From a virus: a stretch of 39,189 bases of DNA. A model generated the notes under the pieces. It was not told the DNA's origin. It saw only the letters and a list, made by a program, of their open reading frames with translations, and did not search any database. The first letter of the stretch is position 1. Each line of letters opens with the position of its first letter. The stretch is from the IMG/VR virus record IMGVR_UViG_3300031237_000141, positions 1 through 39,189 of that record; one strand, written 5' to 3'. Positions 1 through 39,189 of the stretch are shown here, piece by piece. A program made the position numbers and the translations under genes.

Positions 1-1987
1 CGCCACGTACGACGCCACGTACGCCGCCACGGACGCCGCCACGGACGCCGCCACGTACGCCGCCACGGACGCCGCCACGGACGCCGCCACGCGCGCCGCC
101 ACGGACGCCGCCACGGACGCCGCCACGTACGCCGCCACGGACGCCGCCACGGACGACGCCACGCGCGCCGCCACGCGCGCCGCCACGTACGCCGCCACGT
201 ACGCCGCCACGTACGCCGCCACGGACGCCGCCACGTACGCCGCCACGGACGCCGCCACGTACGCCGCCACGCGCGCCGCCACGGACGACGCCACGCGCGC
301 CGCCACGCGCGCCGCCACGGACACCGCCACGTACGCCGCCACGCGCGCCGCCACGCGCGCCGCCACGCGCGCCGCCACGTACGACGCCACGGACGCCGCC
401 ACGCGCGCCGCCACGGACGACGCCACGTACGCCGCCACGGACGCCGCCACGCGCGCCGCCACGCGCGCCGCCACGTACGACGCCACGGACGACGCCACGT
501 ACGCCGCCACGTACGCCGCCACGGACGCCGCCACGCGCGCCGCCACGGACGACGCCACGTACGCCGCCACGCGCGCCGCCACGGACGACGCCACGCGCGC
601 CGCCACGTACGCCGCCACGGACGCCGCCACGGACGCCGCCACGTACGCCGCCACGGACGCCGCCACGCGCGCCGCCACGCGCGCCGCCACGTACGACGCC
701 ACGCGCGCCGCCACGGAAGCCGCCACGCGCGCCGCCACGTACGCCGCCACGTACGCCGCCACGCGCGCCGCCACGGACACCGCCACGTACGCCGCCACGT
801 ACGCCGCCACGCGCGACGCCACGTACGACGCCACGCGCGCCGCCACGGACGACGCCACGCGCGCCGCCACGCGCGCCGCCACGTACGCCGCCACGCGCGC
901 CGCCACGGACGCCGCCACGGACGACGCCACGCGCGCCGCCACGCGCGCCGCCACGTACGACGCCACGGACGCCGCCACGGACGCCGCCACGTACGCCGCC
1001 ACGGACGCCGCCACGTACGACGCCACGTACGCCGCCACGGACGCCGCCACGGACGCCGCCACGTACGCCGCCACGCGCGCCGCCACGGACGCCGCCACGG
1101 ACGACGCCACGCGCGCCGCCACGCGCGACGCCACGTACGCCGCCACGCGCGCCGCCACGGACGCCGCCACGGACGACGCCGAAAAATTTGCCGCAAGCGC
1201 CTGCTCGGCGCTTGCTGGAAAAGGTGGGCTCGAATGCGCCAAGTTGTGGTGGAGGTCCTATCAAGGCGGAAATATGTGGGCCGGATGGGCCGGTTACCTC
1301 GAGGCTTTCCGAGACGTACTTGGCCTCGAGTTGCCCGCTTTCGAGAAGTATCAGGTATGGGAAGACGCAGCAATCCATGGCGGCTTTCGCGTGCTCCATG
1401 AAGAATTCTGCATGGTGAGCGATTTCCCTGTGCAGATTCATAAGGACGATCAGCACCGGCCTCATAACCTGAATGGCCCATCGCATGAATGGCGCGACGG
1501 GTGGAAGTTGTATCACGTCCACGGCGTGAAAGTTCCCGGATGGATTATCGAGTATCCGGGCCGCATTTCTATCAAGTCGATAGATGGCGAGGCGAATGCA
1601 GAAGTTCGGCGAGTAATGATCGAGAAATACGGTCAAGCCAGGTACCTGTTGAACTCTGGCGCTAAGAAGGTAAGCCAGGATGATTTCGGCATTCTCTACC
1701 GCCGGGATCTGCAGGATGACGAGCCGATTGTGATGGTTCGAGTCCTGAACAACACGCCGGAACCCGATGGCTCTCTGTCCCGCGAAGAAGCCGAGAATGT
1801 GTTCGGCAGTGCAGCGGTGCAGCGTCGACTGGATACGATGCTCGCGATTGGGATGCCGGTAAGTGATGAGCCTCGCTTCAAGGAATACATGATCCGCGTT
1901 CCTCCCGAAATGAAGACCGCGCATGAGGCTATTGCCTGGACGTTTGATAAAACGTCTAGTACCTATCAGCCGAGCATCGAAACCTGA
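1..1987 (+). CDS. Giant tetrapeptide-repeat protein, C-terminal part (DUF6745-like), 5' end cut by window
   Basis: The frame is open from base 2 (codon GCC) to the TGA at 1985-1987. Bases 2-1174 encode tetrapeptides of the form [A/D]-A-T-[Y/D/R]. Bases 1175-1984 then encode about 270 non-repetitive residues rich in Trp, ending [17 protein letters not shown] and a YQPSIET tail. From memory, these features, together with [12 protein letters not shown] and [16 protein letters not shown], match the C-terminal half of DUF6745-type proteins, whose function is unknown. The N-terminal half of that family is encoded at the other end of the window (38688-39189), so both pieces are probably one gene. 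An ATG at 1274 (within GGNMWAG) is the first in-frame start after the repeats, but it lies inside the conserved domain, so readthrough from the repeats is preferred. The 12-bp unit keeps frame when copies are gained or lost. Function is not known. Confidence 0.8.
2..1174 (+). repeat. 12-bp coding tandem repeat, left tract, about 98 units
   Basis: A 9-base partial unit is followed by 97 full 12-base units of consensus GCC-GCC-ACG-NNC, with no indels. The variable codon is almost always TAC, GAC or CGC (Tyr, Asp, Arg), and the first Ala codon is sometimes GAC (Asp). Thr is always ACG. I saw only three departures: GAA (Glu) at 716-718 and ACC (Thr) at 323-325 and 779-781. Invariant codon choice points to recent expansion by slippage or unequal recombination. 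The order of Y, D and R units has no simple period that I can see. Confidence 0.97.
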
Positions 1988-2002
1988 TCATCGGAGCCAG
2001 TC

Positions 2003-2338
2003 ATGCCAACTTACCAAGCCTTCACAGCCGCGGAGCGTGCTGTTGCCAATGACGTTTCCACGAATGCTAACGACATCGCTAGTGACAACGAGATCGATAC
2101 CTCGGCCTATCTGCGCGCCATAGCATCTGCCGTCCTGCGCGGCGATCTTTCCGACAAGGCAATGGCGTCGCTGGGCCGTGAACTGCTGCAGCAATACCAG
2201 CGTGATGTGATCGGCTTGGTGCTGGCAGTTGACATGGAACTCGACACGATGATTGCGGAGCTGGAGGGATTGTTCCGTCAGCGCCGTGCTCTTCTTCCCA
2301 ATCATCTTGCCTTCGATGGCACTGCGAGGGTGGCATGA
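2003..2338 (+). CDS. Hypothetical protein, 111 aa
   Basis: Not recognised. The product is acidic in its N-terminal half and mostly helical in appearance (A-L-E-Q rich), with no membrane segment or cysteine motif. The ATG at 2003 follows GGAG at 1993-1996 by 6 bases and lies 15 bases after the stop of the giant repeat gene. Its stop overlaps the next gene's start as ATGA (2335-2338), so it belongs to the tightly packed rightward early operon. Translational coupling with its neighbours is likely. Function cannot be inferred. Confidence 0.75.
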   Translation: MPTYQAFTAAERAVANDVSTNANDIASDNEIDTSAYLRAIASAVLRGDLSDKAMASLGRELLQQYQRDVIGLVLAVDMELDTMIAELEGLFRQRRALLPNHLAFDGTARVA

Positions 2339-2733
2339 GCACGCATACGCCGGGGCCGTGGTCATTCTCCCGCTGGGAACAATTGGGTGATACGCGCTTC
2401 TACGTCGCGCAGGCTGACGGTGCGCCCTACACGCCCAACTACTCTGACGTCGCGACGCTTGTTGCCGAAACGGCCAGCGGTGAGCGCGTCGCAATTCAGG
2501 AGGCTAACGCCTGCCTGATCGCCGCTGCACCGGAGCTGCTGGAGGCTTGCCATACGTTCGCTCTTTGGTGCCAGCGCGAGGAAGCAGGTTTCCCCGACGC
2601 CGCTAGCCGCCGATCCACTCCCGAGGGTGAGCAGGAGTGGCGTAAGTGGTACAACGAAAACCTGCGCCTCTGCGCACTGGCGCAAGAGCAGGCCAACGCC
2701 GCCATCACCAAAGCCACTGGGGTCCAATCATGA
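2335..2733 (+). CDS. HTPGPW-type phage protein, 132 aa
   Basis: The protein opens with STHTPGPWSFSRW and carries EANACLIAAAPELLEACH around residues 60-75. From memory, this combination marks a very common but uncharacterised phage and prophage family (HTPGPW at the start, then an E-A-N-A-x-L-I-A-A-A-P-E-L-L-E motif). The C-terminal 40 residues look helical and end in AAITKATGVQS. The gene overlaps both neighbours by ATGA (2335-2338 and 2730-2733), so it is translationally coupled within the early operon. No enzymatic motif is visible and function is unknown. Confidence 0.85.
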   Translation: MSTHTPGPWSFSRWEQLGDTRFYVAQADGAPYTPNYSDVATLVAETASGERVAIQEANACLIAAAPELLEACHTFALWCQREEAGFPDAASRRSTPEGEQEWRKWYNENLRLCALAQEQANAAITKATGVQS

Positions 2734-3011
2734 GCGATCAACACAAAATCTGGGTACTGAGTTCCTCCCTAGTTCCAAAAGAGGCGACCATCGTCAAAAG
2801 GTTAACCCGTTTTGGTAGTGACTATGCAGAAATAAATTCAGGCCGTTGGTACGCGGCTGAGGAAATATATGAGAGCCGCAGTGCTGCCCTCGAAGCAGCG
2901 TGGGTGAAGCTGACTAATAGAGAAGTAAAGCACAGGAAATCTGGGGAACGCCTGCAGAAAATTCGTCTCACCCTAGAAAAAGCCACCGGAGCCGGGCATG
3001 ACTCCCTATAG
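2730..3011 (+). CDS. Hypothetical protein, 93 aa
   Basis: Not recognised. An in-frame upstream ATG exists at 2646, but the ATG at 2730 overlaps the preceding stop as ATGA, the pattern used throughout this operon, so 2730 is chosen. The product begins MSDQHKIWVLSS and is basic, with a middle part WYAAEEIYESRSAALEAAW and a Lys/Arg-rich C-terminal half. The form (short beta start, then helix) resembles many small phage early proteins. The 3' end overlaps the next gene by 14 bases. Confidence 0.7.
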   Translation: MSDQHKIWVLSSSLVPKEATIVKRLTRFGSDYAEINSGRWYAAEEIYESRSAALEAAWVKLTNREVKHRKSGERLQKIRLTLEKATGAGHDSL

Positions 3012-3315
3012 AGCCGTCATCGACGCGATCTTCGACGGACCCGCCGAATCTACGCTCGAAGGTGCGCTGCACATCGAATTCACCGCAGTACCTGCGGACT
3101 CGATGACTGGTTCGCCTGCTGGTGTGGTAGTGGACAAGGTGCGCATCCAGATCGGCAGCGCCTGGCACGAGTTCAATGGTGATCTGCAGAGCGATTGGCT
3201 GCTGGGTCAGTGCAGGCGCTATCTCGAAACGGTGCACGAGGAAGTTTTCTACGAGTTGGCCGACCGCGCTCGTATGGATGCGAAGGATCGCGCAGCAGAG
3301 ATGCGGGGGATGTGA
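2998..3315 (+). CDS. Hypothetical protein, 105 aa
   Basis: Not recognised. Begins MTPYRAVIDAIFDGP, has a beta-rich middle (GALHIEFTAVPAD, VRIQIGSAWHEF) and a helical, charged C-terminal third rich in Arg, Asp and Glu. It overlaps the previous gene by 14 bases. Its TGA (3313-3315) shares a base with the next ATG (TGATG), implying translational coupling. No transmembrane segment or catalytic signature is visible. Confidence 0.72.
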   Translation: MTPYRAVIDAIFDGPAESTLEGALHIEFTAVPADSMTGSPAGVVVDKVRIQIGSAWHEFNGDLQSDWLLGQCRRYLETVHEEVFYELADRARMDAKDRAAEMRGM

Positions 3316-3434
3316 TGCATCCCGATGATGAATTGATCAAACGCGCCCGCAACAATCGCATGCTGTTCGTGGTAACGCTGGCATTGATTGCGGTGCTGGG
3401 CATCGCCAATCTTGTGCAGATTTTTGGAGGCTGA
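3315..3434 (+). CDS. Small single-pass membrane protein, 39 aa
   Basis: A very short gene whose ATG overlaps the previous stop as TGATG. The product has a charged N-terminus (HPDDELIKRARNNR) followed by one hydrophobic stretch at about residues 16-36 (MLFVVTLALIAVLGIANLVQ), so it is probably an inner-membrane protein with a cytoplasmic N-terminus. Its place in an early operon fits a small host-takeover or exclusion protein, but that is speculation. The next gene starts 2 bases after its stop. Confidence 0.7.
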   Translation: MHPDDELIKRARNNRMLFVVTLALIAVLGIANLVQIFGG

Positions 3435-3436
3435 AC

Positions 3437-3928
3437 ATGATTCCCAAGAACAAACATGCCAGGGAGCGACATAAGATGTCGCCTGGAGCGACAGCGATAA
3501 AACATCACCCCGATTACCAGATATGGAACGGGATGCTTGGCCGCTGCATGAACCCGCGTGACATGCACTTCCACAATTATGGCGCTAAGGGTATTAGCGT
3601 ATGCGACCGCTGGATGAGTTTCTGGGCTTTCGTGGAAGACATGGGCGCGCGCCCATCAATCCAACACAGTATAGATCGCATCGACAACACCAAAGGTTAC
3701 GAGCCTGGGAATTGCCGGTGGGCGACGAAGCGAGAACAGACCATAAATCGCTCAATCACCAGGCTCATCGAATTCCAGGGCGTGAAGAAGTGCCTCACGG
3801 ATTGGGCTTGCGATCTGGGTATATCGGTGAACGGCCTTCGCGACCGGATCGAATCAGGCTGGAGCATAGAGCGCGCTCTTACAACTCCCGTCAATTTGAG
3901 CAAGCGCAACAAGAGAAGCCACGCATGA
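3437..3928 (+). CDS. HNH-like (homing-type) endonuclease, 163 aa
   Basis: The central part matches, from memory, a widespread phage HNH-like family: YQIWNGMLGRCMNP, then NYGAKGISVCDRW, then HSIDRIDNTKGYEPGNCRWAT with EQTINR after it (about residues 27-105). These proteins usually behave as free-standing homing or nicking endonucleases that copy themselves into related phages. The C-terminal third (LTDWACDLGISVNGLRDRI) looks like a helix-turn-helix DNA-binding module, a common pairing. GGAGG at 3426-3430 lies 6 bases before the ATG. The gene sits inside the early operon without disrupting neighbours, and its stop overlaps the next start as ATGA, unusual for a recent intruder. Confidence 0.82.
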   Translation: MIPKNKHARERHKMSPGATAIKHHPDYQIWNGMLGRCMNPRDMHFHNYGAKGISVCDRWMSFWAFVEDMGARPSIQHSIDRIDNTKGYEPGNCRWATKREQTINRSITRLIEFQGVKKCLTDWACDLGISVNGLRDRIESGWSIERALTTPVNLSKRNKRSHA

Positions 3929-4119
3929 AAACCCCAGAAAAGATGGTTGATCTGCGCCACGTGCGCACCGACCTCTCCGGCGAAGAAATCAAGCTGGCCG
4001 TGCTCGAGTCGCGCCGCATGCAGCAGATCCGCGACCTGGGTGATGCCTACCTGCTGCATCCGAAAAATGCGCCCGTTCGCGGCGTCTATCATCCCACCAC
4101 TGGAGCACGACTGCAATGA
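3925..4119 (+). CDS. Hypothetical protein, 64 aa
   Basis: Not recognised. Begins MKTPEKMVDLRHVRTDLSG and is charged and helical through EEIKLAVLESRRMQQIRDLGDAYLL, with a short tail ending TTGARLQ. The ATG at 3925 is chosen because it overlaps the HNH stop as ATGA; the stop then overlaps the exonuclease start in the same way. Sitting immediately upstream of the exonuclease-RecT pair, it might be a recombination accessory protein, but nothing in its sequence proves this. Confidence 0.65.
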   Translation: MKTPEKMVDLRHVRTDLSGEEIKLAVLESRRMQQIRDLGDAYLLHPKNAPVRGVYHPTTGARLQ

Positions 4120-5066
4120 ACACGCCTCTCGCTACCGCGCAGCCCGACCGCACGAAATTCATCGGTGGTAGTGACGTGGCCGCCATCCTCGGCGTCAGCC
4201 CCTGGAAGTCACCCTACGAACTGTGGCTGCAGAAGACTGGCCGCGCGCCGAAGGAAGAGGTAACGCCCGAGCAGCAAAAGCGGTTCGACCGTGGCCATCG
4301 CCTGGAACCCGTCGTGCTCGAAATGCTGGTCGACCGACTGCGCGATGAAGGGCATGAAGTGGAGATCCTGACCCGCAATGCTCGCTACATCGATCCAGAG
4401 CACTCATTCTTGGGCTGCGAGATCGATTTCGAGTTGATGCTTGACGGCGAGCACGTCAACGGCGACTGCAAGACCGTTCATCCCTTCGCCGCCAAGAAGT
4501 GGGGCGAGGAAGGAACCGACGAGGTTCCCATCGAATACGCCGCGCAGTTCATGCAAGGCCTGGGCATCACTGGCCGGAATCGCTGCATCGTCGCCACACT
4601 GATCGGCATGGACGATCTGCTTATCTACTGGGTGGAACGCGACGAAGAGACCATCACCGGCATCCGCAAGCGCGTGGTCGAGTTCTGGAACGAATGCGTG
4701 ATCGCGGACGTGGAGCCTGACCCCATCGACTTTGACGACTGCAAGGAAATCTACAAGAAGTCGAACGGCGGCACCATTGAGGCGGATTCGAAGACCCGTG
4801 ACGCGGTGTATCGGCTGGCCGAAGTGAAAGCCAAGATCAAGCTGCTGGAATCCGAGGAAGAGGACCTGCAATACCGCATCACCGCATTCATGCAGCCGAA
4901 TGCCTTCCTCACGGCTGGCGGTCACGAGATCGCCTCCTGGAAGAACCAGAACGATACGCGGCTCGACGGTAAGGCCCTCGAAGCCGATCTGCCGGACGTG
5001 GCCGCCAAGTACAAGCGCACCAAAGAAATTCGCGTTCTCCGCCTGAAGAAAGGAAAATCCCAATGA
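4116..5066 (+). CDS. YqaJ-type viral exonuclease (PD-(D/E)XK), 316 aa
   Basis: Likely the 5'-3' double-strand exonuclease of a phage recombination pair. The start FIGGSDVAAILGVSPWKSPYELW (residues 15-37) is the YqaJ signature. Catalytic residues of the PD-(D/E)XK fold are visible: E64 in HRLEP, D104 in CEIDFE, and D117-C118-K119 in NGDCKT, with a conserved Gln in YAAQFMQG near residue 144. A helical segment with EEEDLQYR follows. The family normally resects duplex ends to give a 3' single strand for the annealing protein encoded next. ATGA overlaps on both sides make it translationally coupled to RecT. Confidence 0.93.
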   Translation: MNTPLATAQPDRTKFIGGSDVAAILGVSPWKSPYELWLQKTGRAPKEEVTPEQQKRFDRGHRLEPVVLEMLVDRLRDEGHEVEILTRNARYIDPEHSFLGCEIDFELMLDGEHVNGDCKTVHPFAAKKWGEEGTDEVPIEYAAQFMQGLGITGRNRCIVATLIGMDDLLIYWVERDEETITGIRKRVVEFWNECVIADVEPDPIDFDDCKEIYKKSNGGTIEADSKTRDAVYRLAEVKAKIKLLESEEEDLQYRITAFMQPNAFLTAGGHEIASWKNQNDTRLDGKALEADLPDVAAKYKRTKEIRVLRLKKGKSQ

Positions 5067-6037
5067 GCACCGCCAACCTGAAAACTGTCGCCACCGGCAA
5101 GAAAGAAAACCCGGTCGCATCGTTCAGCAACTTCCTTGAGAAGTTCAAGCCGCAAATGGCGCTTGCTCTGCCGAAGCATCTGACGGCAGACCGCATGGCT
5201 CGCCTCGCCGTGACGGCATTCAGCACCACGCCGAAGTTGCAGGAGTGCGAGCCGAAGTCGATCCTCGGCGCGATCATGACGGCCTCGACGCTTGGTCTTG
5301 AGATCAACGTCGACGGGCAAGGCTTCCTCGTGCCTTACGGTCGCACCTGCACCTTCGTGCCGGGCTGGAAGGGGCTAGTTGACCTGGTATCGCGCAGTGG
5401 CCGTGCCACCGTGTGGACCGGCGCCGTATTCGAGGGCGATGACTTCGACTATGCCCTAGGCGATTCCCCCTTCATCCGCCACAAGCCAGGCGAAGAGAAC
5501 GATCCGGACAAACTCACGCACGTCTACGCCGTGGGCCGCGTCAACGGCTCGCAGCTGCCGGTGATCGAGGTCTGGACGATCAAGAAGATCTGGAAGCACC
5601 GCGACAAGTACAACAAGCAGGGTGGCAAGCATTACAGTTTCCGCGACCCGGAGATGTATGCCCGCAAGATCCCGCTGCTGCAGGTGATCAAGTACATGCC
5701 GAAATCTATTGAGTTGTCGAATGCCGTTGCGTTGAGCAGCGCGGTCGATGAAGGCAAGCATGCCGTGATCGAGGGCGATTTCGTCACCGTCACCGACCCG
5801 GACACCGGCAACGTGCCGCAGTACGACCCGCAAACGGGCGAGATCACCGACCAGCGCGCGCAGCAGCAGAGCATGACCCTCCAACCCTACGCCACGATGC
5901 TCGACCGCATCCAGAAGTGCCAGGACGTCGACGTACTCGATATCTGCGCCGATGAGGTCCGTGACTATCCCGAAAACGAGCGCGTGAAGCTCGAGCAAGC
6001 CTACATGGATCGCCGCGAGGTCCTGACCGGCGCCTGA
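5063..6037 (+). CDS. recT: RecT-family single-strand annealing protein, 324 aa
   Basis: The protein shows the RecT core: FSNFLEKFKPQMALALPKHL, then CEPKSILGAIMTASTLGLEI, GQGFLVPYG and FVPGWKGLVDLVSRSG, ending with ARKIPLLQVIKYMPKSIEL (about residues 20-235). RecT proteins coat single-stranded DNA and anneal complementary strands, here probably on ends produced by the exonuclease immediately upstream. The last 80 residues are a variable, Gln- and Asp-rich tail. The start overlaps the exonuclease stop as ATGA. A terminator-like hairpin follows the stop at 6047-6087. Confidence 0.95.
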   Translation: MSTANLKTVATGKKENPVASFSNFLEKFKPQMALALPKHLTADRMARLAVTAFSTTPKLQECEPKSILGAIMTASTLGLEINVDGQGFLVPYGRTCTFVPGWKGLVDLVSRSGRATVWTGAVFEGDDFDYALGDSPFIRHKPGEENDPDKLTHVYAVGRVNGSQLPVIEVWTIKKIWKHRDKYNKQGGKHYSFRDPEMYARKIPLLQVIKYMPKSIELSNAVALSSAVDEGKHAVIEGDFVTVTDPDTGNVPQYDPQTGEITDQRAQQQSMTLQPYATMLDRIQKCQDVDVLDICADEVRDYPENERVKLEQAYMDRREVLTGA

Positions 6038-6046
6038 TTATCCCTA

Positions 6047-6087
6047 GCCGTGCGTCGATTCCCCGTCCGAGGCGCGCGGCCTTTTTA
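6047..6087 (+). terminator. Rho-independent terminator after recT
   Basis: GCCGTGCG (6047-6054) can pair with CGCGCGGC (6073-6080), giving an 8-bp GC-rich stem with one G-U pair. Inside the loop TCG can pair with CGA. The stem is followed at once by CTTTTTATT. It lies 10 bases after the recT stop, so it probably ends or weakens the first part of the rightward operon, with the next two genes receiving reduced readthrough. Confidence 0.6.
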
Positions 6088-6111
6088 TTCATTGAGCCAG
6101 GAGCGCACATC

Positions 6112-6309
6112 ATGAACCTCCTATCCCGCCTCGACTCGCACAACGAATTCACCGAAAGCGCCGAAGCTAGGCAGCTAAGGAAAGATGCTGCTGATGAGAT
6201 TCGAAGGCTCCGATATGCGCTCGATAATGCCAAAGGTCGTGCCGAAGCCGCAGAGATCAAGGCGAGCACATTGGAGCGCCTGGTGATGCGTGATGGCGCT
6301 AGAAGATAA
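6112..6309 (+). CDS. Small coiled-coil protein, 65 aa
   Basis: Not recognised by family. Charged and predicted almost fully helical: residues 17-58 have heptad-like spacing (LRKDAADEIRRLRYALDN, then AEAAEIKASTLERL), so a coiled coil is likely. Start chosen at the first ATG, after an AGGAG about 10 bases upstream. It sits just behind a terminator-like hairpin and before a probable DNA-binding protein. Similar short coiled-coil proteins are frequent in phage early regions. Role unknown. Confidence 0.68.
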   Translation: MNLLSRLDSHNEFTESAEARQLRKDAADEIRRLRYALDNAKGRAEAAEIKASTLERLVMRDGARR

Positions 6310-6318
6310 GGGGAAGAG

Positions 6319-6870
6319 ATGAAAGCCTGGACACACTGGACAGAAGAAGATGACGCCAAACTGCGTGAGTATTGGGCGAATGGCATTCCTGTGCGGAAGT
6401 GGTTCACTGACTTCCCAGGGCGCAGCCAATCCTCGATCTTCTGCCGGGCACATGCTCTTGGTCTGCCTGCGCGCAACAAGACGGTGCAGCGCGACGAATG
6501 CGTGACGTGGCGCATGATTCAGCGTGTGCTTTCCGATGGGGTGGCGAGATCATCTAAGGAACTCTCCATTCTCACCGGATTCCATAGCGCTTATATCTCG
6601 CTCCAGCTGAAACGCCATCATCCGGAGCGTTTACATATCGTCGGATGGGTTGGGCACCGCATGAAGATGCCGCGATGGGCACTTGGGCCGGGCGAAGATA
6701 CACCGAAGCCGGCGCCGATATCTCATAGTGCAGCCTCAGCGAAATGGCGCAAGAAGATGCTGAATGAACGGCCGGAAATGATCGATGCGAAGAACGCACG
6801 CAGGCGCTTGCGATATGCCGAGCGTGCCGGGACTTTGATCCGCCGCGATCCAGCTGCGGCGTGGTTCTAA
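6319..6870 (+). CDS. Putative Myb/SANT-like or HTH DNA-binding protein, 183 aa
   Basis: The N-terminus HWTEEDDAKLREYWANGI followed by FPGRSQSSIFCRAHALGL (residues 6-50) resembles the SANT/Myb or GcrA-like helix-turn-helix seen in phage regulators, where W-T-x-E-E-D opens the domain and GRS-x-x-x-I-x-x-R-A-x-x-L-G-L closes it. A second possible HTH lies at residues 70-100 (RSSKELSILTGFHSAYISLQL). The C-terminal part is basic. GGGGAAG precedes the ATG by about 5 bases. As last gene of the rightward unit it could be a late regulator, which is inference. It converges with the lysis module, only 2 bases separating the two stops. Confidence 0.65.
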   Translation: MKAWTHWTEEDDAKLREYWANGIPVRKWFTDFPGRSQSSIFCRAHALGLPARNKTVQRDECVTWRMIQRVLSDGVARSSKELSILTGFHSAYISLQLKRHHPERLHIVGWVGHRMKMPRWALGPGEDTPKPAPISHSAASAKWRKKMLNERPEMIDAKNARRRLRYAERAGTLIRRDPAAAWF

Positions 6871-6872
6871 GA

Positions 6873-7406
6873 TTATTGTGGGACCGATGCTGGCGGCGCT
6901 GATACCTTAGGCATTAACGCATCGTAGGCTCTTTCGCAGGCCTTCCCTGCGATCCGGGCGGCGTCAGCCGTTTCTGCCAACCTTCGATTGCGCTCGACAG
7001 ATTCGAGGAACAGGTCGGAGAGCAGATTTGCGGCGTCGCCGGCTGCCTCGCCTGCGCTGGGAGTGGTGGGATCTTTGGGGGCTCTGGCGGCGGCAAGTAG
7101 CTCGTTAACTCGCTGGCGCAGGCGGCCAGCAGCATCGTTGGCAGTAGCAGCATCAGCGCGCGCGCCGACCATTTCTTTCGTTGCAGCATTGGCTATCTCC
7201 GTTTGGGCAGTGGTGCGGCGCTGTTCCTCGATCCTGGCATCATCCACCGCCTTGACCTGAACGCGGGCGGCATCCAGCGCCGCGGCAGTCGTCTTGGCTT
7301 GGTAGGCGGCCGCGTCCGCTCGGGATTGCTGCCAGCGGCCACCGCCATATGCCATCAGCAGCGCTAGCGCACAAGCGATCCACACGCGCGGGTCGAGGAT
7401 GCTCAT
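6873..7406 (-). CDS. Rz-like inner-membrane spanin (i-spanin), 177 aa
   Basis: An N-terminal signal anchor (residues 7-22, VWIACALALLMAYGGG) is followed by a long Ala-, Arg- and Gln-rich periplasmic coiled coil (about 30-150), with a Cys near 157 and a short C-terminal tail. This is the layout of Rz/DUF2514 i-spanins, which pair with an outer-membrane lipoprotein to fuse the two membranes in the last step of lysis. The outer partner is nested inside this gene in another frame (6914-7189). The start overlaps the preceding holin-like gene as ATGA (7403-7406). It is the last gene of the leftward unit. Confidence 0.88.
   Translation of the reverse strand: MSILDPRVWIACALALLMAYGGGRWQQSRADAAAYQAKTTAAALDAARVQVKAVDDARIEEQRRTTAQTEIANAATKEMVGARADAATANDAAGRLRQRVNELLAAARAPKDPTTPSAGEAAGDAANLLSDLFLESVERNRRLAETADAARIAGKACERAYDALMPKVSAPPASVPQ
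6914..7189 (-). CDS. Rz1-like outer-membrane lipoprotein spanin (o-spanin), nested in Rz, 91 aa
   Basis: Fully embedded in the Rz gene in a different frame, as in lambda. Residues 1-24 form a lipoprotein signal: basic start, hydrophobic stretch ALMLLLPTM, then lipobox L-A-A-C with the lipidated Cys at 24. After it comes a Pro-rich segment (YLPPPEPPKIPPLPA), typical of Rz1. It should sit in the outer membrane facing the Rz C-terminus. The ATG at 7189 is the first in this frame; Met13 and Met19 would shorten or remove the signal. Confidence 0.85.
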   Translation of the reverse strand: MLQRKKWSARALMLLLPTMLLAACASELTSYLPPPEPPKIPPLPAQARQPATPQICSPTCSSNLSSAIEGWQKRLTPPGSQGRPAKEPTMR

Positions 7407-7663
7407 GCGTGCCCCCGCTTCACTAGATGCCGCAGTTCCAGCCGCCAGAAGGCCCAGAGCACCCCCATCGCGACGGCGACATTAAGCCCGATCTCCGGGC
7501 CGCTGTGGCAAGCCTGGGGCGCGCTCATGTTGCCCAGCGCGCCAAGGGACAGCAGCGCGAGTACCACGGCGCCGCCGGTACGGGTCGGCACCTTCTGGGT
7601 GTAGAGCGCCCAGAACGATCCGAGGAAAATGATGGCGTTGGCCACCAGGTTGATGGTTTGCAT
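7403..7663 (-). CDS. Putative holin or antiholin, 86 aa, three membrane segments
   Basis: Three hydrophobic stretches are visible: residues 4-22 (INLVANAIIFLGSFWALY), 30-46 (TGGAVVLALLSLGALGNM) and 58-76 (IGLNVAVAMGVLWAFW), followed by a basic tail ELRHLVKRGHA. Size and topology fit a class I holin. Holins make the inner-membrane hole that releases the lysozyme and sets lysis timing. It lies between another three-pass protein and the Rz gene, which it overlaps by ATGA, and starts 2 bases after the upstream stop. Which of the two is holin and which antiholin cannot be told from sequence. Confidence 0.75.
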   Translation of the reverse strand: MQTINLVANAIIFLGSFWALYTQKVPTRTGGAVVLALLSLGALGNMSAPQACHSGPEIGLNVAVAMGVLWAFWRLELRHLVKRGHA

Positions 7664-7664
7664 A

Positions 7665-7967
7665 TCAGCTCCCGAGGAAGCGCCGCATCAGTGCCTTCAA
7701 CGCTTCGGGGATCTGCTGCATGGCGTTGATGGCCACAGCAAAACCGAAGGCAGTAGAAGTCGCCACAGCGAGCACCGCGGTCCAGCTGCGCATGTCGAGA
7801 TGGAAATACTCGATAGCGGCCAGCCCGATGATCGTGCCGAGGGCAATGCTCAGGATGAACGACCCTGCGCGCTGCCACCTGTTCCCCGGAAGATTGCGAA
7901 GCGAAAGCAGCCCGCCAACAAGGACGCCTGCCCCCAGCTTGAGCCAGGTGGTCTGATCGTCTGTCAT
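7665..7967 (-). CDS. Putative holin, 100 aa, three membrane segments
   Basis: A longer open frame extends upstream, but the ATG at 7967 (MTDDQTTWLKL) overlaps the lysozyme stop as ATGA and gives a sensible product, so it is chosen. Hydrophobic segments: residues 10-26 (KLGAGVLVGGLLSL), 38-58 (GSFILSIALGTIIGLAAIEYF) and 65-85 (WTAVLAVATSTAFGFAVAIN). A basic C-terminus (MRRFLGS) follows. This is the expected position and size for a phage holin directly downstream of the endolysin. It may form a pair with the next three-pass protein. Confidence 0.75.
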   Translation of the reverse strand: MTDDQTTWLKLGAGVLVGGLLSLRNLPGNRWQRAGSFILSIALGTIIGLAAIEYFHLDMRSWTAVLAVATSTAFGFAVAINAMQQIPEALKALMRRFLGS

Positions 7968-8446
7968 GGTTTCCCCGTCAAGAATTGAGATTTCTCGCTG
8001 GCGCGCCGGGCGACCAACCCGGGGAGCACGCGTCCCGCAGCGCGATTCCACTTCGGAAACTCGGCCGCCGCGCCGATGAGGTCGTTCGCGTTGATCTTGC
8101 GCAGCATGGTGGATGGTTGGCCACTCTTGAGCGTCACGAACCCATCCTTGACGCCCTTGGCGCCAGCCCCCACGTTCAGCACGAACGACACCAGTGCGTC
8201 GAACTGGGCCTGCGTGAGCTCGACATCTACCGCGCGGGCCACCACCCGCTCTGCGGCTGCCACATCTGCAGCGAGATAGGCGTCAGCCTGCGCCTCGTTG
8301 ATCCGCAGTCCCTTGTACACGTCACGGCCGGTATGGCCGTATCCGATGGTCCAAGGCGCGCCATGCGTTCCTGGATCGGGGTACGCCTCAAGCACCAAGC
8401 CTTCCCGTACCTTGATCGCCTGGACGCCCGCGGTCGACGTTTTCAT
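7964..8446 (-). CDS. Phage lysozyme (GH24 endolysin), 160 aa
   Basis: A T4/P22-type lysozyme cutting the MurNAc-GlcNAc bond of peptidoglycan. The catalytic set is visible: E15 in VREG, D24 in AYPDPG and T33 in WTIGYGHT, the E-8-D-T arrangement of GH24 with a short insertion before the Thr. The C-terminal lobe contains QFDALVSFVLNVG and a WNRAAGRVLPGLVARRASE segment, also typical. There is no signal or SAR segment, so export should need a holin, and two candidates follow. The gene starts 3 bases after the preceding stop. Confidence 0.95.
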   Translation of the reverse strand: MKTSTAGVQAIKVREGLVLEAYPDPGTHGAPWTIGYGHTGRDVYKGLRINEAQADAYLAADVAAAERVVARAVDVELTQAQFDALVSFVLNVGAGAKGVKDGFVTLKSGQPSTMLRKINANDLIGAAAEFPKWNRAAGRVLPGLVARRASEKSQFLTGKP

Positions 8447-8449
8447 GGC

Positions 8450-9124
8450 CTATCGCACTCGCCGCGCGCGGATGATGCCGTCGACAGTCACGGTGCCGCC
8501 TGCATAGTCGGCGAAGCCGATCAGATACACGGTCGTCGTCGAGGCGATGGAAATGCGCTGCGTCGGCGCGATCGCGCTTTGCGCTACCGCTGTGGTGCCG
8601 CTGTAGGAATAGAGCGTGCGCAGTCGCGCCGCCGGCAATGTAGCGCTAGTTGTATTGACCGCACATGCCTGCGCGGAAATCGATGCGCCAGCGCCTGCGT
8701 TGTAGTAGCAGTTTCCGTCGAGATCCCAGTCGCCAGCCGTCAACGAGATCGTGGTGACGTTGATCGTCGCCCCACTCGTGATCGCAACCGTCGATACCTG
8801 TGATTCGACGTACTCGCCAACGCTGCCCGCAGCCGCGTTGTTGTTGGTAGTAGTCCCTACGATACCGGCAGTCGAAGAAGGCGTGATCGCACCTGTGGCA
8901 GATAACGCGGTAAAAGCTCCTGTGCTCGGCGTGGTATTGCCTATAGGTCCAGGCGCAGCCAGAGACGGCGTACTCCATGCGGGTGCAGTGCTTGGACCAG
9001 TCGAAATGATCGCTTGACCGGCTGTCGATCCCGCTGGGTTCAGAAGCTGAATTGGAGTCAGCGTGGCGGCGGAAAGAACAGCCACCCATAGCGAAATACC
9101 GATGAATGCGAAGAAATGTTTCAT
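8450..9124 (-). CDS. Secreted or virion fibre-like protein with signal peptide, 224 aa
   Basis: The start MKHFFAFIGISLWVAVLSA looks like a signal peptide (basic start, hydrophobic core, A-x-A-like end). It is followed by PIQLLNPAGSTAGQAIISTG and IGNTTPSTGAFTALSATG, a phrase common in phage tail-fibre and collar proteins. The C-terminal half (from about residue 105) is Thr/Ser/Val-rich beta sequence ending GIIRARRVR, from memory a recurring C-terminal domain of phage virion proteins. GAGAG lies 6 bases before the ATG at 9124; a second ATG at 9130 is possible. It follows the tailspike gene. A signal peptide on a fibre-like protein is odd; it may instead act in the periplasm or outer membrane. 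Confidence 0.65.
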   Translation of the reverse strand: MKHFFAFIGISLWVAVLSAATLTPIQLLNPAGSTAGQAIISTGPSTAPAWSTPSLAAPGPIGNTTPSTGAFTALSATGAITPSSTAGIVGTTTNNNAAAGSVGEYVESQVSTVAITSGATINVTTISLTAGDWDLDGNCYYNAGAGASISAQACAVNTTSATLPAARLRTLYSYSGTTAVAQSAIAPTQRISIASTTTVYLIGFADYAGGTVTVDGIIRARRVR

Positions 9125-9133
9125 GTTCATCTC

Positions 9134-11278
9134 TCAGGAAATAGTTGCGAAGACCTGCGACCAATCATTGTTGAGCACATTGTTGCTGCCGGTATTAAGA
9201 CGAGACCAGCCGATCATGATTTTCCCTGATGCTTGGGCAGGAACATCGTTCTTAACAAACGTGCCGAAAAACCAAGTTCCGGAAGTCGGCACAGCCGTGG
9301 CATTTGTCCATCCCAGGACATTTTCGGTACGGATCGCAGCATCATTCGTGGCACCCTGGTTCGGATAGCCGGTCCAGTCGCAGTTTCGTACGATGCATCC
9401 TTTACCAAGAGAAACAAGATTTCCTGGTTCATTTCGGAAAGCACGTAGTGTAGTTCCGTCATATGGAGTATCGACTTCGTATGCGACATCTTCCTGCGTC
9501 AAGCCAGCGCGACCACTATCATGGCATTGTATCGAAAAGGCCGTTCCACCTACTGCCCCATAAATCCATCCGGTAAATCTTCCGCGGGAGCATCCCGATA
9601 CGCGAATACCGGCCAATGTGTAATTGGAAACCTCCGCACGGATAGAGAAATCGATAACCGTATTGGAGGGCCCGACAACAACGCCATTAGTTACGTTCGT
9701 AACGGTCCAATCTGCGTCGATGCGCTGAGAATAATCATGATCTGGACCTGCCCCGCGCGTGCTGTTATACGACAGCACGCCTTTGACCTTAAGATCCGCC
9801 ACGCGCGTGAAAGGAGTGGAAGATAGCGATGCCCCCGAAGTACCTGTCTTCAGGATGTTGCAGTCCTCAATTAGAATATTGAAACAGTTCCAGTCGCGAG
9901 CCGAATCATCACCAGAGATAGATTTACCGAAGACGCCAAGGCCCGAAGTTCCAGCTGTAATAATATCTGCGTAACCAATACGTATGTTGGCGCATGTCTG
10001 ATAGCCGTGGTCTGGCTCGATATCAACACCCCCGGGCATTGTGAATCCACCGACAATGCCGCCTACATTAATAGACCGGACCGTATCAATGTCGATGATC
10101 GTTCCTGAAATGATGGAGATAGCATTGCGGCCATCATCTGCAGAATTGAATGCGTTGAATGCGCCAATCTTAATCTGCGTAGAATTATCGCTATTAGACA
10201 GCCAATCTTTTTGGCCGATGTAGAGCCCGTCTGCACGGATTTCCTTGACCATCATGTCGGGGATGTACACATTCCTTGCGCCAGCAAAACCAACGCAATG
10301 AATGTGTTCATTATCGGACATGGCGGAGCGATTTCCATCCCATTTGGGATTCATTATCACGCCATCACAGTCTTTAATGATAAGGCCAACCCACGATCCA
10401 CCGAAATTTATGTTTCCGCCGTCCGGTTTTAGCTTGCACCAGCCATCGAAAATCAGAATGGTGTTGTTATACGTCGAATCATTGAGCATGATCCCTGCCG
10501 ACAGGAAGATTTTCCCGGCCGGGAAAATAATAGCGCCGCCTTTGTTGGCATCGATAGCTGCCTGAATTTTTGCAGTGTCATCAATAATGCCGTCTCCCAC
10601 TGCTCCATAGTCGGTCACGCTGACGAACTCGCGCAACTTGGATTGGACTGTTCGACTGACTGCGCCCGTACCAGCCTGAAGGAATGAGAGTTTTGAACTT
10701 TTGATCGCAGCATTGAGCGCGACAGAGGCATCCGTCACAGTGCCGGCGCCCGGTATTCCGATTGCAATCGTATTGCCGATCTTGACCGTGACCTTGGTAA
10801 CGCCGACAGGAATCGGCGCGGTGAATGTCAAAGTCAGGCCCACAAGAGAAGAAATCTGATCATCGCCCTGAAAGACGCCATCGAAGAATATCCACACATT
10901 CCCAAGGGATCCAGCTCCGATGCTCAATGTCAGAGTCGTCGTTACGCCAGGCGTAAAATCCACTCCTGCGGTGAACATGTCATCAGTCATGTTCCCGGTC
11001 AGGCCGGCGTTGGGATCTTCCGTGATACGATCCCAGATCAGATTCCCGTCAGAATCCTTCACCACCTGGCGGTAAGTGCCGCTGCCCCAGATGATGGCCT
11101 CCCCGCGAGAGTCGAGGATCACAGGATTAGTATTGAGGATGGTTTGCTCAGGATCCTGCCACGTATTTTTGAGTGTGGAAGTATTCGGGATGTAGAAAAA
11201 AACCTGTCCCCCGGCAAGCGGATTGCCGTTGTTATCATCGAAATGCGTTACAGCATTGGGGAGAATCGAAGCAGTCAT
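9134..11278 (-). CDS. Tailspike with beta-helix (pectate-lyase-like) domain, 714 aa
   Basis: Receptor-binding and probably polysaccharide-degrading spike. N-terminal particle-binding segment: MTASILPNAVTHFDDNNG and NPLAGGQVFFY (residues 1-30), then RQVVKDSDGNLIWDRI. Residues about 100-175 form a beta module shared with the 17696-18229 protein. FVSVTDYGAVGDGIIDDTAKIQAAID (about 220-245) is the classical entry into the right-handed parallel beta-helix, followed by about 400 Gly-, Asn- and Ile-rich residues. The frame runs upstream to a GTG at 11314, but the ATG at 11278 fits known spike starts. The gene is more AT-rich than its neighbours, as expected for exchanged host-range DNA. Active-site residues cannot be assigned safely. 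Confidence 0.88.
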   Translation of the reverse strand: MTASILPNAVTHFDDNNGNPLAGGQVFFYIPNTSTLKNTWQDPEQTILNTNPVILDSRGEAIIWGSGTYRQVVKDSDGNLIWDRITEDPNAGLTGNMTDDMFTAGVDFTPGVTTTLTLSIGAGSLGNVWIFFDGVFQGDDQISSLVGLTLTFTAPIPVGVTKVTVKIGNTIAIGIPGAGTVTDASVALNAAIKSSKLSFLQAGTGAVSRTVQSKLREFVSVTDYGAVGDGIIDDTAKIQAAIDANKGGAIIFPAGKIFLSAGIMLNDSTYNNTILIFDGWCKLKPDGGNINFGGSWVGLIIKDCDGVIMNPKWDGNRSAMSDNEHIHCVGFAGARNVYIPDMMVKEIRADGLYIGQKDWLSNSDNSTQIKIGAFNAFNSADDGRNAISIISGTIIDIDTVRSINVGGIVGGFTMPGGVDIEPDHGYQTCANIRIGYADIITAGTSGLGVFGKSISGDDSARDWNCFNILIEDCNILKTGTSGASLSSTPFTRVADLKVKGVLSYNSTRGAGPDHDYSQRIDADWTVTNVTNGVVVGPSNTVIDFSIRAEVSNYTLAGIRVSGCSRGRFTGWIYGAVGGTAFSIQCHDSGRAGLTQEDVAYEVDTPYDGTTLRAFRNEPGNLVSLGKGCIVRNCDWTGYPNQGATNDAAIRTENVLGWTNATAVPTSGTWFFGTFVKNDVPAQASGKIMIGWSRLNTGSNNVLNNDWSQVFATIS
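10790..10886. repeat. 97-bp direct repeat, copy 1 (inside tailspike gene)
   Basis: These 97 bases are identical to 17723-17819. On the minus strand they encode, in the same frame, the peptide around FDGVFQGDDQISSLVGLTLT and FTAPIPVGVTKV in both proteins. Flanking sequence keeps weaker protein similarity (DFTPGVTTTLTLS versus DFTPGTTTALTLT), so the shared domain is larger than the identical DNA. Confidence 0.97.
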
Positions 11279-11321
11279 GGAAATAGCCAAAGGCAGCAAA
11301 AGGCGCACACGCACCGATTTC

Positions 11322-11380
11322 TGTCTCTGCCCTAGGAGACTGCTTCACGGGCTTTCCGACGATTTAAGGCTCGACTAGAC
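11322..11380 (-). promoter_or_regulatory. Conserved leader-like element, copy upstream of tailspike
   Basis: Read on the minus strand, this stretch shares with 22438-22495 the blocks CGAGCC, AATCG, GGA, GCCCGT-x-AAG, GTCTCC and AGGGCAGAGACA in the same order, with small length differences between blocks. GTCTC and GAGAC can form a hairpin with AGGGC in the loop, and GCCC could alternatively pair with GGGC. It lies 44 bases before the tailspike ATG and just downstream of a perfect TATAAT. I do not recognise the motif. A structured mRNA leader or a protein-binding site is inferred. Confidence 0.6.
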
Positions 11381-11387
11381 CTTCATC

Positions 11388-11393
11388 ATTATA
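11388..11393 (-). promoter_or_regulatory. Possible promoter -10 (TATAAT) for the tailspike transcript
   Basis: A perfect TATAAT on the minus strand lies in the 180-base gap between the transglycosylase gene and the tailspike gene, 14 bases before the conserved leader element. No good -35 is found at 16-18 bases (the hexamer there is like ATGATG), so it may be activator-dependent or fortuitous. The rest of the gap (11394-11459) shows only a weak GAACC/GGTTC hairpin. Confidence 0.35.
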
Positions 11394-11459
11394 ACCGACG
11401 AAACATTGCGCATCATCGGAACCACCGTAGGTTCAGCCGTTATCTATGGCATCCGTTGT

Positions 11460-13646
11460 TCATTGGCTGCCAGGAAGCAACGAAGGAACCAATCCGGGGG
11501 CGAGCAGCGTCCCATAATCACGTACTACATTGCCTATAGGCTGGGCAAATTGTGGGCGTTGTGTCAAAAGCGCCGCCGCTAGACGCTGGCCGACCTGCGT
11601 ATAAGGCAGAGATCCCACACCAATACTGCCCAGGGTCGCCAGCGTAGGTCCAGGCGCTGATACGAGACCCGCGCCAATGGAGCCAGGCGCCAGCAGCGCC
11701 ATCAGGCCACGCCCCGCGGTTCCAGAATCCGGATATTTGCCCCCTAGGACACGTTGACCGGCTCCGGACAGATCCTGCATTAGGGCGTTCCCGGTTGCTG
11801 TGGCTCCCTTACCAACAGATTTATCAGCCGAACGCACCGCACTCTGCAACTGCGCTGCCGTGAAGATGCCTTCATTGTTCATTGCGCCAGTCGACGCTGC
11901 AGCCGTGCGTAGTCGAACAAAATTGGCCCATGCCTGATTAGCATCACTCAGCTTCTTGGCAAGATCAGGCGCATTCACGCGCGTCAGGTTGCCATCCACA
12001 GCGTCACGCAGCGCGCTGACTGCTGCGCCAAGTTGACGATTATCGAATGAGGCATCCCCAAGATAGCCCTTGGCAGTGCGGGCTAGTTCGCTCTGGACAC
12101 CCTTCAAATCAGTACCATCCATTATATTCTGCGGCCCTAGCTTCCCAAAGATTTGGGTGCGCAAAATATTCATGAACGTTTTTTGTTGCTGTTCAGGGAG
12201 ACCCTGTGCCATCTGTCCGAGTTGCGTCACATCAGACTGGAACCGCGGATCGACCTTCAACTGCATCTTGGGCAGCACATCGTCATAGACTTTTCCGATT
12301 TCCTGCCCAACCTTTTCGATACCAGATTGGCCGATTTCTCCGCTGAACTTCTTGCCGATAGGTGCCAGCGCTTCGTTATAGGCAGCCCGGTTGAAATCAT
12401 TCACCGCGCGCTGCTGGGCATTTTTGATCATATCTCCCAGCACTGGAACGCTACTCAATTTCGCTTCCGTACGTGCGGTACCTCCGCCAAGGATCTGGCC
12501 TGGTGTAGGCGTCACTCCTTTGCTCATCAATGTTTGCACATCCCCAGAGACATTCGGAGAGATCATGTTTCCAGCGAGGCGCGCCAGTGGAGAAATAATA
12601 CCTCCCACAGCTGCGCCAGTCCCAATCTGCTTCAACTTGTCAACGGCAAAATTCTGGCTATCCGGCGCAACTGGCGTCAGCGCGGCATTTGCAGCCCCGA
12701 GACCTGCGCCGATACCAGCCGCGCCGCCCATGGTTCGCGCGACTGGCGCTGCGGCAGCCAATGGCGCCGTGGCCACGATGGAGCCGCCGATGTCGCCGGC
12801 CGTGGCCGTCAGAGGGTTGGTCTGCTGGTAAGGATCAAACTCACCGCCGATCTTGCGCAACCCAGCATTCGCATCATTGACTAGCCAGTTACCCGCCTTC
12901 TCTGCGCCAAGAGCCGATAGTCCCTTTCCGATCAATTGCTGACCACCTAACATGATGCTGCCGAAGCCATGCCCAAGACCGGCACCGAAAGACTCGAGTT
13001 TCCCGGGCGCTTCTGCGGTAGGTGCGGCTGGGGTCTGTTGTGGCACAGATGCGGGCTTTGCCGCAGGCGCTTCCGAGGGTGCCTTGGTGAAGGCCGACAG
13101 GATGGCGTCATCGCTGTCTGGGCGCGCTGCGGCATTTCCCGGAGCGGCGCCGCCTTTCGAGAAAGCGGCCAGAATCGCATCATCATCTGCTGCGCTAGGC
13201 TGTGGTGCAGATGGAACGCCGGGGAGCGTGGCCGGTTTGGACGGCGCGCCCTGGAGCCGTCCCATCACCTGATTGGCATACGGATGGACGCCCTTGGCAA
13301 CATCTGGCGAGTTTGGCCCTTGCTTATAGGCGATCAGCGCCTTCACCGGATCATTGAACTGATCCAGTTGTTGCGACAAATACCAAGTACCCACATCTAC
13401 CCCGATCTGAGGCTTCAGCAGATCCTGCATGCTGTACTTGGTACCATTTGCCTTGTTGTAATCTGCCAATGCTGCTTGACGGACTTGCATGGCGCCATAT
13501 GCACCTTGGCCGCCACCTTCCGTATTCACTGCGCCCGGATTGCCGCTCGATTCCTGTTGAATGACAGAGGACGACAGCGCAGGGTCGACATTCCAGCGCT
13601 GTGCCGAAGCTTGGACGAAAGGCGAAATATCAGGCTGCTTTGCCAT
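11460..13646 (-). CDS. Internal virion (ejection) protein with lytic transglycosylase domain, 728 aa
   Basis: Residues about 8-135 form an SLT-type lysozyme-like domain: VQASAQRWNVDPALSSSVIQQESSGNPGAVN with the catalytic Glu in QQESSG, then GAYGAMQV and ALIAYKQGP. It should cut peptidoglycan while the genome enters the cell, like P22 gp16 and similar ejection proteins. A Pro/Ala linker with two ADDDAILAAF-like repeats (about 150-190) follows. Then come Gly/Ala-rich hydrophobic segments (230-360) that may insert in membrane, and a helical region. GGAGG lies 6 bases before the ATG at 13646, whose first base also ends the upstream TGA. It is the last of three consecutive large internal-protein genes. 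Confidence 0.85.
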   Translation of the reverse strand: MAKQPDISPFVQASAQRWNVDPALSSSVIQQESSGNPGAVNTEGGGQGAYGAMQVRQAALADYNKANGTKYSMQDLLKPQIGVDVGTWYLSQQLDQFNDPVKALIAYKQGPNSPDVAKGVHPYANQVMGRLQGAPSKPATLPGVPSAPQPSAADDDAILAAFSKGGAAPGNAAARPDSDDAILSAFTKAPSEAPAAKPASVPQQTPAAPTAEAPGKLESFGAGLGHGFGSIMLGGQQLIGKGLSALGAEKAGNWLVNDANAGLRKIGGEFDPYQQTNPLTATAGDIGGSIVATAPLAAAAPVARTMGGAAGIGAGLGAANAALTPVAPDSQNFAVDKLKQIGTGAAVGGIISPLARLAGNMISPNVSGDVQTLMSKGVTPTPGQILGGGTARTEAKLSSVPVLGDMIKNAQQRAVNDFNRAAYNEALAPIGKKFSGEIGQSGIEKVGQEIGKVYDDVLPKMQLKVDPRFQSDVTQLGQMAQGLPEQQQKTFMNILRTQIFGKLGPQNIMDGTDLKGVQSELARTAKGYLGDASFDNRQLGAAVSALRDAVDGNLTRVNAPDLAKKLSDANQAWANFVRLRTAAASTGAMNNEGIFTAAQLQSAVRSADKSVGKGATATGNALMQDLSGAGQRVLGGKYPDSGTAGRGLMALLAPGSIGAGLVSAPGPTLATLGSIGVGSLPYTQVGQRLAAALLTQRPQFAQPIGNVVRDYGTLLAPGLVPSLLPGSQ

Positions 13647-15199
13647 CACTGGCCTCCGGGCATCGAGATGACGCCGCTACGCACCAGATTGCCAAGATCG
13701 GATTTGAACTTACCGAGTGCCCCGGCCTTTTGCTGTCGCGCGAGAAAATCTTTCTGCTGAGTCGGGTTCATCTCCACGAAGGCAAATGCGTCCGGGCTGA
13801 CATTCTTGTTCCACTGCGACTGCCACTGATTGAACTTGTCCGGCGTGTTACCGGAATTCTGCCAGGCATAGTCCTGCGCGGCGCGCATCTTCTCCGCGGC
13901 AATCGTCTTCACGAGGATGTCATCGTTGGCGAGCTTCGAGATATTAGGGTTGGCATTCCCCGTCACTGCGGCATTCAAGCGCGCATCCGTTCCGGTACCT
14001 AACGAACCCGACACCGACGATGCATAGTTCGTCAGGATCTTCTTAAACTCATCGAAGTCCTTCACCTCGCCAGTCCAGCCGATTTTCTTGGCAACATCAG
14101 GCGCCAGCGCATTGGCGAACGACTTGGCCGTATTGCGCCAGTCCGAGCCCGGGCCCGTATTGATCCCACCCAGTGCATCGCGTGCCTGATTCAGAAGACT
14201 GATACGCATCGGCACATCTGCCGCCGAGTCATGGAGTTGTTGTGCCGCCGTAGCCGATTGGCTGGCTTGCGCACTGGCGCCGGATGCTTGCGTCGCCTGT
14301 GCTGCTGGGGAAAGACCCGTTTGCAATGCTCCCGCAGGAACCGGAGCAGCGCTAGGGGCGCCCGCGGGTGTTCCCTCTGCTCCCGGGAAGCGGCCCGTGT
14401 AGGCCCCACTTGCTCCCGGAGGGCCGCCAATCGCACCAGGCAGCATTGCAAGACGCTGGGCGCGCGTCATGGTGTAGGGCGTGCCTTCCGGCGTGACGCC
14501 CGGGACTTCTGCGGAGGCTTCGCCAGGCGTTAACGTGTTTTGCAGAGAACCGGCGATGCTGGGCTTGCCGGTCAGCGGGTCGATGTTCAGCACCTGCGTT
14601 TGGGCGCCCGTATTCAGCACCTGCGTGCGCGGCAGCATGGCTTGAATCTTGGCTTCCCCCGACAGCGAATTCAGGTAATGCTGCTTGACCCATTCGGCTT
14701 GTGCTGCAGGCTCAGCAGGGATACTAGCCACCTCTCGCTGCGCTTGTTCGAGCGGCAACGTGCCAGATGCCAAAGCTTGGCCCATTGCTCCGATGATCTC
14801 GTTTTTCAGGTCGCCTTTGCCATAGTTTGGCGAAGACATAAGAGAGCCAATCCGGTTGCGAATATCGGTCTGTTGCTTCAGTGCCAGTTCCAGTTTGCCT
14901 GTGTCATACGTCAATTGCTGATTGCGCTGAGAGGCGATCTTCGCCATGAAATCAGGCAGGAATGCCCCTGCACCACCCTGCGTGGCGAGGGCTTGAAGCT
15001 TGCCAAAATCTACTTGGCCGGTCTGTGGGTCGGTCGCTTGCTGATAGGCCTGCGAGATGATCTGATTGGCCCCCAGCTGCTGCGAGGCAGACTGCAGGCC
15101 GATAAGCCCGCGCGCGGTATCCACGGTCTGACCAAGTTGAGCCAGCCCTGTTTGTGGGGGCTTGATGCCAAGCGGAATGGATGCGTCGATCTGGGCCAT
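13646..15199 (-). CDS. Putative internal virion / DNA ejection protein, 517 aa
   Basis: Not matched to a named domain. The protein is Gln-, Ala- and Leu-rich and mostly helical, with PPQTGLAQLGQTVDTARGLIGLQ at the start and a low-complexity Ala/Ser/Gln/Pro linker at about residues 270-325. The C-terminal third ends FVEMNPTQQKDFLARQQKAG. Composition and position, between a gp7-like protein and the transglycosylase protein, match the three-gene ejection cassette of P22-like phages (gp7, gp20, gp16), so a gp20-like role is inferred. The frame opens at a TTG at 15208; the ATG at 15199 is preferred. Neither has a strong Shine-Dalgarno. Confidence 0.72.
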   Translation of the reverse strand: MAQIDASIPLGIKPPQTGLAQLGQTVDTARGLIGLQSASQQLGANQIISQAYQQATDPQTGQVDFGKLQALATQGGAGAFLPDFMAKIASQRNQQLTYDTGKLELALKQQTDIRNRIGSLMSSPNYGKGDLKNEIIGAMGQALASGTLPLEQAQREVASIPAEPAAQAEWVKQHYLNSLSGEAKIQAMLPRTQVLNTGAQTQVLNIDPLTGKPSIAGSLQNTLTPGEASAEVPGVTPEGTPYTMTRAQRLAMLPGAIGGPPGASGAYTGRFPGAEGTPAGAPSAAPVPAGALQTGLSPAAQATQASGASAQASQSATAAQQLHDSAADVPMRISLLNQARDALGGINTGPGSDWRNTAKSFANALAPDVAKKIGWTGEVKDFDEFKKILTNYASSVSGSLGTGTDARLNAAVTGNANPNISKLANDDILVKTIAAEKMRAAQDYAWQNSGNTPDKFNQWQSQWNKNVSPDAFAFVEMNPTQQKDFLARQQKAGALGKFKSDLGNLVRSGVISMPGGQ

Positions 15200-15204
15200 G
15201 AGGT

Positions 15205-15984
15205 TCAACCGTATGCGTTCGGATCGTTAAAGTAGGTGCTGGGGTCGTTTGCGTTGTATTGCGTCGCCCACGACCCCGAGCTAAAAGGATTGTTGTTGTT
15301 CCTCAAAAGCGAATAGAGCCCAACCCCCGACCCGATGGAACCAATGCCGCCACTGATTGCATTCGCAGCACCGACTTGGCCGGCTGCCTGAGCATTCGCG
15401 CCTCCGACCAACATTCCGCCAGCATTGGCGGCGGTTTGCAATCCTGCGTTCCCAACGCCCGCCGCCGCATTCTGGCCCAGCCCAACTAAACCAGCGAACC
15501 GGTTGTACTGATCAGAGTTGATGCCATAGTTCGTCATGAACTGTTGCAGCGCATTCTGGTATTGCTGCTGGTAGGTCTGGTCTGCTAACCCAGTCGTATA
15601 GTCAGAAATGCCCTTCAACTGTGCGCCGGAAAGATTCAACCCTTTTGCGGCTGCGGCATTGTCTACACCCTTGAGCCCCTGCTGAAGCGTAAATTGATAG
15701 CCCGGCGTCTGCTCGAGTTGTTTCTGCGATGGGTTAAAGTTGAATTGCTGCGTGAGTCCACCTCCGTTCAGGAGGGCTTGCAATCCAGAAATGGAATTGC
15801 TGCCAAGGTCCATGTACGGCTGCAGATTCTGCTGCATCTGCTGAAACTGCTGCCACTGCAGATCGGCAGCACGATTTGCCGCGTCGGCTTGCGTATTGGC
15901 TGCGCTTTTTGCGGCGCTTGAGGACATAGCGGCACCCGCAGTTCCTGCTACGGCAGTACCGATGCCCACTGCTGCTGCGACCAT
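15205..15984 (-). CDS. DNA-transfer / ejection protein (P22 gp7-like), 259 aa
   Basis: Begins with a Gly/Ala/Val hydrophobic stretch (VAAAVGIGTAVAGTAGAAM, residues 2-20) and continues SSSAAKSAANTQADAANRAADLQWQQF, then YMDLGSNSISGLQALL, PGYQFTLQQGLKGVDN and AAKGLNLSGAQLKGI. From memory this is a recognisable phage DNA-transfer protein family of podoviruses, carried in the virion and ejected with the genome. A Gly/Ala-rich, possibly membrane-inserting stretch recurs at 165-225. GGAG lies 7 bases before the ATG at 15984. Confidence 0.8.
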   Translation of the reverse strand: MVAAAVGIGTAVAGTAGAAMSSSAAKSAANTQADAANRAADLQWQQFQQMQQNLQPYMDLGSNSISGLQALLNGGGLTQQFNFNPSQKQLEQTPGYQFTLQQGLKGVDNAAAAKGLNLSGAQLKGISDYTTGLADQTYQQQYQNALQQFMTNYGINSDQYNRFAGLVGLGQNAAAGVGNAGLQTAANAGGMLVGGANAQAAGQVGAANAISGGIGSIGSGVGLYSLLRNNNNPFSSGSWATQYNANDPSTYFNDPNAYG

Positions 15985-15996
15985 TTCAGTTCTCCG

Positions 15997-16449
15997 TTAC
16001 AGCCACTTTTCATGCATCGTCTCGACCGGCTTGAAGTCGAGATAGCGAAACAGCGCAGAGGCATCATGCTGAACCTTGCTACCCATCGCCCAGCGTTTCA
16101 CGCCGCGGCGGCGCAATTCCTTTTCCACGAAACGCATCATCCTGATTCCGGCCATGCCAGTGCGCTTGTCCTCGCGCACGAAGAAGATGTCCGGAGAGCA
16201 GGTGAGGCACGAGCGGTAGTGCAGCCCCGGCGCGACGAATGCCACGAGATAGGCCACAATCACCCCTTCTTCACGCCCGATCACCATCATCAGCGAGCCA
16301 TCTGCCTCTCTCGCGCGATAGACCTCGACCATCGGATCCAGCGGGACGTCATGGTCCTTGTGGGTCGAGATCTCGGCGTAATGCCGATCCAGCAGGGGCA
16401 ACAGCTCGCCGTAGACATCCGAGAACCGCTCGATGGCGAAGGTGATCAT
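15997..16449 (-). CDS. GNAT-family N-acetyltransferase, 150 aa
   Basis: The layout fits a GNAT fold: an N-terminal helix, strand GSLMMVIGREEGVIVAYLVAFV, strand SPDIFFV, and an acetyl-CoA-loop-like REDKRTGMAGIRMMRFVEKELRRRG (about 92-117), then LFRYLDFKPVETMHEKW, the usual C-terminal GNAT ending. It should transfer an acyl group from acyl-CoA to an amine; the target is unknown. Its start overlaps the preceding dioxygenase stop by ATGA (16446-16449), so the two enzymes are made together. Both are embedded between structural genes, implying a late-stage target such as a virion or host protein. Confidence 0.78.
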   Translation of the reverse strand: MITFAIERFSDVYGELLPLLDRHYAEISTHKDHDVPLDPMVEVYRAREADGSLMMVIGREEGVIVAYLVAFVAPGLHYRSCLTCSPDIFFVREDKRTGMAGIRMMRFVEKELRRRGVKRWAMGSKVQHDASALFRYLDFKPVETMHEKWL

Positions 16450-17006
16450 TTGATGGTCCTGATATCCACGATAAGATGCAGCCGCTCCTCGGCACTGTTG
16501 TTGATCACCTCATGCTCGACCGAGTTATCGAACCACCAAACCTCTCCGGTGAGCATCTGCACTGTTTCGTCGCCGCACCTGAAGATGCTTCCCGGATTGC
16601 CTTGCAGCACCACATGGAAGCGCTCGTAATAGGCGGCATGCTCCCCGCCGTCGACGTGTGGATCGATCTTTCTCCCGGGCATGAGGCGCGTGATCAAGCA
16701 GCGGCCCAATCTGATGCCCTCAACACGCGCCATAAGATTCATGATCATCTGGCGGGCTTGAGGTAGGGCGTGGAAGGCCGGATAGCAGATCGATTCGTGC
16801 TCGTCGATGACAGATGAGGGATCTCCGGTCTGCTCATACTTATTGAGGTCGTTGAAGCGCAGCCAGATGTCCGAAACCTGCTTGTGAGGCGTCAGCTCAT
16901 GCGTGGTGCGCAATCTATTCTGATCCCAGAGATCGGGCCGCTGATGTAGAGCAACGAGCAGCGGCATCACGTCGACGCCTTGGGCGATTTTCAAGAAGTT
17001 ACGCAT
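16446..17006 (-). CDS. Fe(II)/2-oxoglutarate dioxygenase, aspartyl/asparaginyl beta-hydroxylase-like, 186 aa
   Basis: The C-terminal half fits the Asp/Asn beta-hydroxylase-like fold: LITRLMPGRKIDPHVDGG with metal ligands H117 and D119, then YERFHVVLQGNPGS, GEVWWFDNSVEHEV with the distal ligand candidate H165, and R175 (ERLHLIVDIR) as the likely 2-oxoglutarate anchor. Such enzymes hydroxylate protein side chains or small substrates. The N-terminal half (residues 1-95) has no assigned domain. It overlaps the GNAT gene by ATGA and lies among virion genes. A hydroxylation step followed or accompanied by acylation is possible but unproven. Confidence 0.8.
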   Translation of the reverse strand: MRNFLKIAQGVDVMPLLVALHQRPDLWDQNRLRTTHELTPHKQVSDIWLRFNDLNKYEQTGDPSSVIDEHESICYPAFHALPQARQMIMNLMARVEGIRLGRCLITRLMPGRKIDPHVDGGEHAAYYERFHVVLQGNPGSIFRCGDETVQMLTGEVWWFDNSVEHEVINNSAEERLHLIVDIRTIK

Positions 17007-17350
17007 CAGCGAATGCCCCCGACTTGATAGTCCTCACTTGCAGTCGGCGTGATCGGCGTCCCCGTATTGTTCGAGAACGTGACAGCGATCTGGTTCGAAG
17101 CGCTGGCCCGCACGTTGACGATGCCGAGCCCCGCCTGTGCGGTTGGCTTGCTCACGTACACCACATCACCCACGCGCACACCAGCCACCGTGAAGGTCTG
17201 TTCGGCAGTCGTATTCGCTGCGACCTGCGCAGGCGAGAGCGTCACGTTGATGCGATAGATCGAAGTCACCTTATCAGCCGGCGCCTCGGTAAAGGACAGC
17301 GACGCGACGGTAGGTTCATCGGTGGCCACGCCAAGGAATTTAGTCATCAT
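17006..17350 (-). CDS. Small beta-rich structural protein, 114 aa
   Basis: Thr/Val/Ala-rich, with alternating pattern and no Cys: VTLSPAQVAANTTAEQTFTVAG, then VGDVVYVSKPTAQAGLGIVN and NQIAVTFSNNTGTPITP. I recall similar short sequences in phage structural regions, where they look like an immunoglobulin- or jelly-roll-like decoration or tail domain, but no named family is certain. Two adjacent ATGs (17350, 17347) follow GGGAG; the second has better spacing. It lies between a similar small beta protein and the dioxygenase gene. Confidence 0.75.
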   Translation of the reverse strand: MMTKFLGVATDEPTVASLSFTEAPADKVTSIYRINVTLSPAQVAANTTAEQTFTVAGVRVGDVVYVSKPTAQAGLGIVNVRASASNQIAVTFSNNTGTPITPTASEDYQVGGIR

Positions 17351-17692
17351 TTAACTCCCAGAAGTTTCATAAACGCCGCCCAGTACCGTCACTGCGGTTG
17401 CTGTGTCAGCCAATGCCTGAAGGGTCATGCCGGGCTCTAGTTGCAGACCGATACATTGCGGCGGCACATAGGTCTGACCCGGGGACAGCGAATAGGCGGA
17501 CACGAGCATGTTGCCAGCAGAAGCGGCGCCGCTCGAGGGAACGCGATGCACCGTTACCTTGACAACAGCCGCCGTCGTATTGGTGAACGACAGGTTATTG
17601 ACGGTCCCGACCGTTCCGGATGGCGCCATGTAATACGTGGCTGCCGAAGTGGTTAGTTGTGCCGCGAGGATTGCCTTTGGAATCCGTTGCAT
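17351..17692 (-). CDS. Small beta-rich structural protein, 113 aa
   Basis: Not matched to a named family. A short N-terminus IPKAILAAQLTTSAATYYMAP leads into beta-rich sequence (NNLSFTNTTAAVVKVTVHRVP, GQTYVPPQCIGLQLEPG, ATAVTVLGGVYET). The content suggests a small beta-sandwich, perhaps a decoration or tail-associated subunit. It starts 3 bases after the stop of the upstream adaptor-like gene and its stop abuts the next start, so all are co-translated in the tail cassette. Confidence 0.72.
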   Translation of the reverse strand: MQRIPKAILAAQLTTSAATYYMAPSGTVGTVNNLSFTNTTAAVVKVTVHRVPSSGAASAGNMLVSAYSLSPGQTYVPPQCIGLQLEPGMTLQALADTATAVTVLGGVYETSGS

Positions 17693-17695
17693 TTA

Positions 17696-18229
17696 TTACC
17701 CCAGCAGTAAGCCCTTGACGTAGACCTTGGTAACGCCGACAGGAATCGGCGCGGTGAATGTCAAAGTCAGGCCCACAAGAGAAGAAATCTGATCATCGCC
17801 CTGAAAGACGCCATCGAAGTACACCCATAGCCGCGGAATAGCGCCAAAAACCTTTGTCAGTGTCAGCGCTGTCGTTGTACCAGGCGTGAAGTCAGTTCCA
17901 GATGTGAATGTGTTATCCACCACATCAATCTGCATCGCCGCGGGCGCGAAGATCATTTCTAGCAACGCTTCTTGGCGGCTAGACTGTGCCAGTGTTGCTT
18001 CATCGGCCAATACTTCGCGCGCCGCATCCGTAGGCCCAGGAATGCCAAAGGTCTGTTCCACACTGAACACATCATCCAGTGTGATGCTTGTAGGCGTGTC
18101 TCCGGCACCGCCGCCAGTACGGCGCCAAAGTTGGATCAGGAACAGCAGCCATGCTTCCGTAATGACGCCGGTCTTTGGATCGGCAATCGGAGCATTCATG
18201 AGAGGGACGTCACTTTGCAGGTTGGCCAT
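17696..18229 (-). CDS. Tail-associated protein sharing a module with the tailspike, 177 aa
   Basis: N-terminal part: LQSDVPLMNAPIADPKTG followed by EAWLLFLIQLWRRTGGG. From memory, a short conserved phrase found in proteins next to the gp10-like gene in several podophages. The C-terminal 75 residues (from about DNTFTSGTDFTPG) repeat the beta module of the tailspike, including 97 identical bases. The simplest reading is that both proteins use this module to join the same partner or each other. The frame opens at a GTG at 18238; the ATG at 18229 gives the preferred start. A tail-needle or collar role is possible. Confidence 0.75.
   Translation of the reverse strand: MANLQSDVPLMNAPIADPKTGVITEAWLLFLIQLWRRTGGGAGDTPTSITLDDVFSVEQTFGIPGPTDAAREVLADEATLAQSSRQEALLEMIFAPAAMQIDVVDNTFTSGTDFTPGTTTALTLTKVFGAIPRLWVYFDGVFQGDDQISSLVGLTLTFTAPIPVGVTKVYVKGLLLG
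17723..17819. repeat. 97-bp direct repeat, copy 2 (inside 177-aa tail protein gene)
   Basis: Identical to 10790-10886 in the tailspike gene, same strand and same coding frame. Synonymous positions are also unchanged, so the copy is recent or kept identical by recombination; selection on protein alone would not explain it. The RecT system encoded in this genome could act on such a repeat and delete or invert nothing but the roughly 6.9 kb between copies, which holds essential genes. Confidence 0.97.
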
Positions 18230-18234
18230 GATCG

Positions 18235-19659
18235 TCACTCGTTATTCTTGCTGACCTGCACCCAGGCGCCCGATAGCGCTGTGCGCACCGGCGCTGACCA
18301 CCATAGTTCAAATACTCGGTCGCGGGCCATGCCGAGCCGTTGAAACTGCAGTGACTTGATATATTCCCCTTCGAGGCCAAGACTCGTCTCGATAGCGTTC
18401 CCCCAAGACTTGCCTCGGGTGTCGCTCCAGCGAAGATACAGAGGCACTTCGACGTTGCCAGCACCGTTGCCGACTTCCATGTCGGCAATGAATTCGCGAT
18501 AGCTCAGACGGCTAGAATCATCATCCACGCCGTGATAGAAGCCGCGTAGCCGCGGAATCGGCTGACCATTGTCAAGATAGGCCTCTGGCTCTACCGCATA
18601 GAGATTGCCATTCTCGAAATCCCCTACGATGCGGCGCCCATACAACAGCGCATAGCAGTTGGACCGATGGCGCTGGAACTTGCCATTCTCATCGATAGAC
18701 AGCCATTCGCACCATTGCTCGGTCGAAAGGTCATAGCACCATGTCTTTTGTGCCGTCGGGAAGGTAATCACATAGAAGGTATGGCCAAGACTTTGGAAGG
18801 TATAGGCGAAGGCATCGTCAACCGTGTCATAGCCCGCGATTTCGTTATCCATCGCGAAGGTGGAAATCTTCGTCGCCTGGAACTGTTGAGCGCGGCAGAT
18901 GATTCGGTCGCCTTGCTCTGAACGTGCCAGCCAACAGAAATCCCCATCCATCTGCGCGATAGTATTGGCATTCATGCATCCATACTGCATGAACACACCC
19001 GGCAGGCGCTCGAATGGGAATGCTGTGTTGCCGGCGTTGAACCATACTTCGCTAGTCAACTGGCCAAAGAGATAGAGGTAGCGGCGTGCGACGCCGACAC
19101 CAACCACCTTGTCCGGGAATCCATTCTTGGAAGCGAAGTCAGTCGCATCGAAGCTTGCCTGATTGTTCAGCGAGATATACCACTGGCTGGTATTGGGTCG
19201 ATTGAGGACAAAGAACCCATCCACCATATCGATGTAGTCAGCGCCGTAGAACGCACCCTGATTGATGAGCGCGAACGAATCATCAGCCAGCGTCACCTGA
19301 TAGCCGTTCGGCGTCCCATCGACTACGATCAGCGTCGTGCCGTTGTCAACCATATGGACGATGCCCTGGTACGAACTAAGCTGGCCTAGCTCATGGAGAG
19401 CCATATTCTCGTCAATGGCATACATCGTGTCGCCGCATACCCCATAGCCACGGTCATTGGTAGCCCAGTACAGTCCGCGCCAGCCGTCCGCGATATTGGG
19501 AACCGCAGTGACAACTGTGACTAGCCCCGGCATCGGATAGAGCATGTACGGAAACGGGGAATCTTTTGGGTTCGGCTCCATATACAGGTTCACCGACCGT
19601 TGAGCGCTCGCCAACACACTGCGCGCTTCGTAGGCCCCAATCGTGAGCGCGGCTTTCAT
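18235..19659 (-). CDS. Packaged-DNA stabilisation / tail protein, P22 gp10-like, 474 aa
   Basis: Starts MKAALTIGAYEARSVLASAQRSVNLYMEPNP and continues PYMLYPMPGLVTV, matching the pattern of gp10-type proteins in which a sequence for N-terminal assembly is followed by 'pro-glycine-leucine' peptide and a beta-propeller-like body. Repeated strands such as GYGVCGDTMYAID, TLIVVDGTPNGYQVTL and FYVITFPTAQKTWCYD support a propeller. In P22, gp10 forms the hub of the tail below gp4. Its stop and start overlap both neighbours by a few bases. Length is close to that of P22 gp10 (about 470). Confidence 0.82.
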   Translation of the reverse strand: MKAALTIGAYEARSVLASAQRSVNLYMEPNPKDSPFPYMLYPMPGLVTVVTAVPNIADGWRGLYWATNDRGYGVCGDTMYAIDENMALHELGQLSSYQGIVHMVDNGTTLIVVDGTPNGYQVTLADDSFALINQGAFYGADYIDMVDGFFVLNRPNTSQWYISLNNQASFDATDFASKNGFPDKVVGVGVARRYLYLFGQLTSEVWFNAGNTAFPFERLPGVFMQYGCMNANTIAQMDGDFCWLARSEQGDRIICRAQQFQATKISTFAMDNEIAGYDTVDDAFAYTFQSLGHTFYVITFPTAQKTWCYDLSTEQWCEWLSIDENGKFQRHRSNCYALLYGRRIVGDFENGNLYAVEPEAYLDNGQPIPRLRGFYHGVDDDSSRLSYREFIADMEVGNGAGNVEVPLYLRWSDTRGKSWGNAIETSLGLEGEYIKSLQFQRLGMARDRVFELWWSAPVRTALSGAWVQVSKNNE

Positions 19660-20402
19660 GGCCCATTGCTCCCGATATAGAAGTCACCATAAATGTTGTA
19701 GGTGCCACTCGCAGCCCGCAGTGCTGCCGGCATCTGCAACTGTGGAATCTGTGCATTGGCTTCCTCGATGATGCGCATCGAGGCCTCCGCCTTTCCCTTG
19801 ACCACGTCGCTTACCGGCAAGCCATAGAATGGGTACAGTTCCAGCGTCAAATTCCACATGAGCGCGGCTTTATACTCAGGCGGCAAAATGATCTGGTCAC
19901 TCAGATTCACGAACTGCTGGATCTGCTGCATGACCACGATGTGGATTTCATACTGATCGTTGGGGATCGGCCAGACATAGAGATTGCCTAGCGGGTTGCC
20001 GCCATCGTAGAAAGCAAACTGTGGGAAAGCGTTCAAGGTCTTGATGCTGATCCGGCTGTAGTCCTCGCGCGCGCGAAGGATCTCAAGCGGATAATCCACG
20101 GGCAGCGGAGTGGCCACGTTCTGCCGAAAGTACGCGAACTCAAGTTTGGAAGGCCGCGGCATGTTGAAATCGCCGCCCGGGCCTACGGTGTAGGATTGCT
20201 GTCCTGTTGCCTGTTTTGCCGAATCGATCAGCTGATAGACCATGTAGCGACGGCGCTGCCACTGCGCCATCATCATGTTCAGCAAATTGAAACTGTCGTT
20301 CGTATCCTCTGCCGACGCGGTTTGCCCCACGCCGAGGACGTTGGCCGTCTTCAGCGCAAGGTTGATGATGTCGCGGGGGGTTGTCGGCAGAGGACTGGAC
20401 AT
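19656..20402 (-). CDS. Tail accessory factor / head-to-tail adaptor, P22 gp4-like, 248 aa
   Basis: Contains PRDIINLALKTANVLGVGQTASAEDTNDSFNLLNMMMAQWQRRRY (residues 8-53), the helical start of gp4-type proteins, then PRPSKLEFAYFRQ, YPLEILRAREDYSRI and FYDGGNPLGNLYVWPIP. In P22, twelve gp4 copies extend the portal and receive gp10. It is immediately upstream of the gp10-like gene (ATGA overlap at 19656-19659), the standard order. No clear Shine-Dalgarno is seen; the ATG is 2 bases from the previous stop, so coupling is likely. Confidence 0.88.
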   Translation of the reverse strand: MSSPLPTTPRDIINLALKTANVLGVGQTASAEDTNDSFNLLNMMMAQWQRRRYMVYQLIDSAKQATGQQSYTVGPGGDFNMPRPSKLEFAYFRQNVATPLPVDYPLEILRAREDYSRISIKTLNAFPQFAFYDGGNPLGNLYVWPIPNDQYEIHIVVMQQIQQFVNLSDQIILPPEYKAALMWNLTLELYPFYGLPVSDVVKGKAEASMRIIEEANAQIPQLQMPAALRAASGTYNIYGDFYIGSNGP

Positions 20403-20403
20403 G

Positions 20404-20802
20404 TTAGTGAGAGGTCCAGGCAGAGCCGTTGCACACCACTGGCACTGTCACAGCGCCGCCGCCAGTCAAGGATGCGTTGTAAGTAGGCGACGTTGCATCG
20501 GTCACGACCAGCAGCAGGGCTTTCGAGGATGCATTGCACGTGGGCAGCGTGGCCACCGTGAACTGTGCGGGTTGCATCTGCACGCTCGCACCGTTCTGGG
20601 TGCTCAGAGAACCCGCGCAGAACGGGAGTGCGGAGCCAACGCTATTGCCGGCGCCATCGTAAAACGTGCTGCCCTGCTTGAAGTAGGTACCGCACTGGTT
20701 AGTGATGGTCTGGAATGCTGCGGTTGGTACGAATTGCGCATTGGCTGCCATCGAGAGGCAGACGCCAATGGCAAGCGCCGTCAGGGAAAGAATCTTTTTC
20801 AT
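20404..20802 (-). CDS. Secreted protein with signal peptide and phage C-terminal module, 132 aa
   Basis: The first 22 residues form a clear Sec signal (MKKILSLTALAIGVCLSMAANA, cut likely after ANA), and four Cys in the mature part could form disulfides in the periplasm or on the surface. The C-terminal half (LPTCNASSKALLLVVTDA, SPTYNASLTGGGAVTVPVVCNG, W near the end) is, from memory, a recurring phage module seen at the end of fibre-like proteins. AGGAG lies 7 bases before the ATG. Being inside the head-tail operon it is made late; exclusion or envelope modification is possible. Confidence 0.72.
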   Translation of the reverse strand: MKKILSLTALAIGVCLSMAANAQFVPTAAFQTITNQCGTYFKQGSTFYDGAGNSVGSALPFCAGSLSTQNGASVQMQPAQFTVATLPTCNASSKALLLVVTDATSPTYNASLTGGGAVTVPVVCNGSAWTSH

Positions 20803-20816
20803 GATGAGGCTCCTGT

Positions 20817-21086
20817 TCAGGATTTCGCTTCAGAGATGAGTTGTTTCAGCTTTTCCACGCCGGTGTTGGCATGCGGATCCAGCCCTAGTGCACGCGCTTG
20901 CTCGAGCAGTGCAGCCTTGTCGGCTTGTGCAGTGGCGTCGCCTTCTTGCTCAGGCTCTTTCGGGCCAATCACCACGGCTTCTTCTTCCACGCTGTTGACC
21001 AGCAACATCGAGCCATCGGCCAACGTCACCCACTTCGGGAACTCTTGAAAGACATATTCGGAGGTGAATTCGCGGTTGTTGTGCAT
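20817..21086 (-). CDS. Small protein with C-terminal HeH/SAP-like helix motif, 89 aa
   Basis: The N-terminal part (FTSEYVFQEFPKWVTLADGS and MLLVNSVEEEAVVIGP) looks like a short beta unit, followed by an acidic linker. The C-terminal 35 residues (ALLEQARALGLDPHANTGVEKLKQLISEA) fit a HeH/LEM-like helix-extended loop-helix, often found at the end of small phage structural-region proteins. It is separated from the upstream coat gene by a strong terminator-like hairpin (21108-21133). Role unknown; head completion or DNA binding are options. Confidence 0.72.
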   Translation of the reverse strand: MHNNREFTSEYVFQEFPKWVTLADGSMLLVNSVEEEAVVIGPKEPEQEGDATAQADKAALLEQARALGLDPHANTGVEKLKQLISEAKS

Positions 21087-21107
21087 GACTGCTTCCCTTC
21101 GAAAACA

Positions 21108-21133
21108 GGGGCGTCCCCGTTAAGAGACGCCCC
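21108..21133 (-). terminator. Terminator-like hairpin downstream of the coat gene
   Basis: GGGGCGTC (21108-21115) and GACGCCCC (21126-21133) are perfect inverted copies with a 10-base loop. Read on the minus strand, which is the transcription direction of the coat gene, the hairpin is followed by TGTTTTC. This gives an 8-bp GC-rich stem and a short T-run. It would reduce transcription into the tail genes relative to coat, consistent with the large number of coat copies needed. Confidence 0.68.
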
Positions 21134-21175
21134 AAATCCCACACATCGAGGAGGAGATGCTCGGGACGGAGCGCG

Positions 21176-22378
21176 TTACAGAACGTCGGCGACGGCGACG
21201 GCCCATTCCGGACGGATTGCAGCGAAGCCGTAGAGAATGTCCAGGCGCGTGATCAGGCTGTCCGACATCACGTCGTATGCTTCGATCATCCGCATGGACA
21301 CCCCATCGAACATCGCGCGCGCGGACGACACCACGCCGGCGGTCGGCATTTCGAGATCCGCAGTCGCCAGCGTGAAAGCTTCCGGATAGAAGGCCAAGTT
21401 CTGGCGGTACTGCGCGCTGGCAGGCAGCACGAGCGAGATCGGCGCGGTGTTACCCGGCGAAGCGGTCACGGTGTTGAATGCCGCGGGCGCAGGCACGATG
21501 GCCGGATAGATCGGAATCGAAGTCGCGCCACTGTTGACGTTCGCAGTCACCACGAACTGGCGCAGGACACCTTGTGTCTGGCCAGTCAGTCGGTTGATCG
21601 CGTTCACCCCCTGGATGGTGATGATGTCGCCCTTATTCAGAGTGCCTGTGATCGCATTGACCGTCAGGGTGTTGCCCGTCTGGCCAGCACCAGCGACCGT
21701 TCCCGCAGTGAACGTGCCGTTGGTGTGGATCTGCACCGTCTGGTCGTCATACCAGTCGAAACCCAGCGTATCGCTGGTGATCATGCCAGTCTCGTACTGG
21801 TCGCTGATCTTCTTCTGAGGATTGAGCAGCCCGGCCAGCGTGGGAATCGTGCGTGCCTCGGTCAGCATGTCGAGGATGATCGTGCGATCCATCCGCGGCG
21901 CGAGGTTGTTGGAGAGCTTCGCGCCTGCATCGAGCCATGTGCCCATGTCCGGCGAAACTAGATTGCCGGAGCCATCGACCTTGTACGACAGGTTCGCTGC
22001 GGCATTGCCCACGGTGATCAGGTCGGCCGCCATCGTGGCAGCCAGGCGGTTCACTGCAGGCGCCAAGATGCGCTCGCTGAAGTCATCGAGGCTCATCGTC
22101 TTCTCGGCGGTGCCGAAGGAAACGGGAACATTCTTCTGACTGGCGACCGTGAGAGTCGTGTTCTGTTCGTTGGTGCCCTGCGGCGTGATGGCCGGCCCGT
22201 TGTTCACGACATAATCGTTGGGCAGGCGGATGCGCAGGGTATTACCGATCTTGGCGCCCGTGCGGGCGAATTGGTCGTCGTATTGACGGTCGACACGACG
22301 CAGGAAGGCGTTCGTCTGCGTGAACAGGCGCACGGCTTCGTTGGTGATCATGTCGATTGTGAGCAGGCTATTGGCCAC
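21176..22378 (-). CDS. Major coat protein, P22 gp5-like, 400 aa
   Basis: The protein from the GTG at 22378, VANSLLTIDMITNEAVRLFTQ, then RQYDDQFARTGAKIGNTLRIRLPNDY, MSLDDFSERILAPAVNRLA and IILDMLTEARTIPTLAGLL, matches P22-type coat proteins from memory. The frame is open upstream, but the GTG is preferred because GGAG lies 7 bases before it and family members begin M-A-N-S-L-L-T-I-D. The middle (about 215-260) holds a Gly/Thr/Val-rich insertion domain, AGTVAGAGQTGNTLTVNA, IQGVNAINRLTGQTQ. Upstream is a long leader with a strong promoter; downstream is a terminator. Confidence 0.92.
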   Translation of the reverse strand: MANSLLTIDMITNEAVRLFTQTNAFLRRVDRQYDDQFARTGAKIGNTLRIRLPNDYVVNNGPAITPQGTNEQNTTLTVASQKNVPVSFGTAEKTMSLDDFSERILAPAVNRLAATMAADLITVGNAAANLSYKVDGSGNLVSPDMGTWLDAGAKLSNNLAPRMDRTIILDMLTEARTIPTLAGLLNPQKKISDQYETGMITSDTLGFDWYDDQTVQIHTNGTFTAGTVAGAGQTGNTLTVNAITGTLNKGDIITIQGVNAINRLTGQTQGVLRQFVVTANVNSGATSIPIYPAIVPAPAAFNTVTASPGNTAPISLVLPASAQYRQNLAFYPEAFTLATADLEMPTAGVVSSARAMFDGVSMRMIEAYDVMSDSLITRLDILYGFAAIRPEWAVAVADVL

Positions 22379-22437
22379 GTTGGCACTCCAATCGAGAGAC
22401 AGGGAACGAAGGAGCGGTGCTTGCGCATCCGCGACTT

Positions 22438-22495
22438 GTCTCTGCCCTGCGGAGACCAACTTGACGGGCCAATCCAGCGATTGACGGCTCGCTTA
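22438..22495 (-). promoter_or_regulatory. Conserved leader-like element, copy upstream of coat gene
   Basis: Shares ordered sequence blocks with 11322-11380 (see that entry): CGAGCC, CAATCG, GGA, GGCCCGTCAAG, GGTCTCC and AGGGCAGAGACA on the minus strand. GTCTC/GAGAC can form a 5-bp hairpin with a 9-base loop (8 in the other copy), so stem is kept while loop length changes. Here GCGA/TCGC can add a 4-bp stem. It is about 60 bases before the coat GTG and inside the transcript expected from the promoter at 22572-22600. Function unknown. Confidence 0.6.
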
Positions 22496-22571
22496 TGCCT
22501 GGAAATCCATTCGCATGAGTCTAATCGCTCACAAAATTGAGGATTTGAGCAATTTCATGCCAAGTAACTGC

Positions 22572-22600
22572 AAAATAGTAGATTTCTTGTGTGATGTCAA
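22572..22600 (-). promoter_or_regulatory. Sigma70-type promoter for the coat gene
   Basis: On the minus strand a perfect -35 TTGACA (22595-22600) is separated by exactly 17 bases from a -10 TATTTT (22572-22577, 4 of 6). It begins 3 bases after the stop side of the inserted HNH gene and would start transcription near 22565, giving a coat leader of about 190 bases that includes the conserved element. The region 22496-22602 is AT-rich and holds no gene. Confidence 0.6.
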
Positions 22601-22602
22601 TG

Positions 22603-23139
22603 TCAGTCTGGCATGTCCGGCCAGTGCCGGTTGCCCTTCTTGCTATTTTGGCTGTGGGTCAGAACTTGGAGATTGGCTTCGCAATGAAGCCCGCATACGA
22701 TCTCATTGCGTATTGGCACAATATGATCGACGTGATATCTCGCCCCGGTTGCTCGTGAGAGTTCTGCTGCAGCCTGATAGATTGCCTTCATGGCCTCCAT
22801 ATCTGCCCACACTGGAATCGCGTCTCTTTGAATGGTCGCTATGCGGGCTGTTTGATTTGCCTGACCGAGATTTGCATTCTTCCATGCCAAGGAACGAGAA
22901 CGCTCCTTCGCTTGGTTCTTGGCATAGTTCGTCCTTTTCCTATCCAATACTGACTCTCGATTCTGGAGATGCCATTCCCTCGATTGCGCGAGTAGTTCTT
23001 CGCGCTTCTCTGAATATCTCTTTGCCGCGCGCTCTTTGACGCATGTTCTGCAATACCTCTGGTGTCCATCCTTCCGGGATGATTCTTTATTGAACTCTTC
23101 CAAAGGCTTATCAAGTCGGCAGCATGAGCAAGTCTTCAT
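22603..23139 (-). CDS. HNH endonuclease with N-terminal zinc-finger-like cysteines, 178 aa
   Basis: Begins MKTCSCCRLDKPLEEFNKESSRKDGHQRYCRTCVKE, with two CxxC pairs (C4/C7 region and C30/C33) that should bind zinc. After a basic helical linker comes YHVDHIVPIRNEIVCGLHCEANLQVLTHSQNSKKGN (about residues 135-170), the HNH metal-finger core with H-V-D-H and N-L-Q-V-L. Free-standing homing endonucleases of this kind sit between phage structural genes. The frame opens at a TTG at 23151; the ATG at 23139 is chosen. It separates scaffold from coat, is AT-richer than its neighbours, and is flanked by an inverted repeat on one side and a new promoter on the other. Confidence 0.85.
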   Translation of the reverse strand: MKTCSCCRLDKPLEEFNKESSRKDGHQRYCRTCVKERAAKRYSEKREELLAQSREWHLQNRESVLDRKRTNYAKNQAKERSRSLAWKNANLGQANQTARIATIQRDAIPVWADMEAMKAIYQAAAELSRATGARYHVDHIVPIRNEIVCGLHCEANLQVLTHSQNSKKGNRHWPDMPD

Positions 23140-23151
23140 GTCGATATCCAA

Positions 23152-23187
23152 AGTGGTTTTAACTAAGTTAATTATAGTAAAACCACT
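23152..23187. repeat. 10-bp perfect inverted repeat next to the HNH gene
   Basis: AGTGGTTTTA (23152-23161) and TAAAACCACT (23178-23187) are perfect inverted copies with a 16-base AT-rich loop. On the minus strand the loop contains TATAAT. It lies between the scaffold stop (23200) and the HNH start (23139). It could be a terminator without a T-run, a target-site remnant, or a hairpin hiding the HNH ribosome-binding region. The rest of the 60-base gap shows nothing else. Confidence 0.7.
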
Positions 23188-23199
23188 GTGAATTTGTAT

Positions 23200-23955
23200 T
23201 TAATGACGGCGCCGACGTGCCGTTTTATTTCTGTATTCGAACCATTCCGGCGTGCCCATCTTGGGTTCCGAACCACCACTACCGCCGCTCGAGCCACCAT
23301 CGACTCCCTCAACCGGAGGGGGCGCTTTCGAGACTTGCTTGGTCATTTCCTTGGCCGCACGCCCAGCGAGTTTCGTCATCTCAATTCCCATTTGCATGGG
23401 CGAAAGGCCCATCACACGCATGGCCTCACCCAAATTCTCAGACTTGCCGAGCCATGTCACGAGCTTTTCCGGGTTCGGCACGCTAGTGATGACCGACAGG
23501 AATTCGGGGCCGCCAATGCCGGCCATCGTCAGGTTCTGCACCGACGTGTCATAGTCAGCGCCGAACTCCTTACGCGCTGCGGCATCAACCTCCGCAATGC
23601 GGCTGCTGGTCTGCTGCTCGGCCATGCGCTGCTGAATCATCTGCTCGGCATAGGTACGCGCGAGCTGTTCGACATTCGGATGCTGCTGGGTGGCCATAAC
23701 CGGGGTGGTTTCTGACCCATCACCGGGCTGTCCGGCCTGTAGTGCAGCTAGTTGCTGTTGCAGGCGCGCATTCTCAGCTGCGATCTGCTCAGCGCGTTGT
23801 TCTGCTGCTCGGCGCGCCGCCGCCAGTTCGCCCATGCGCTTCGGCACCCATTCAGGCGGCTGCGCATTCTGATTTGGCTGCTGCGTATCTTGGAGCGCGC
23901 CATCGTTCGGTGCGGCAACCGTTTCAGTCGATGTCGTTTCTACTACTTGGTCCAT
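23200..23955 (-). CDS. Scaffolding protein, 251 aa
   Basis: Located between portal and coat, the standard position for a P22-like scaffold. The N-terminus is disordered and Gln/Pro/Asn-rich, followed by a strong coiled coil (RMGELAAARRAAEQRAEQ and IAAENARLQQQLAALQAG, about 40-76), a helical middle, a Gly/Ser-rich hinge (GGSSGGSGGS) and a basic end (KTARRRRH). P22 scaffold also binds coat through a small basic C-terminal helix-turn-helix. Scaffold helps coat assemble the procapsid and then leaves. Sequence similarity alone would not identify it; position and build do. Confidence 0.78.
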   Translation of the reverse strand: MDQVVETTSTETVAAPNDGALQDTQQPNQNAQPPEWVPKRMGELAAARRAAEQRAEQIAAENARLQQQLAALQAGQPGDGSETTPVMATQQHPNVEQLARTYAEQMIQQRMAEQQTSSRIAEVDAAARKEFGADYDTSVQNLTMAGIGGPEFLSVITSVPNPEKLVTWLGKSENLGEAMRVMGLSPMQMGIEMTKLAGRAAKEMTKQVSKAPPPVEGVDGGSSGGSGGSEPKMGTPEWFEYRNKTARRRRH

Positions 23956-23979
23956 GATTTTCCTCGATTGATGGGCGGT

Positions 23980-26175
23980 TTATTGTTGGGGTAATGGAGC
24001 TGCGGCTTGTGGTTGCGGGCTGGAATCGGTGACAGTGGGCAGCCCCATTGCATAGGCTGCCGCTGGATCGATCGTAGGCGGATTGACGTCTTCTCCCGGA
24101 TTCGGGGCCGTTAGCACTTCAGTACCGAGCTTTTCGGCAATGAGGCCGAGGATGTTGGGATCGAGTGCGCCCAAGATCGACTTGAGGCGATCCGTCTCGG
24201 CCTTGAATGCAGCCGTGATGGCCTCGCGCTCGTTCTCCATGCGCAGCGCCAGGTGATTGAGTGCCTCCATGTCCAGGCGCCGATTCTCGATGTCCAGCGC
24301 GCGGTCCTTTTCAGCCAGCGCCTCCGATAGTTGCTTGACCATATCCGCCGCGGCTTGCAGCTGCTGCAGCAATTGCTGCTCCTTCGGCGTGGGGCCATCT
24401 CCAACCACCCCCGGGTTCGTAGCATTGATCCAGTTACGCATGCGCTCACGCAACTTGTCGGCAATCGGGAAGTCAGCCACCGCCATATAGAGGTCGCCGA
24501 TGACTTGGGCCATCGCCGGATTGGCAACGATCAGATTCGTGAGCGCTTCAAAAGCTTCTTCGCGCTTGGTGTCATAGCTCGGGCCAGGATCCACAACCAC
24601 TTCATAGCGGCCGACATTCGGATTGAAGCTTGCATTGACACGATTCTCTTGCGCGACTTTTTCCATGCGAAGCGCTTCGGTTTGCTTCGGGTCGATGACC
24701 ACTGTCTGCTGCTCGCCATCCTCGGCCATGATGCGCAGCACGCGCCGCGTGTCATATACCTTCGGAATCAGGTCGACCAGTTGAACACCAGTAAAGCGCA
24801 ACGCATCGTTCAGCGCATCCGGGAAATGGAACGTTACGCGCTCGCCCTGCTTCTGGCGCTTCGTGATCGATACCCCGCTAATCTCGTTGCCCTGTTCGCT
24901 GAAAGTGGCCTCATATTGGCCGCTCGACATCATCAGCTCGCGCTCAGCTACCTGCATGCCCTCAAGATAGGCCGGAGAACTGTTCGGCGGCTGCTGACGT
25001 TGCGGAGGCGGGATGGCGTTGCCATTTTCGTCCGCATGGTTGTATGGCAGATAAGCGTGGTTCTGCGTGTTCGCAGTTGCCCAATAGTTCTCAAGCCCCT
25101 CGATGGCTTCGACAGGGGCTGTCCACGGCGATTTGCTCTGCAACGCACCATATTCCAGTGCTGCGGATGCGTTGTAGTTGTAGGCGCGCTGCGCATCCTT
25201 CTGATACCGGATAAGGCCCTTTCGATCAAGGCGCCCTTCGATGACGATCTCCTCGCCTGGCACGCGGATGATGGGGACATAGGCGCCAGGCCAAATCCCC
25301 TTTTCTGCGATGGCGTTCCCGGCGATCACATAGAGGCGCACCGTCTTCTTGTCGACGCGGCGACGCATGACAACTTCCGAATCTTCCCGATGGGCCGCAG
25401 CATACAGTGCACGCTCGTTTGCCTCCATCTCGGACTCACGAACAAAGCGCATGCTTCCATCATCGTTCGGAATGGCATAGAGCCATTCCTTGCGCGTCTC
25501 GACCTCGTAGTAGTTCGCCGTGCGGACCGTATCCTTCATGATCCATGACTGCACGCCATTGTTATCGGCGCCCATTGGAATCTTCACACGGGGGTACTTG
25601 TCCTCGAACTTGTCGCGCGGCATATCTTCGTAGATAAAGCCGAAGCGTGCATCGGAGCCATCGAGGTTCTTGATGTGCGGATCTAGGTACACCGAAAGAG
25701 GATCGGGCACCTGCTTGATGCGGATCTCCTGATCGAAGCTATTGTCATCAGCGTATTCGGTCACAAGGCGCCAATAGCCAATGCCCGCGCCCACTTGGAA
25801 CTGTGCTGCGATCTTGTAGGCAGTCGCTGCCTGTGATTTCACCTGGATATGCCGGATCACGGCACCATAGATCTGCGCCGATTCATAAGTCGCTTCATCG
25901 CCAGTTGGCTTGACCGTGATCGCCGGCAGATTTTCCTTCATCTGATTGACCACATGCAGCCAATGCGTATGCACTTTGTTGATCGTCACCATCGGCAGCC
26001 CAGAGATCTGGCGACGTGCGCGCACTGCTGCATCCCATTGCGCCTGATTGTCCGGGTCGGCATACAAGAATTCGACATCGTTCTTGAAGCGCTGACGAGC
26101 GTCGCCCTCCCACTCCTGCGCTTCCTTGAAGCGACGATGGGCGCGCGCAATAATGTCTTCGTCTTTATCTGCCAT
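23980..26175 (-). CDS. Portal protein, P22 gp1-like, 731 aa
   Basis: A long portal of the P22 type: FKEAQEWEGDARQRFKNDVEFLYADPDNQAQWD near the start, then PMVTINKVHTHWLHVVNQMKENLPAI, VPDPLSVYLDPH, and GQYEATFSEQGNEISGVSITKRQ, a set I recall for these portals. The C-terminal 200 residues are a Gln-, Glu- and Leu-rich helical barrel-like region (EQQLLQQLQAAADMVKQLSEALAEKD) and a Pro/Gln tail. Twelve copies form the DNA-entry vertex. The frame opens at an ATG at 26190 inside the terminase gene; the ATG at 26175 follows the terminase stop and is preferred. Confidence 0.92.
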   Translation of the reverse strand: MADKDEDIIARAHRRFKEAQEWEGDARQRFKNDVEFLYADPDNQAQWDAAVRARRQISGLPMVTINKVHTHWLHVVNQMKENLPAITVKPTGDEATYESAQIYGAVIRHIQVKSQAATAYKIAAQFQVGAGIGYWRLVTEYADDNSFDQEIRIKQVPDPLSVYLDPHIKNLDGSDARFGFIYEDMPRDKFEDKYPRVKIPMGADNNGVQSWIMKDTVRTANYYEVETRKEWLYAIPNDDGSMRFVRESEMEANERALYAAAHREDSEVVMRRRVDKKTVRLYVIAGNAIAEKGIWPGAYVPIIRVPGEEIVIEGRLDRKGLIRYQKDAQRAYNYNASAALEYGALQSKSPWTAPVEAIEGLENYWATANTQNHAYLPYNHADENGNAIPPPQRQQPPNSSPAYLEGMQVAERELMMSSGQYEATFSEQGNEISGVSITKRQKQGERVTFHFPDALNDALRFTGVQLVDLIPKVYDTRRVLRIMAEDGEQQTVVIDPKQTEALRMEKVAQENRVNASFNPNVGRYEVVVDPGPSYDTKREEAFEALTNLIVANPAMAQVIGDLYMAVADFPIADKLRERMRNWINATNPGVVGDGPTPKEQQLLQQLQAAADMVKQLSEALAEKDRALDIENRRLDMEALNHLALRMENEREAITAAFKAETDRLKSILGALDPNILGLIAEKLGTEVLTAPNPGEDVNPPTIDPAAAYAMGLPTVTDSSPQPQAAAPLPQQ

Positions 26176-26177
26176 GT

Positions 26178-27515
26178 TTAGCCCATCCATTGGCCATTGA
26201 AGCGGCCGGTTTGCAGCGCATGGGGTTGTCGCTTCGGTTTGGCAAGTTCATGTTTCTTCGGTTCACGAAGCGCGACGGCCATGTAGCCGAACGCATCCGC
26301 AGCATGGGATGCCCAATCGTGCAAAGGCGCATTGCTCAACTGCTTCGTCTCTTCATCCACGTCATATCGGTAGTTGCGCAGTGCCGTAATGCCTTCCTCC
26401 GTGCGCTTCTCATCGAAGTAGATGAGCGGGAACATCAGGCGGGCAGCCTCGATACGGGTATCGATTGATGTCTTGGGAACCGTACGCACCTTGAATCCCG
26501 CATCGCGCAGTTGTTGTGCAACGGTACGCGCAGAAGCGAGCAATTCATTGTTCGCATCATGTGGTAGCCAACAGTCCCCGAAGACATAGCGCTTGGCTTG
26601 CAGGTCGGGGATGTACTCTCCGATATGCTTGCCCACGCCTTCCATGTAGTCGATGACGCGATACTCGAACGGGCCCAGCTGCGCGAACCAGATGGCCGTC
26701 TTGTCGGCGCGGCCCAGATCCCAAAAGAGATGCACTGGCTTGGACGGATCGTATGGCACACGCATGATGCGATCAGCCGCGTCACGCAGCTCGCGCGCAT
26801 AGACAGCCCCCATGATCGGCGCTTCAAACGAGCACATGAACTCTTGATCGAACAGCGCATTGCCCATTGCCTCGCCGAAGTCGCGCACATATTCGGCACG
26901 AAGCTTTACGAGTTGTTCGAGCGTGTATTGCCCTGTCTCGTTGGCAGTTAGGATCTGCGCGAAGGCATCAGGATCGTCTTTGGCGCCTCTGAAGGTCGTG
27001 TATGCATGGTTCTTGCCGCGTGGCGTGGTGATGAATATCTGCCAGCCGTTGTTCTCGGCGATGATGGGGCGCAGGTATGCCTTTGCAGCCGGATTGGAAA
27101 GCGCCCACTCCGAATAGACAATGCCCACCGGAGGCGAGCCGACCATCGCGTTGTAATTGTCCGATCCAAGAACCTGCCACGTCGAGCCATTGATGAACTC
27201 GATGTACATTTCCTGATCGTTCTTTTTGCTGCGGATCTGGAGCGGAAAGGCTTCGTCAATACGCTTCTTGCCGGTGCGTGGATTGACCGCATTCCAGATC
27301 GCCTTACGCGCCTGGGCAGCCATCGGGAGCATGTGCCAGTAACTGCCGATGCGCTCGAAAGAGGCCACTGCGGTGCGGTGGAGTGCAACCTCATCCTTGC
27401 CCGCGCGACGACTCCAGATCAACTCAGCATGCTTCCCGCCCTTTTCGAGATAATCCCAGGCAGGACGCTGATAAGGGCGCGGGCGCCATCCGTTAGGAAG
27501 TTGGATCGTCGCCAT
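26178..27515 (-). CDS. Terminase large subunit, 445 aa
   Basis: The DNA-packaging motor. ATPase: Walker A-like SRRAGKD (35-41), Walker B around GIVYSEWA (131-138, catalytic E136) and a coupling motif ITTPRGKNH (162-170). Nuclease: D266 and D271 in HLFWDLGRADKTA, GDCWLPHD (313-320) and D407 in WASHAADAFGYMA, the RNase H-like acidic cluster. It cuts concatemers and pumps DNA into the procapsid through the portal encoded next. It overlaps the small subunit gene by 23 bases. Confidence 0.94.
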   Translation of the reverse strand: MATIQLPNGWRPRPYQRPAWDYLEKGGKHAELIWSRRAGKDEVALHRTAVASFERIGSYWHMLPMAAQARKAIWNAVNPRTGKKRIDEAFPLQIRSKKNDQEMYIEFINGSTWQVLGSDNYNAMVGSPPVGIVYSEWALSNPAAKAYLRPIIAENNGWQIFITTPRGKNHAYTTFRGAKDDPDAFAQILTANETGQYTLEQLVKLRAEYVRDFGEAMGNALFDQEFMCSFEAPIMGAVYARELRDAADRIMRVPYDPSKPVHLFWDLGRADKTAIWFAQLGPFEYRVIDYMEGVGKHIGEYIPDLQAKRYVFGDCWLPHDANNELLASARTVAQQLRDAGFKVRTVPKTSIDTRIEAARLMFPLIYFDEKRTEEGITALRNYRYDVDEETKQLSNAPLHDWASHAADAFGYMAVALREPKKHELAKPKRQPHALQTGRFNGQWMG

Positions 27516-27801
27516 GGCTCTCTCCGAACTTCACGATCTGAATGGTGAGAGGCTGGCCACCCTCTCCCGTTACCTGAAGTGGCAATAGCTTCGGATAGAT
27601 GCTCCCCCAGAAGATGCGCTCATTCGCTGGATCTTCTTTGGCCCAAGCCACTAGACGGTCAGCGCCGCCAAGTTCCTCTGCCGCTTGAGCGATAGCATCC
27701 TTCGCCGCCTTGGTGGTTTTGTTCAACGCACCTTTCGGACGACCCTTGCCAGCAGCAGGAGGTTTGCGAGTGACAATTTTTGTCACTTCTTTAGTGCTCA
27801 T
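27493..27801 (-). CDS. Probable terminase small subunit, 102 aa
   Basis: Basic N-terminus (KIVTRKPPAAGKGRPKGALNKTTKAAKDAI), then GGADRLVAWAKEDPANERIFWGSIYPKLLPLQV, which from memory is typical of short terminase small-subunit-like proteins in such phages. The GRPKGALNK segment looks like an AT-hook-like DNA-binding start. It overlaps the large subunit gene by 23 bases, as subunit genes often do. The small subunit recognises the pac site and regulates the motor. At 102 residues it is at the short end; no clear helix-turn-helix is visible. Confidence 0.75.
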   Translation of the reverse strand: MSTKEVTKIVTRKPPAAGKGRPKGALNKTTKAAKDAIAQAAEELGGADRLVAWAKEDPANERIFWGSIYPKLLPLQVTGEGGQPLTIQIVKFGESHGDDPTS

Positions 27802-27805
27802 CGCG

Positions 27806-27979
27806 TTACTTCAGCACTCCAACAGAATGCCGGCGCATGCGTACACGCCACATGATGTCGTTGCATGCGGATTGCAGATACATGCGCCAGTCTTCTCGCG
27901 ACTCGATGGCGCGGATTGCGCTGTCGCCCAATTTGCGGCGCAATTCCATCCGGCGCTTGGCGTTGTCTGCGAAGGTCAT
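27806..27979 (-). CDS. Small basic protein, 57 aa
   Basis: Open from ATG 27979 to TAA at 27806-27808, ending 4 bases before the terminase small-subunit ATG. The peptide begins MTFADNAKRRMELRRKLGDS and continues AIRAIESREDWRMYLQSACN; it is strongly basic and helical. I prefer it over a 64-codon frame covering the same bases because it has sensible composition, a start that overlaps the upstream tiny ORF's stop as TGATG, and correct placement before terS. Similar short basic proteins are found before terminase genes in related phages as I recall. Confidence 0.65.
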   Translation of the reverse strand: MTFADNAKRRMELRRKLGDSAIRAIESREDWRMYLQSACNDIMWRVRMRRHSVGVLK

Positions 27980-28047
27980 CAGTTATTCCCAATGAGCTTG
28001 TTGGTGAATCCGTAGTGAAACGAGATCCGCACCGATGCGGCAGTCAC
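27979..28047 (-). CDS. Possible tiny coupled ORF, 22 aa
   Basis: GTG at 28045-28047 overlaps the upstream gene's TGA (GTGA), and its own TGA (27979-27981) overlaps the next ATG (TGATG). The peptide starts MTAASVRISFHYGF and ends GNN. Perfect double overlap suggests a translated link between two genes; the length gives no family evidence. It may only serve to pass ribosomes on. Confidence 0.35.
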   Translation of the reverse strand: MTAASVRISFHYGFTNKLIGNN

Positions 28048-28214
28048 TTTGACGTCCCACGATCTTTCATGATGGGCACACCATTCAGCTTCACGGGCTC
28101 TGGCTTCGGCCCCGGGGGCGCTGCAACCTTGCCGCCCGCAGGCTTAGTACGCGCGGATTGGGCGCAGTTGACGGCGGCGCTCATGGAGCCACCTTTCAGA
28201 TCACTTTTCGACAT
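28044..28214 (-). CDS. Small basic protein, 56 aa, first gene of the packaging unit
   Basis: ATG at 28214 is preceded by GGAG with 7 bases spacing. The product MSKSDLKGGSMSAAVNCAQS continues with a Pro/Lys/Ala-rich stretch and ends MKDRGTSK. Not recognised. It is the first gene after a promoter-like sequence (28269-28297), and is followed by two further tiny coupled frames and then the terminase genes. Basic composition and position suggest DNA or RNA contact, but that is only inference. Confidence 0.6.
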   Translation of the reverse strand: MSKSDLKGGSMSAAVNCAQSARTKPAGGKVAAPPGPKPEPVKLNGVPIMKDRGTSK

Positions 28215-28268
28215 TTCATAGCTCCAATAAGTGAATCCGTGGCAGAAATTGCCGTTGGTTCGATGTGG

Positions 28269-28297
28269 ATGATAGTTTGGTTGCTCAAAACTTGCAA
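28269..28297 (-). promoter_or_regulatory. Possible promoter of the packaging/late unit
   Basis: On the minus strand TTGCAA (28292-28297, 4 of 6 to TTGACA) is followed after exactly 17 bases by TATCAT (28269-28274, 5 of 6). The expected leader to the ATG at 28214 is about 47 bases. An upstream hairpin GTAGC/GCTAC (28304-28317) overlaps the end of the previous gene. The 100-base gap has no other feature. Confidence 0.42.
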
Positions 28298-28313
28298 ATG
28301 TCAGTAGCAGATG

Positions 28314-28583
28314 CTACCGACATTCGATAGTTGGAGGCCAAAGGCTTCCTCCTGCCTTGACCCATTGGTCATATGCATCTTTTGGTGATCTTCCGTAGGA
28401 AGGCAAATATGTGCCTGGGATCTTGCATTCCCACCAGTGAACGGGTTCGCCGGGAACCCTAAACATAAAATGCGGACAAATCAGGAGACGAATGTGTGGC
28501 TTCTTTGGCTTAGCCTCGATTTCTCCCACGAGATTGCAAAGCAAAGCACTGGGGAGATATGAAGCACTAAGGGGCCAGATCAT
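28314..28583 (-). CDS. Hypothetical protein, 89 aa
   Basis: Not recognised. Contains RLLICPHFMFRVPGEPVHWWECK and GTYLPSYGRSPKDAYDQWVKAGG, a layout (residues around W/C, then S-P-x-x-A-Y-x-x-W) like small unnamed phage proteins. GGAG lies 7 bases before the ATG at 28583, and its start overlaps the preceding stop as ATGA. The region is more AT-rich than its neighbours. It is the last gene before the promoter of the packaging unit. Confidence 0.6.
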   Translation of the reverse strand: MIWPLSASYLPSALLCNLVGEIEAKPKKPHIRLLICPHFMFRVPGEPVHWWECKIPGTYLPSYGRSPKDAYDQWVKAGGSLWPPTIECR

Positions 28584-28684
28584 TCCTCATCTCCATCATC
28601 TCGCCCACCCGCGAAGATGGCGAGACAGAAAGCGCCAACCGTGGCGCCGCCGAGAAATGCGAAAAGGTGCGTGAGGATGGTCAT
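28580..28684 (-). CDS. Small membrane protein, 34 aa
   Basis: MTILTHLFAFLGGATVGAFC then LAIFAGGRDDGDEE: one hydrophobic segment (residues 3-25) and an acidic tail. ATG 28684 overlaps the stop of the large mosaic gene (ATGA) and the stop overlaps the next start. A longer frame covering it upstream is only a shadow of the mosaic gene. The topology suggests an inner-membrane peptide. Role unknown. Confidence 0.62.
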   Translation of the reverse strand: MTILTHLFAFLGGATVGAFCLAIFAGGRDDGDEE

Positions 28685-30084
28685 AGCTTCTCCTTGTGGG
28701 CCTCGAGAAATTCTCTCGCTTCCTTCACCGTCAGCATGTCGCGTACGAAGCGGCGGTCGTCGGGTGGGTAGCCTTGGTAGCGATGGCATACCTGCTCTTC
28801 GAGTTCTTCGACCAAGTCCTCTACGATGGTGCGCCAGCACTTCTCCTGCTCGATGGGTGTCGGAATAGCGGCGCCAAGCATGCCGACGCGAACGGTGCCC
28901 GCCATCTCGGGAGCGGCCGCGTGCAAGCGTTGCTCTAGTTGATGATGGGTTAGCCATTCAGCCGCAAAGCCGTCCAGTGTTCCATCCGTCTCGCGCTCAA
29001 AGCAGTCGCCATCCGAGAAGCTGTAGTTCTCGCCATTCCATACCGCCAGCGTCGGGCCTTCCCCATCATACGTGCGGTCAATCACTACTGCGAACGGTTG
29101 TGCCGGGTATGGGGCAGGCGATGCAGCGAGTATCGACTGAAGCGTTTCAGCGGTGCCGGGCAAGCCTTCGTCTCGGGCAAGGTCCATGACTTCGAGGATC
29201 GCTTCCCGTTGCCCCTCCGTCAGCACGGCGGGCGATGCGCTCGGCTCGCTCTGTTGCGGGGCAGCCGGTGCCGCGCTTGCCGGAGGCGTGGAAGCCGCGG
29301 TCTTGCAGGCTTCGCGGGAATCCTTTGCTACGCAGTAGAGTTGCAGCAGCTCATCGACCACTGCCGTGTCACCGGCATACCAACGCAGGCCCAGTTCGGT
29401 CATGTGGCCCTGGAATTGCCGCAGCATCTCGGCCAGCCCGGATTCCTTATGGCCGCGCACCAGCGCATTGGCCGCCTGCATGAGCATGCCCGAGTAGTCC
29501 ACCCGCATGCCTTTGTGCTCGGCCGCCAGCAGCGGTACAGCCGGTGCCTGGGCCGCGCGGAGGATTCTTGGCGCCCACCATGCCGGATCGCCGATGATGG
29601 TTCCGGCCGGCATTTCCTGCGCCAGCCAGGCGGCGAAGTCGGTCTGTTCGGCCTGCGTTGCCTGGGCGGAAACGGTGGCGCCCGATAGCGCGGCACGAGC
29701 GGCCCTGCGGGCATCGTCCAGCGCGCTCAATGCGTCCTGCTGACCGCCGTCGATCATCGACAGGTATTGCTCCTGCGTGCGCATGCTGCACAGCGCATCG
29801 CAGGCCGCCTCCAGGTCGCGTAGTGCCGTGATGACCGGCTGGGCGGCACCGGGGGCGGCGAGCAGCGCCACGAATTCCGGCTCAGACAGCAGCCCGGATA
29901 TTGCGTCATAGATCAGGAAGCGTTCGCCATCGGTCGGCGTGTGGCTGCCCTCGTCGGCTCGCAGCTCGTAGTCCTCCAGGTAGTCCTTGATCGCCTTGTC
30001 GATGGCGGGCAAGTCGCGCTTCACCGGCTCCGCGCTCTCCCCCATTGCGCGGGTGTCGGGGCGGTTGTTGGTAGTGTTTGTCAT
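28681..30084 (-). CDS. Mosaic phage protein carrying two shared modules, 467 aa
   Basis: No named domain. It is built of segments shared with neighbours. GMRVDYSGMLMQAANALV and GLAEMLRQFQGHMTELGLRW with a following DTAVVDELLQLYCVAKDSR (about residues 190-270) recur in the 31758-32387 protein. LTEGQREAILEVMDLARDEG with its following GLPGTAETLQSILAAS (about 285-325) recurs in the 30765-31520 protein, with 99 identical bases. Segments are separated by Ala/Pro linkers. AAGGAGG lies 4 bases before the ATG, an unusually strong ribosome site, placed over the end of the methyltransferase gene. Function unknown. Confidence 0.78.
   Translation of the reverse strand: MTNTTNNRPDTRAMGESAEPVKRDLPAIDKAIKDYLEDYELRADEGSHTPTDGERFLIYDAISGLLSEPEFVALLAAPGAAQPVITALRDLEAACDALCSMRTQEQYLSMIDGGQQDALSALDDARRAARAALSGATVSAQATQAEQTDFAAWLAQEMPAGTIIGDPAWWAPRILRAAQAPAVPLLAAEHKGMRVDYSGMLMQAANALVRGHKESGLAEMLRQFQGHMTELGLRWYAGDTAVVDELLQLYCVAKDSREACKTAASTPPASAAPAAPQQSEPSASPAVLTEGQREAILEVMDLARDEGLPGTAETLQSILAASPAPYPAQPFAVVIDRTYDGEGPTLAVWNGENYSFSDGDCFERETDGTLDGFAAEWLTHHQLEQRLHAAAPEMAGTVRVGMLGAAIPTPIEQEKCWRTIVEDLVEELEEQVCHRYQGYPPDDRRFVRDMLTVKEAREFLEAHKEKL
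29126..29224. repeat. 99-bp direct repeat, copy 1
   Basis: Identical to 31219-31317, same strand and frame. It encodes the core of the shared module LTEGQREAILEVMDLARDEG (and onward). The flanks remain similar for some 20 bases each side with scattered differences, then diverge. The repeat brackets the cytosine methyltransferase gene. Confidence 0.97.
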
Positions 30085-30093
30085 GCTGCCTCC

Positions 30094-30768
30094 TTATTCG
30101 CTGAGTATTTCCCATGCAGTTGCAGCCACGATAGGTATTTGCCCGTTTCCAATGGCTTTGTATCGGTCCACCCGTCCGGCCAGCCCATCAACCATTCCTG
30201 ATTCTCCGGGGTGGGCCGACCAAACACGGTGACGAAATTCCGCGCTGACGGCCATTTCTGCATGGACGCTGCGGCGTAGTTCGCTTTCGTCGTCGGCGTA
30301 TGCAAGTAGCCAATACCTGACCCGAACATGGTCACCACCCAGGTCCGACGCGCTAAGGGGAATTGCTCGGGTTTTGTAACCCATCTGCTCGAGGTCATCG
30401 GCCGCGCCGTCGATTGCACCTCGGTTGACGTTCTCGGCAAATACGTAGCGGGGAGCGACATCTGCCACGATCCGCCGCATTTCCGGCCAGAGATCGTCAG
30501 CATTATTTCTTCCCGCAGCCGCGGTGCTATAGGCTTGACAGGGAAACCCGCCAACCACCACGTCAACAATTCCCCTCCACGGCCTGCCATCAAAGGTGCG
30601 CACATCATCCCAAATCGGGAAAGGCGGAAAAACACAGTCGTTCTGTCGCTCCACAAGGACGGCTTGGGCAGATGGCTCTCTCTCGACGGCACAGATGCAG
30701 CGATGTCCAAGTAACTGGCCAGCGAGGATGCCGCCACCAGCGCCCGCGAATAGATGAAGCTCATTCAT
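30094..30768 (-). CDS. Compact C5 DNA cytosine methyltransferase, 224 aa
   Basis: Motifs of the DNA cytosine-C5 class in order: I, LHLFAGAGGG (4-13); IV, GGFPCQAYS with nucleophile C77; VI, ENV (112-114); VIII, HVRVRYWLLA (147-156); X, AIGNGQIPIVAATAW near 205-219. It transfers a methyl group from S-adenosylmethionine to cytosine. The target-recognition region between VIII and X has only about 45 residues, so the enzyme is far smaller than Dcm-like proteins (above 300), as in some phage enzymes. No restriction endonuclease gene is adjacent, so self-protection against host restriction is likely. Its ATG overlaps the preceding stop as ATGA. Confidence 0.88.
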   Translation of the reverse strand: MNELHLFAGAGGGILAGQLLGHRCICAVEREPSAQAVLVERQNDCVFPPFPIWDDVRTFDGRPWRGIVDVVVGGFPCQAYSTAAAGRNNADDLWPEMRRIVADVAPRYVFAENVNRGAIDGAADDLEQMGYKTRAIPLSASDLGGDHVRVRYWLLAYADDESELRRSVHAEMAVSAEFRHRVWSAHPGESGMVDGLAGRVDRYKAIGNGQIPIVAATAWEILSE

Positions 30769-31520
30769 TTCTCTCCCTTCTTTTCGGCCTGCGATGCTGC
30801 GATGGCTGCGCTAGCCCTTCGCGCCATTTCCAGCACTGCATCGCGTTGCCATTTCCGATCATCAGGGCCACCATCTGATCGGCCTGAAAGAGTGTCGGAC
30901 CCATATTGGCGGATGCTTTCCAGTGCTTCGATTAGCGCGCCGCTTGCGGGGGCAGGCAATGCGGCGCGCAAACAGCCTCGATGCTCGCTTTCCGTCACCA
31001 AATACCCGCAGCATTGGCAGCGCAAGGTAGGAGGCGGCAGATCCTCATTGATCACTACCGACTCTGTATGCTCCTCAACGGTAGCGCGCAGTTGCTGGTT
31101 AGCCTGAATGGCGGCGGACAGTTTCACCTGAAGATCAGCGCAACGGTGCAGAAGTCGCGTTGCACGGTCGCTGCTACCCTCATTGGTCGCGGCAGGTTGC
31201 GGGGCGGAAGGCGATGCGGCGAGTATCGACTGAAGCGTTTCAGCGGTGCCGGGCAAGCCTTCGTCTCGGGCAAGGTCCATGACTTCGAGGATCGCTTCCC
31301 GTTGCCCCTCCGTCAGCGCGGCAGGCGATGCGCTCGGCGCAAGTGCGGCTGCATATAGGCGCTTCATCAACGCCTCATGCTCGTCCGGGCTATTCGGTTC
31401 CAGATGCCACTGGATAGCCTTTGCGGCGTCCCACAGTAGCCGTGACATGCCGCCTACCGGCACCGCGAGTTGCGCGCCGGCGCTCGGCTCGCTCTGCATA
31501 TCCTTTTCGTCAATCATCAT
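30765..31520 (-). CDS. Mosaic phage protein with zinc-ribbon-like cysteines, 251 aa
   Basis: Contains the shared module LTEGQREAILEVMDLARDEG (about 70-110). Then comes a coiled-coil stretch (RLLHRCADLQVKLSAAIQANQ, about 123-143) and LRCQCCGYLVTESEHRGCL with several Cys and His (about 165-185), which could bind zinc. Shared segments match the 28681-30084 protein, with 99 identical bases. GGAGGAAGTC lies directly before two successive ATGs. ATGA overlap links it to the methyltransferase gene. Function unknown. Confidence 0.72.
   Translation of the reverse strand: MMIDEKDMQSEPSAGAQLAVPVGGMSRLLWDAAKAIQWHLEPNSPDEHEALMKRLYAAALAPSASPAALTEGQREAILEVMDLARDEGLPGTAETLQSILAASPSAPQPAATNEGSSDRATRLLHRCADLQVKLSAAIQANQQLRATVEEHTESVVINEDLPPPTLRCQCCGYLVTESEHRGCLRAALPAPASGALIEALESIRQYGSDTLSGRSDGGPDDRKWQRDAVLEMARRASAAIAASQAEKKGEK
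31219..31317. repeat. 99-bp direct repeat, copy 2
   Basis: Identical to 29126-29224 in the same orientation and coding frame. Together the two copies flank 2 kb holding the cytosine methyltransferase gene, so homologous recombination could delete or duplicate that gene while fusing the two mosaic genes in frame. Recombinants would be seen as a single hybrid gene. Confidence 0.97.
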
Positions 31521-31765
31521 GACTTCCTCCTAGCACGATAGGTAGGCCGCGGTTCGCCCCAAACCGAATACATCTCAGGGGCATCCCCATCGGTGGAGAC
31601 GGCAACAACAGCCGTGCCTCCCGAGGCAACCGGGTATTCGGCGCTGCGTGTCTCGTAGATTTCCATGAACAGAGCTGCCGCCTGCTCGGAGTCGAACACG
31701 CCCATGTCGAGGCCGTCCTCGCGGTCCTGGCCGTATTCGGGAAGCCAGCAGCGGAACTTAGTCAT
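31517..31765 (-). CDS. Hypothetical protein, 82 aa
   Basis: Not recognised. Start at the ATG 31765 (MTKFRCWLPEYGQDREDGLD), after discarding an upstream extension that lies in the neighbour's coding sequence. The product is acidic and continues GVFDSEQAAALFMEIYETRS, with a beta-like C-terminus and a basic end RARRKS. The pattern (short enzyme-like beta core plus D-S-E-x-A-A) is common for small phage proteins. It overlaps both neighbours by 4 to 8 bases. Confidence 0.68.
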   Translation of the reverse strand: MTKFRCWLPEYGQDREDGLDMGVFDSEQAAALFMEIYETRSAEYPVASGGTAVVAVSTDGDAPEMYSVWGEPRPTYRARRKS

Positions 31766-32387
31766 GGCTGGCTCCTTGGGTGGTGAGCGCGACCCGTGCA
31801 TCTCTCCCGACGCAGTAGAGCTGGCAGAGTTCATCGACCACGGCCGTGTCGCTGGCATACCAGCGCAACCCCAACTCTGTCATGTGGCCCTGAAGCTGCC
31901 GCAGCATCTCGGCCAGGCCGGGCGCCTTGCCGCCGAGAACCAGCGCGTTGGCCGCCTGCTGGAGCAGACCCGAGTAGTCCACGCGCATGCCCTGATGATC
32001 TTTCGCGAGCAGCGGCACGGCCGGCACAGCCTGGGCTGTTGCCTTCGGGGTGTAGCCGTTTACGCCGTAGGTGTGCTCGCCGATTTCCTCGCCAGTGATC
32101 GCGGCAATCTGCGCCGCGAGCTGGTCGGCCATCTCGTGGTAATCATCGCGCTCTTTCAGCGTCTTATCCCACAGATCGTCATCCGTGGGGCGCTGCGCGG
32201 CTAGTGCCTGCACCTTCTCGTACACTTCGTCCCACGCGGCCCGAACTTCTGATAGATCAGGCTGCGCCCGACCTTTGGCTTCGGCATATTTCCAGCTTCC
32301 GTAGTTTCGGATTGAGGCCAGCAGGCCGCCAAGCTGGTCGTCGGTTTTGAACTCTCCGGCCTGCGGCGCGGCAGCGTCTTCATTCAT
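31758..32387 (-). CDS. Mosaic phage protein, 209 aa
   Basis: N-terminal part acidic and helical: FKTDDQLGGLLASIRNYGSW, then LKERDDYHEMADQLAAQIAAI. The C-terminal 85 residues repeat the module of the 28681-30084 protein: GMRVDYSGLLQQAANALVLG, GLAEMLRQLQGHMTELGLRW and DTAVVDELCQLYCVGRDAR, with drifted DNA. The start is chosen at the second of two ATGs (32390, 32387), which has AGGAG at better distance. It overlaps the previous gene's end. Function unknown. Confidence 0.7.
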   Translation of the reverse strand: MNEDAAAPQAGEFKTDDQLGGLLASIRNYGSWKYAEAKGRAQPDLSEVRAAWDEVYEKVQALAAQRPTDDDLWDKTLKERDDYHEMADQLAAQIAAITGEEIGEHTYGVNGYTPKATAQAVPAVPLLAKDHQGMRVDYSGLLQQAANALVLGGKAPGLAEMLRQLQGHMTELGLRWYASDTAVVDELCQLYCVGRDARVALTTQGASHD

Positions 32388-33078
32388 CATGGCTCCTTGC
32401 CCAATTGCATTCCGCGCAAACGCCGCACTTGCAATGGAGAGTAGGTTGATCTTCCGGCGCGGCACCGTAGCGGGACAGCAGCGCGCGAGCGAAGCCGATG
32501 GAATCGAACTCATCCACCAGCACGCCGCATTGCATGCCTGAAGACTTATAGTCAGCAGCCAGCGCCACGATGTCGTCGTCGCTCGGCCGGGCCTGCAGCG
32601 CTGCATGGGTGGCGTAGCCCGCATCCACCGCCTCGTCGCGTTCGCGCCTCAATTCCCGGATGAAGTCGATGATGATTTCCGGCTCGCCCGTGGCGGCCTC
32701 ATCGTCGGGAATGCCGATGGCTTCGGAGATCGCGGCGAGCGAGGACACAGCCTGCTGAAACATGGCCTTGTAGTCGGTTGGGTCTTGATGCTCTGCCTGT
32801 GCGGCAGGGGCGCCGCTTTGCAACGTGTACCCGTCCTCAAATGCCTTGGCCGGCGAATACGACTTGTAGCCGTCCCGATAGACCACGTAGTAACCGCCTG
32901 CTTCAGGCTTGTGCCGGTAGTACCAGTCAAAATCGACATGAATAGGTGCGTAGCCTTCGTCAGAAAAGCTCATCAGCACCGAATTCTTATCCTCCACGCC
33001 TTCCTTCAGTGAGGCGATCTTCAGCGCCCAGACTTGCTTGTGGCAGACGTAGCGCGGCATTTCTCGATTGATGGTCAT
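32380..33078 (-). CDS. Mosaic phage protein, VCHKQVWAL-type N-terminus, 232 aa
   Basis: The N-terminal 80 residues (RYVCHKQVWALKIASL, GYAPIHVDFDWYYRH, GGYYVVYRDGYKSYSPAKAFEDGY) match, from memory, a widespread small phage domain often found alone or fused, function unknown. The C-terminal part holds RPSDDDIVALAADYKSSG and ARALLSRYGAAPED, shared with the 33081-34103 protein, and ends with HCKCGVCAECN, which has four Cys and one His and may bind zinc. GGGAGG is 7 bases before the ATG. Confidence 0.75.
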   Translation of the reverse strand: MTINREMPRYVCHKQVWALKIASLKEGVEDKNSVLMSFSDEGYAPIHVDFDWYYRHKPEAGGYYVVYRDGYKSYSPAKAFEDGYTLQSGAPAAQAEHQDPTDYKAMFQQAVSSLAAISEAIGIPDDEAATGEPEIIIDFIRELRRERDEAVDAGYATHAALQARPSDDDIVALAADYKSSGMQCGVLVDEFDSIGFARALLSRYGAAPEDQPTLHCKCGVCAECNWARSHDE

Positions 33079-33080
33079 GG

Positions 33081-34103
33081 TCAGCCCTCCCTGGGGCGTT
33101 GGGGAGCGAGGGACGGCGTGCTGGGCATCCGCGCCTGCAATTTCTCGATGTGGCGCTGCTGGGCAGCGATCAGGGCGGCATCGCTCTCGACGCCATAGAA
33201 CTTATGCAGGTCAGTCAGCGGCACGGCTGGCGCCGCCTGGGCTGATGGCTGCGGGGTGGCGTAGACAAGCGGGCGAACCTCCGCGCCGGGCCAGCCCGCA
33301 CGCTGCTGCTCATCAGCTATGTCGCGAGCGCGCGATTCCTTGCGCACGGCGGTCCAGAATGAGAATGAATCGTTCGTCACCTCCCACGCCACCGGCCGCG
33401 CATCCTCTCCGGCCTGCGGCGCGGCATTGTCGCGCGCTTCGTGCAGGTCATTGTGCAGGCCCATCAGCACTGACTCCAGGCGCTGGCCCAAGGCCGTCTT
33501 GGGGTTCGTGTCTGTCCACTCGCGGTCCTCGCAGAGCCGTAGCATCGCTTCGATTTCGGGAATGGCGGCCTGCGGTGCGGCACCGTAGCGGGACAGCAAA
33601 GCGCGGGCAGACCATCGGAACACGCCACGGGTGGATGGCTCCAAGTCCCTGCGCAGCGCGCCTTCTTTCCAGATGGCGTCGATTTCCTCATCGCTCGGCT
33701 GGGCCTGCGGAGCATCCTGTGCGGCAGGGATGCCAAGCACATCGCGCGCCGCCGCCAGCGCCTCCATAGGCGACAGAAGCCGCTCCGAGTATCCGCGGCA
33801 TTCCCCGAAGGACTGCCATGCCAGTGCTTGTGCGAGATCGCGTAGGGCGGCGGCGTTCTGAGCCGGCTGCGGCGATGAAGCAAGTGCCTCGTGCCGATGG
33901 AAATGGAGATCGCCGACAAGTTGCCGAAAGACTTCACGGATAGCTGGGCCGCTAGCTTGACCATGCTCGCTGTCAGCATTGAACAGGTAGCATGAATCTC
34001 CGCTAGGGGACTCCACGCGCCAGCCTTCTGTATCGGAGTCAAATTTCCAGCCATCCGTCAGCCCATGTGCCAACGAGGCGGCTTGTTTCTGTTCTTCGCT
34101 CAT
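33081..34103 (-). CDS. Mosaic phage protein, 340 aa
   Basis: No named domain, but parts recur elsewhere. QPSDEEIDAIWKEGALRRD and ARALLSRYGAAPQ (about 135-175) recur in the 32380-33078 protein, and the A-P-Q-A-G-E linker recurs in the 31758-32387 protein. A further piece DARPVAWEVTNDSFSFWTA with LVYATPQP (about 235-290) is a motif I recall from many Burkholderia-type phage proteins. GGAG precedes the ATG by 6 bases. The architecture of short conserved segments joined by Ala/Pro/Gln linkers is unusual for an enzyme. Confidence 0.75.
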   Translation of the reverse strand: MSEEQKQAASLAHGLTDGWKFDSDTEGWRVESPSGDSCYLFNADSEHGQASGPAIREVFRQLVGDLHFHRHEALASSPQPAQNAAALRDLAQALAWQSFGECRGYSERLLSPMEALAAARDVLGIPAAQDAPQAQPSDEEIDAIWKEGALRRDLEPSTRGVFRWSARALLSRYGAAPQAAIPEIEAMLRLCEDREWTDTNPKTALGQRLESVLMGLHNDLHEARDNAAPQAGEDARPVAWEVTNDSFSFWTAVRKESRARDIADEQQRAGWPGAEVRPLVYATPQPSAQAAPAVPLTDLHKFYGVESDAALIAAQQRHIEKLQARMPSTPSLAPQRPREG

Positions 34104-34127
34104 CTCACTCTCCGTAGTTTGGTCTTT

Positions 34128-34529
34128 TTAAACCTCTTCAATCAACCAACCGCCGCCTTCTCTCTTCGGCTTCGGAAATGCCACCCGAAAGACGAATGGA
34201 TATTGCTCGGCGGCCACTTTCATCTTCACCTTGGCATCGTCCTGATAGATCGCCTTCGAGCCCTTGCAGTCATGCATCTCGAGTTGACCATCAGCGACCA
34301 TCACTGCGAAATCCACCGTCAGGAACGTGTTGTCCGCGAGCCGAAGCTTCAGACCCTCGAAGCGATACCAGAGCACGGTGCCGGTGTTCCTTAGCAATTC
34401 CAAGTGCTGCGCGTAGGCTGCTTCTGTCCGATTCATCTGGCCAGCCTTGAGCCGGCCTAAAGCGCGCATGCAGGACTGCCCCGAACGTGCTGGATGTGGA
34501 GCATGAAGCGAACCCATTTCTGCGTTCAT
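34128..34529 (-). CDS. DUF1064-type PD-(D/E)XK nuclease, 133 aa
   Basis: MNRTEAAYAQHLELLRNTGTV, YRFEGLKLRLADNTFLTVDF, DGQLEMHDCKG and KVAAEQYPFVFRVAFP together match DUF1064 as I recall it. Catalytic candidates: D73 in TVDF, and D87-C88-K89 in the E-M-H-D-C-K piece, giving the D...D-x-K arrangement of the PD-(D/E)XK fold. Such phage nucleases are thought to process recombination or replication intermediates. GGAG lies 7 bases before the ATG. The start overlaps the upstream gene by ATGA. Confidence 0.85.
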   Translation of the reverse strand: MNAEMGSLHAPHPARSGQSCMRALGRLKAGQMNRTEAAYAQHLELLRNTGTVLWYRFEGLKLRLADNTFLTVDFAVMVADGQLEMHDCKGSKAIYQDDAKVKMKVAAEQYPFVFRVAFPKPKREGGGWLIEEV

Positions 34530-34690
34530 GCCACCACTCCGACTTCCATGCCAAGCGCCCGCTTCGCCATGTCAATGACCGTCACGGTGAAACGCTCGCC
34601 GGCGTTCTCACGCGCAAGGATTTGCCTCGCCCAATCGCGGCCGTCATTGCGATGCTCGAGCATCGTTTCAGGCCATTTCGTCGTCGCCAT
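34526..34690 (-). CDS. Small basic/acidic helical protein, 54 aa
   Basis: ATG at 34688-34690 shares bases with the upstream stop (TGATG), and the TGA (34526-34528) overlaps the DUF1064 start. The product MATTKWPETMLEHRNDGRDW continues to ARQILARENAGERF and ends KRALGMEVGVVA. It has helical charged content and a hydrophobic end. The chain of perfect overlaps on both sides supports it as a real gene even though it is too short to be recognised. Function unknown. Confidence 0.7.
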   Translation of the reverse strand: MATTKWPETMLEHRNDGRDWARQILARENAGERFTVTVIDMAKRALGMEVGVVA

Positions 34691-35401
34691 CATTGCTGCG
34701 CTCCCTTCCGGTATTGCGCAATTCGGTCAGCAATAGCCTGCTTGGCAGCGATGACTGCATCGCGTTCTGCCTTGACTGCCGCATCCCCCGCGACAACGCG
34801 ATCCATGCGCGACAGGTTCATCTTCGCGATCTCGTCCTTCACGCGCTGCAACCCTTCGGGATTACCCTTGACCTTGGTCGGCATCGGAGGCGGCAAGAGC
34901 GCGGCGACATGGGACGCTGGCAGAAGACCCTGACACTTCGCTTCGGCCAGCGCAGCATCGCGCTTGTGCGGGTCGCTGCCGATAGATGGCCACCACTTCA
35001 TGGGGTCGGTTGCCGCGGCAGTGATACGCTGGTATGACTCCTTGAACGCCATCCGCGCCCCAATCTCGTCGCCGATATCCATGACCGGCTTGCAGATGCC
35101 CCACGCCTGCGCGATCTCGTCATTCAGGATGACCGTCTCGGTTTCGTCGCACGCCTTCACGGCGATCGCCCACGCTTCTTCAGCGCCGAGCCGGTCGGCC
35201 TTTGGCTTGAGAATGGCCAGTAGAGACGCCGGGGTCGGAGGGTTACGCGGATCTTCCACCGCATGCCGCAGACAAGCCATACGGAAATCCTCGATCGATA
35301 CGTCGGCGAAGATTTCGAACCACAGCTTCATCGTCTCCGGCAGGTATGGGCGACGACCATAGCTGTCGGCCGTGGCCTTCAGGACATTCGCGAACTGCGG
35401 C

Positions 35402-35418
<17 letters not shown>
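34690..35418 (-). CDS. Putative replication/helicase-loader-type protein, 242 aa
   Basis: The start MHESDKPQFANVLKATADSYGRRP leads to PETMKLWFEIFADVSIEDFRMACLRHAVEDPRNPPTPASLLAIL (about residues 25-68). This pattern of a Leu/Trp helix, then an 'A-x-x-x-H-x-x-D-P-x-x' stretch and P-T-P-A-S-L-L, is the kind seen in phage replication proteins and helicase loaders, but the family is not certain. The C-terminal half has KPADRLGAEEAW-like and basic helical segments. It follows the YdaU-like gene (17-base overlap), the usual phage replication pair. GAGG lies 6 bases before the ATG at 35418, chosen over a longer upstream frame. Confidence 0.65.
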
Positions 35419-36330
<912 letters not shown>

Positions 36331-36334
<4 letters not shown>

Positions 36335-37449
36335 GCTGCGACCTCCAGCGGCAGCCCGGGCTGGCGCGTGCGCTCAGCCTGCAGCGCGATGTACTCGGGG
36401 TTGAGTTCGGCGCCGAGCCAGCGACGGCCGAGGCGTTGCGCGACGCTGGCCACCGTGCCGGAACCCATGAACGGGTCGAAGACGATGTCGCTGGGCCGGC
36501 TGCCGGCGAGTACGCACGGCTCGACCAGCGCTTCGGGGAAGGTGGCGAAGTGCGCGCCGTCGAACGACTGCGTTGGAATGCTCCAGACACTGCGGCGGTT
36601 GCGTGTGTCCACCAAGTCCTTCACTGCCGCGCTGAATGAGGCGTTCTGCTTCGCTCGCGGCTTCGCCACCTTGTCGTAGCCGCGGCCGAAGCCGACACCG
36701 GTACCGGCGTAGCGCCCGGTCAGCGCACGGTGGCCGCCGGCCGACGTGTCCCAACCGGCCGGCACCACTGCTTTCGGGTTGACGCCGGATCCCCGCGCGT
36801 GCGCGCCGCCGCTGACTGGCTCCTGCATGGCGGCGAAGTCGTAGAAGTACTTCTCGTTCTTCGTGAGCAGGAACAGGTACTCGTGCGCTTTGGTGCAGCG
36901 GTCTCGGACGCTTTCAGGCATCGGGTTCGGCTTGTGCCAGATGATGTCCTGCCGCAGCCACCACCCTGCGTCCTGCAGAGCGAAGGCGAGGCGCCACGGC
37001 TGGCCGACCAGGTCTTTCGGCTTCAACCCTTCAATCCGCACGTCGCTGCGCGGGATTGGCGTGTTATCACGCCGGCGGCTGGCGGTCATGCTCTTGATCT
37101 TCGGACCGCCGCCGCGGTGGCCATTGCCGAGAAGCGTCGAGGACTCCGATGGCGCACCGCCGCCGCGCGACCCCGCATAGCTGTCGCCCATGTTCAACCA
37201 CAACGTGCCGTCGTCCGCCAGCAACTCGCGGCACAGGTCGAACACCTCAACCATGTTGGCCAGGAATTCGCGCAGCGTCGGCTCTTGGCCGAGCTGACCG
37301 GGATGGCCGTAGTCGCGCAGGCCCCAGTAAGGCGGACTGGTGACGATGCACTGCACGCGCACGCCGGCGGCGATCAATTCGCGCATGACGGCGCGACAGT
37401 CGCCTTGGTAGCAGTGATCCAATATCAGCGGATCGGGTAACTCGGCCAT
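36331..37449 (-). CDS. DNA methyltransferase (amino-MTase, TSPPYW type), 372 aa
   Basis: Motif IV TSPPYWGLRDYG (37-48) and the S-adenosylmethionine motif I FDPFMGSGTVASVAQRLGRRWLGAEL near residue 325-350 give the beta-class order (IV before I), which methylates exocyclic amino groups (N4-cytosine or N6-adenine; the S-P-P-Y form favours N4-cytosine in many cases). KPNPMPESVRDRCTKAHEYLFLLTKNEKYFYD is a further typical segment. The middle is a likely recognition region. The frame opens at a GTG at 37461; the ATG at 37449 is preferred. It has no adjacent restriction gene. The stop overlaps the YdaU-like GTG start. Confidence 0.88.
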
Positions 37450-37451
37450 AC

Positions 37452-37544
37452 CTAATCCCACGACAACTGATCAACGTTCTGCAACTCGTTCATCCGCTCG
37501 CGTGCGCTTTCAACCTCATCGGCCGAAACTGTTTCCGCGGTCAT
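37452..37544 (-). CDS. Small acidic protein, 30 aa
   Basis: MTAETVSADEVESARERMNE then LQNVDQLSWD. GAGG lies 6 bases before the ATG at 37544, a good ribosome site, and the stop is 3 bases before the methyltransferase ATG. It directly follows the Cro-like gene. Acidic, helical content and position next to a repressor suggest a small regulator or leader peptide, but nothing proves it. Confidence 0.55.
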   Translation of the reverse strand: MTAETVSADEVESARERMNELQNVDQLSWD

Positions 37545-37552
37545 CGCAGTCC

Positions 37553-37756
37553 TCAGGCAGCAGCTGGTTCTGCCAGTTGGGATACCGACTTCATGGCCTC
37601 GCGCAGCTTGGTGTAGGTGCGCAGGTTCACGGATTCGACCTCGCCATTGGCGATGCGAGACAGGGTCTTGGTGCTCAAGCCGGTATCGGCAGCGATCCGC
37701 GTCCAGCGACCGCGTTGATCGGTAAGCCAAGCACGCAGCACATTCATTTCGTCCAT
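37553..37756 (-). CDS. Cro-like helix-turn-helix DNA-binding protein, 67 aa
   Basis: MDEMNVLRAWLTDQRGRWTRIAADTGLSTKTLSRIANGEVESVNLRTYTKLREAMKS: helices 2 and 3 at about W18-A36 (IAADTGLSTKTLSRIANGE) form a classical Cro/CI-type HTH. The size (67) fits a Cro-like protein without a dimerisation or cleavage domain. It is the first gene of the leftward unit, next to the six operators (37777-37837, 37928-37982), and so is the likely operator-binding protein and could repress both directions. No CI-type cleavable repressor was found in the window. Confidence 0.85.
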   Translation of the reverse strand: MDEMNVLRAWLTDQRGRWTRIAADTGLSTKTLSRIANGEVESVNLRTYTKLREAMKSVSQLAEPAAA

Positions 37757-37776
37757 TTGGGAGCCTCATCGTGGCT

Positions 37777-37837
37777 AGACATATACGTCTGAACCATCAT
37801 AAGACAGATTCGCCTTATGCGCAAGACGCAAACGTCT
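37777..37837. promoter_or_regulatory. Left operator cluster, three 14-bp sites
   Basis: Three sites of form AGAC-N6-GTCT: 37777-37790 (AGACATATACGTCT), 37802-37815 (AGACAGATTCGCCT, one mismatch in the right arm) and 37824-37837 (AGACGCAAACGTCT). Starts are 25 and 22 bases apart. The middle site lies exactly between the -35 and -10 of the leftward promoter. Arrangement is as in lambda OL. Confidence 0.8.
37796..37824 (-). promoter_or_regulatory. Leftward early promoter (PL-like)
   Basis: On the minus strand TTGCGC (37819-37824) is followed after 17 bases by TATGAT (37796-37801, 5 of 6). The spacer consists of 3 bases plus the 14-bp operator 37802-37815. It would transcribe the Cro-like gene and the leftward early genes. 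The rightward promoter at 37960-37988 has the same build. Confidence 0.65.
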
Positions 37838-37848
37838 GTGGAGAGTCG

Positions 37849-37925
37849 ATGGAGTTCGGCTCCATGGATTGAGCGGGCTTTTTTTCGTCCTGAAAAACGT
37901 GGCCTATCGGACTCGGCTGTCCGAT
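37849..37925. repeat. Two hairpins between the divergent promoters
   Basis: ATGGAG (37849-37854) / CTCCAT (37860-37865) with a 5-base loop, and ATCGGAC (37906-37912) / GTCCGAT (37919-37925) with a 6-base loop. A T-run of seven (37879-37885) lies 13 bases after the first hairpin, too far for a standard terminator. The second hairpin abuts the right operator cluster. Their roles are open: a regulator site, a weak terminator, or nothing. Confidence 0.5.
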
Positions 37926-37927
37926 TG

Positions 37928-37982
37928 AAACGTTTTCGTCTTATCTAGACACATTCGTCTTGCTATCTAGACGCTTACGTCT
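37928..37982. promoter_or_regulatory. Right operator cluster, three 14-bp sites
   Basis: Sites at 37928-37941 (AAACGTTTTCGTCT, one mismatch in the left arm), 37947-37960 (AGACACATTCGTCT) and 37969-37982 (AGACGCTTACGTCT). Starts are 19 and 22 bases apart. The last site sits between the -35 and -10 of the rightward promoter. Together with the left cluster it makes six sites in 206 bases, as in lambda OR/OL. Confidence 0.8.
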
Positions 37983-37988
37983 TACAGT
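37960..37988 (+). promoter_or_regulatory. Rightward early promoter (PR-like)
   Basis: TTGCTA (37960-37965, 4 of 6) is followed after 17 bases by TACAGT (37983-37988, 4 of 6). The spacer is 3 bases plus the 14-bp operator 37969-37982, the same plan as the leftward promoter. The first gene (ATG 38022) would have a leader of about 25-30 bases. Confidence 0.58.
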
Positions 37989-38021
37989 AGAGCCATCAGC
38001 ACAACACACCCCGGAGCCGAG

Positions 38022-38234
38022 ATGACCACCACCCGCAAATTCGAGAAGCAAGCAGCAAAGGAATCGAAGGACGGCAGCACGCGCTACGTCGTCTATGTGT
38101 TCGACCAAGGCGCAGACGTGTTTGACGGTGAGCAAGCGCGCCGCTATGGCCCGCTGGTGCAGATCGAATCCGCATGGCTGAACGGCCAATGCATCGCCAC
38201 GCTGGCCGCCGCACGCGACCTGCTGGGCTACTGA
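38022..38234 (+). CDS. Hypothetical protein, 70 aa, first gene of rightward operon
   Basis: Not recognised. MTTTRKFEKQAAKESKDGST leads into beta-like RYVVYVFDQGADVFDGEQARR and ends ATLAAARDLLGY. GGAG lies 7 bases before the ATG. As the first gene after the rightward promoter it is the earliest made product of that unit; early genes of this kind are often anti-host or regulatory proteins, but nothing here shows it. A 6-bp hairpin (CATCTG/CAGATG, 38245-38261) follows in the gap to the next gene. Confidence 0.75.
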   Translation: MTTTRKFEKQAAKESKDGSTRYVVYVFDQGADVFDGEQARRYGPLVQIESAWLNGQCIATLAAARDLLGY

Positions 38235-38280
38235 TTCCACGGCTCGCATCTGGCCATCAGATGTATTTCAGGAGAAAACG

Positions 38281-38634
38281 ATGAAGAAGCAACAACTGCA
38301 GCAGTTCCGCCAGGGCGATGTGCTCTGCGAACGCATCGAGAACGGCATCATCCCCGCTGGCGCGACCGAGATCAAGACGGACGGCCGCGTGGTGCTGGCA
38401 TACGGGGAAGTAACCGGCCATGCCCATGCGATCTATTCCGAAGCCGGTGTTCTGCCCGCGAAGTTGTGGGATGCGGGCGCGGAGCGCTTCCTGCAGGTGA
38501 TGGAGAAGACCTCGATCCAGCATGAAGAACACGGCCCGATCCACCTCGAGCCCGGCATCTACCGCGTTTCGAAGTTCGGCGAATCGACCCAGAGGGAATA
38601 TTCACCGGCTGAGATCCGTGGGATCGCCGACTGA
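38281..38634 (+). CDS. Conserved phage hypothetical protein, 117 aa
   Basis: FRQGDVLCERIENGIIPAGATEI, then DGRVVLAYGEVTGHAHAIYS and HEEHGPIHLEPGIYRVSKF, with REYSPAEIRGIAD at the end. From memory, similar short proteins (G-D-V-L, R-V-V-L-A-x-G-E-V-T-G-H-A-H, H-E-E-H-x-P-I) are widespread in phages with unknown function. Multiple conserved His residues suggest a metal- or nucleotide-binding beta-barrel, which is inference. AGGAG lies just upstream of the ATG at 38281. Confidence 0.82.
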   Translation: MKKQQLQQFRQGDVLCERIENGIIPAGATEIKTDGRVVLAYGEVTGHAHAIYSEAGVLPAKLWDAGAERFLQVMEKTSIQHEEHGPIHLEPGIYRVSKFGESTQREYSPAEIRGIAD

Positions 38635-38643
38635 TCAAGAGCC

Positions 38644-38660
38644 AGGGCGCTCAGCGCCCT
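38644..38660. repeat. Perfect 7-bp hairpin before the giant repeat gene
   Basis: AGGGCGC (38644-38650) / GCGCCCT (38654-38660) with a 3-base loop. No T-run follows (CCCACACC), so it is not a typical terminator. It lies between the 38281-38634 gene and the start of the repeat gene and could act as a processing or pausing site. Confidence 0.65.
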
Positions 38661-38687
38661 CCCACACCTACAGAGAGACTAAAAATC

Positions 38688-39189
38688 ATGGCCAAAATCG
38701 TCCGCACGCCGACCCGCGCTGAAGGCGGCATTACTCCAGCTGAAAAAGCAAAGATGGATCTGATCGCGAAGAAGTGGATCGACATTGCGATGCGCACTGA
38801 TCCCATCGAGCCGGAGAAGATCACGCCAGCTATCGAAGCGCTCTATGCCGCCGCGGGGCTGAAAAAGCCGCGCGTGGTAATCGTACCGAGCCCGATGGTA
38901 ATGGCCTTTGCGTATGGCGCTTCGGCCTGGATCTGGCATTGCCGCAAACAGACCGCCACGGACGCCGCCACGTACGCCGCCACGCGCGCCGCCACGTACG
39001 CCGCCACGGACGCCGCCACGTACGACGCCACGTACGCCGCCACGCGCGCCGCCACGCGCGCCGCCACGGACGACGCCACGGACGACGCCACGTACGACGC
39101 CACGTACGCCGCCACGTACGCCGCCACGGACGCCGCCACGTCCGCCGCCACGGACGCCGCCACGGACGCCGCCACGGCCGCCGCCACGC
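38688..39189 (+). CDS. Giant tetrapeptide-repeat protein, N-terminal part (DUF6745-like), 3' end cut by window
   Basis: ATG at 38688 starts a frame open to the window end. The first 88 residues contain IAKKWIDIAMRTDP, ITPAIEALYAAAGLKKPRVVIVPSP and MVMAFAYGASAWIW. From memory, the pattern (helix, then A-L-Y-x-A-A-G-L, then P-R-V-V, then S-P-x) fits the N-terminal part of DUF6745-type proteins. The tetrapeptide repeat begins right after CRKQ at 38952. The remainder and C-terminus are at 1-1987. Total visible length is above 820 residues, of which about 470 are repeat. GAGAG lies about 12 bases upstream. It is the third gene of the rightward operon. Confidence 0.8.
   Translation, partial: MAKIVRTPTRAEGGITPAEKAKMDLIAKKWIDIAMRTDPIEPEKITPAIEALYAAAGLKKPRVVIVPSPMVMAFAYGASAWIWHCRKQTATDAATYAATRAATYAATDAATYDATYAATRAATRAATDDATDDATYDATYAATYAATDAATSAATDAATDAATAAAT
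38952..39188 (+). repeat. 12-bp coding tandem repeat, right tract, about 20 units
   Basis: Nineteen full units plus 9 bases, same unit as at 2-1174 and same frame as the ATG at 38688. The first unit begins with ACC (Thr). One unit has TCC (Ser) and one GCC (Ala) instead of TAC/GAC/CGC. Units near the right edge are more varied than those on the left, as often seen at the edge of a tract. Confidence 0.97.

Follow-up and report, generated by a model that had tools for sequence, protein, structure and literature searches.

A divergent six-operator control region around a deleted cI gene in a probable virulent descendant, of natural origin, of a temperate lambda-like phage

Between positions 37777 and 37982 of the window, i.e., the whole stretch of 39,189 nucleotides of viral DNA analysed here, lie six 14-bp palindromic sites of the form AGAC-N6-GTCT, three on each side of a divergent control region. 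An earlier note on this DNA had reported a Cro-like protein next to them and no CI-type gene, and had offered two explanations, namely a switch run by one protein or a repressor that is absent from this sequence. The question raised by this locus is which of these, if either, accounts for a full set of operators with no CI. As argued below, the window very probably belongs to a phage that became virulent in nature, descends from a temperate lambda-like ancestor and has a circuit reduced to Cro. The features on which the argument draws are collected in Table 1.

Table 1. Position, strand and basis of the features in and around the control region of the window.
Feature	Position	Strand	Basis or remark
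Site of the integrase and attP-like insert of G001, ~1.5 kb, lacking in the window	6864..6919	.	
cII relic, 30-aa frame	37452..37544	-	First 15 codons match CII of L003/L004, remainder unrelated
67-aa cro-like gene (HTH repressor) at the head of the leftward early operon	37553..37756	-	
Operator, cro side, just 3' of the leftward -10	37777..37790	.	Exact match; kept in L003, L005
Putative leftward (cro) -10, TATGAT	37796..37801	-	Sequence; TATTAT at the same place in L003, TAGTAT in L005
Operator in the cro-promoter spacer	37802..37815	.	One mismatch, AGACAGATTCGCCT; GCCT deviation also in L003
Putative leftward (cro) -35, TTGCGC	37819..37824	-	Sequence; TTGCAC in L003, TTGCAT in L005
Operator upstream of the cro promoter, former cI side	37824..37837	.	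Exact match; conserved
cI relic, ATG GAT TGA	37864..37872	+	Aligned to the L003 cI start, ATGGATAAAGCA
Deletion junction	37869..37873	.	989 bp of L003 (4899-5887) missing; BLAST segments
Remainder of the former cI-operon terminator: 3' arm and T-run, GCGGGCTTTTTTT, without the 5' arm	37873..37885	+	Comparison with L003
Rightward-side operator, most distant from the promoter	37928..37941	.	One mismatch, AAACGTTTTCGTCT; identical in L003, L005
Operator directly upstream of the rightward -35	37947..37960	.	Exact match; conserved
Putative rightward early -35, TTGCTA	37960..37965	+	Sequence; TTGCTA in L003, TTGTTA in L005
Operator in the rightward-promoter spacer	37969..37982	.	Exact match; conserved
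Putative rightward -10, TACAGT	37983..37988	+	Sequence; TAAAGT in L003, TAGCAT in L005
70-aa gene opening the rightward early operon	38022..38234	+	ORF
Start of the AAT-type repeat protein	38688..39189	+	Other part at 2-1987

The six sites are all found where they had been reported, four of them exact and two with a single mismatch. Sites with at most one mismatch show no excess over the window as a whole (9, against 9.5 in shuffles), and this count was dropped as evidence since it equals chance; significance lies only in the cluster. There, 0.07 sites with at most one mismatch are expected per 206 bp and six are observed (P ~1e-10), while the four exact sites alone, in the same 206 bp, give P ~2e-12; a chance origin of the cluster is excluded. 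With a weight matrix trained on the operators of the window and of two relatives, the six sites, themselves part of the training set, score 15.6-21.6, against 11.7 for the runner-up in the window. When viral contigs were scanned with the 67-aa protein, four relatives came up, i.e., L002 (contig G001), L003 (G002), L004 (G003) and L005 (G004). The same operators stand in the same order in L003 and L005, including the imperfect site AAACGTTTTCGTCT; in L005 the operator in the cro-side spacer is weaker (AGGCGCATCCGCCC). Many other contigs with paired AGAC-N6-GTCT sites were set aside, the pairs being due to repeats with a period of 18 or 19 bp or to clusters of no relation to this one. The unrelated contig L037 has four exact sites at 7085-7168, spaced by 22-24 bp, which are possibly the control region of another phage with a similar operator.

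In each of the two putative promoters, the 17-bp spacer reads, as had been claimed, as 3 bases plus one 14-bp operator: TTGCGC, ATA, operator and TATGAT to the left, TTGCTA, TCT, operator and TACAGT to the right. A generic promoter scan predicted none in the window and the hexamers of both are weak by consensus, so that conservation of the layout, which recurs in L003 and L005, is the stronger evidence for promoter function. Divergent early promoters, each with its operator cluster, are found in this way in three sequences. An operator inside the promoter is also the arrangement of lambda PR and PL, and it is therefore not unusual in itself. The 70-aa product of the first rightward gene has no match in domain and family searches. 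The 93-base spacer between the promoters folds slightly better than shuffles (z -2.4); a new RNA was considered here and rejected, the spacer being mostly accounted for by a relic and a leader, which are described below. A perfect 7-bp hairpin (ATCGGAC/GTCCGAT, 37907-37926) adjoins the rightward operator triplet, and weaker hairpins occur at the matching position in L003 and L005.

The 67-aa protein deserves its description as Cro-like, inasmuch as it matches a repressor family (phrog_9425, E 6.6e-7) and, below the cut-off of the Pfam model, HTH_26 (E 5.7e-4); it is also the only HTH_3 match in the window. Its predicted fold is all-helical (mean pLDDT 82), with XRE/Cro-type structural matches of weak significance. 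It is 82-88% identical to Cro of L003, L004 and L005 and identical to that of G001. A tblastn search of the phage collection with this protein gave no match, and a search of the collection against the DNA of the window gave similarity over one gene only. A search for the host via prophages, by a genome scan with Cro, returned one weak hit on a Corynebacterium-like contig, which is not usable. As in the lambda type, a cro-like HTH gene leads one early operon, and the layout as a whole supports a divergent control region of the lambda type, in which each side has three operators; it would presumably be run by the Cro-like protein, which by analogy would bind the six sites.

What lay between the triplets can be read from the relatives. 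In L003 and L005 they are ~1 kb apart and enclose a CI-type gene with an HTH and an S24 peptidase domain (S24 E values of 4e-22 and 2e-20). The two repressors have the same orientation, are 217 and 218 aa long without the start codon, display the typical Ser, Lys and Ala-Gly motifs and are 65% identical (71% DNA identity across 948 bp); each is followed by a short accessory gene, which differs between the two. Between the operator clusters of the window and of G001 there is no cI-type repressor, and the claim that the window has no CI-type gene held, no S24/CI-type gene being detected in it. The reversed window matches L003 in two BLAST segments (1194-1317 with 4775-4898, and 1321-1689 with 5888-6254), between which there are 3 bases in the window and 989 bp (4899-5887) in L003. 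At this junction the cI leader is retained, and the start codon and codon 2 are as in L003 but are followed by a stop. The terminator, intact in L003 (4911-4892, minus strand), is reduced to one arm and the T-run, and no terminator is predicted at 37873..37885 in the window. Half a terminator directly behind a start codon marks a deletion remnant and not an ancestral region devoid of cI. The opposite history, in which the arrangement without cI is ancestral and L003 and L005 gained cI between the operators later, has the bare pattern of presence and absence in its favor and nothing beyond; given that the window holds these relics and that L003 and L005 share homologous cI genes in the same place, its probability is negligible. 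Of the two explanations offered earlier, the absence of a repressor from this sequence comes close, but more can be said: the gene occupies precisely this interval in relatives with the same operators, and its start codon and half its terminator are left behind in the window.

The closest annotated relative of the C-terminal half of L003 CI is the c repressor of Xanthomonas phage PBR31 (MT119766), with 64% identity over 141 aa; the alignment is confined to that half and no genome-level kinship to the window was seen. L136 and L137 have the same CI C-terminal domain as well as CII, but their Cro and the DNA-binding domain of their CI are of another kind and they lack the AGAC-N6-GTCT cluster, which amounts to an immunity-specificity swap.

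How far such absences can be trusted depends on the completeness of the contig. The record is classed as linear. Both of its ends are AAT-repeat coding sequence of one gene, and this gene is also where G001 is broken, its ends overlapping by 111 bp. The simplest reading is that the window is a circularly permuted genome broken in the repeat and essentially whole; gene absences are then meaningful though not proven. Loss of CI through a cut of the contig was rejected, as the missing block is interior to the contig, whose ends both fall within a single repeat gene. The repeat protein itself, long and without any family match, consists for the most part of AAT[Y/D/R/V]-type repeats (38688-39189 and 2-1987) followed by a conserved non-repetitive C-terminal part, and the length of the repeat stretch differs between the two contigs.

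The window and G001 (L074/L075) are mosaic, with ~89% identity in some tracts and 100% elsewhere (e.g., 22.8-25 kb), which points to recent recombination between them. At the cassette lacking cI, their identity is 99.5% over 571 bp; a recent swap of this cassette alone was dismissed, since other tracts are also 100% identical and it is not special in this respect. The junction is carried by these two genomes only, recombining near-relatives in which extended stretches are identical; it may go back to a single event, so that replication by independent cases is thin. These are metagenome contigs, and long identical tracts common to both can confuse assemblers, so that a chimeric join might have removed the cI block. 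Such an artefact is nevertheless hardly to be expected: G001 has the same junction with different neighboring genes, no long repeat is seen there, and cII is truncated too, with neither contig holding an intact copy. No genome-wide close neighbor of the window with an intact cI was found; for L003 and L005, close resemblance is confined to the immunity region.

The deletion of cI is accompanied by other losses. A CII-type gene follows cro in L003 and L004 (Pfam Phage_CII above cut-off; phrog_725, E 1e-16 in L003), and cII is intact in L003, L004 and L136/L137, whereas only 15 codons are left in the window and in G001. The lambda-type activator downstream of cro is accordingly represented in the window by a relic, and a domain search of the window returned no CII, tyrosine-integrase or serine-recombinase (resolvase) family. 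An integrase is present in G001 and G002 and absent from the window. In G001 an open integrase gene is found together with a perfect tRNA-Ser 3' end (L074 5888-6967 and 7041-7070), which looks like an attP and is also absent from the window. The loss of lysogeny genes looks stepwise, because G001 shares the cI and cII lesions yet keeps the integrase and the attP-like site. Just after the cII relic there is a variable cassette site, occupied by a DNA methyltransferase gene in the window (36331-37461, minus strand) and by an HNH-endonuclease-like gene in G001.

With cI and cII gone, the Cro-like protein is the only recognisable regulator of both early promoters, although a diverged repressor devoid of recognisable S24 or HTH domains could conceivably be encoded elsewhere in the window. 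A genuine one-protein switch, in which this protein, through repression of both early promoters, suffices for a dormant or carrier state and no cI is required, would fit a single regulator with six operators kept, and G001, likewise without cI, retains an open integrase gene and the attP-like site. Moreover, Cro-dominated lambda states can be heritably stable in reporter strains (PMC4070997). Against this, the relics speak of a lost CI and not of a design without CI, cII is also truncated, the window has no integrase, and Cro is encoded within the operon under its own repression, from which replication genes are fed as well. The one-protein switch suggested in the earlier note is probably wrong, in that relatives with the same operators have a full CI between the triplets and the window keeps relics of it. 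A carrier state on Cro alone is not impossible, only unsupported, and we consider such a switch very unlikely.

Gene loss of this kind is known from the mycobacteriophages D29 and MissWhite, lytic phages derived in nature from temperate ones of the L5 type. D29, the documented precedent, is a natural lytic phage in which a deletion ends inside the repressor gene and the integration apparatus is functional; D29 and its temperate relatives are homoimmune, and it can form lysogens once repressor is provided (PMC5712189; PMC6550527). As in D29 and MissWhite, a deletion runs into the repressor gene in the window and operator sites are kept: the repressor is present in the relatives L003 and L005, the disrupted gene has left relics, and all six operators are retained. 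D29 and G001 both keep an integrase, whereas the window has lost the integrase and cII; furthermore, D29 and MissWhite use a different repressor-operator system, with asymmetric stoperators. A phage of this sort might also receive CI in trans from a co-resident prophage of the same immunity (e.g., of the L005 type) and live as an immunity parasite, not as a purely lytic phage. L005 has the same operator set and its contig comes from the same sample as G001, which itself keeps int and the attP-like site, and D29 forms lysogens given the L5 repressor (PMC5712189). The window, however, has neither integrase nor attP, and nothing shows selection for such a lifestyle; this explanation, too, is highly improbable. 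Even when dependence on CI from co-resident homoimmune prophages and a Cro-only carrier state are considered together as means by which the lineage persists, with the loss of cI as a stable lifestyle, the probability is small.

For the natural virulent derivative favored here, the following course can be proposed. The ancestor would have had two operator triplets flanking cI (HTH plus a self-cleaving-type S24 peptidase) and one accessory gene; cro and cII would have pointed away from this block on one side, and the second early operon on the opposite side. A deletion of ~1 kb would have taken cI from codon 3, together with the accessory gene and the terminator's 5' arm; cII would have been cut at codon 15, and the lineage of the window would additionally have lost the integrase and attP. 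By analogy with what is generally known of lambda, Cro alone would bind the six operators and lower both early promoters while accumulating, and the circuit would act as a timing brake by negative feedback on lytic growth, not as a two-state switch.

The window shares with the immunity region of lambda and lambdoid phages the divergent early promoters, the three operators per side overlapping them and the position of cro as first gene, although AGAC-N6-GTCT differs from the lambda operator sequence. L003 and L005 resemble lambdoid OR/OL further in having cI and an accessory gene between the triplets, and relatives have cII after cro. Unlike lambda, the window has lost cI along with the accessory gene, and of cII only a truncated form is left. 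Lambda cI-minus phages form clear plaques and are immunity-sensitive, and lambda-dv plasmids are run by Cro alone; there, as in the window, Cro is the sole regulator left on intact operators. These are laboratory products, whereas the window represents a lineage that arose in nature and in which more of the lysogeny genes have gone.

The locus is a case of gene loss of a known kind in unusually clear form, and the apparent novelty of a missing CI is explained by it. Three states line up, with cI, cII and int all present (the L003 contig), only int kept (G001) and none of them left (the window), and the operators survive in all three, which provides a legible picture of how lysogeny is lost from a temperate phage and a testable case for what six operators do with Cro alone left. 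It also calls for caution, as relatives should be compared before the lack of a CI gene is taken as a new type of switch. The lifestyle would be obligately lytic. As all operators are intact, a lysogen of the L003 or L005 type would be expected to block the phage through its CI, i.e., the phage would probably be sensitive to homoimmune lysogens, and a lytic phage may in this way still obey the immunity of its temperate relatives.
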